From an uncultured bacterium (lineage in GTDB: Bacteria; Vulcanimicrobiota; Xenobia; Xenobiales; Xenobiaceae): DNA of 35,456 nt. Positions within the stretch are counted from its first letter, which is position 1. Each line of letters starts with the position of its first letter. Below the pieces are notes generated by a model. It saw only the letters and a list, made by a program, of their open reading frames with translations. It had not been told where the DNA came from and searched no databases. Of the stretch, positions 1 to 35,456 are shown piece by piece. Position numbers and translations under genes: made by a program. Where the stretch lies: the NCBI GenBank assembly GCA_900313515.1, contig OMRK01000197.1:1-35456 (forward strand). The letters are read 5' to 3'.

Positions 1-144
1 CATCCGGTGCGATTAGCTATAAGTGGTGTGGGCAACGGACCTAGCTTATTCCACATGATGGAGGTTTTGGGTAAGGAGACCTGCGTGCGTCGTTTAAATA
101 AGGCCTTGGAGTGCCTTAAGGCTGGAGATGACGGGAAAGCCTAA
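1..144 (+). CDS. gltX: Glutamyl-tRNA synthetase, C-terminal end (partial)
   Basis: The first 144 bases read in frame 1 as 47 residues and a TAA stop; the gene enters from the left edge. The translation contains RLAISG, then [14 protein letters not shown], then [10 protein letters not shown]. This matches the last segment of bacterial glutamyl-tRNA synthetases, where a strand of the type R-[VL]-A-[VLI]-[TS]-G is followed by a helix ending in LGKE and a final R-[LI]-N-K-A-L helix. That region is part of the anticodon-binding helical bundle. GltX charges tRNA-Glu, which is also the substrate of the C5 tetrapyrrole route that hemL (24877-26154) completes. The last 51 bases overlap the 3' end of the convergent HAD gene. 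The identification rests on a short tail, but the pattern is specific. Confidence 0.8.
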
Positions 145-999
145 AGCCGCGGCTTCCTGGCGACTGGCCTGGCTGTTGTATCCCCATGCAGCCAGGACAG
201 GACGCACACCTAATTCCTGGGCCGATTTGAGATTATCCAAGACATCATCTACAAACATGATTTGAGTAGGGGAAACTTGGGTAATCTCGGCCAGGTGTTG
301 CAGTTGTTGGCGCTTATCCAAGCTGTACTCTTTGGAAATTATGGGTAGCTGAAGATCGATAGTGCGAAGTAGGGCTAAAGCTGAGGCTTTGTCTTTAGTG
401 GTGCATATGCTTAGGTGATTGAATTTTTCTGCCAGTTTGCCTATGGCTTCGCGTACACCGGGGAAGGGACCTTGGCAGTCCATCCATTCCCGGGTATGTT
501 CCTCGCGCAGGAAAATGCGTTTCTCCACCAATTGACGGCCGGATTCTGCCAAAGTCTGGCTCTTCTTTCGGCTAAGCTCCATAAATAGAGGCAGGGAGTA
601 GTCCTGCAGGCTGAGCCGAATCATGGGAGCTGGCCAGTCGTCTTTGCACCACGGCTTCAAGCTGTGGTCGGAAAGCTTGGGCGCTTCAGGAGCGACTTCC
701 AGGCACATGGTCTCGCCTATCTCCAATATCAGGGCAAATTCCTCGCCACGCCTGGCTAGCCAGCGACCAGACAGAAATAGCTGCTCGGGACATTGGGCCC
801 AGCGTCCGAATCTATCGTACCAGACTTCCTGGGCGGTCATGTAACACTCTCGCTGGGTGTCCCAGATGACTCCATCGAAATCTAAAGCCAAAACAGAGGG
901 TTTAGCGGAAGTAACGCAGGACAGCAGAACTTCAGTCGACGCGGCATCCGCGCCACCTTGGGAAATACCGGCTGGTACTGAAAATGTTTCTCTTGACAT
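94..999 (-). CDS. HAD-superfamily hydrolase
   Basis: A 301-residue protein of the haloacid dehalogenase superfamily, probably a cytoplasmic phosphatase. Motif I is DFDGVIWDT at residues 40-48, with nucleophile Asp40 and acid/base Asp42. Motif II is probably the Thr pair at 200-201 (ICTTKD), and motif III lysine is Lys223 or Lys229. Motif IV is VDDVLDN at 250-256, with metal-binding Asp251/Asp252. The roughly 130 residues between motif I and the Rossmann core form a long helical cap, as in phosphoglycolate-phosphatase-like enzymes. The substrate cannot be read from sequence. The ATG lies four bases after the stop of the upstream MoxR gene, so the two are probably co-transcribed. The 3' end overlaps gltX by 51 bases on the other strand. 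The first 30 residues are not part of the fold and the true start could be further in. Confidence 0.85.
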
Positions 1000-1003
1000 A
1001 TAC

Positions 1004-1951
1004 CTAGGGCACCTGTACGCTGTTTAAAATATCTCCAATTAGCTTTTCTGCTGCCCAGCTGGCTTCGCGGAAATCCTGATCGGCCAAAATTAAGCGATGC
1101 TCTAAAACAATGGGGGCCAGATCCTTGATATCATCGGGCAGAACATAGTCTCGTTTGTGAAGGACGGCCCAAGCTTGGCTCAGACGGTAAAGAGTCTGCG
1201 AGGCTCGAGGACTGGCACCTAAAGAGATCTGATCGTTGTGGCGGGTAGCATCTACCACGGCCACGATATAGCGGCGTACGTTGGCTTCGAGCCTAACGGT
1301 GCGTATGCACTGGATGGCCTCGGCCAGATCGTTGTTAGAACAGACTGCCTGCAGTTTTTCCAAAGGGTGCTCCAGGCGCTGATCTTCCAGAAGCTGGGCC
1401 TCCGCCTCCAAGGAAGGATAGCCCATGTGCAGTTTGACGGCAAAACGATCTAACTGAGCTTCCGGCAGGGGGAAGGTGCCTTCGTATTCTATGGGGTTTT
1501 GAGTGGCTACCACTATGAAGGGAGTGGGCAGGGTATGAGTATTGCCATTTACTGTAGCCTGGTGCTCTTCCATGCATTCCAGTAGAGCTGACTGCATTTT
1601 AGGGGTAGCTCGGTTAATCTCATCGGCCAAAAGTAAATTGCTGAAGACCGGCCCGGGATGAAACTTAAATTGTTCGCTACTGCGCTCGTAAATGGTAGTT
1701 CCCAGAAGATCGGACGGCAAAAGATCGGGAGTACACTGCACACGTGAAAAGGTGCCGCCGATCGACTTGGCCAGAGCTCTGCACAGAACGGTTTTACCTA
1801 CACCCGGGACGTCTTCAAAAAGAATGTTACCACCAGCCAGAACCGTTGCGGTAGCCTTGAGTATCACATCATCCTTGTCAACAATGACACCTTTTACGTT
1901 GCGGATTATGGCTACACCCAAGTTGTGGGCTTGCTCTAAAGTACACGGCAT
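1004..1951 (-). CDS. MoxR-family AAA+ ATPase (copy 1)
   Basis: A 315-residue AAA+ ATPase of the MoxR family. The Walker A loop is PGVGKT at residues 49-54 and Walker B is LLLADEINR at 106-114. The MoxR signatures TPDLLPSDLLG, FHPGPVF, ATQNP and LPEAQLDRF are all present. MoxR proteins are chaperone-like ATPases that typically work with VWA or DUF58 proteins on maturation of enzyme complexes or the envelope. This copy has no DUF58 gene beside it; it follows a phosphoesterase gene whose 3' end it overlaps by 16 bases, and it is followed after four bases by the HAD gene. An AGGAG lies 12 bases before the ATG, inside the phosphoesterase gene. It differs clearly from the second MoxR at 5505-6518, so the duplication is not recent. 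Confidence 0.93.
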   Translation of the reverse strand: MPCTLEQAHNLGVAIIRNVKGVIVDKDDVILKATATVLAGGNILFEDVPGVGKTVLCRALAKSIGGTFSRVQCTPDLLPSDLLGTTIYERSSEQFKFHPGPVFSNLLLADEINRATPKMQSALLECMEEHQATVNGNTHTLPTPFIVVATQNPIEYEGTFPLPEAQLDRFAVKLHMGYPSLEAEAQLLEDQRLEHPLEKLQAVCSNNDLAEAIQCIRTVRLEANVRRYIVAVVDATRHNDQISLGASPRASQTLYRLSQAWAVLHKRDYVLPDDIKDLAPIVLEHRLILADQDFREASWAAEKLIGDILNSVQVP

Positions 1952-3057
1952 TCTACTTCTGAACTCCTAAGAACAAGTGAGCGCAACGGAGCCTGAATGC
2001 TGTTCTCATTGGGTGTGTAAGTTTCCACGAATGCCTTTGAACCGGGAGAACCATGGACATCGATGTTGATAACTCTATCGTCATAGGCCTTAACATGATC
2101 TGTGTCTCGGGAAAGGGGAGTATGGCCTATAACACAGCTATTGCAGCCAAATCCGTCAAGCATGTCGGTCATTTCCGAATCGGTAAACTGACGGGTGCGA
2201 GTTCCTGACTGGTAATCGTAGCCCCAGACCTTGCGCCCCCAGATAAAGCTTTCTCTAGCTTGTAAATAGGAGCTCTCTGGAAGCTCAGCCAGATTCTGCA
2301 TGGGAATCCAGAACTCTCTACTGTCGGGCACAGAGTGGGAGAAGAGGCGACCATTGACCACAACACCAAGATAAAGGTTATCTTCCAAAAACTGCGAGGC
2401 GCCGGCATGCATGATCTCGGCCCACTTATCTAAGCCTCCGAAGCCTTCGGCCGTGCCTTCGCCACCCTGACACCACCAGTTTACAAAACCCAGCGATTCC
2501 TCGATTTGGTCATCATTCAAACCTTTATTGGAGAGCTGGAGGCGGAGTATGGGCCAATTTTTTGTGGTGAGCAACGTATTCTGAATGAAACTGGGCGTAA
2601 GATAATTGATAACCTTGGCCGACTCCATCATCATAAGGTCATGGTTGCCCAAGATGGGATAAAAACGACTGTCAAAGTCGTATTTAAAGTGGCGCAAGCG
2701 CTCCATATCCTGCTTAATGCTGACAATAAGTTCAATAATGTGGCGAGGACCCTCCAAGGCCTCGTAGGGGGACTGCTCTGTGGAAGACTCTAAGGGCTCA
2801 CCGCGCCAGTCCACATAATCGCCGATAAAGATTAAATCGACACGATCCGCCGCAGGATTCCATTTGGTAGTGCCGGGCAACAAGAAATTTAATTCGCGCA
2901 GATATCGCAGCAAGCGGAAATAATCACCGTGCAGGTCACCTACGGCTAAAATTGTACGCTCCCTATCGTCTATAGGGGGGCGCCCATTGTCATCTTTTAC
3001 GCTCTGATCGTTGAGATTATCGGCGTTGTTCAGTAAATTGGCTTTTATAGAATCCAT
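1936..3057 (-). CDS. Calcineurin-like metallophosphoesterase
   Basis: A 373-residue phosphoesterase of the PPP/calcineurin type, cytoplasmic (no signal peptide). The metal-binding blocks are visible in order: GDLHGD at residues 40-45, GDYVDWRG at 79-86, GNHDLMM at 137-143 and VIGHTPLS near 320. GDLHG / GDYVDRG-like / GNHD is the arrangement of Ser/Thr phosphatases and bis(5'-nucleosyl)-tetraphosphatases. Here Trp stands where most have Arg in GDYVDRG. The substrate may be a phosphoprotein or a nucleotide and cannot be decided. The reading frame is open to a further ATG at 3183, but I chose the ATG at 3057 because GGAG lies eight bases upstream and conserved sequence begins soon after it. The gene sits between the secreted TPR gene and MoxR copy 1. 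Confidence 0.85.
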   Translation of the reverse strand: MDSIKANLLNNADNLNDQSVKDDNGRPPIDDRERTILAVGDLHGDYFRLLRYLRELNFLLPGTTKWNPAADRVDLIFIGDYVDWRGEPLESSTEQSPYEALEGPRHIIELIVSIKQDMERLRHFKYDFDSRFYPILGNHDLMMMESAKVINYLTPSFIQNTLLTTKNWPILRLQLSNKGLNDDQIEESLGFVNWWCQGGEGTAEGFGGLDKWAEIMHAGASQFLEDNLYLGVVVNGRLFSHSVPDSREFWIPMQNLAELPESSYLQARESFIWGRKVWGYDYQSGTRTRQFTDSEMTDMLDGFGCNSCVIGHTPLSRDTDHVKAYDDRVINIDVHGSPGSKAFVETYTPNENSIQAPLRSLVLRSSEVECRVL

Positions 3058-3329
3058 ATGGCTATCTCCGGCGGATTTAAGTAGGTAGCCGCACGTAGAA
3101 AAAGTGACTGGCCCCCAACTGGAGCTAACCGAGTTCTCTTTAACAAAGGTCCATTCCTTCACCTGCAGGTACTGGGCTGACATCTGTCTTTCTGCCCTGC
3201 CGGAATTGTGCGGGCTGTTAGGTCGTAGGGGGGCTCCCGGAGCGACTGGAATTTATAGCATTAATGCCTGGGAGCATCGGGGGGTGCACAACGTCTGTGG
3301 GGATTACCCGAAGATGCGGGAGTATCCCA
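3058..3329. other. Intergenic spacer between TPR gene and phosphoesterase
   Basis: A stretch of 272 bases without a convincing gene. On the minus strand a TGC-TATAAA sequence (complement of 3252-3260) resembles an extended -10 box, but no -35 box sits at the right distance. The phosphoesterase frame stays open to 3183; the extra N-terminal residues it would add carry no recognisable feature. Confidence 0.4.
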
Positions 3330-5381
3330 TCAGTAACCGTAGGCAGACTCGTCTCTAAGCAGGAATTCTTTTAAGTTCTCCTGGTTGGCTGAACTCGAGG
3401 CTGAACTACCGTCTAAGGAATCAAGATCGAAGGAAGAAAGATCGATCTTGGCGGCAAAAACCTGTTCATGAATTTCTTTGGCTAACGCGGCGGCAGTGTC
3501 GTAATTACTCTTGGTCAGCTTAACCTTGGCTCTGGACAAAACACGACCATCCGGCCCTAAAAGGCTGGCGCAGTAGGAATCAGTCTGTAGGTAGAACTGC
3601 AGAGTCAAGCCCTGGTTTGTTACCTTAAAGCGTGGAGATTTGGCAATCATACCCGACAAGATGTTTCCTGACTGGGAGCCATCGCTTTGGCAAACAACGG
3701 GAACTCTGCCTTCGGTGTGGCGAATAGCCGCAGGAGTTGAGGTTATAAGCTGGGCATATTTTTGGGCGGCCTCCCTATAATTACCTTGGCTGTAATCTAT
3801 TTGGGCCAGTCTGGCCAACGACCAAGCCCGTACTAGCTTGACCGCTTTGGGTAAGGTCACCAAAGTTTTCTCAAAATTCTTCTTGGCCGTATCTTTGTTG
3901 CCGAATAGGTAAGCAATTTCTGCTTTATGGAGCAGCAGATAGGGTTCTTCCACCGGCAGATTCTTGTCTTGCTGACGCAGAATTCTGTTTATAGCATCGT
4001 TGCAGACGCCTGGCCCGAGTATCTTATTTAAAAATGGCTTGTAACATTCTGGAGCGGTTATGCCCTGAGACCGGTAAGGTCTCAAACTGGAAGCTATGCG
4101 GCCATTTTCTGTCATTAAAGCCCGCAGGCGTGAGGAAGAACGCCAAAGCTCGTAATCCATGCGAAGGATATCCCAACGCAACTCCAAGCTCTTACTGAAG
4201 GGAGTCCAACTGAGCATCTCGCGGTAATACTCGCGCAGAGCCTTGACTGCCGCGTACCAGGTGAGCAGGTTGCCGGCCTCGGCCTGATCCACATCCACCG
4301 ATGAACCACCCTGGCGATCTGGCCTATTGACCAATTTGCTCAGCCGAAATGTTGCTTCTCCTATCCAACCTAACTCCAAAAAGAGGCAGCCGCTAGTTTG
4401 CAGATTGTCGGCCATAAACTGTTGGTACAGGAAGGGCTTGAGGGCGCGGGAGTATTGGTAGGTTTTGACCAGAGCCTGAGAAGCTTCGGCAAACTTAGCC
4501 TCAGAGATGTAAAGATCGGTAAGATCACCATAGGGGTTTGTGTATGACTGATCGCTAAAGGGGGCGTTGCTAGCCTCGTTAAAGAGCTGTTCGGCCTCGT
4601 CGAAGCGGCCCAGAGCCAGACAGGTCTCGCCAAGGTTTCTCAAAACGGTAGGATCGGGTGCCTCTCCTCGGCGGCGTCTTTCGCTTATCAGGTTAGAGAA
4701 GGCGTTGTAGGCCGCCTGTTCGTTGCCGCACTCCGACTCTAGAGCTCCCAGAGAGTTCCAGGCTATCTCAACTGCCGCATTATTCCCCGAGTTGAAGGCA
4801 CGCGTCAAAACTTTGCGAGCCTCATCTTCTCGATTCAGTTTCATGAGCGGCCAGGCTTTCTCCACTTCAAGGTAGGAAAGGCCAGGTATATGTTTTGTAA
4901 GACAATCTATGGCTTTGATTTTCTCTTTATATCTGTCCATTTCCCCCAAAACCTGGATAAGCTCCACCTGAGAGGCTATGAACAAAGAATATTTGTTGCT
5001 ATAGGTACTTCTACCCTTGATATCTTCGATGATGTAGTCGCGGGCTTTCTCCAGATGGTAACGTGAACGTGGCAGATCTCCCTCGGCTCGGTGGAAGACT
5101 ACGCCTAAAACGGCGTGACCTTCTACAGAATGGGGATCTTGAGCAATCTTGGCCTCGGCGAACTTGCGCCAGGAGATCATGTTGTCTGTGTCGTTAGTTA
5201 TAGCAAACAGAGCAGGGCCGTCTATAGGCCTCTTGCTCAGGGTTTCGTAGGTGTTACTCTTGGGTGAAGGTTTGCTTAGGGCCGGTTCGCTTAAAAAGGG
5301 CAGAAGCAGGGCCGCAAGAAGAATAACAGCCAACAGAGTTCTAAAACTAAAAGTAGCGTTAGAATACCTATTATCTTTCAT
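3330..5381 (-). CDS. Secreted TPR-repeat protein
   Basis: A 683-residue exported protein. The N terminus has a basic stretch, a hydrophobic core (about residues 14-32) and an ALS-KP cleavage-like site, so it is probably periplasmic. The body consists of helical tetratricopeptide-type repeats, for example VEGHAVLGVVFHRAEGDL, AWNSLGALESECGNEQAA and LRNLGETCLALGRFDEAE. A further TPR group lies near residues 500-570 (AEIAYLFGNKDTAKKNFEK, LARLAQIDYSQGNYREAA). The last 100 residues are not repeats and contain two cysteines. TPR proteins act as protein-protein scaffolds. Between two MoxR genes, it could be the exported partner of the MoxR/DUF58/transglutaminase machinery; that is inference. The second ATG (5381) is chosen over the one at 5387 because AGAGG lies nine bases before it but only three before the other. 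Confidence 0.85.
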   Translation of the reverse strand: MKDNRYSNATFSFRTLLAVILLAALLLPFLSEPALSKPSPKSNTYETLSKRPIDGPALFAITNDTDNMISWRKFAEAKIAQDPHSVEGHAVLGVVFHRAEGDLPRSRYHLEKARDYIIEDIKGRSTYSNKYSLFIASQVELIQVLGEMDRYKEKIKAIDCLTKHIPGLSYLEVEKAWPLMKLNREDEARKVLTRAFNSGNNAAVEIAWNSLGALESECGNEQAAYNAFSNLISERRRRGEAPDPTVLRNLGETCLALGRFDEAEQLFNEASNAPFSDQSYTNPYGDLTDLYISEAKFAEASQALVKTYQYSRALKPFLYQQFMADNLQTSGCLFLELGWIGEATFRLSKLVNRPDRQGGSSVDVDQAEAGNLLTWYAAVKALREYYREMLSWTPFSKSLELRWDILRMDYELWRSSSRLRALMTENGRIASSLRPYRSQGITAPECYKPFLNKILGPGVCNDAINRILRQQDKNLPVEEPYLLLHKAEIAYLFGNKDTAKKNFEKTLVTLPKAVKLVRAWSLARLAQIDYSQGNYREAAQKYAQLITSTPAAIRHTEGRVPVVCQSDGSQSGNILSGMIAKSPRFKVTNQGLTLQFYLQTDSYCASLLGPDGRVLSRAKVKLTKSNYDTAAALAKEIHEQVFAAKIDLSSFDLDSLDGSSASSSANQENLKEFLLRDESAYGY

Positions 5382-5504
5382 GAACATTAACCTCTGCGCA
5401 GGTTTGGGCCCTGCAGCCCTCAGCCGACTCTAAGAAGCGATCAGTTTGACTATTACTATACTTAAAGTTAGAGAGTTTGAGAAGTTCGCCGTTTAATTTA
5501 TAAA

Positions 5505-6518
5505 CTAGCGTTTTCTGAGAGTAGAGCGGCACAGATCTTCTAAAGGCTTTTTGCAGCACTCGCGGATGACCTTAATGGGGTCTTCCATGCCGGCGGTAAG
5601 CTCTAAGCGGTGGGCAAATACGTAGGGCACCAAGTAGGAAACATCATCTGCTGTGACATAATCGCGGGCCCGTTTTAAGGCGCAAGCCTTAAGGGCGGGA
5701 ATCATGAGTACTAAGCTTCGGGTTGAGATACCCTGGGCCACGTAAGGAGATTGACGCAGAGCATTGGCCATATCTACCAAGCACTGGTTGATGCGATCGT
5801 CTACATAAATGAAGTTGTCCACCGACTGGCGGGCCTCTAAGATGGCCGACTTGGGAACCATGGGAAAGTCGTTGCCCGGAGGAGTACAGCGTTCGTGGAT
5901 TGAACGCAGCACATCCAGTTCTGAATCGCGGTCGATGTTGTTCATGCGGATCTTAAAGAGGAAGCGGTCATGTTGAGCCACTGGTAAGGGATAGGTACCG
6001 GCTTGATCGCGAGGGTTCTGAGTGGCAATTACAAAGAAGAGCCGGCCCAGAGCATGCGAGGTGTTGTCCACTGTAACTTGCTTCTCTGCCATAGCCTCCA
6101 GCATGGCCGATTGCACCTTGGGGGAGGTACGGTTAATTTCGTCGGCTAAAACGACATGGGCGAAGAGAGGGCCCGGCCGGAACGTGAAAGATCCGCTGTC
6201 AGGCTCAAAAATGGTCATGCCGGTAATGTCTGAAGGCAACAGGTCAGGTGTAAATTGAATCCTGCGGAACATGGTGATGGGAGGCTCTGGCTTATCGTTA
6301 TAGATAGACTCACCCAGGGCTTTAGCCAAAGTGGTTTTGCCCGATCCAGGAAAATCTTCCAAAAGTACGTGCCCATCGGCCAGAATGGCAACCAAAATCA
6401 GTTCGATCACCTGATCACGTCCACGAACTGCCCTTTTCAGGCGGGATTCGAGGGTGAGCAGCAGATTATAGGCTTTATCCAAGAGCACCGCTCGGTTGGC
6501 TTGTGAGGTTCTATCCAA
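5505..6518 (-). CDS. MoxR-family AAA+ ATPase (copy 2)
   Basis: A 337-residue MoxR-type AAA+ ATPase. Walker A is FPGSGKTT (residues 56-63) and Walker B is VVLADEINR (122-130). MoxR blocks TPDLLPSDITG, FRPGPLFAHV and ATQNP follow, then the C-terminal lid helices (residues 235-320). The order DUF58, transglutaminase, MoxR on the same strand is the classic MoxR partnership, so this copy is the likelier partner of the DUF58 protein. The start codon is TTG (complement of 6516-6518), preceded by AGGGAGG eleven bases upstream; no ATG lies near. A structured spacer of 322 bases separates it from the transglutaminase gene, and 123 bases separate it from the TPR gene that follows. Confidence 0.93.
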   Translation of the reverse strand: MDRTSQANRAVLLDKAYNLLLTLESRLKRAVRGRDQVIELILVAILADGHVLLEDFPGSGKTTLAKALGESIYNDKPEPPITMFRRIQFTPDLLPSDITGMTIFEPDSGSFTFRPGPLFAHVVLADEINRTSPKVQSAMLEAMAEKQVTVDNTSHALGRLFFVIATQNPRDQAGTYPLPVAQHDRFLFKIRMNNIDRDSELDVLRSIHERCTPPGNDFPMVPKSAILEARQSVDNFIYVDDRINQCLVDMANALRQSPYVAQGISTRSLVLMIPALKACALKRARDYVTADDVSYLVPYVFAHRLELTAGMEDPIKVIRECCKKPLEDLCRSTLRKR

Positions 6519-6840
6519 GGTAAATTAGGCCTCCCTATTTTTTAATTTAAAATAATTTTTATCGATTGACATCGGTTTTCTATCGGGTGTACTTTGCTGG
6601 TTCGCTCTGCACCTTTCGGTTACTTCGCCTTAGTTTTAATTGGCTTTGTGAGCTTCCAGACACTAGAAGTCTTTCGGGCACCAGGCCTTCTGCTCCGGTG
6701 GGTAGTCCTCCCGCCTTAAGGGCTAGACTGGCGGAGAGCTACCTCGTCGTTGTCGGGAGCTGGCAGGCGGTGGCTCTTATGGCTTTGATAAACGGCCATC
6801 ACCCGCCTGTCGCGCCCGACTGTCCGGAAAGTGAGCATGA
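6519..6840 (-). other. Structured intergenic spacer with two hairpins
   Basis: A stretch of 322 bases between the transglutaminase stop and the TTG start of MoxR copy 2. No gene is convincing in it. Two imperfect inverted repeats stand side by side. One pairs 6702-6715 with 6730-6742; the other pairs 6752-6774 with about 6794-6820 around a short loop. Neither is followed by a T-run on the minus strand, so they are not ordinary intrinsic terminators. An AT-rich block at 6535-6560 lies just upstream of the MoxR ribosome-binding site and could hold its promoter. The spacer may be a structured leader, an attenuator or a small RNA gene. Confidence 0.45.
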
Positions 6841-9198
6841 CTAGTGTACAAAAATCCAAGCAAAAGGATTCAATATCCCTAACCACCGGCGCCACCAAGG
6901 CGCCAGGCCCTGCATTTGCGATTTTAGATCACGGTACAGACTGCTAACGGTCGAACTTTCAGGCAATGGCAGGTAGGACTGGAAGTCTTTCGTTGCGCCG
7001 AAACTGCGGCGCAAGTGTCCAGCGGTCAGCTCCTCCAGGCTAGGCAACTGCTCTTTCCACCTTAGAGCAAATTCTTCTCTGGTTTCGCCGTAACGTCGAC
7101 GGATCCCCAGCTCTGCCAGTGATACCAGAGCAGCCTTGTAAGTGTAATCTACCTTGCTGGCTTGTAAACAGAAATAGACGCGCGTGTGCAGGTAAATCTT
7201 GTAGATCCAGGCGTAGATAAAGGCGGCAATCAGGACCAAAACCAAACCGTACCCGAGCATTTTTACCAATACCTGCAGTTGCTTTTGTACATCAACTGGC
7301 TTCTGGGGCACGCCATCCTCATTGGACGATTCCTCACGGGCCATTTCACCCAGCATCTTCTGCAAGTCGGGATCGGGGGGATCCTGCTGCGGGCTTCTAG
7401 AGCGCTCGGCATAGACATCTATGGGGAACCAGCCCAGACCATCCAAATAGATTTCACACCATGAATGGGCGTAGGAACCCATAATGAGTAGCGAAGAACC
7501 GCCGTAGGTATTCTTTTCCTCCACGGCATAACCTTCGGCAACTCTGGTGGGAATTCCCAATGAACGTCCTAAATAAGCCATAGCGCTGGAAAAATGGACG
7601 CAGTAGCCAATGCGGTCACCAAAAAGGAATTTGGCAGTTACATCCTCCTTATCTTTAACCCTCACGCTGGCATCGTAAATACAATTCTTACTGAGCCAAA
7701 GCTGAATCATAAAAATCTTGGCTATAGAAGAATCCTTATACTGGGCCGGCAGCTCTTTTACTATTTTATCGGCTAGTTCTTTGTAACGTGGATCTTTGGG
7801 AATTTGGGTATAGTATTCTATATCGGCCTTAGACCAGTTGGGATTACCTACATGCAATTTCATAAGATCGGGGAGTTTTCCAGTAAAGCTTCTCGATTTT
7901 ACGTTGTAGGCTCCTATGAATTGGCCCGAGTTAGGATTGGGAGCCGTCGACATTTCATATGGATTGACCAAGCCGAATGGTTTGTTGTGATCGGTGATAA
8001 GGCACACTTTTGTTCCCACTGATTTAGTTATACTTGGGTTGAAGCGTGGCGCGGTAATAACGTTTGAACCGTTAGGCTGAGGGAAGCCAGAAGCCACGTC
8101 GTGATCGTAGCGGCCAGACACATCCTGCAGAAGTTTCTTTCCGTTGAAGAAGCTTTTGACTTCCTGGCGGAAATAGTAATTGCCACCGTAAGGTTTGCAG
8201 TCGTCGTTTAAAAGTACCACAGCCACAGGCTGATCCGGCGGCGGATCGTTAATGTTCCTGTCGTTGTCCTCATTGTTATCGCTCTTTTCACCCTTTTCAC
8301 TGTTGTCTTTGTCACTGTCGCTTCCGGAACCGCTCTCACCCTCTTTGTCCTGATTTTTGTCGTTCTTATCCTGATTTTTATCATCCTTATCTTGAGAGTT
8401 ATCACCCTTGTCATTTTTATCTTTCGGTTTTTGATTGTTGCCCTTTTTACCCTTGGATTTCTCCTGATCTTCGCCCTTGGCTTCACCACCTATAATTTGC
8501 TTGGGTAAAGGGTTACGCAGCTCTTTAAGGGGCAGAAATATGCCAACTAAGGTTATAATTACCACTAAGATCGATAAATTGACAATACTTCTGCGGTTGA
8601 GTTTGCCTACTATCAAAAAGACTAGGGCTATGGCCAAGAGCATACCCACACCCACGAAGTAGGGTACGGGATCACGACCTTCTGACCAGAGAGGATCTAC
8701 AAAGAAATAGGGACGGCTGATAAAACCATTGCGGTGTGCGGCCAGGGGAAATAAGGCAATATTGGCGACTATGATAAGTTCAAAGGCTACAAACCAAGAT
8801 TTGCGCAAGCTTATGGCATGAATTGTGCCTACCAGCAATAGACAGTTGAAGAACCAAACAAGACCCTGGGAAATGGCACTGGCATCCTCGGGTGAGGAGA
8901 AGAGCGAAGCGATAAAAGCGCTATTTACCGGAAGATTGGCCATCCAGATCAAGAGCCGATTGAGCAGGATAGAGCCTACCACAAAGACGGGAATGCGCAG
9001 GCGCGAGTGAGCTAAACAGTATGATAAAAACAGGGCCCCGAGAACCGCTCCCAAAAAGGCTCCAAACACCCCACTAGTGACGGAAAGTAATGAAGCATTG
9101 ACGCCCAAAACTAAGCCCCAAATTAGACCGTTGATTAAGGAAGCACATCCAAAAGATTTTTTATTCTCAAAATTATGGTTCATAATTTCAACAGCCAT
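6841..9198 (-). CDS. Membrane transglutaminase-like protease, TgpA type
   Basis: A 785-residue membrane protein with a papain-like transglutaminase core. The first 235 residues hold about seven hydrophobic segments. Residues 240-315 are a low-complexity linker of Lys, Asp, Asn, Gln and Ser. The transglutaminase domain follows, with Cys533 in GYCVHFSSAMAYLGRSLGIP, His578 in YAHSWCEIYL and Asp594 in GWFPIDVY, so the catalytic triad is intact. A further membrane helix lies around residues 650-670, then a cytoplasmic tail resembling DUF4129. This is the usual layout of TgpA/DUF3488 proteins paired with DUF58 and MoxR. The linker would be outside the membrane. The gene begins three bases after the DUF58 stop, so the two are co-transcribed. 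The start could be residue 1 or Met6; neither has a strong ribosome-binding site. Confidence 0.9.
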   Translation of the reverse strand: MAVEIMNHNFENKKSFGCASLINGLIWGLVLGVNASLLSVTSGVFGAFLGAVLGALFLSYCLAHSRLRIPVFVVGSILLNRLLIWMANLPVNSAFIASLFSSPEDASAISQGLVWFFNCLLLVGTIHAISLRKSWFVAFELIIVANIALFPLAAHRNGFISRPYFFVDPLWSEGRDPVPYFVGVGMLLAIALVFLIVGKLNRRSIVNLSILVVIITLVGIFLPLKELRNPLPKQIIGGEAKGEDQEKSKGKKGNNQKPKDKNDKGDNSQDKDDKNQDKNDKNQDKEGESGSGSDSDKDNSEKGEKSDNNEDNDRNINDPPPDQPVAVVLLNDDCKPYGGNYYFRQEVKSFFNGKKLLQDVSGRYDHDVASGFPQPNGSNVITAPRFNPSITKSVGTKVCLITDHNKPFGLVNPYEMSTAPNPNSGQFIGAYNVKSRSFTGKLPDLMKLHVGNPNWSKADIEYYTQIPKDPRYKELADKIVKELPAQYKDSSIAKIFMIQLWLSKNCIYDASVRVKDKEDVTAKFLFGDRIGYCVHFSSAMAYLGRSLGIPTRVAEGYAVEEKNTYGGSSLLIMGSYAHSWCEIYLDGLGWFPIDVYAERSRSPQQDPPDPDLQKMLGEMAREESSNEDGVPQKPVDVQKQLQVLVKMLGYGLVLVLIAAFIYAWIYKIYLHTRVYFCLQASKVDYTYKAALVSLAELGIRRRYGETREEFALRWKEQLPSLEELTAGHLRRSFGATKDFQSYLPLPESSTVSSLYRDLKSQMQGLAPWWRRWLGILNPFAWIFVH

Positions 9199-9201
9199 CT
9201 C

Positions 9202-10704
9202 TTACACCGCCTGTTTTTGTGATTGGAAATAGGCCGCTGGATTGTTGATGATCCTGCCGCTGGCTTTCTCACAGAGAACAACAGGAGTTGTCGAGGTGTA
9301 CAACTCCTTAGATACGCGCGCTGGCTCCTCCGCCTCATGAGCGACTGAATCGCTGAAAATCCAACGTTCCCAAGGCTTCTCCGCCTCTATCTTTTCAATA
9401 TTGTGGCTAAATCCCATGAGCCAAGTTATAGTCAAATGAGTAGAACTTGTGGCTGTCTTAACAAATTTTATCCAATTCCCGTATACTGGAGGTACGAACA
9501 CAAAGCAACTGTGATAGCCTTTTTTGGCAGCTGTGTTTAAAAAGGCGCTCAGCCCACTGCCCAAAGGAATATTCAAGCTGTCATCTGCCCCTTTTTCTGC
9601 ACCGTCGGCTGGGAGTGTGGTCGAGGCGCGGTTTAAGGCATGGGAATAACTGCCGGACCGAGCCAGAAACTCCACAGCTTCGGTCAGGTTGGAAGTGGAA
9701 CCCGGGCAACCATCAGCTCCAAACAGCCAATTTTCACCCAAGAGTTTCGATTCCAAAATAGTGCGGGCAAATGAAGCAGTAGCTTCATCTTCTCTGCCAA
9801 CCACTAGATAAGCGCAGGTGCGTGGTTTAGCCGTCAAAGCACGCTCGGGCATGCGAACCTCCAGGCGGCGGGTGCGGGCGTAAACCTTCCAGATGATGGA
9901 GCGGGAAGGATCGCCGGGAGCATATTGGCGCATATCGGTGCGATCACCTTGAGGATCGCCGAAGGGATCGGAAATATCCTCGCCGCCGGACATGCTCATA
10001 GTTACGTTACTGCGCTGCATCTTGCCGCTTTCAGGATAGGCCTTGATTCCGACATTCTGCCAACTGACCCAAGTTACGTTGGCTAGACCCAGCACGTCGG
10101 TGACCGAGAAGCGGCGGGCCAATTTTTCCACGCTACAGCGGTGGCGAGCGGTGATGCGTTCTTTGAGCTCAGTGAAGCTTTGTTCGCACTCTACCTCAAA
10201 ACCAGGCGGATCTATCCACTTAATGCTTATATTGACAAGTGGGATGGGCCACAGCTTAATGACCAAACCGCTCTTGCATGAAGGGGCATTGCAACAGGTA
10301 GTTATGTCGGGCAGGCCTTCTTCTTTGGCTTTTTTCCAGCCGTAGGCTAGACTGATGGCTTCCAGGCTTACGGCCACTATCATCAGGACTCCCACCACAG
10401 CCAGAGCTACTGAGGCCGATGTCCAGACTATATCATTATATTTCAAGGCTACGTTTTTGAAGGTGATGTATAACAATATCATGTAAGCCAACCCTAACAG
10501 GGTAAGCGGAACATAACCCCAGGCCTTGATGACCCAGGCACCCGCCTTTCTGAGGGCGACTTTCATTCTATTAGCCATAAGTGAGCCGTTTTGGCTGGCA
10601 ACATCCGGTCCCAGGGCTCGAGGCAATATATTTTCTTCTTGGCTAGGCATAGGCTTCACTGTATTCAATACTAATTTTACTTTTGAATCTCTCACCACAT
10701 ACAC
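9202..10704 (-). CDS. DUF58-domain membrane protein
   Basis: A 500-residue protein with two N-terminal membrane helices (about residues 64-82 and 96-118), then a DUF58 domain. The family signature is clear around residues 250-290: DMRQYAPGDPSRSIIWKVYAR followed by LEVRMPE, matching the R-x-Y-x-x-G-D...I-x-W...A-R consensus. DUF58 proteins have a von-Willebrand-like fold and work with MoxR ATPases and transglutaminases in the cell envelope; their exact action is not established. The gene heads the minus-strand train, with the transglutaminase gene three bases downstream. The longest frame opens with GTG at 10704 without a good ribosome-binding site; the ATG at residue 18 is a possible alternative start. 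The 153 bases to the divergent kinase must hold its promoter. Confidence 0.88.
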   Translation of the reverse strand: MYVVRDSKVKLVLNTVKPMPSQEENILPRALGPDVASQNGSLMANRMKVALRKAGAWVIKAWGYVPLTLLGLAYMILLYITFKNVALKYNDIVWTSASVALAVVGVLMIVAVSLEAISLAYGWKKAKEEGLPDITTCCNAPSCKSGLVIKLWPIPLVNISIKWIDPPGFEVECEQSFTELKERITARHRCSVEKLARRFSVTDVLGLANVTWVSWQNVGIKAYPESGKMQRSNVTMSMSGGEDISDPFGDPQGDRTDMRQYAPGDPSRSIIWKVYARTRRLEVRMPERALTAKPRTCAYLVVGREDEATASFARTILESKLLGENWLFGADGCPGSTSNLTEAVEFLARSGSYSHALNRASTTLPADGAEKGADDSLNIPLGSGLSAFLNTAAKKGYHSCFVFVPPVYGNWIKFVKTATSSTHLTITWLMGFSHNIEKIEAEKPWERWIFSDSVAHEAEEPARVSKELYTSTTPVVLCEKASGRIINNPAAYFQSQKQAV

Positions 10705-10857
10705 GGCTACTTAGACAAGCATCCGTTTATAGCTGTAGGTTAGGTCCAGAAAATAGATGGTAAGTACCTTTGACCTCTACTTCTTTTTCCTTTCATTGTG
10801 TACTAAACATCCTAACCCCTCTTGCTTTTATTGGTCGAAGATAATAGATTGCTATTC

Positions 10858-11643
10858 ATGCAAAGTATCTACAATATACCCGTGCCGACGATATGGATGG
10901 CCGTTGTCAAGCAGGTCTTTGGCCTGGAAGCAGAAATCGAAGCTGTCCGATTTTATGAGAGCAAAAAGAATCAGGTTTCCAAACTTCGACTGCGTACGCC
11001 CCAAGGTCTAAAGGAGGTTATTGCCAAGAAATATGTATGGGGTGATGGTGACGCCGAGTTCAGTGTGCTGAAGAAGGCTTATTCTTTAGAATTGGGCGTT
11101 CCCAGGCCCATTGCCCACATTGGCGGTGTGCTCTTTACAGAGGCGGTGGAGGGAGAAAAGCTGCGGGCGCCTGTTAGCGTACAGCAGGCTGAAGGTTTGG
11201 GAGGTTGGTTGAACAGGTTTCATAAGGCCATGACTCCTGCCCCAGCTCGGGGAACTTTTTTGCGCGGTGACTGTCGTTTGGTCAATTTTCTTTTTCAAGC
11301 TCAGGGGCAGAAGATTTATGGTTTGGACTTTGAGCAGGCTTATTTCGGCAGTCCAGAGCTTGAGGTCGCAGAGTTCATGGCCAGTCTGCTGGCTGTCAGT
11401 GGGACAGAAAGAATTCTGCAATCTTGGCCGTTAGCTGCAATTTTGGCTTTTTTGCGTGGATATGGAGGTGGGCTTGACCTGGAAGGGCTTTATGAATGTA
11501 CCACCAAGAATCTGCACAATAGTTTGGAATTTTGTCCTGAAAGGGTCGAAGAGATCCAGGCCACGCTACATAGCTGGCAGACTTCTAAAAAAGAAATTCT
11601 GCAGGAATTGGCGAGAAACTGGGAAGGAGAAAAGCAGTCTTAG
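10858..11643 (+). CDS. APH-like / small-molecule or protein kinase-like protein
   Basis: A 261-residue cytoplasmic protein with the pattern of the aminoglycoside-phosphotransferase/Bud32-like kinase fold. A lysine pair at residues 57-58 (EVIAKKY) would bind ATP. RGDCRLVNFLF at 136-146 corresponds to the H-G-D-x-x-x-x-N catalytic loop, with Asp138 and Asn143. GLDFE at 155-159 corresponds to the metal-binding D-x-D/DFG position (Asp157). Arg replaces the usual His of the catalytic loop, as in some atypical kinases. The substrate is unknown. The ATG at 10858 is used; the frame also opens with TTG at 10822 and neither has a clear Shine-Dalgarno. It diverges from the DUF58 gene and is followed after 99 bases by the beta-propeller gene. 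Confidence 0.65.
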   Translation: MQSIYNIPVPTIWMAVVKQVFGLEAEIEAVRFYESKKNQVSKLRLRTPQGLKEVIAKKYVWGDGDAEFSVLKKAYSLELGVPRPIAHIGGVLFTEAVEGEKLRAPVSVQQAEGLGGWLNRFHKAMTPAPARGTFLRGDCRLVNFLFQAQGQKIYGLDFEQAYFGSPELEVAEFMASLLAVSGTERILQSWPLAAILAFLRGYGGGLDLEGLYECTTKNLHNSLEFCPERVEEIQATLHSWQTSKKEILQELARNWEGEKQS

Positions 11644-11742
11644 TGTTTGAGGAACTAACGTGGGGATTCGTTGGATAGGTTCGCGGTCTCCAAGCTGGTT
11701 GCGGTTTGGTTCAATCTATTTTTACAGGGAGATTTTTACTTA

Positions 11743-12747
11743 ATGAAGATTAAGAAGCCGGTGCTGCTTTTGCTTTTTGCCGTTGCTGTTGGCCTGGGGT
11801 TGTTTTATGTTGATTCTGAGCCTTCCAGGGCTCAGGCTGCTCCCAGTCAGGGGTTGCTCAATCCGCGCCTAGTGGTGTCCTGCTTTCTGGACGATTCTAT
11901 GAGTGTAATTGATGCCCGTACAGTGCGTATGTTGGGTAAGTTTTCGGTAGGCTCCAATCCAGAGCGTATGTCGGTATCTCCAGATAACAAGTATATTGCC
12001 GTGACTCAGCCCAAGACAGGTTGTATATCCATTGTCGAGAGTGGTAACCTTCGTTTTGGCAACGCCCATGCCGACCCGCAGATGACTACGCCTGTGGATG
12101 TCTGCTTCTCCACCGATGGAGCCCGCCTGTACGTGCTGGATTCTAAGACTTGCACCCTGTTAGAACTGCACGTGCCAAGTTTTGAGGTGGTACGCACTCT
12201 GCCTTTGAATGGTCTGGGGCCTAGCCTTATGCGTATCTCTAAAAATGGTGCCAAGATGTTTATATCACACGAAGATACCGGCCTTTTGACAGTGGTGGAT
12301 CTTTTTAACTGGTCTATCTACAAGCAGATGGGAGTTGGTCCAAAGGCTGGAGGATTAGATCTTTCCAGCGATAACGGCCGCTTGGTGGTGGCTCTGCCCA
12401 GTGAGAGCATGGTTGGCATTTACAAAACGCCCAATCTGGAACTCTTAAAGAAGGTTCCCGTTGGCTCCGGAGCTGGAATAGTGGGGGTGTCTCCCAAAGA
12501 TCAGGTGGTGGTTCTCAATACTATTTCCAACGATGTTTCCATGTTCCCATTAGATCGTCCCAGTGCCCGTTTCCGTACGGCGGTAGGAGTTGGACCGCGC
12601 GATCTCTGCTTTGCTCCAGATGGCTCCATGTGTTATGTGGCTAATTTCAATACCGATGATATTTCGGTTATTGACATGGCTAAAGGCACTCAATTAGGGC
12701 GTCTTTTAGTCGGCAAAGGGCCCAGAGCTGTAGTGTGGTTATTTTAG
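11743..12747 (+). CDS. Exported YVTN-type beta-propeller protein
   Basis: A 334-residue protein with an N-terminal signal or anchor (KIKKPVLLLLFAVAVGLGLF, then SRAQA-AP). The rest is a beta-propeller of about seven repeats of roughly 42 residues. Repeats carry motifs such as SMSVIDARTVRMLGKFSVG, CISIVES, LLTVVDLFNW and CYVANFNTDDISVID, the YVTN/40-residue signature. Such proteins act as extracytoplasmic binding scaffolds or surface proteins; no catalytic motif is visible. The ATG at 11743 is chosen because GGGAG lies upstream and the hydrophobic segment follows directly; the frame is open from 11671 without a good start. Its TAG stop coincides with the first bases of an AT-rich repeat (12745-12769). 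Confidence 0.85.
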   Translation: MKIKKPVLLLLFAVAVGLGLFYVDSEPSRAQAAPSQGLLNPRLVVSCFLDDSMSVIDARTVRMLGKFSVGSNPERMSVSPDNKYIAVTQPKTGCISIVESGNLRFGNAHADPQMTTPVDVCFSTDGARLYVLDSKTCTLLELHVPSFEVVRTLPLNGLGPSLMRISKNGAKMFISHEDTGLLTVVDLFNWSIYKQMGVGPKAGGLDLSSDNGRLVVALPSESMVGIYKTPNLELLKKVPVGSGAGIVGVSPKDQVVVLNTISNDVSMFPLDRPSARFRTAVGVGPRDLCFAPDGSMCYVANFNTDDISVIDMAKGTQLGRLLVGKGPRAVVWLF

Positions 12748-12769
12748 CAATGAGCAATTAGCAATTAGG
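12745..12769 (+). repeat. Short copy of the AT-rich interspersed repeat
   Basis: The bases TAGCAATGAGCAATTA at 12745-12760 are identical to 26205-26220 inside the large repeat cluster, and GCAATTAGGA follows. The first three bases are the stop codon of the beta-propeller gene, so the repeat appears to begin at or within the gene end. Confidence 0.7.
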
Positions 12770-12821
12770 AAGCTGCCCGCGTGTGAGGTGACGCGAAAAC
12801 TATAGGAACGACGGCTAAGGA

Positions 12822-12845
12822 AGCTCGCGAGCTCTCCGCGCGGAG
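12822..12845. repeat. Two abutting 12-bp perfect palindromes
   Basis: AGCTCGCGAGCT (12822-12833) is followed without a gap by CTCCGCGCGGAG (12834-12845); each equals its own reverse complement. They lie 44 bases before the TSCPD-domain gene. They could be operator half sites, part of a GC-rich repeat attached to the AT-rich element, or a hairpin terminator for the beta-propeller gene, though the A-rich (not T-rich) run that follows on the plus strand argues against the last. Confidence 0.6.
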
Positions 12846-12889
12846 CGCGGGGGAGAACACAAAATAAAAAAGGTAGGTTGCAACACGAT

Positions 12890-13159
12890 ATGCATTACGA
12901 TTACAAAACTTCCGGCACTTGTTCTCGGGTTATTCATTTCGACATTGATGGCGATAAAATCAGCAATATCAGTTTTGACGGCGGCTGCAATGGCAATTTG
13001 AAGGGTATCTCCATTTTGGCCAATGGTTTAACTGTGGAACAGATAGAGAAGGCCTTCAGTGGCCTCACTTGTGGTTTAAAGCCTACTTCATGCCCAGATC
13101 AGCTGGCTCGGGCTGTACGCAAGGCCTACAACGAAGTTAATAGCGGTAAGCTGATCTAA
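12890..13159 (+). CDS. TSCPD-domain protein (TIGR03905 type)
   Basis: An 89-residue protein that matches the small TSCPD family over its whole length. Conserved parts are YDYKTSGTCS at the start, FDGGCNGNLKGI in the middle and LTCGLKPTSCPDQLARA near the end, which contains the name-giving T-S-C-P-D. The conserved cysteines (11, in GGC, and in TSCPD) suggest metal or cluster binding. The same domain is found at the C terminus of vitamin-B12-dependent ribonucleotide reductases, but the role of the free-standing form is not established. The ATG at 12890 fits the family start; an upstream TTG at 12878 would fall directly on the AGGTAGG ribosome-binding site and is rejected. The gene lies alone between the palindromes and the leuS leader. 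Confidence 0.85.
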   Translation: MHYDYKTSGTCSRVIHFDIDGDKISNISFDGGCNGNLKGISILANGLTVEQIEKAFSGLTCGLKPTSCPDQLARAVRKAYNEVNSGKLI

Positions 13160-13475
13160 AAAATTAGCTGTGTTCTGCTAGGTAGAGGGGCCGTTTGAGG
13201 TTGCGCTAAGCAAGTTAGACAAGGCCTTTCGCTAGGCGGAGGGCCATGCTTGGGCACGGTCCAAGTTTCTGGTCCAGAGAACAATCTGGTTACCTGTTTG
13301 GAACAGCCGTCTTATATCCCCGCGGCCTAAGGTCGGGGGGTTTACGGCGATCTTGATAAAGTGTATATTAGGGGGTAGCAAACGGTCACAGGCAGGGGAG
13401 CCTTTCTCAAAGTGCGAAGGCGTTGGGTCCGTTCTTTTTTAGTTTATTTTTCAGTCTTTTTAAGGAGTGTTTTTG
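13160..13475 (+). other. leuS leader and intergenic region
   Basis: These 316 bases hold no gene. A short GC hairpin (CCCCG at 13318-13322 with CGGGG at 13334-13338) precedes the probable promoter of leuS. A T-box aminoacylation sensor would be possible before leuS in some phyla, but the T-box consensus and a terminator/antiterminator pair were not found. Sequence between 13190 and 13300 has several short complementary segments (around GGCC and GGTCC) without one clear fold. Confidence 0.4.
13341..13369 (+). promoter_or_regulatory. Candidate sigma-70-type promoter of leuS
   Basis: TTTACG (13341-13346) and TATATT (13364-13369) are separated by 17 bases, matching the -35/-10 layout with four and five consensus bases. 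It would give a leader of about 100 bases before the leuS ATG. This is a pattern match only. Confidence 0.35.
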
Positions 13476-15992
13476 ATGCAGTACGATCCGGCAAGCTTTG
13501 AACAAAAATGGCGCGATATTTGGGAGGCCAAGCATTTGCACCACGCCCACAAAGGCGATCCGCGGCCCAAGTACTATTGTCTGGACATGTTCCCCTATCC
13601 TTCCGGAGAAGGCCTGCATGTGGGCCATTGGCGCGGTTACGTACTTTCCGACGTTATTAGCCGTTATATGACTCTTCGTGGATACCAGGTGCTTCATCCT
13701 ATGGGCTGGGATGCTTTCGGCTTGCCAGCCGAGAATGCCGCTATTAAGAAGGGTATCCATCCTGTGGCCCAGACCGAGGCCGCCACGGCCAATATGCGCC
13801 GCCAGCTCAAAGATATGGGCTCGATGTACGATTGGGAGCGCGAGGTTAACTCTTCGCTGCCCGAGTATTACAAGTGGACTCAATGGACCTTCCTGCAGGT
13901 TTACAAGCTGGGCTTGGCCTACAAGAAGGAATCTCCCATCAACTGGTGCCCTTCCTGCGCCACCGGCCTGGCCGACGAAGAAGTTAAGAATGGCCGTTGT
14001 GAGCGTTGCGACAGTCTGGTTACTAAGAAGGGACTGCCCCAGTGGTTCTTCGCTATCAGCAAGTATGCCCAGCGTCTGATCGACGACATCAAGGAGCTGG
14101 ACTGGCCCGACAAGGTCAAGAAGATGCAGATTGACTGGATCGGTCGCAGTCAGGGCGCTGAGGTGCTCTTTAAGATTGAGGGTCGCGAAGAGGAGATCAC
14201 CATCTTCACCACTCGTCCCGATACCATTTACGGAGCGACCTACATGGTGCTGGCCCCCGAGCACGAGTTAGTGGCTAAAATTACCACCTCCGAGTATAAG
14301 GAAGCCGTAGAGAAGTACGTCGCTTGGACTGGATCTCGCACCGAGGTAGAGCGTCAGGAGCGCAAGGAGAAGACCGGTCAATTTACCGGTGCTTATGCTA
14401 TCAATCCGGCCAACGGCGATAAGATTCCCATCTGGATTGCCGACTATGTTTTAATGGGTTACGGCACGGGTGCCATCATGGCCGTTCCCGATGGTGACGA
14501 GCGCGACTGGGATTTTGCCAAAGCCTGCGGCTTGCCCATTAAGCATGTTATCATGAGTCAAGAAGAGGCGGAGGCGCTTAAGGCCGATGGAGTCGACTTT
14601 AAGAATCCTAAGGCTGTGGATGAAGCCTGGCAGGCCAAGTTCGGCGCCCAAGAGCGTGATTGCGCTTACAGCGAGAAGGCTTATATTGTAAACTCTGAGG
14701 AATTTTCCGGTATGGAGTCTCAGGTTGGTGGTGAAGCCATCACGGCTAAGTTCGCTAGCGAGGGGGTAGGCCGGGGCATGGTCAACTATAGGTTGCGTGA
14801 CTGGCTGGTTTCCCGTCAACGCTATTGGGGAGCTCCCATCCCCATGGTTTATTGCGACAAATGCGGCATAGTTCCCGTTCCCGAGGATCAGCTGCCCGTG
14901 CTGTTGCCCCATGTTGAGAAATATCAGCCCTCAGGCACTGGTGCTTCTCCTTTGGCTTCCATACCCGAGTTCGTTAACACCACTTGCCCCAAGTGCGGTG
15001 GGCCGGCCAAGCGCGATACCGACACCATCTCCCAGTGGATTTGCTCTTCCTGGTACTTCCTGCGTTATCCATCTTACGATTCAAAAGATGCTGCATGGCG
15101 TCGTGAAGATGTCGATTTCTGGAACCCTGTCGATCTTTATGTGGGAGGCATTGAGCATGCGGTCCTGCATTTGCTCTATTCTCGTTTTTATAACAAGGTG
15201 TTCTACGATTTGGGGTTGGTCGGTTTCAAGGAGCCTTTCACTCGCCTCTTCAACCAGGGTATGATTACCAGAGTTGGTAATATTGGGCGTTTGGAAAAGA
15301 TGAGTAAGTCCAAGGGCAACGTGGTAAATCCCGATGAATTGGTGCAGAAATATGGTACCGATGCCTTGAGGGCTTATCTGCTCTTTATCGGGCCGCCGGA
15401 GCTGGATGCCGAGTGGATCGATTCCGGAGTGGTGGGAGTTTACCGCTGGCTGCGCCGGGTTTGGACTTTGGTGACTGAAACGGAGTTGGCTGAGGGCGAT
15501 GAGACTGATGTCGAGGTCTTAAAGATCAATAATCGTTCCATCAAGAAGATCAACGATGATCTGAGTCGTCTGCACTTAAACACTGTGGTCTCTACGTTGA
15601 TGGAGTGGAGCAACTTCCTGATCACCAGGGCCGCCGCCAAGAAGCCTATCACCAAGAAGACTATTCACGATTATATCATCATGATGGCTCCTGTGGCTCC
15701 TCACATGGCTGAAGAGCTTTGGAACTTCTTGGGTCACAAGGAGAGCTTGTTTGAAAGTCGTCCAGCTTGGCTTGAGTGTGACGAAAAGTATTTGCACGAT
15801 GACGAATTCACCCTGGTGGTTCGAGTGAATGGCAAGTTGCGTGATACTATCGAGGCTGTAAAGGATACGCCCCAGGAGGATTTGGAGAAGCTGGCTAAGA
15901 CAAGTCCCAAGGTTGCCACCTGCTTGGAGGGCCATGAAATTGTTAAGGTTGTTTATGTGCCCAATAAGCTCATTAACTTCGTTGTTAAGTAA
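13476..15992 (+). CDS. leuS: Leucyl-tRNA synthetase
   Basis: An 838-residue class I aminoacyl-tRNA synthetase that charges tRNA-Leu. The HIGH motif is HVGH at residues 48-51, preceded by FPYPSGEGL. The KMSKS motif is intact at 608-612 (EKMSKSKGNVV). The CP1 editing domain lies between, with the threonine-rich TIFTTRPDTIYG and the later GTGAIMAVPDGDERD. Zinc-type cysteine pairs (CPSCA...CERCD, CDKCG...CPKCG) are present. The anticodon-binding domain and the C-terminal domain (LVVRVNGKLRD) complete a normal bacterial LeuS. The ATG at 13476 follows AAGGAG by eight bases; a GTG at 13467 in the same frame overlaps that site and is rejected. A strong intrinsic terminator follows at 16018-16059. Confidence 0.98.
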   Translation: MQYDPASFEQKWRDIWEAKHLHHAHKGDPRPKYYCLDMFPYPSGEGLHVGHWRGYVLSDVISRYMTLRGYQVLHPMGWDAFGLPAENAAIKKGIHPVAQTEAATANMRRQLKDMGSMYDWEREVNSSLPEYYKWTQWTFLQVYKLGLAYKKESPINWCPSCATGLADEEVKNGRCERCDSLVTKKGLPQWFFAISKYAQRLIDDIKELDWPDKVKKMQIDWIGRSQGAEVLFKIEGREEEITIFTTRPDTIYGATYMVLAPEHELVAKITTSEYKEAVEKYVAWTGSRTEVERQERKEKTGQFTGAYAINPANGDKIPIWIADYVLMGYGTGAIMAVPDGDERDWDFAKACGLPIKHVIMSQEEAEALKADGVDFKNPKAVDEAWQAKFGAQERDCAYSEKAYIVNSEEFSGMESQVGGEAITAKFASEGVGRGMVNYRLRDWLVSRQRYWGAPIPMVYCDKCGIVPVPEDQLPVLLPHVEKYQPSGTGASPLASIPEFVNTTCPKCGGPAKRDTDTISQWICSSWYFLRYPSYDSKDAAWRREDVDFWNPVDLYVGGIEHAVLHLLYSRFYNKVFYDLGLVGFKEPFTRLFNQGMITRVGNIGRLEKMSKSKGNVVNPDELVQKYGTDALRAYLLFIGPPELDAEWIDSGVVGVYRWLRRVWTLVTETELAEGDETDVEVLKINNRSIKKINDDLSRLHLNTVVSTLMEWSNFLITRAAAKKPITKKTIHDYIIMMAPVAPHMAEELWNFLGHKESLFESRPAWLECDEKYLHDDEFTLVVRVNGKLRDTIEAVKDTPQEDLEKLAKTSPKVATCLEGHEIVKVVYVPNKLINFVVK

Positions 15993-16017
15993 GAATTGGC
16001 TTTAAGTTCTTGAGTAG

Positions 16018-16059
16018 CTGCCGGGAGGTTTTTCAGAAGAGGCCTCTCGGTAGTTTTTT
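16018..16059 (+). terminator. Intrinsic terminator of leuS
   Basis: An 11-bp stem (16018-16028 with 16043-16053, two G-U pairs) with a 14-base loop is followed by six T at 16054-16059, 26 bases after the leuS stop. Confidence 0.85.
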
Positions 16060-16153
16060 GTTTGTGAGGGCGACGGGGCGTTTCTTTTAGCGCTACGCTC
16101 TTTCCGGGAAGCGAATCATCGGCGGAGTTTTTGTGTGGGGGTGGGAAGGGGGC

Positions 16154-16420
16154 TTATTTTCTTGATTTGCCTAAACGTTCAATGGTGTCCTTAACGATTA
16201 TGTTAATTAACTCTGTCTCATTTTGTACGCCATTGGGAAGTTTAAAACTTGCATACCATTTACCTGGATAATCCCAAAATCTATCCATACAGTCGTACAT
16301 GCTATAGCGGTTGTAGACAAATTTGATGTCTGGATGAGTCTGTTGGACTATTTTCAAGGCCTTAGCTTCGATAGCGTCAACTTCCTTTTCCACTTCGTCT
16401 GTATACTCGTATTCGTCCAT
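16154..16420 (-). CDS. Small hypothetical protein, 88 residues
   Basis: A soluble protein with an acidic N terminus (DEYEYTDEVEKEVDAIEAK), an aromatic-rich middle (VYNRYSMYDCMDRFWDYPGKWY) shown here in two overlapping parts of a mixed alpha/beta protein, and a helical C terminus ending in basic residues. No family is recognised. The ATG is preceded by AGGAAG eleven bases upstream. It is the last gene of a minus-strand set of three small genes behind the leuS terminator, 45 bases after the stop of the 152-residue membrane protein. Its base composition is AT-richer than leuS. An immunity-like or accessory role would be a guess. Confidence 0.65.
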   Translation of the reverse strand: MDEYEYTDEVEKEVDAIEAKALKIVQQTHPDIKFVYNRYSMYDCMDRFWDYPGKWYASFKLPNGVQNETELINIIVKDTIERLGKSRK

Positions 16421-16465
16421 AAGTTTTCTCGCTTCCTTGCTTGAACGAGGAGGTGTAGACAGAAA

Positions 16466-16924
16466 CTACCAGACCTTCACTTCGCCAGCTTTCATTATGT
16501 CTAGAGCTTCCTCTTTGGTTATGGATCTGGTAGAACCATCGTCAGATATTTCTATGAGATTGCCATCATCATCACCAGTGATCTTAACGGAAATACCCGT
16601 ATCATTGGTGACCAGCAACTCTCCTCGAGCGGTTTTGCCAACGAAAGCATAAAATATAAAAATAAGAGTAGTCGGCCACAGGAACACTAGAGCACGGAAG
16701 GTAAATTCAAGAAGTTTATGAAATTCTTTCGGGACGTCATTAAAAAGGCCGTAAAGAAAAAACAATGTAAGCGGAACGGTAAATAAGAGCAGAAAAGCCA
16801 CAATCCGCCAGCTAGCTTTACGCCCATTTTCGGTTAACTGCTTATCTGTTTTGGTGAGTTCTTTCAACTCAAATTCGTAATCTTCTGGATCTACAGGCAT
16901 ATACTCTTTTTCAGAACTCGCCAT
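16466..16924 (-). CDS. Two-helix membrane protein, paralog A
   Basis: A 152-residue protein with a charged cytoplasmic N terminus, two membrane helices (about residues 40-60 and 75-95) and a soluble C-terminal part of about 55 residues. That part reads LLVTND...VKITGDDDGNLIEIS, then GSTRSITKEEALDIMKAGEV. It is a paralog of the next gene upstream (16974-17420). The N-terminal patterns also match: PEDYEFELKELTKTDKQL here and PECYESELKNASKSDEEL there. No family is recognised. The ATG has GAAGG ten bases upstream. The repeated tail at the end suggests a conserved small domain or binding site. Confidence 0.75.
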   Translation of the reverse strand: MASSEKEYMPVDPEDYEFELKELTKTDKQLTENGRKASWRIVAFLLLFTVPLTLFFLYGLFNDVPKEFHKLLEFTFRALVFLWPTTLIFIFYAFVGKTARGELLVTNDTGISVKITGDDDGNLIEISDDGSTRSITKEEALDIMKAGEVKVW

Positions 16925-16973
16925 TATAATGGTACCTTCGGTTTCTTTTGTATCTTGCAGGAAAATTCAGAAA

Positions 16974-17420
16974 CTAATACTCTCCTCTCCTTGTTACTTT
17001 GCCAGCCCTCATTATGTCCAGAGCTTCCTCTTTGGTTATGGATCTGGTAGAACCGCCCGCGGATATCTCTATAATCTGGCCTCTACTGTCACCAGTTATG
17101 GTTACTTTTGATGTCCTATTGTTGGTGACTGTCAATTTTATGCGTTTGGGTTTGCAAAATAGACATGGAAATGCGATTATAAAAAAGAAAAACCAAAAAG
17201 CAGTCAAATAATATTGCTCGTTTATGAATTGTGTAAAATTGTTAACTTTGTCAAGACTTAAAAAATATAATGTAAACGTTACTGAAGCCAGAATTAGGAA
17301 AATCACACTTAAGCATTTCCAAATAATCCAACCCTCTCGAGCTAATTCTTCATCAGACTTAGATGCATTTTTTAGTTCGGACTCATAGCATTCTGGATTG
17401 ATTAAGTAATCTCTAACCAC
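16974..17420 (-). CDS. Two-helix membrane protein, paralog B
   Basis: A 148-residue paralog of the neighbouring 152-residue protein, with the same plan: charged N terminus, two hydrophobic segments with many Phe and Leu, then a soluble tail LTVTNNRTSKVTITGDSRG, IEISAGG and STRSITKEEALDIMRAGKV. The longest frame opens with TTG at 17489, but I chose GTG at 17420. GGGGAAG lies eight bases before it, and the N terminus then lines up with that of paralog A. A 35-base block (17020-17054) is identical to 16503-16537, pointing to fairly recent duplication or gene conversion. Function unknown. The gap to paralog A is 49 bases, so they are likely one transcript. Confidence 0.72.
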   Translation of the reverse strand: MVRDYLINPECYESELKNASKSDEELAREGWIIWKCLSVIFLILASVTFTLYFLSLDKVNNFTQFINEQYYLTAFWFFFFIIAFPCLFCKPKRIKLTVTNNRTSKVTITGDSRGQIIEISAGGSTRSITKEEALDIMRAGKVTRRGEY

Positions 17421-17529
17421 AATTGCGACTTCCCCGACCTCCCGTAGATTAGCTGAATAATAATTTTGTGGTAAATTAAAAAATAGCAACTGTCAATCAG
17501 TAATCGTTGGTTGCGAATTCAAGTCGCCA

Positions 17530-17632
17530 GTTGCCCATTACTAATTGCCAATTGTTAATTGTTAATTGCTAATTACTGACTGCCAGCTCGCGCCCCCCCA
17601 TACGCCGCGCGCCTAGTTGCCAATTGCTAATT
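17530..17632. repeat. AT-rich interspersed repeat with GC-rich insert
   Basis: The plus strand shows units such as CTAATTGCCAATTGTTAATTGTTAATTGCTAATTAC. These are reverse-complement forms of the AATTAGCAATTA-type units at 26191-26417. A GC-rich stretch (about 17583-17610) splits the AT-rich part in two, as it also does in the 26.2 kb cluster. The repeat begins three bases beyond the Bax-inhibitor gene stop. Confidence 0.7.
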
Positions 17633-17635
17633 ATC

Positions 17636-18382
17636 CTATCTCCGGCGACTGAACATGGCCAGTATCTTCAGAATCTGTATATACAGAAGTATGATGGTAA
17701 GCATGATCGAGTAAGCAAAGTACCATTCATATTCTTTGGGCATATTGTGAGTGATGGCTTGGCCCACGGTCTTGAAATCGACCATAAGCACATAACAGTA
17801 TACACAAGCAATCACTATAGCGACGACAATTCCTATAGGGCCGCTCTCTAACATACCCATGCAACCCGTGAAGGCGTCCAAGATATACGCTCCCAATATC
17901 ACCAGGAGAGCTACGCAGGCCACCCGCGCATCTAGAGCGGCGTTAACCAGGTTGGAACGGTAAAGGGCCAGGCAAGCGAAGGTCAGGAAAAGCGTTATAA
18001 ACACCGCCTGAACGCCTATGCCTTTCATAATATACTCGTCAAACAACAGTGTCAGCAATCCAAGAGTTGAGCCCTCCAGCGCGGCGTAAAAGGGAGCTAA
18101 TGTTTTAGCCGTACCGGGAGAGAAACAGATGACGAAACCTATACCCAGCGTAAGTAAGGGCACACCAAACAGGAGAACCAACAACGCATCCTCACCAAGG
18201 AAGTCTGACTTAAAACCAAACATGGTAATAATACCAGCCAGCATAGCTATGGATACCAATATTATGGTTTTATCCATTACACCCTTTCCGCTAACTATTT
18301 GAGCAGAATCGGGTATTCTTTCACCTAATAAGTACAAACTTTGCAACCGATCATCCCGCAAAGCTGCATTGCTGATTCTCAA
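17636..18382 (-). CDS. Bax inhibitor-1/YccA family membrane protein
   Basis: A 248-residue protein with about seven hydrophobic helices between residues 35 and 240. It resembles the BI-1/YccA (TMBIM) family of COG4760 type. Matching parts are the N-terminal MRISNAALRD, the APFYAALEGSTLGLLT helix, QAVFITL, ALYRSNLVNA, SGPIGIVVA, and YEWYFAYSIMLTIILLYIQILKIL shown here as PKEYEWYFAYSIMLT and LYIQILKIL. Such proteins are pH-sensitive ion leak channels or modulators of membrane proteases in the inner membrane. The start is TTG (complement of 18380-18382), with AGG nine bases upstream; no ATG is available before the conserved MRISN block. The repeat element at 17530-17632 lies directly after the stop. 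The gene diverges from the secreted protein at 18627. Confidence 0.82.
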   Translation of the reverse strand: MRISNAALRDDRLQSLYLLGERIPDSAQIVSGKGVMDKTIILVSIAMLAGIITMFGFKSDFLGEDALLVLLFGVPLLTLGIGFVICFSPGTAKTLAPFYAALEGSTLGLLTLLFDEYIMKGIGVQAVFITLFLTFACLALYRSNLVNAALDARVACVALLVILGAYILDAFTGCMGMLESGPIGIVVAIVIACVYCYVLMVDFKTVGQAITHNMPKEYEWYFAYSIMLTIILLYIQILKILAMFSRRR

Positions 18383-18529
18383 ATTGATGCACCTGCCTTC
18401 TCAATTTTTTTCAATTCTAACCCTACGAACTTTATTTGGCAAGTCTTTAACTCCTCTAAATAGGTAGAACGCTTACTTAGGAGCAAATGAGCCGACTTGC
18501 GTTGTGGCGTTATTGCCTTAGTCAACAAC

Positions 18530-18552
18530 GATTAGATTTTTTCACGCTAATC
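18530..18552. promoter_or_regulatory. Inverted repeat in divergent intergenic region
   Basis: GATTAG (18530-18535) and CTAATC (18547-18552) form an inverted repeat with an 11-base spacer between two divergent genes. It could be an operator; there is no direct support beyond symmetry and position. Confidence 0.25.
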
Positions 18553-18626
18553 TCCCCGGAATCTAAAGAAAGTTTATGCGTTTCATGTGGAATGTAGTTA
18601 CTTGATGATAAGGAGGAGGACAAATT

Positions 18627-19298
18627 ATGAAGAGCAGTTTTTTAGCATTTTTTGCCATCGCGGTGGCGCTGTCCACAGGTGTGGGATTTAGCCAACCCAT
18701 AGTACCGTCGCAGGAGGACGGTTTAGACCTGCTTTCAATCCAGAATTATGCCGCAATTTCTAAATACGTATGCCCCGAGGCCGCGAGGTCGAGCTTTTGC
18801 GTTGCAGATACGCTATTAGCCCAAGAAGATGCGTACACAGACACCGCAAGCGCCCCCAATGTCTCGGCTTGGAGCACCGTGCGCGGTGACCGCTTTTCCA
18901 TAAGGTTTCCTCAAGGAAGTCGGCGTGAGAGTGCCAGATACCGGGGCCTCGACACCGTTAGCTGGACGGGCGAATCTGATGACCCTTTGCATCTATTCAA
19001 GGTAAATATGGTGGAGTATCCTACTGGAGCTATAACGCAGGCCGATCCCGATGAAATACTTTTTGGTTTAATGAAGGGCCAGTGTGATGCTCTGCAGGCG
19101 CAGCCCGTACAGAAGCGGCGCATTCAGAACACAAACAGTCCCGGCTGCACATTTAAGGTGCCGACCGCTAATGCCGAGTGGGATTTTATGATCCGTCTGC
19201 ATGGCGACACCGCCTATATTATTTCGGTATGCTCAATGATAGGTGAAGCCGATGACGGCTACAGGGATGCCTTTTTTGACTCATTTACGCTGTTTTAG
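18627..19298 (+). CDS. Secreted protein, PsbP/DUF1795-like C-terminal part
   Basis: A 223-residue protein with a signal peptide (SSFLAFFAIAVALSTGVGFS, cleavage near residue 22). The mature part carries about 55 residues of linker, then a domain beginning RGDRFSIRFPQG and ending FFDSFTLF. That pattern (F-S-I-x-F-P near the start, Y...F...S-F at the end) is seen in PsbP/DUF1795/Mog1-like folds. Two or three cysteines in the domain (QCDAL, GCTFK, VCSM) could form a disulfide. The assignment is tentative and the role is unknown. The ATG has a very strong site: AAGGAGGAGG about seven to eleven bases upstream. It stands alone, with 281 bases before the next gene. Confidence 0.7.
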   Translation: MKSSFLAFFAIAVALSTGVGFSQPIVPSQEDGLDLLSIQNYAAISKYVCPEAARSSFCVADTLLAQEDAYTDTASAPNVSAWSTVRGDRFSIRFPQGSRRESARYRGLDTVSWTGESDDPLHLFKVNMVEYPTGAITQADPDEILFGLMKGQCDALQAQPVQKRRIQNTNSPGCTFKVPTANAEWDFMIRLHGDTAYIISVCSMIGEADDGYRDAFFDSFTLF

Positions 19299-19579
19299 TT
19301 ATAGTTGATGTGATTCCTCCCGAAATTCGAGTGGAGCGTGAAAAATTTCGACTAGTCTTTGGCGGTTTGGGGTGCGCTTTAGAAAGCTCATTATTGGACG
19401 GAGCCGGGGCTAGGTCTTGAGTTTAGGTCTCACTATCTAGGAACGGCAAGTTAGGCAGGAAATTGCTTGAATGCTGGTTAAGAGACGTGGGTGTGGGGGA
19501 GGCAGCGGGTGAAAGGCTGCTTTGTGCGCGTCACAGAATTCGGTGAGTTGCCGTAGAGTGATTTTTAGGAGGATTGGCT
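19299..19579 (+). other. Intergenic region without a gene
   Basis: These 281 bases carry no coding signal. CGAAATT (about 19322) and AATTTCG (about 19345) form a weak inverted repeat, without a T-run after it. The ribosome-binding site TTAGGAGG of the next gene lies at the right end. Confidence 0.4.
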
Positions 19580-19834
19580 ATGGCGGTACAGGTCGTTAAA
19601 GAAAAGGTTCCCGTGATTGTCTTGACTACTTCCTATCGCCTGGAGGGCGATATGCATGTGGTTCCAGGCGGGAGGCTGATTGATGAGATTAACCGCGAGC
19701 GTGGTTTTATTCCGCTTACTAACGCGACTCTCTTCGACCCTGTGAGCGGGCAGCCTGTGGACACTTTAGATTTTATTGCCGTCAATAAGGCATTGGTGTT
19801 AATGGTTGCTCCCGTTGAGACGCCAGCTTCCTAA
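19580..19834 (+). CDS. Small conserved protein, DUF6812-like
   Basis: An 84-residue protein: a strand VPVIVLTTSYRLEGDMHVV, then PGGRLIDEINRERGFIPLTNATLF, and an ending FIAVNKALVLMVAP (the second block is cited by its parts PGGRLIDEINRE and GFIPLTNATLF). The pattern, Y-R-[ILV]-x-G-x-[VM]-H-x-x-P-G-G-R-L...F-I-P-L-x-x-A and a final V-N-[KR], resembles the small beta-rich DUF6812 family. Function is unknown in the family as far as I recall. The ATG follows AGGAGG by seven bases; a TTG at 19574 is rejected for lying next to that site. It precedes the MBL hydrolase by 61 bases and may be co-transcribed with it. Confidence 0.6.
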   Translation: MAVQVVKEKVPVIVLTTSYRLEGDMHVVPGGRLIDEINRERGFIPLTNATLFDPVSGQPVDTLDFIAVNKALVLMVAPVETPAS

Positions 19835-19895
19835 GTTAGTGGAGTCGGCGCCTGCAAATGATATCCCCTTTTAGCAAAAGGTGTTGTGAATTGCT

Positions 19896-20573
19896 ATGTT
19901 AGTTCGGTATTTAGGTCATTCGTGCTTTTATATTAAGACAGCCAAGAAAACCTCTATTATTTTGGATCCTTACGCTGATCTCGTTCCTTATCAGTTTCCG
20001 TCTATAGACGCGGACGTTGTCGTTATGTCTCACGAGCATCGCGATCATAATGCTGCTTATCGTGTGGGCGGCAATCCTGATATTATTAAGCCTACTTCTT
20101 CTTACGCCATGGAAAATGAGCTTAACATTGCCCGCACTAAGGAGCACCTGACCTTTTATGGCGTACCTACTAAGCATGATAACTACAATGGACGGCGTCG
20201 CGGTCCCAATACGGTTTGGCATTTCTACTTAGAGGGAGTCCATTTCGTTCACTTGGGCGACTTAGGACATATTCTTACGGATGCTCAGATTGGCCAAATC
20301 GGCAAGGCGGATGTGCTTTTCCTGCCGATTGGTGGCAATTATACCATAGGTCCTGCCGAGGCTGGCTTGGTGGTAAACCAGCTCCAACCCAACATCGTTT
20401 TACCTATGCACTTCAAGACTGATAAGATCGCCGCTTTGGGATTTTGCTCCAATACGCTGGATGAATTCTTGTTGCGTGCGGACAAAGTTGAAGATATGGG
20501 AAGCATGACCATAGATGTCGCTCAGGAAACTCTTCCCGCTAAAACTACGGTTATGATCTTGCGTTATGAGTAG
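19896..20573 (+). CDS. MBL-fold metal-dependent hydrolase (UPF0173/UlaG-like)
   Basis: A 225-residue metallo-beta-lactamase-fold hydrolase. It begins with the family strand VRYLGHSCFYIKT (His8). The metal-binding H-x-H-x-D-H motif is SHEHRDH at residues 45-51. Further ligands are likely His94 (PTKHD), Asp122 (HLGDLGH) and His172 (LPMHFK). The short length and this order fit the UPF0173/UlaG group of cytoplasmic hydrolases, whose substrates vary and are mostly unknown. A small hairpin (CCTTTT-AGC-AAAAGG near 19867-19881) lies shortly before the ATG. The ribosome-binding site is weak (AAAGGTG some 12 bases upstream), which may point to coupling with the preceding gene. Confidence 0.88.
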   Translation: MLVRYLGHSCFYIKTAKKTSIILDPYADLVPYQFPSIDADVVVMSHEHRDHNAAYRVGGNPDIIKPTSSYAMENELNIARTKEHLTFYGVPTKHDNYNGRRRGPNTVWHFYLEGVHFVHLGDLGHILTDAQIGQIGKADVLFLPIGGNYTIGPAEAGLVVNQLQPNIVLPMHFKTDKIAALGFCSNTLDEFLLRADKVEDMGSMTIDVAQETLPAKTTVMILRYE

Positions 20574-20704
20574 TAGGGAGTAGGCTCTTATCTAACGTTA
20601 CTCGCCCTTTCTCCAGTTGGAGATTACTCCAGCTGGATGCGTAGGTGGGAGGGAGGCTGGGGGGAAATCGCTCTGCTGGAGTTGGGGGTAATTGATAGGC
20701 GCTG

Positions 20705-21487
20705 GTGAAGCCGTACTTGACCTTTACAATTACTTTACTTTTATTGCTTGCCTTGTTCCTATGTCCTTGGGCTGTTGGGTCTTGCGCTTTTGGAGATGTT
20801 TGCATCGGGGGGGTGGGTTGTTCGTCCGGCGAGTCTGAACGCCACTTGGGGGAAAAGATGACGGCAGAGGGCAGTCGTGCGGTTGGGGCTCCAGAAAAAG
20901 AGTGCGTGCTTTGCGGAACCTTTTACGATTACCGTAACGGAGAGTTGTTGCTGGGCCGATTCAATTTGCATTTGGCTTCTGGTGCCCTTGTTTACTGCGA
21001 AGGGCGCTTAATTTCGGCCGACAAAATGAATGGCTTAGCCAGAAAATGGTTGGCCTGCGCTCACCTCAATGGTAAGGGAGAGGTGAGCAAGTTGCATCTG
21101 CGGGCCGATCGCTTTGAGCACCGAACAACTCAGAAAGCTGCGTATCTGCATTTTGGCCCTCAAGGAGAGGGTCTGCCTGGGCAGCCTATCTTTGTACAGT
21201 ACTACTTTCCGGAGGGCTGTAAAGTCAAGCCTGGCAGTGAGCGAAGATATTTACCTGACGCAGAGGGTTGGGATGATCTTCGTTTATTTGTGGATGGTAA
21301 AAAAGTTGAAAGCGGACAGGTTAAGCAGGAGGGGCTTTTGTACTACTTGCCCGCAGAGCCTTTGTCGCCGGGCTTTCACCGTTTCAGGGTTGGCACGAGT
21401 ACGGGAAATGCGGGAACTATTCTCATCGAGCAAGAGGCTAGATGGACTGACGATGTTCCAGTTGCGGACGGTGAAGCGGAAAAATGA
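20705..21487 (+). CDS. Secreted protein with an Ig-like domain, first gene of an unknown operon
   Basis: A 260-residue exported protein: signal peptide (PYLTFTITLLLLLALFLCPW, cleavage near residue 25-30), then a cysteine-containing spacer (CSS, CVLC). The middle (about 75-150) is beta-rich: YRNGELLLGRFNLHLASG, LRADRFEH. The C-terminal part looks like an immunoglobulin-type fold: PIFVQYYFPEGCKV, DLRLFVDGKKV, YYLPAEPLSPGFHRFRVG. The last has the Y-x-P-x-x-x-L-x-x-G-x-H pattern common in extracellular Ig domains. Family unknown. GTG start, with a weak AGG upstream. Its end overlaps the next gene by four bases (ATGA), so translation is likely coupled. Confidence 0.7.
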   Translation: MKPYLTFTITLLLLLALFLCPWAVGSCAFGDVCIGGVGCSSGESERHLGEKMTAEGSRAVGAPEKECVLCGTFYDYRNGELLLGRFNLHLASGALVYCEGRLISADKMNGLARKWLACAHLNGKGEVSKLHLRADRFEHRTTQKAAYLHFGPQGEGLPGQPIFVQYYFPEGCKVKPGSERRYLPDAEGWDDLRLFVDGKKVESGQVKQEGLLYYLPAEPLSPGFHRFRVGTSTGNAGTILIEQEARWTDDVPVADGEAEK

Positions 21488-22350
21488 TGGATCCGGAACT
21501 TAAGCGTCAGCGTTACTTTGTTGAGTCTCTCAACTGGAAGGCTCTGGAGTGTCGGCCGGCCCTTTTTCGTTATGTGCAGGAACCTGTTTTTAGCCTTAGT
21601 CTGGCTGAAGAGTTTCTGATAGAATTCCTCTACAAGCACGGCTTAGAATTTGAGTTGCAGCCGCGCTACAACCCTGCCAAGCTGATTACACTGAATGTTA
21701 CTATAAAGGGGACAACCCAGCGGGTGCGCTTGGATCTGTCCTACGGCTTTTCTTGTTCATGCACTTTTGCTACACTGCGTACAGCCTTCGCTAGCGATTT
21801 CAAGGGATGGCTGGATCGTACTTTGGGGGTAGAACGCTTTGATCGCACGCAGTATATAGGCACTCGCCATTGGGTGTCTTATTCCTATGCTCTGCCTCTT
21901 TACGAAACAGTGGCGGCTGGTTCGGGAACACCCGGTGCGGCCTCGGTTAGGGATTCGCGTCATGTATCCTACCTGTTCAATTTCAACAGCAAGGAGCAGG
22001 AGTTTCTGCGTGTTTTAGAGGAGGTGACGACCGCCAACGATGATTTTGATAACCCTCTGTATGTGCGTGTTTATCCGCGGCTAAGCCATACCGGCAGCAT
22101 TGAGCTGGTCATTAACAACCGTGAGGGCGGGCAGCCGGTACGGGTCTTCTCTTCGGGAAGTCATCCTGTTATCTATCAGGTTATTACCGAAAACACTGAG
22201 TTGACTATTCCCCTGAAGAACTACTTGGATAATGCGCTGGGCATTGAGGCCTTAGACTTGGATAACTGCAGGCTTGGGGGCAGGATGATCTCCCTCATTT
22301 ACACTCACCGCTCTCCAAATAGCATTGAGGCTCTTTTTGACGATGATTAA
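21484..22350 (+). CDS. Unknown protein, middle gene of the operon
   Basis: A 288-residue protein without signal peptide or membrane segment. The N terminus is helical (PELKRQRYFVESLNWKALE), followed by many beta strands, e.g. LITLNVTIKGTTQRVRLDLS, LYVRVYPRL, GSIELVINN and PVIYQVITENTELTIPL. It ends with acidic residues (EALFDDD). No known family, catalytic motif or metal site was recognised. Its ATG overlaps the stop of the preceding secreted Ig-like protein, and the following gene starts eight bases before its stop. The three genes therefore form a tight operon in which a cytoplasmic protein stands between two exported ones. Confidence 0.7.
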   Translation: MMDPELKRQRYFVESLNWKALECRPALFRYVQEPVFSLSLAEEFLIEFLYKHGLEFELQPRYNPAKLITLNVTIKGTTQRVRLDLSYGFSCSCTFATLRTAFASDFKGWLDRTLGVERFDRTQYIGTRHWVSYSYALPLYETVAAGSGTPGAASVRDSRHVSYLFNFNSKEQEFLRVLEEVTTANDDFDNPLYVRVYPRLSHTGSIELVINNREGGQPVRVFSSGSHPVIYQVITENTELTIPLKNYLDNALGIEALDLDNCRLGGRMISLIYTHRSPNSIEALFDDD

Positions 22351-23551
22351 GAAACTTGACCTTGTCTTGTTGCTAGCATTAATGGGCTGTCTTTTAGCAT
22401 TGGCAGATGTGGTAAAGTCAGAGCCCAAGGCTGATGGACAGTTTGAGTTTGTCCGACCGAAAAAAAATGAAGCTAGCAGCAACGAGACACAGCAGGCTAA
22501 TCTCTTAGAACGAGCGGATGAACCTGTTCGGTTAAACCTGGAGGAGTCGACTGCTTCCATCATTTACCCCTTGCTGGAGGCCCAGCTTTTGGCCTTCTCC
22601 GATCATCCGGAGAAGGTGGACAGGCGCGGCTTACTTTTCAGAGGTGGGTTGATTCCCTTTAAGCCGGTGCGTTTTCAATATTATCACCAGGGTGGTCGGG
22701 TTGATAACGATTTGTGGTTGCGCCTGGAGTTGAAGAACCTTGGCACAAAGAAGGCGGTGGTACAATTAATTGAGGGCAGGGGTGGTCCCGATTCCGATTA
22801 TTTTCAAGCTGGCCATGTTAACAATCTGCAGTTCTTGAGTCGCGTGGCCCATGGTGAGAGCAGAAATTTAATGCTGGAGCCGGGCGAAAGTTTGACTCTG
22901 TTTTGCCAAAACATGCCTTACGATGAGGTTTTAAGCGGCAGCGCTCAGTTCACTCTCTACGAAGGTTCGAATGTGGGCTTTTCGCTGCTCTCTTTACAAG
23001 ATCCCGAAGAATCGCCCAGTTTTAACTTGCTGACCAAAGCCAGCGATGTCCATGCTCGCGGTATTTACGCTTGCACCGATCAATTTGTAAATCGAATATT
23101 CAACCTGCCCGAGGACAAGGATGTGCAGGTGGCCATTGGAGCAGTTCGTCAACCTAACGTTTACCAGGAGCCGGAGCTTAAGGGAGACTACGGTGTGATC
23201 TATGCCATGCGCTTTTTGGTAAACAACAATTCCGAAGAAGATAAAACCGTGCACGTTATTGCCAATCCACGTGGAGGCAAGGCCACTGTAACGGCTCTGT
23301 TGCAAACAGAGGTACTGGAGGAAAGCCCTCCGCCCTTTACCTGGTTAAACGCTCAGGTACCCGCCTTGGAGAGTTTTCGTAATGGTGGTGCTTGGCAAGA
23401 CTGCTCCCTCCACCGCGAGAGCGAAGCCTTTCAAGAAAATGTGATAGGCCAATTCTGCGCTCCCGCACAAAAAAGCACCTTAGTACGGTTGCTGACCATC
23501 CCCGAAGGTGCTTCTAACTATCCTGTACGCTTTATTCTGAGAGCAAAGTAG
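22343..23551 (+). CDS. Unknown exported beta-rich protein, last gene of the operon
   Basis: A 402-residue protein with an N-terminal hydrophobic segment (KKLDLVLLLALMGCLLALAD) that may be a signal peptide or anchor. A lipobox-like LMGC lies inside it, but hydrophobic residues continue after the Cys, so a lipoprotein is less likely. A polar stretch (residues 30-65) leads to a long beta-rich region, with strands such as DNDLWLRLELKNLGTKKAVVQLIEG (parts: LWLRLELKNLG, AVVQLIEG), ESLTLFCQN and YGVIYAMRFLVNN. Two consecutive beta-sandwich domains are plausible (about 95-205 and 270-400). No family recognised. The ATG at 22343 is preferred over the earlier TTG at 22325; GAGG lies 12 bases upstream. 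Convergent with rdgB, 51 bases away. Confidence 0.7.
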   Translation: MIKKLDLVLLLALMGCLLALADVVKSEPKADGQFEFVRPKKNEASSNETQQANLLERADEPVRLNLEESTASIIYPLLEAQLLAFSDHPEKVDRRGLLFRGGLIPFKPVRFQYYHQGGRVDNDLWLRLELKNLGTKKAVVQLIEGRGGPDSDYFQAGHVNNLQFLSRVAHGESRNLMLEPGESLTLFCQNMPYDEVLSGSAQFTLYEGSNVGFSLLSLQDPEESPSFNLLTKASDVHARGIYACTDQFVNRIFNLPEDKDVQVAIGAVRQPNVYQEPELKGDYGVIYAMRFLVNNNSEEDKTVHVIANPRGGKATVTALLQTEVLEESPPPFTWLNAQVPALESFRNGGAWQDCSLHRESEAFQENVIGQFCAPAQKSTLVRLLTIPEGASNYPVRFILRAK

Positions 23552-23602
23552 CGAGGGTGCCCACAGGTTGGGGCAACGGGAAAATGCTAGCTTATAGGTG
23601 AA

Positions 23603-24253
23603 CTAATTCTTCAAGAGATCCGCTAGCTGTTGTACAACTGCCCGTACTGCTTTGCCGCGGTGGCTTATGCTATTTTTCTCAGCCGCATCCAGCTCGGCCA
23701 TGCAACACCCTCGGTCGTCAGTCAAAAATATGGGATCGTACCCGAATCCGGCCTTCCCGCAGGCTTTAAAAGCAATGGAACCCTCACATGTCGCTACTGC
23801 GCTGAGGTAATCTAACTCCACGCCGGGCCGTTTGAGCGCGAGCAAGGAAAGTCCATAAATCACCGCCGTGCAACGGAATCTGGCTCGACGTTCTTCGGAA
23901 GGCTTGTCCTTGAGTATTTCTAAAACTCTGGCATTCTTTTCCGCCTGACTGTGGCAGTCTGCTAAAAAACGGTGAGAGTAGAGACCAGGGGCTCCCTGCA
24001 GAGCTTCGATCTCCAGACCAGAATCATCGGCTAGACAGGGCAGAGCTAGGGTATTACCGTAATGCTTGGCCTTTATAAGAGCGTTCTCTAAATAGTTCTT
24101 TCCGGTTTCCGGCGGCTCAAGAATCTCGCGCCCTTGAGCCGCTTCCGTCAGGCTGACTAACTCAAGATCTACTGGCGCGTCTGCCAGAATAGCCCGCATT
24201 TCCTCCGCCTTGTGAGGGTTGCCAGTTGCCAGTAGAAGTTTAATTTTGGGCAT
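23603..24253 (-). CDS. rdgB: XTP/dITP diphosphatase (non-canonical purine NTP pyrophosphatase)
   Basis: A 216-residue HAM1/RdgB-family enzyme that hydrolyses XTP, ITP and dITP to the monophosphate and pyrophosphate, keeping deaminated purines out of nucleic acids. Signatures are LLATGNPHKAEEMRAIL at the N terminus and LADDSGLEIEALQGAPGLYSHRF, here in the parts LADDSGLEI and GAPGLYSHRF. GFGYDPIF and the final SHRGKAVRA complete the pattern. All active-site parts are present and the length is typical (190-220). Its start overlaps the end of the upstream coiled-coil gene by 14 bases, so they are translationally coupled. Confidence 0.95.
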   Translation of the reverse strand: MPKIKLLLATGNPHKAEEMRAILADAPVDLELVSLTEAAQGREILEPPETGKNYLENALIKAKHYGNTLALPCLADDSGLEIEALQGAPGLYSHRFLADCHSQAEKNARVLEILKDKPSEERRARFRCTAVIYGLSLLALKRPGVELDYLSAVATCEGSIAFKACGKAGFGYDPIFLTDDRGCCMAELDAAEKNSISHRGKAVRAVVQQLADLLKN

Positions 24254-24569
24254 TGGAGCCTGCTGCTTTTATTCTATTGATCTCGGCCCACTTTTCATCG
24301 ATCTCCCACTGCTTAAGCTGTACAGCCTGGCAGGTGGCACGCAGATCGGGATCGGATATCTGGCCCTGCACATAGCGTTCGTATATTTTCAAGGCAATAC
24401 CGTTGAGAAGTTTATCTTTTTCGTCTCGCAGGGACTTTACCTCGCCCTTAAGCCGTTCCACTTTCAAATGGAGCTCTGCCGACCCCATAAGTTCGTCGCG
24501 CTTTTTAGCGGCTGCATTGACTAAGCCTTTGGCCATGCCGCCGACCGCATCTAAAACACCACCAGCCAT
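24240..24569 (-). CDS. Small coiled-coil protein coupled to rdgB
   Basis: A 109-residue soluble protein. A glycine/alanine-rich start (AGGVLDAVGGMAKGLVNAAA) could be an amphipathic, membrane-touching helix. Residues 22-60 have heptad-like charge and hydrophobic spacing (KKRDELMGSAELHLKVERLK, then EVKSLRDEKDKLLNGIALK), so a coiled coil is likely. The rest is helical too. No family recognised. AGGAGG seven bases before the ATG makes the start firm. The 14-base overlap with rdgB suggests that the two are made together. A candidate promoter lies at 24717-24746. Confidence 0.75.
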   Translation of the reverse strand: MAGGVLDAVGGMAKGLVNAAAKKRDELMGSAELHLKVERLKGEVKSLRDEKDKLLNGIALKIYERYVQGQISDPDLRATCQAVQLKQWEIDEKWAEINRIKAAGSNAQN

Positions 24570-24716
24570 AAGTAAACCTCCTGCTGAATCTGTTGAAAAA
24601 AGCTTAATGGCAGACTGACTGCCAGAGCGGCAACTTCCCTAAAAACTCCCTTTTGCCTGCTAAAATCCCGGCTAAGTAGGTAAACTTACTCAGAATGGTC
24701 GCCGTGAAAATAGCCA

Positions 24717-24746
24717 TCTATACTAAAAGGGAGCTATCTTACACAA
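24717..24746 (-). promoter_or_regulatory. Candidate promoter of the coiled-coil/rdgB pair
   Basis: On the minus strand TTGTGT (complement of 24741-24746) and TATAGA (complement of 24717-24722) stand 18 bases apart. The -35 is poor, the -10 fair. It would leave a leader of about 140 bases. Confidence 0.3.
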
Positions 24747-24813
24747 CCTCCAGCTAGGCAAGGTTGCCCCTCTCCTGGTCTGGAAGAACTGTTTGGACAT
24801 CATTCTTCTCATT

Positions 24814-24864
24814 GTGGTGGCTTGGGGCAGAAATCTTTGCAAAGATCCGGCTTGGGGCCACCAC
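24814..24864. repeat. Nested inverted repeat downstream of hemL
   Basis: GTGGTGGC (24814-24821) pairs with GCCACCAC (24857-24864). Inside is the palindrome ATCTTTGCAAAGAT (24832-24845), flanked by two direct copies of CTTGGGGC (24821-24828, 24851-24858). It lies 13 bases beyond the hemL stop. No T-run follows on the minus strand, so it may be a factor-dependent terminator or a stabilising 3' structure. Confidence 0.5.
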
Positions 24865-24876
24865 TGAGATTGCAGA

Positions 24877-26154
24877 TTATTTGAGATTTAGTTTGGTTAT
24901 CACCCTGTCAGCTGCCTCAATCACCCTATCTATTTCTTTTTCGGTATGGACTGCCGAAATACAGGCCGCGTCGGTAGTTGAGGGGGGCAGATAGATGTTT
25001 TCTTCGAGCATGCCATGGAAGAATTTAGCGAAGGTCTCGTAGTCAAAGTGAGTACTGTCGGCATAATTGCGTACCTTCTCGGGGCCGAAGGCAATAAAGA
25101 ACATTGAGCCTACACTTTGCACCAGCATGCCACCAACCTCTTTGAGCCCCTTAACCAAACGGTTGGAAAGCTCTTCCAGGTGTTCGTAAACACCCGGTTG
25201 GAAGGCCAATTCCAGTTCGGCTATGGCACCGGCCACGCTTATGGGGTTGCCACAATAGGTTCCGGCCTGGTAGATTGGGCCAGTGGGAGAGACGCTCTTC
25301 ATATACTCAGCCTTGCCGCCGTAGGCCCCCATGGCCAGTCCGCCAGAAATAGCCTTGCCTAAACAGGTTAGATCGGCCTGTATATTGTAGCGTTCCTGAG
25401 CTCCGCCTTTGGCCAAGCGGAATCCGGTAAGTACCTCGTCTAAAATGAACAGGGCTCCATTTTTATGGCAGAGATCGCGTACACCTTCCAAAAATCCCGG
25501 TTCGGGAGCGATAACACCCATAGAACCTGTAACCGGCTCCAAAATAGCTGCTGCGATCTCGCCGGGATATTTGGCAAACAGATCGGAGACGGATTGCAAA
25601 TCGTTAAAGTCGGCTATCACAGTTTCTGCTACTGCTCCTGGTGAAGCTCCCAAGGCCAGAGGACCGCCGTTTTCCTGGGCTTCAATTCCGGCTGCGTCCA
25701 AGCACTCCACGTGGCCATGGTAGCAACCTTCAAATTTCATGATTCTGGGCCGACGTGTAACCGAGCGGGCCACTCGCAACGAAGACATCACCGCCTCTGC
25801 TCCGGAATTGACGAAACGCAGCATTTCCATCGAAGGATAAGCTTCACGAACCATTTCCGCTAATTTCAACTCGCCTTTGGTGGATGCGCCGAACAGGGTA
25901 CCGCGCGCGGCAGCCTTCTGTACGGCGTTGACAATGTGCGGGTGGCAGTGGCCGAACAGTAAGGGCCCCCAGCCGCAGCAGAGATCTAAATAGTCGTTAC
26001 CGTCAATATCGTAAACATGACTTCCCCAGCCTCGCTCTATGATTGGCGGGCAACCGCCCACCTGATTGAAGCCCCGGAATGGACTGTTGACGCCGCCGGG
26101 TATTATGGCAGTCAACTGAGAGTAGATATTTTCTGATTTAACCAATTTATTCAT
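24877..26154 (-). CDS. hemL: Glutamate-1-semialdehyde 2,1-aminomutase
   Basis: A 425-residue PLP enzyme that turns glutamate-1-semialdehyde into 5-aminolevulinate, the last step of the C5 route to tetrapyrroles. The pyridoxal-binding lysine is Lys267 in CLGKAISGGLAMGAYGG. Other family signatures are IPGGVNSPFRGF near the start, LRFVNSGAEAVMSSLRVAR, YHGHVE, and ILDEVLTGFR, where Asp239 would contact the PLP ring nitrogen. Length and order are those of the family (about 425-430). The ribosome-binding site is weak. Upstream lies the AT-rich repeat cluster that separates it from hpf; downstream is a nested inverted repeat. Confidence 0.96.
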   Translation of the reverse strand: MNKLVKSENIYSQLTAIIPGGVNSPFRGFNQVGGCPPIIERGWGSHVYDIDGNDYLDLCCGWGPLLFGHCHPHIVNAVQKAAARGTLFGASTKGELKLAEMVREAYPSMEMLRFVNSGAEAVMSSLRVARSVTRRPRIMKFEGCYHGHVECLDAAGIEAQENGGPLALGASPGAVAETVIADFNDLQSVSDLFAKYPGEIAAAILEPVTGSMGVIAPEPGFLEGVRDLCHKNGALFILDEVLTGFRLAKGGAQERYNIQADLTCLGKAISGGLAMGAYGGKAEYMKSVSPTGPIYQAGTYCGNPISVAGAIAELELAFQPGVYEHLEELSNRLVKGLKEVGGMLVQSVGSMFFIAFGPEKVRNYADSTHFDYETFAKFFHGMLEENIYLPPSTTDAACISAVHTEKEIDRVIEAADRVITKLNLK

Positions 26155-26620
26155 AGTGGGACCGAGCTTCGCCCTTTTTTATTGGGCACCTAGCAATTAA
26201 CAATTAGCAATGAGCAATTAACAATGAACAATTAGCAATTAGGAATTCGTAATGCTTAATGCGTAATTCGCAATTAGGGACTAGTAATTAGGCGCGGGGT
26301 GCGTGGGCGGGTGGTGAACGGAACACGGAGAGCTAATTAGGAATTAGCAATGAGCAATTAACAATGAACAATTAGCAATTGGGAATTTGTAATGCTTAAT
26401 GCGTAATTCGCAATTAGAGGAATGAGCAATTGTGGGGGGGTGGTAAAAACAACTACCTGCCTACTATACGTTGGGCAGGGAGTTCTGCCATAGTCATTGA
26501 AGTAACCCTCACTTAAAGCGGTTGCTCAAATTGGAAAATTATACAGATCGGAATGTAAAAGTCCCTTGTCACCAGTTAAGCAGTTCCGTTTTGTCAACAA
26601 ACTTTCTGGAGGCATAATAT
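26155..26620. other. Divergent intergenic region hemL-hpf
   Basis: These 466 bases contain the AT-rich repeat cluster (26191-26417), a GC-rich insert, a short hairpin (CCTGCC 26456-26461 with GGCAGG 26474-26479) and the hpf leader. They must contain the start signals of both divergent genes. A TATACA box at 26540-26545 has no good -35 partner. No gene is seen. Confidence 0.55.
26191..26417 (+). repeat. AT-rich repeat cluster, two 76-base direct copies
   Basis: Bases 26202-26277 and 26342-26417 are direct copies of 76 bases with two mismatches, 140 bases apart. Each is itself made of short variants of the unit (A/G)CAATTA / GCAATGA / AATTCG. A GC-rich stretch (about 26291-26333) lies between the copies. 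The same units occur at 12745-12769 and, inverted, at 17530-17632. They resemble the short tandem intergenic repeats known from some cyanobacteria. Confidence 0.85.
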
Positions 26621-27145
26621 ATGCAGATTACAGTAAGTGGAAAGAACTTTGACGTAAGTGATTCCCTTAGAGACCACGTGGTGGAGAAGCTGAACAAGAA
26701 AATTGGACGTTTCGACACCGTTGTCACTGCCAATGTTACGATGTCCACCGATCGTCATCGCCATATTGTGGAAATCACCTTGTTTGGCAAAGGCTTCGAA
26801 ATGCGTGCCGAGGAACATGAGAGCGATGAAATGTACCGCTCCGTGAATATAGTGGTTGAGAAGTTGGAGAAGCAGCTGGATAAGGCCCGTTCTAAGAATT
26901 TGGCTTTGGGACGCAAGGATCGTGAAGAGTCGGCCGAGATGGAGGCTATTGAGCCTAAACAGGAATCTCTTATTAAGCAGGTTACTACCTACGCTGCTCA
27001 GCCCTTGTCGGTCGAAGAGGCTATCAGGGAGCTCGAAGAGAAAGAGTACAGTTTCTACGCCTTCCAGAATAGGGAGAGCGGCAGGGTTAATGTAGTTTAT
27101 GTTCTCGATCAAGGTGGCTATGGCTTGATAGATCCCAAGCTTTAG
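26621..27145 (+). CDS. hpf: Ribosome hibernation promoting factor, long form
   Basis: A 174-residue HPF/RaiA-family protein. The N-terminal ribosome-binding domain (1-105) begins MQITVSGKNFDVSDSLRDHV and includes KLNKKIGRFD and VEKLEKQLDKA. A linker of about 20 residues follows. The C-terminal domain (about 120-174) has LSVEEAIRELEEKEYSFYAF and VVYVLDQGGYGLIDP, the dimerisation domain of the long form that pairs two 70S ribosomes into an inactive 100S particle. It acts in stationary phase or stress. GGAGG eight bases before the ATG. A strong terminator (27170-27210) follows. An open frame on the opposite strand over this gene is not coding. Confidence 0.95.
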   Translation: MQITVSGKNFDVSDSLRDHVVEKLNKKIGRFDTVVTANVTMSTDRHRHIVEITLFGKGFEMRAEEHESDEMYRSVNIVVEKLEKQLDKARSKNLALGRKDREESAEMEAIEPKQESLIKQVTTYAAQPLSVEEAIRELEEKEYSFYAFQNRESGRVNVVYVLDQGGYGLIDPKL

Positions 27146-27169
27146 TCTGACTTTACTTAGAAATTGCAG

Positions 27170-27210
27170 GCGCCGCAGCCAGGAAATCTTTGGAGCGGCG
27201 CATTTTTTTT
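27170..27210 (+). terminator. Intrinsic terminator of hpf
   Basis: GCGCCGC (27170-27176) pairs with GCGGCGC (27195-27201), followed by eight T at 27203-27210, 25 bases after the hpf stop. Confidence 0.9.
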
Positions 27211-27224
27211 GTGTGGGAAGGCGT

Positions 27225-27623
27225 ATGCTCAACACTATTTGTGTACAATGTGAAAAGTGTCATGGCACGGGACATATCGAATGTCCTGCTTGCCGAAAAG
27301 ACCTCTTAAATAAGCAGGAACTGACCGGTGTTAGTGAATTCTCTGTATGCGCAGATACCGTAGTAGTGGAGCGGGAGGCTGAACTGAACAGTGGCAAGGT
27401 CAGCAGTGGTGAGCTTGACCTTGCTCAGAGTGGCCATTCTGAGCGAATGGGTCCGTTCGGCCGGGGTTTTTCGTCTGGGAACGCTGGAGCTGAAGCCGTT
27501 GCGAGAGTTGAGGCCGCATTCGGTGGGCCTGTGAAGCCATGTTCTGTCTGTTCGGGAACAGGCTGGGTTGTTTGTCCTGGATGCCTAGGAGGGGGATATA
27601 TAGATGTGCCAGCTTTTGCCTGA
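27225..27623 (+). CDS. Double DnaJ-type zinc-ribbon protein
   Basis: A 132-residue protein with a cysteine-rich knot at each end. The first reads CVQCEKCHGTGHIECPAC (Cys 6, 9, 12, 20, 23). The second reads CSVCSGTGWVVCPGC (Cys 106, 109, 117, 120). Both have the C-x-x-C-x-G-x-G...C-x-x-C form of DnaJ zinc fingers, and each can bind one zinc. The 80 residues between are polar and glycine-rich and probably unfolded. There is no J domain. It may be a small chaperone or a redox/assembly factor; no named family recognised. The ATG at 27225 is chosen over GTG at 27213. The GGGAAGG just before it is rather close (three to five bases). It follows the hpf terminator by 14 bases. Confidence 0.7.
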   Translation: MLNTICVQCEKCHGTGHIECPACRKDLLNKQELTGVSEFSVCADTVVVEREAELNSGKVSSGELDLAQSGHSERMGPFGRGFSSGNAGAEAVARVEAAFGGPVKPCSVCSGTGWVVCPGCLGGGYIDVPAFA

Positions 27624-27696
27624 TGGGGGTAAGTTAGGAGCTGAGCTGTCTGCCATGGTTTGTCAGTTTCGGTAAGATTGAGAAGGTTAAGCATTT

Positions 27697-29679
27697 ATGA
27701 GTGAGACTGTTCTTAAGGTGGTCAAGATCATAGCTGTCGTTGTGGCGGTTGCTGTGGGTGCGCTCATTTATAACTACATAAATGGTGAAGGTGGGGTGTG
27801 GGGGCCCAGTCGGGAGAAGACTGCCACTAATCCAAAGGGCAGTGGTGGGGATCCGGTTGCTGGGAATAAAATGCAGGAAGAGAATGGGGGAGAGGATTCG
27901 ACTTTGCCAGAGCTTACCGATGAGAGAGGTGGTGGCTCGTACAAGGTAGGGGCCGATTCCTTTGGTGGCGCGGCGGAGGGCGATGAAACTGGAGATGACC
28001 AGCATAATTCTGCCGGTTTTACTGTAAAGACTAAAACTTTTGAGCCCGATGATAACGGTAATATTGAGATCATCTGGGGAGATGGTGTCAAGGATAGTAT
28101 TGATAATCCCAAAGAACAGGGCAAGAAAAGCACCCAGGCTAACTCAGATGATATCCCCGATAATTGGCAACTGGCCGAAGATCAGAGCATAGATAATCAT
28201 AATTCTGAAGTTTCCGTCGGCAAGGGCTCCAATCGCGTGGCCGAGCGTAGTGCCTCTGGCTCCAAAAGGTCTGAACAGAAGCAGAAAACGATGGCCAATA
28301 GTTCTGAGTCTAAACTGGCTTCCCAATCTTCCAAGAAGGGATCTGAGGCCAAGGACAAGGCTAAAAAGGCCATGGAAGATTACGATGGCAAGGAGCCTTT
28401 AAACAACGTTCTTAAAGATTTCGAGCTGAATATCGACTATGAAAAGCTTTTGAAGAATCCTTCCGAGCTTGGTTTTACGCCTACCGCCGATCTCTTCCGT
28501 GATGCTTACGTAAGAATCCGTACTTCGTTTGTGGAAGAGGTCAATGATGATCGGCTTGCTAAGGGGGTTATGACGGAGGTTGGCAAGCTAGCCCGGGCTG
28601 CCGGTCAATCGGTAGAACCCTTGCATAAACTCGATAAAAACAAGAATATTCTTACGCAGATTTTAAATGCTTACGGTTCTACCATTGATAAGAAGCTGCT
28701 TACCTATGCCGCTGTCGAGGGCATGCTTTACGGGTTGCGCGATCCTTTCTCTGTACTTATGACTCCCAAAGAGTACGATTCCTTAAAGGAGCAGATCCAA
28801 TCTCAAGGGTTCGGGGGAATTGGCGTTTACATAGAAGCCGATAAGGATGATAATAACCAAGTTACGGTCTTTGAGCCCATGGAGGGGACTCCCGCTTACA
28901 AGGCTGGTGTAGAGGCCGGAGACAAAATTTTAGCTATAGACGGTAAGAGCACTAAGGGATTAGCTTTGGATGTGGCTACTAAGCTTATCAGAGGTCCGGT
29001 AGGGAGCAAGGTCGTCTTAAAGATTAAGCGCCCTGGGGTGGAGCAACCTTTCAATATCTCAGTTACCCGTGAAAGTATTCATGTTATAAGCTGTACCTCC
29101 AAAATGTATGGCAAGGTCGGCTATGTGAGGATGCGCCAGTTTGGTTCCACCACTTCCGACGAGCTGGCCAAAGAAATAGCCAAGGTTAAGAGCAAGGGTG
29201 CCAACAGTCTGATTCTCGATCTGCGCAACAATGGTGGCGGTTTTGTAGAGGCTGCTGTGGGCGTTGGCGGCCAATTCATTAAGCGCGGTGGCCTGATTGT
29301 CTATACGTTAGATCGGGCTGGACATAGGGAGGATCTGCTCTCCAAAGCCGATGGCCATCTGGATATGCCCATGCTGGTTATGATCAACCGTTTCTCGGCC
29401 AGCGCCTCAGAAATTACTGCCGGGGCTTTGCGCGATCAATTGCATGTTAAGTTGTTGGGTGAACGTAGCTTCGGCAAGGGCTCGGTGCAGCAGATTTTCC
29501 CCTTCAGCGATGGATCGGCCATGAAAATGACTATTGCTCGTTTTTATTCTCCCAGCGGTCATGTTATTGATCATAACGGCTTGATTCCCGACATTACGGT
29601 TAAGATGGAACCTCGTTTTGTGGGAAAACAGGGTAAGGATACCCAGTTACAGAAGGCTATAGACATACTTTCCAAATAA
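27697..29679 (+). CDS. S41 C-terminal processing peptidase with long linker
   Basis: A 660-residue membrane-anchored serine protease of the Ctp/Prc family. A helix at residues 7-27 anchors it. Residues 30-230 are polar, rich in Gly, Asp, Glu, Ser and Lys, and look disordered. The PDZ domain lies at about 370-455 (GGIGVYIEAD, AGVEAGDKILAIDGK). The S41 core follows, with LDLRNNGGGFVEAAVGV. The catalytic Ser569 is the middle Ser of SASASE, Lys594 is in FGKGSVQ, and Asp580 stands at the third conserved place; Ser-Asp-Lys spacing (11 and 25) equals that of E. coli Prc. It cuts envelope proteins near their C termini. GAGAAGG ten bases before the ATG. The long linker is unusual for the family. Confidence 0.93.
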   Translation: MSETVLKVVKIIAVVVAVAVGALIYNYINGEGGVWGPSREKTATNPKGSGGDPVAGNKMQEENGGEDSTLPELTDERGGGSYKVGADSFGGAAEGDETGDDQHNSAGFTVKTKTFEPDDNGNIEIIWGDGVKDSIDNPKEQGKKSTQANSDDIPDNWQLAEDQSIDNHNSEVSVGKGSNRVAERSASGSKRSEQKQKTMANSSESKLASQSSKKGSEAKDKAKKAMEDYDGKEPLNNVLKDFELNIDYEKLLKNPSELGFTPTADLFRDAYVRIRTSFVEEVNDDRLAKGVMTEVGKLARAAGQSVEPLHKLDKNKNILTQILNAYGSTIDKKLLTYAAVEGMLYGLRDPFSVLMTPKEYDSLKEQIQSQGFGGIGVYIEADKDDNNQVTVFEPMEGTPAYKAGVEAGDKILAIDGKSTKGLALDVATKLIRGPVGSKVVLKIKRPGVEQPFNISVTRESIHVISCTSKMYGKVGYVRMRQFGSTTSDELAKEIAKVKSKGANSLILDLRNNGGGFVEAAVGVGGQFIKRGGLIVYTLDRAGHREDLLSKADGHLDMPMLVMINRFSASASEITAGALRDQLHVKLLGERSFGKGSVQQIFPFSDGSAMKMTIARFYSPSGHVIDHNGLIPDITVKMEPRFVGKQGKDTQLQKAIDILSK

Positions 29680-29708
29680 GATAAATTTGCGCAGCTTTTG
29701 AGGTTAAT

Positions 29709-31163
29709 ATGGATAATAAAAACAACTCTGCATCTGTAGATAGCGACCTTGCCCCTAAGAGCTATTTTATCAACACTTATGGTTGCCAGATGAATGTCTA
29801 CGATTCTGAAATTATCGGAGCTCTGTTAGAGGAGCGTGGGCTATATATGGCGGAGCGGGAAGGCGATGCTGATGTAGTTGTTTTTAATACCTGCTGTATT
29901 CGTGACAATGCCGATCAGAAGGTCTATGGACGCCTTGGAGATTTTAAGGGTCTAAGGGATAGCAACCCCAATTTTGTGCTTATTGTATCTGGCTGCCTGG
30001 CTCAGAAGGATAAGGAGGCTTTGAGGGAACGTTTTCCCCAAGTTGACATAGTTTTAGGTACACATCAGATTAAAAATGTGGTAGCATGCCTGGATGGGGT
30101 CTTGGAGAAGCGCCGTAGGTTGGCTCAGCTTAAGAAGGCGGCTGAAGCGGTTCAAGGTCCCAAGGAACAGGTGCGAGCCCAACGAGATCTGCGCCATGAA
30201 AAACGTGAATTGAACTGCGGTTTGGTAAGAGTTGGGTCCAAGGGCAATCACTTGGATTTGGAGGCGCGTCCGACCAATAGTTTTATGGCTATGGTTCCCA
30301 TTTCTGTGGGTTGTAACCAGTGGTGCACTTACTGCATAGTTCCGCATGTCCGTGGTCCTCTGCACAGTCGCCCCCTGTTTGGGGTTTTGGCTGAGGTTGG
30401 TCGTTTGGCGGGTCAGGGTTGCAAAGATATTACGCTTTTAGGACAAAACGTTAACGATTACGGTCGTGATTTGCGTTTGGAGGAGGGGTTTGCAGAACTT
30501 TTGGATGCTTTGGGCCCGGAGCGCGTTGGCCGTTTCCGTCTGCGTTTTACCTCGCCGCATCCGGCCTATTTTACTCAGCGAGCCATTGAAGCCATGGCCC
30601 AAAATCCCAATGTTTGCCCACATGTCCACCTGCCTTTGCAGTCCGGTGATGATGGTATTTTGGACGTTATGCATCGCCGTTACACTAGTCGGGAATTTTT
30701 AGGATTGGTGAAGCGTATGCGCCAAGCTATTCCGGGATTGTGCATAACTACTGATATTATTGTAGGGTTTGCTGGTGAGACAGAAGAGCAATTTAGGCAT
30801 ACTTTGGAAGTTGTTAAGGAAGTGCGCTTCGATTCGGCTTTTATGTTCGCTTATTCTGAGCGTCCCGGCACTCCTGGGGCTAGGTTCCCCACTCAGGTTC
30901 CCGAAGAAGAACGTATGGATCGTTTGCACCGTTTGATCGAGGTTCAGAATGAGATCTCCGAGGAACTCAATCAGTCCAGGATCGGTCAGGAGACGGAGTT
31001 ACTGATTGAGGGGCCCAGCAAGAAGAATTCCCGTCGTTACACCGGTCGCTCGCCGGAGCATTGGTTGGTGCACGTAGATAGTGACAGCGACATTACAGGA
31101 AAGCTAGTAAAGGTGCGCTTAGAGGAACCTTACATGTGGGGATTTGTGGGAAAGTTAATATAG
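29709..31163 (+). CDS. miaB: tRNA-2-methylthio-N6-dimethylallyladenosine synthase
   Basis: A 484-residue radical-SAM methylthiotransferase that adds a methylthio group to i6A37 of tRNAs. The N-terminal domain has INTYGCQMNVYDSE (Cys26), NTCCIRDNADQKVYGRLG (Cys62) and SGCLAQ (Cys96), which hold the auxiliary cluster. The radical-SAM motif is C-x-x-x-C-x-x-C at Cys202, 206 and 209 (CNQWCTYC). A TRAM domain forms the end (LLIEGPSKKN...). NTC-x-IRDNA and VPHVRG speak for MiaB rather than RimO. About 35-40 residues richer in charge lie before the radical-SAM domain (residues 130-190), making it longer than usual (440-460). GAGG five bases before the ATG; 29 bases after the protease gene. Confidence 0.96.
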   Translation: MDNKNNSASVDSDLAPKSYFINTYGCQMNVYDSEIIGALLEERGLYMAEREGDADVVVFNTCCIRDNADQKVYGRLGDFKGLRDSNPNFVLIVSGCLAQKDKEALRERFPQVDIVLGTHQIKNVVACLDGVLEKRRRLAQLKKAAEAVQGPKEQVRAQRDLRHEKRELNCGLVRVGSKGNHLDLEARPTNSFMAMVPISVGCNQWCTYCIVPHVRGPLHSRPLFGVLAEVGRLAGQGCKDITLLGQNVNDYGRDLRLEEGFAELLDALGPERVGRFRLRFTSPHPAYFTQRAIEAMAQNPNVCPHVHLPLQSGDDGILDVMHRRYTSREFLGLVKRMRQAIPGLCITTDIIVGFAGETEEQFRHTLEVVKEVRFDSAFMFAYSERPGTPGARFPTQVPEEERMDRLHRLIEVQNEISEELNQSRIGQETELLIEGPSKKNSRRYTGRSPEHWLVHVDSDSDITGKLVKVRLEEPYMWGFVGKLI

Positions 31164-31301
31164 ATCTGTCTGAACCTACTCTGCCGTTATGCTTTTTAGT
31201 GCGGGGCAGGATAAAGCCTTTCTGGGAGCAAAGTTCAAGAGCCGTTTTTTTTTTTGAATTAACTGAAAAAGCAGAACATAGAGTTTTAGGGGAATAAGGT
31301 T

Positions 31302-32684
31302 ATGAGGATTCTTTTTTTAGCGGCTGAGGCTGTTCCTTATGTTAAGGTTGGCGGGCTTGGCGATGTCGCCGGTGCTCTGCCCCAGGCTTTGCGTTGTCTG
31401 GGCCACGATGTCCGTTTGATGATGCCGCGTTATGGGCTGCTCGATGCAAAAAAGCTGGGATTAGTGAAGGTATTGGATAACTTTCCCGTGCAGATGGATT
31501 GGCGTCACGAAGAGTGCCAGCTTTGGAAGAATCCCAAAACGGATGATCGCCTGATAGAGAATCAGTATTTCTTTGGCTCACGCTTTCAGGTATACGGTTG
31601 CGGTGATGAGATTGAACAATTTGTGCTCTTCTGTCGAGCGGCTTTGGAAGCTTGCCGTTTAGAAGGTTGGGTGCCCGATGTTGTGCATGCTAACGATTGG
31701 CATACGGCAGCGGCCATTCGTCTGGCCTGGGCCGCTCCCAAACGTCCTGGGTTGGTTTTCACCATCCACAACATGGCCCACCAAGGAAATCAACGCCCGG
31801 ATGGGTGGCCGCTTTTGGGTGTGTACGATGGGCGTGGTCCTATGAACCTTATGGAACAGGCCATATACTGCGCCGACAAAGTAACCACTGTGAGCCCCAA
31901 TTATGCCCATGAGATCCGTCGCCCCGAGTTTAGCTTCGGTTTAGATGGCATCTTGCGTAGCAAGGGAGATAATCTGGTAGGTATTGTTAACGGCATAGAT
32001 ACGGATAGTTACAATCCGGCCACCGATCCCGCCATTGTTGCCAACTATAGTGATAAGAATTTGGAGGGCAAGTCCGTCTGCAAGAGGGCTCTGTTGAAAC
32101 GCTTCCACCTGCCTGTAGAAGATGGAGCGCCGGTGATAGGCGTAGTTTCCCGGTTAGATTTCCAAAAGGGTATGGATCTGGTAATTCAGGCTGTTTACGA
32201 TATCGTCAATTATTCTGATTTTAAGTTGGTGATCTTGGGCAGTGGGAATCACGATCTGGAAAATCTGGTAAACAAGGCGGTGGAGACGTACCCAGACAGG
32301 GTGGCTTGTTACATAGGCTTCAATGGGGCCCTGGCTCGCACGATTTATGCCGGCAGTGATATGTTCCTTATGCCCAGTCTCTTTGAACCCTGTGGATTGA
32401 GTCAGATGATCGCCATGCGCTATGGTACTTTGCCGATAGTTAGGGCCACGGGTGGCTTGGTGGATACCGTCGCGGAAAATGCTGAGGGTGGAGGGACAGG
32501 ATACCGCTTCTACGGTTACTCGGTAGAAGACCTGTTAACCGCTCTGGGCAAGGCTCAGGAACATTATGTATACTGCCCCGATTTGTGGTACCGCACCCAG
32601 TTGCGGGCTATGCGTTCCGATTTCAGTTGGGAGCGTTCGGCCCATGAGTACGATAAGTTGTATCGGGAGTTGGCAGTTAAGTGA
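31302..32684 (+). CDS. glgA: Glycogen synthase (ADP-glucose type, GT5)
   Basis: A 460-residue glycosyltransferase of family GT5 that extends alpha-1,4-glucan chains from a nucleotide-glucose. The N-terminal K-x-G-G-L motif is KVGGLGDVAGALPQ (residues 15-28). VPDVVHANDWHTAA, FTIHNMAHQG, VTTVSPNYAHEI and GIVNGIDTDSYNP follow. The C-terminal half has VSRLDFQKGMDL and the acidic loop with FLMPSLFEPCGLSQMIAMRYG, here in parts FLMPSLFEPCG and LSQMIAMRYG. These are the family signatures, and the length is typical (about 470-480). GGGG nine bases before the ATG. It stands between miaB and the pilT-like gene with 138- and 184-base gaps; no other glycogen genes lie in the window. Confidence 0.94.
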   Translation: MRILFLAAEAVPYVKVGGLGDVAGALPQALRCLGHDVRLMMPRYGLLDAKKLGLVKVLDNFPVQMDWRHEECQLWKNPKTDDRLIENQYFFGSRFQVYGCGDEIEQFVLFCRAALEACRLEGWVPDVVHANDWHTAAAIRLAWAAPKRPGLVFTIHNMAHQGNQRPDGWPLLGVYDGRGPMNLMEQAIYCADKVTTVSPNYAHEIRRPEFSFGLDGILRSKGDNLVGIVNGIDTDSYNPATDPAIVANYSDKNLEGKSVCKRALLKRFHLPVEDGAPVIGVVSRLDFQKGMDLVIQAVYDIVNYSDFKLVILGSGNHDLENLVNKAVETYPDRVACYIGFNGALARTIYAGSDMFLMPSLFEPCGLSQMIAMRYGTLPIVRATGGLVDTVAENAEGGGTGYRFYGYSVEDLLTALGKAQEHYVYCPDLWYRTQLRAMRSDFSWERSAHEYDKLYRELAVK

Positions 32685-32868
32685 GCCGCTTTTAGCAGTG
32701 AAGCCCAGCACCGGCTCAACGGTTTCCGGAACTTGGGAAGTCGGTGAGGCAGATTGCACCGTTGGTTCTCTTTAAGGGATGGCCTTGGCTGCGTTCCGGT
32801 GGAGGAACCTGCCCGTAAATGGCAAAACAGTGCCAAGTTTTTGGTTCGGAGAGAAAGGACTTTATGGC

Positions 32869-33999
32869 ATGAGTATCAATTCCGTTGCTTCTATGGGCGG
32901 GCGGCGCCCCTCTACCGTAGATACTGCAGCGCTACTGCGCTGTGCAGTGGAGATGCAGGCCTCCGATATTCATTTGAAATCTAATCAGATGCCCATGGTA
33001 CGCATCAACGGTGAGCTCTCCCCCATGCCTGGTTTCCCCGTTTTCAGTGCCAGTGGGGTGCGGGGGATAATCTCCTCGTTTTTAGATGATAAGAAGCGCA
33101 AAGAATGGGAATTGAACCTGGAACTAGATACTGCCATTGAGTCCGAAGGTGTGGGGCGTTTTCGCATTAATGCCTATTTTGATCGCCAAGGACCGGCGGC
33201 CGCTTTGCGCTTTATACCTGCCCACATTCCTTCCTTCGAGGAGATAGGTTTAGACAAGTCCTTGAGAGATCAGCTCCTTCCTGAGGCAGGGTTGGTTTTG
33301 GTGACGGGTGCAGCCGGCATGGGTAAGTCTACAACTCTGGCCGTGCTTTTGGATACGGTTCTTAAAGACCGTTCCACTCATGTCCTGACTCTGGAAGATC
33401 CCATAGAGTTCGTGCTCAATCCTCAAAAGGGGATCGTCAGCCAGCGTGAAGTCGGTAAGCATACGCACTCGTTTGACAATGCCTTTAATAGTGGTCTGCG
33501 TCAGGATCCTGATATAATCTTGATCGGAGAGTTGCGTGATGCCCATGCCATAGAGATGGCCTTAACTATCGCCGAGACCGGCCATCTGGTTTTAGCAAGC
33601 CTACACAGTCCCGATGCCACTGGCACTATTGAGCGTATTTTGGGTGTGGTTCCTTCTGAACATCAACCCCAGGCCCGCACTCAGTTAGCCAGTAGCCTCA
33701 AGGCCATAATATCCCAGAAGCTTCTGTTGCGTCGGGATGGGGCGGGACGGATTGCGGCTCGTGAGATTCTGTTCAATGTCCCAGCTATAGCCGCCTTAAT
33801 TCGGGACGGCCGCATCCATCAGATCTATTCGATGATCGAAATGAATGGCGAGGCTGGCATGCAGACCATGGAAGCTTCGTTGGCTGCACTCCACAGCGCT
33901 GGTTTGATAACTGCCGCTGAAGCCAGGTTGAATGCTTTCCGTCCGGATAACTTGCGTCTTTCGAATGAGGGTACTGGTGGTAAGAAGGGACGCCGCTAG
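32869..33999 (+). CDS. PilT/PilU-type pilus retraction ATPase
   Basis: A 376-residue secretion-superfamily ATPase. The N-terminal part has MQASDIHLKSNQMPMVRING, the PilT/PilB signature. Walker A is GAAGMGKST (residues 147-155), and the Asp box is THVLTLEDPIEF. SQREVGKHTHSF and QDPDIILIGELRD precede the His box, MALTIAETGHLVLASLHSP. The Walker A loop reads GAAGMGKST where most PilT have GPTGSGKST. It probably powers pilus retraction or fibre disassembly. A frame continues upstream to 32779, but AAGGA nine bases before the ATG at 32869 and the family start favour the shorter form. No other pilus gene is in the window, as is common for pilT. Confidence 0.9.
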   Translation: MSINSVASMGGRRPSTVDTAALLRCAVEMQASDIHLKSNQMPMVRINGELSPMPGFPVFSASGVRGIISSFLDDKKRKEWELNLELDTAIESEGVGRFRINAYFDRQGPAAALRFIPAHIPSFEEIGLDKSLRDQLLPEAGLVLVTGAAGMGKSTTLAVLLDTVLKDRSTHVLTLEDPIEFVLNPQKGIVSQREVGKHTHSFDNAFNSGLRQDPDIILIGELRDAHAIEMALTIAETGHLVLASLHSPDATGTIERILGVVPSEHQPQARTQLASSLKAIISQKLLLRRDGAGRIAAREILFNVPAIAALIRDGRIHQIYSMIEMNGEAGMQTMEASLAALHSAGLITAAEARLNAFRPDNLRLSNEGTGGKKGRR

Positions 34000-34005
34000 G
34001 AGGTA

Positions 34006-34041
34006 GGCGGTGTGCGCTTCCCGCATTCGGCGGTGTGCGCT
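34006..34041 (+). repeat. Short direct repeat, 13 bases
   Basis: GGCGGTGTGCGCT occurs at 34006-34018 and again at 34029-34041, just after the pilT-like gene. Nothing else identifies it. Confidence 0.5.
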
Positions 34042-34161
34042 GGCGGAAAGCCTGTTACGTTTGGAAAGTTTCATTCTTTTTGAGTCTGCAGCTTTTTCGT
34101 TTGTTGAAGAACGAGGGAGGTGAGGCTCTTTTTTTTTGGGGGAACTTGGAGGTTGCTAAAA

Positions 34162-35456
34162 ATGAATTCGCAGAAGAGATGGTGGCTAAGCTTAGCTTTG
34201 GGGATTGGCTTATTGATAGGAGGTTCTCCAGCTGAGGCGGGGACACAGGGAGAAGATACGTCCTGCATTGGAAAGTGCCCAGGTTCCCATGGCGGTCAGT
34301 GCGCCTCTCAGCTGCAGAAGTATTCGTCGGCCGAAAAGCTTCAAAAAAGTTCTAAAACATGCCACTGTAAAAATGATCAAGGCCACCAGAAATGCGTTAG
34401 CTCTGCAGATAAGGCCGAGGTAAAGAGTAGTAGCCAGTCCGAGCAGGGCTGGTGCCGATCTGCCCGGGATTTGTCTTTGGAACCGGGGCGCCCAGTGCAA
34501 GAGCGCACCATCACCATTTTGCATGTCAACGATGTGCATGGCAGTATTGAGCCTGGAATTGACCACAAAATAGACAAAAATTCGAAGGTCGGTGGTTTGG
34601 CCTGGCTGGCTACTCTTATCAAAAATGAGCAGGCTAAAGATCCTAAGTCCACCATTCTTCTAAATGGTGGCGACTTGGCCGAGGGTAGCATGATCTCCTA
34701 CATGAGCAAGGGAGTAGGTTTTTGTAAGGCTTTGCATAGCCTCAATTTTGATGCCGTTACTTTAGGAAACCATGAATTTTCTTGGGGTCAGGAAGCGCTG
34801 GCTAATATGCTGGAGGCCTTAGATCTGCCGGTTGTAAATGCTAATATTGAGCAACTTTCCACCGGCATGCCTATGAAGGGTGTTAAGCCTTACCGGATTA
34901 TCGAGGTAGAGGGAGTCAAGGTGGGAATTTTAGGCCTAGACACTCCCGACATTCGGCATTTTATTGCAGCGAAAAAATTGGATGACCTGCTCTTCCGTCA
35001 GTCGGCAGATACAGTTAAATGGTATTTGCCTCTTATGCGCCAGGCCGGCGCCGATCTGTGTGTAGTGCTCTCTCACATAGGTTATGAGGATGATCTGAAG
35101 CTAGCCCAAGAGGTGCCTGGTATAGATTTGATCGTAGGAGCGCACAGCCACACCGTTTTGCCGCAGGGTCAGACCTCCAATAATATCTTGATAGCCCAGG
35201 CTGGTTTTGCCGCCAAGTATCTTGGTAAGGTGCAGTTGCAGTTGGTTGGTAGTCCAGGCTCCTGGCGCTTAATCGATGCCAAGGCTCAGCTTATTCCGGT
35301 CATCTGCGATCAAATTGAGCCCGACAAAGAAGTCGAGAGAATTTTAAAACCGTACTGCGATGAGGCTGCAAAAATGGCTGAACAAGTGGTGGCTCAGACC
35401 CAAGAGGAGGTTCTCTTTGCCCACCGATCGGCGGCTAAGCTGAATCAGATTCATGC
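34162..35456 (+). CDS. Secreted 5'-nucleotidase / metallophosphoesterase, N-terminal part
   Basis: The gene runs off the right edge; 431 residues are visible. A signal peptide (residues 1-26, ending SPAEA-GT) precedes a region of about 80 residues with seven cysteines (35, 39, 47, 67, 69, 78, 98). The catalytic domain follows: ILHVNDVHGSIEP (119-131) with metal ligands in the D-x-H motif, NGGDLAEGS (168-176), LGNHEFSWG (201-209), LSHIGYEDD and VGAHSHT. This is the UshA/YfkN-type order of 5'-nucleotidases and 2',3'-cyclic phosphodiesterases; the nucleotide-binding C-terminal domain would follow outside the window. It probably frees nucleosides and phosphate outside the membrane. GGAGG eight bases before the ATG fixes the start. 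Confidence 0.93.
   Translation, partial: MNSQKRWWLSLALGIGLLIGGSPAEAGTQGEDTSCIGKCPGSHGGQCASQLQKYSSAEKLQKSSKTCHCKNDQGHQKCVSSADKAEVKSSSQSEQGWCRSARDLSLEPGRPVQERTITILHVNDVHGSIEPGIDHKIDKNSKVGGLAWLATLIKNEQAKDPKSTILLNGGDLAEGSMISYMSKGVGFCKALHSLNFDAVTLGNHEFSWGQEALANMLEALDLPVVNANIEQLSTGMPMKGVKPYRIIEVEGVKVGILGLDTPDIRHFIAAKKLDDLLFRQSADTVKWYLPLMRQAGADLCVVLSHIGYEDDLKLAQEVPGIDLIVGAHSHTVLPQGQTSNNILIAQAGFAAKYLGKVQLQLVGSPGSWRLIDAKAQLIPVICDQIEPDKEVERILKPYCDEAAKMAEQVVAQTQEEVLFAHRSAAKLNQIH

Follow-up and report, generated by a model that had tools for sequence, protein, structure and literature searches.

Two described systems are close, in gene context, to the protein family that is traced here from one gene of an overlapping trio. 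One is the Raetz-pathway lipid A cluster, with the order lpxD-lpxC-fabZ-lpxA-lpxB. The other is YfiB-YfiN-YfiR, in which a periplasmic protein controls a membrane diguanylate cyclase (PMC2837407, PMC3375315). Genomes of the phylum Eremiobacterota/Vulcanimicrobiota are reported to encode BamA and the synthesis of lipopolysaccharide, on which ground the phylum is described as diderm (PMC6664022). Vulcanimicrobium alpinus is a cultivated member of this phylum (PMC9758169). The DNA analyzed here, hereafter called the window, is a stretch of 35,456 nucleotides from an uncultured bacterium of rumen type that makes up an entire contig of a 2.35 Mb metagenome-assembled genome (MAG) in 282 contigs, and it belongs to class UBP9 of Eremiobacterota/WPS-2. 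Loci related to the window are found in UBP9 (UBA6111 and UBA1432), in the goat-rumen MAGs RGIG3641 and RGIG3565, in bacterium CPR1, and in others. The window contains a trio of overlapping genes (genes 1–3). We give a probability of roughly 0.55 to the reading that gene 2 was inverted in place to form a new operon, that genes 1 and 3 encode envelope proteins, and that the gene 3 family serves the outer envelope.

The first-pass annotation had described three genes overlapping by four and eight bases, and the coordinates and the sequence confirm them (Table 1). The mechanically defined ORF of gene 3 opens upstream at an in-frame TTG (22325), which is an alternative possible start. A hydropathy scan detected N-terminal hydrophobic segments in gene 1 (residues 11–29) and gene 3 (residues 6–24) and found none in gene 2. 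These results, together with the beta-sandwich model of gene 3 described below, agree with the earlier view that the first and last genes look exported and beta-rich while the middle one looks cytoplasmic. Profile searches of the window proteins gave no match above cut-off for genes 1–3 in Pfam, NCBIfam, PHROGs, or PADLOC, so the absence of a described family also stands. The trio proteins had no match in PADLOC-DB at E ≤ 1, and a PDB sequence search with the profiles of genes 1, 2, and 3 gave only chance-level matches. A defence island was rejected on the basis of the lack of PADLOC matches and the housekeeping neighbours.

Table 1. Coordinates of the three genes, their overlaps and flanking markers in the window, and of related loci in other genomes
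Feature	Position	Strand	Description	Basis
Gene 1	20705..21487	+	GTG start, 260 aa; predicted exported	ORF list
Gene 2	21484..22350	+	ATG start, 288 aa; predicted cytoplasmic, tandem-domain	ORF list
Gene 3	22343..23551	+	ATG start, 402 aa; predicted exported, tandem beta-sandwich	ORF list
Gene 1 stop/gene 2 start overlap	21484..21487	+	ATGA; left junction of the putative inverted segment	Sequence
Gene 2 stop/gene 3 start overlap	22343..22350	+	ATGATTAA; right junction of the putative inverted segment	Sequence
Metallo-beta-lactamase-fold (MBL) hydrolase, PF13483	19896..20573	+	Upstream syntenic marker	Pfam E 2.6e-45
Ham1/ITPase family (HAM1), PF01725	23603..24253	-	Downstream syntenic marker	Pfam E 2.8e-54
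Short gene 3 homolog with cyclase	L124:1813-5488; L127:2903-5928; L128:1844-5846; L032:5644-9150; L014:9590-13306			
Long form with lpxD/lpxC	L033, L034, L035, L037, L038, L100, L104-L107, L131		Lineages f1, f2, f3, f4, f5, f7, f8, f11, f13, f14	

Short conserved ORFs of 86 and 109 aa, neither with a family name, lie at 19574-19834 and 24240-24569 of the window, and their positions in the block are kept in relatives. Elsewhere in the window, on the minus strand at 1004-10704, two MoxR-type AAA ATPases, a transglutaminase-core protein, a weak DUF58 protein, and a TPR protein are clustered. Such a grouping of genes is typical of MoxR-DUF58 clusters.

The N-terminal region of gene 1 is undescribed and carries a conserved G-x(3)-D-x-R-x-G-E motif in the alignment. 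By eye, this region may resemble an OB-type domain. At the C-terminus, gene 1 and its orthologs have a domain akin to the bacterial Ig-like modules BiPBP_C and Big_13. The window protein matches BiPBP_C with an E value of 0.2 (12 bits versus a cut-off of 26.8), and the ortholog in genome G002 matches Big_13 with an E value of 0.00067 (20.5 bits versus a cut-off of 27). However, every such match lies below the curated cut-off. The Ig-like domain that had been assigned to one of the two exported proteins is therefore weakly suggested for the C-terminus of gene 1.

Gene 2 consists of two tandem copies of one alpha/beta domain of ~110 aa, and the two halves align with each other with an hhalign probability of 97.7 (E 2e-12). 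In the AlphaFold2 model (pLDDT 75), each half starts with one helix, continues with four strands and a second helix, and closes with one more strand. A fold search with this model against the PDB and viral predictions gave no match at E ≤ 0.001; resemblances to SH2 domains, microcompartment-shell proteins, and a de novo design were rejected as chance matches with low TM-scores. The comparison with DR_1245 (PDB 4h5b), the fold of which we take to be YbjN/type III secretion chaperone-like, should be noted. Each half of gene 2 is similar to this fold in size and in its helix-strands-helix make-up. However, there is no sequence match to gene 2 and the Foldseek score is low (E 0.57, probability 0.25), so that the likeness is not established. 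Gene 2 may be a cytoplasmic tandem-domain protein that acts perhaps as a chaperone-like or regulatory factor. Single-domain paralogs of gene 2 (~138 aa) occur in genus g3 and genome G009 (L053-L056 around 1489-1908; L066:1018-1560), and in L053 and L056 the paralog follows a gene named by sequence inspection as a DtxR-type regulator.

AlphaFold2 models gene 3 as a tandem pair of beta-sandwich domains, the core of which is predicted with confidence (pLDDT 83, pTM 0.79). Foldseek returned many kinds of tandem beta-sandwich proteins with E values down to 1.8e-6 and TM-scores of ~0.2. The matches to the SIDT1/2 ectodomain, the neuropilin CUB tandem, clostridial haemagglutinin modules, and tandem CBM22 were not taken as signs of homology or function, since the sequence identities are ~6–11% and the TM-scores ~0.2. 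Judging from the predicted structure, these matches indicate a generic tandem beta-sandwich binding-module architecture. The profile and structure-based searches that the first-pass annotation had recommended for all three genes thus gave no described family, no significant fold for gene 2, and only this generic architecture for gene 3.

Genes for distant gene 3 paralogs of ~600 aa were found in every genome of the class in the initial search, and a 23-sequence profile detected the gene 3 domain in 147 of the 149 phylum genomes, including all of the 85 good-quality ones. Gene 3 thus represents an undescribed exported family across the phylum, distantly related to DUF3370 (PF11850), an uncharacterised Pfam family. 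DUF3370 gives no match with gene 3 of the window, whereas at E ≤ 10 it has matches in 7 of the 12 family members aligned (the best with 3.8e-6), and one long-form member (G015) passes its gathering score (26.5 versus 25 bits). The N-terminal stretch (profile positions 14–53) and a G-[DN]-[YF]-G-V stretch (~303–332) of DUF3370 are shared with the family at matching places. However, the matches cover short stretches, and most family members remain below the cut-off. In a tree of 33 sequences, the forms encoded in the lipid A cluster constitute one clade (support 100/96), and gene 3 falls within a separate clade of short forms (96/85).

The strand of gene 2 in relatives should be noted, since the four- and eight-base overlaps had been taken as strong evidence for a functional unit. 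Orthologs of gene 2 occur in seven of the eight genomes of the window's family. Gene 2 lies on the strand opposite to genes 1 and 3 in G004, G003, G006, G005, and G002, and opposite to gene 3 in G007, i.e. in every one of the six relatives whose context can be read (gene 2 identity 62–41%). Because of this orientation, gene 2 is a separate transcription unit in the relatives. The order 1-2-3 is nonetheless kept without insertion in the five relatives in which all three genes are readable, across three further genera. In G007, genes 2 and 3 are adjacent in the same order and gene 1 is cut by the contig end. In G001, gene 1 ends one contig, gene 3 begins another, and no gene 2 was found. Gene 2 of G001 probably falls in the assembly gap, and the contig ends are consistent with the same order. 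The MBL gene upstream of gene 1 and the HAM1 gene beyond gene 3 anchor the block in the relatives, and a GSA-aminotransferase gene is conserved as a neighbour in the same block. Insertions occur on both sides of the trio: upstream, a gene named by sequence inspection as CTP synthase lies between MBL and gene 1 in genera g3 and g4; downstream, transposase-like or cyclase genes are found. In a goat-rumen relative, a PD-(D/E)XK transposase-family gene lies between gene 3 and HAM1 (L009:4278-5177).

The trees of gene 2 (100/99) and MBL (94/93) both place the window with G004, a goat-rumen genome. Since gene 2 of G004 is on the opposite strand, the flip in the window is derived, and the parsimonious reading is that this gene was inverted once, in the lineage of the window. 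The one-strand arrangement is private to this lineage, as seen in one assembly, that of the one genome of the window's genus. The small overlaps are derived as well and hence are not evidence of an ancient unit. They are also ordinary within the window, because 4 of its 24 same-strand neighbour pairs overlap. The weight placed on the overlaps is therefore not borne out.

Conservation of the trio as a unit, which the first-pass annotation had proposed to check, is seen in part. The genes are contiguous and co-occur in the window's family, with full-length orthologs of all three in G000 (the window genome) and G002-G006. However, the one-strand layout is absent from the relatives, and full-length copies of all three together are confined to one family. 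Beyond family f1, gene 2 occurs only in G009, where genes 1 and 3 are not nearby, and the matches to gene 1 are Ig-like C-terminal fragments only. G010 has a short gene 3 and lacks gene 2, and other classes have gene 3 without genes 1 and 2.

The genes next to other members of the short clade point in a different direction. A membrane GAF-GGDEF diguanylate cyclase gene adjoins the short-clade gene in G018, G019, G010, and genus g3, and in G021 one small gene lies between them. The short gene 3 homologs thus lie before the cyclase gene, directly or one gene away, and in G019 the two genes overlap by 4 bases. Each of the cyclases has at least five hydrophobic segments. The pairing looks ancestral because early-branching members of the short clade have it. 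In G026, the place of the cyclase as neighbour is taken by an apolipoprotein N-acyltransferase and an O-antigen-ligase-type protein, both with envelope functions. No full-length ortholog of the cyclase was found in G000, G001, G003, or G004, where the best matches (33–34% identity) cover the GAF-GGDEF part only. The cyclase thus appears to have been lost from these four genomes, judging from the sequences, and without its ortholog the cyclase link cannot be the role of gene 3 in the window genome.

The long form (~600 aa) is encoded between an LpxD-like acyltransferase and LpxC at 11 loci in ten family-level lineages. FabZ, an oxidoreductase, LpxA, and LpxB usually follow the long form and LpxC, and OmpH-like genes often precede. 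Marker genes of lipid A synthesis were sought around the long forms and were not found at five loci of families f10, f12, and f15, nor near a further paralog in G002. In the window genome, lpxD adjoins the long form (L029, G000:C198) and lpxC is on a different contig (G000:C60:12442-13239); the genes are adjacent in relatives. Several long forms match the secretin-type pilus-formation N-domain (PF13629) above cut-off at their N-terminus. The deeper associations of gene 3, namely the lipid A cluster for its sister clade and the cyclase for its own clade, are therefore not with genes 1 or 2.

These observations bear on the alternatives to the in-place inversion reading. The trio could be a true functional unit in which a cytoplasmic protein, e.g. 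a dedicated secretion chaperone or assembly factor, partners the two exported beta-domain proteins, and for which togetherness is required and strand is free. This is the unit that the uninterrupted order in the five relatives, with genes coming and going on either side, would be expected to reflect; the contig ends of G001 fit it, and the overlaps would couple translation in the window lineage. However, the contiguity is not special to the trio, since MBL, HAM1, and the GSA-aminotransferase are conserved in the same block. Gene 2 was ancestrally divergent from gene 3, and the separate occurrences of gene 2 in G009 and of gene 3 in G010 and other classes also argue against it. We consider such a unit unlikely. 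Accordingly, the surface structure with a cytoplasmic partner suggested by the first-pass annotation holds in its envelope reading of genes 1 and 3, which is reasonable, whereas the three-part system is improbable. Most likely, the locus is a syntenic block that encodes envelope proteins and in which any role of gene 2 is conjectural, rather than a dedicated three-part surface structure.

At the other extreme, the genes could be unrelated members of a slowly reshuffling block, conserved in synteny only, with the overlaps arising by compaction in a reduced genome after the inversion. The frequency of overlaps in the window is in line with this, as are the size of its genome, which falls at the smaller end for the family (genus g3 has 3.7–4.7 Mb), and the location of the oldest partners of gene 3 elsewhere. 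Two precise small overlaps after an inversion, however, are explained somewhat better by selection for co-expression than by chance, and the products of genes 1 and 3 seem to reside in the same compartment of the cell; we regard mere synteny as a poor bet too. The same-strand arrangement might even be an artefact produced by flipping a short gene 2 segment during metagenome assembly, given that the genus is represented by one fragmented MAG. This is highly improbable, since the junctions keep three intact frames with exact ATGA and ATGATTAA overlaps, whereas a random flip is expected to break frames or leave gaps. Inverted repeats flanking gene 2, by which it could have been flipped through recombination, were sought and not found, which likewise tells against the artefact. 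Against the in-place inversion reading itself stands the order 1-2-3, kept across four genera despite insertions on both sides, which leaves room for a functional link.

In the inversion reading, which we prefer, gene 2 would have been turned around, in the window lineage, at its place between genes 1 and 3. Long-standing neighbours in at least two opposite transcription units would thereby have become one operon, co-directional as observed, presumably co-transcribed and probably co-translated. Genes 1 and 3 would encode exported envelope proteins composed of beta-sandwich/Ig-like binding modules, located in the periplasm or outer membrane. Gene 3 most likely acts in the periplasm or at the outer membrane, where its two beta-sandwich domains may bind an envelope ligand such as a glycan, LPS, or a protein. 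The family as a whole would serve the outer envelope, with one clade in a cluster for lipid A and outer-membrane biogenesis, and with gene 3's own clade having ancestrally worked next to a GAF-GGDEF cyclase that spans the membrane several times. The ancestral gene 3 may have informed or accompanied surface behaviour controlled by c-di-GMP. With the cyclase gone in the window lineage, gene 3 may now serve the envelope as a structural or binding protein, either by itself or together with gene 1. As a more tentative extension, one form of the family could be an unrecognised component of lipid A or outer-membrane biogenesis (lpxD-lpxC) while the other would report the envelope state to a membrane diguanylate cyclase and, in the window lineage, have been re-wired so as to share a new operon with a cytoplasmic partner.

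Taken as an operon, the trio is ordinary, and its moderate interest lies in the protein family to which it leads. It also shows that very small overlaps between genes can arise within a single lineage and that, by themselves, they are weak evidence for an ancient functional unit. Following gene 3, on the other hand, exposes an uncharacterised exported family with one branch inside the lipid A gene cluster. Should the building or checking of the outer membrane depend on this branch, it would supply a part of envelope biogenesis that has been missing for this little-studied diderm phylum. The outer-membrane role is testable in Vulcanimicrobium alpinus if the long gene is present there.

The two systems introduced at the outset resemble the family of gene 3 in different ways. 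As for YfiB-YfiN-YfiR, gene 3 has no family match, the cyclases here are multi-segment proteins with a GAF domain, and the window has no cyclase gene; nevertheless, in relatives the gene of a short-clade exported protein stands beside that of a membrane diguanylate cyclase, which makes the likeness a functional analogy only. As for the Raetz-pathway lipid A cluster, gene 3 itself is outside the cluster, whereas its long paralog has its gene inside; this long form is no known Lpx enzyme.
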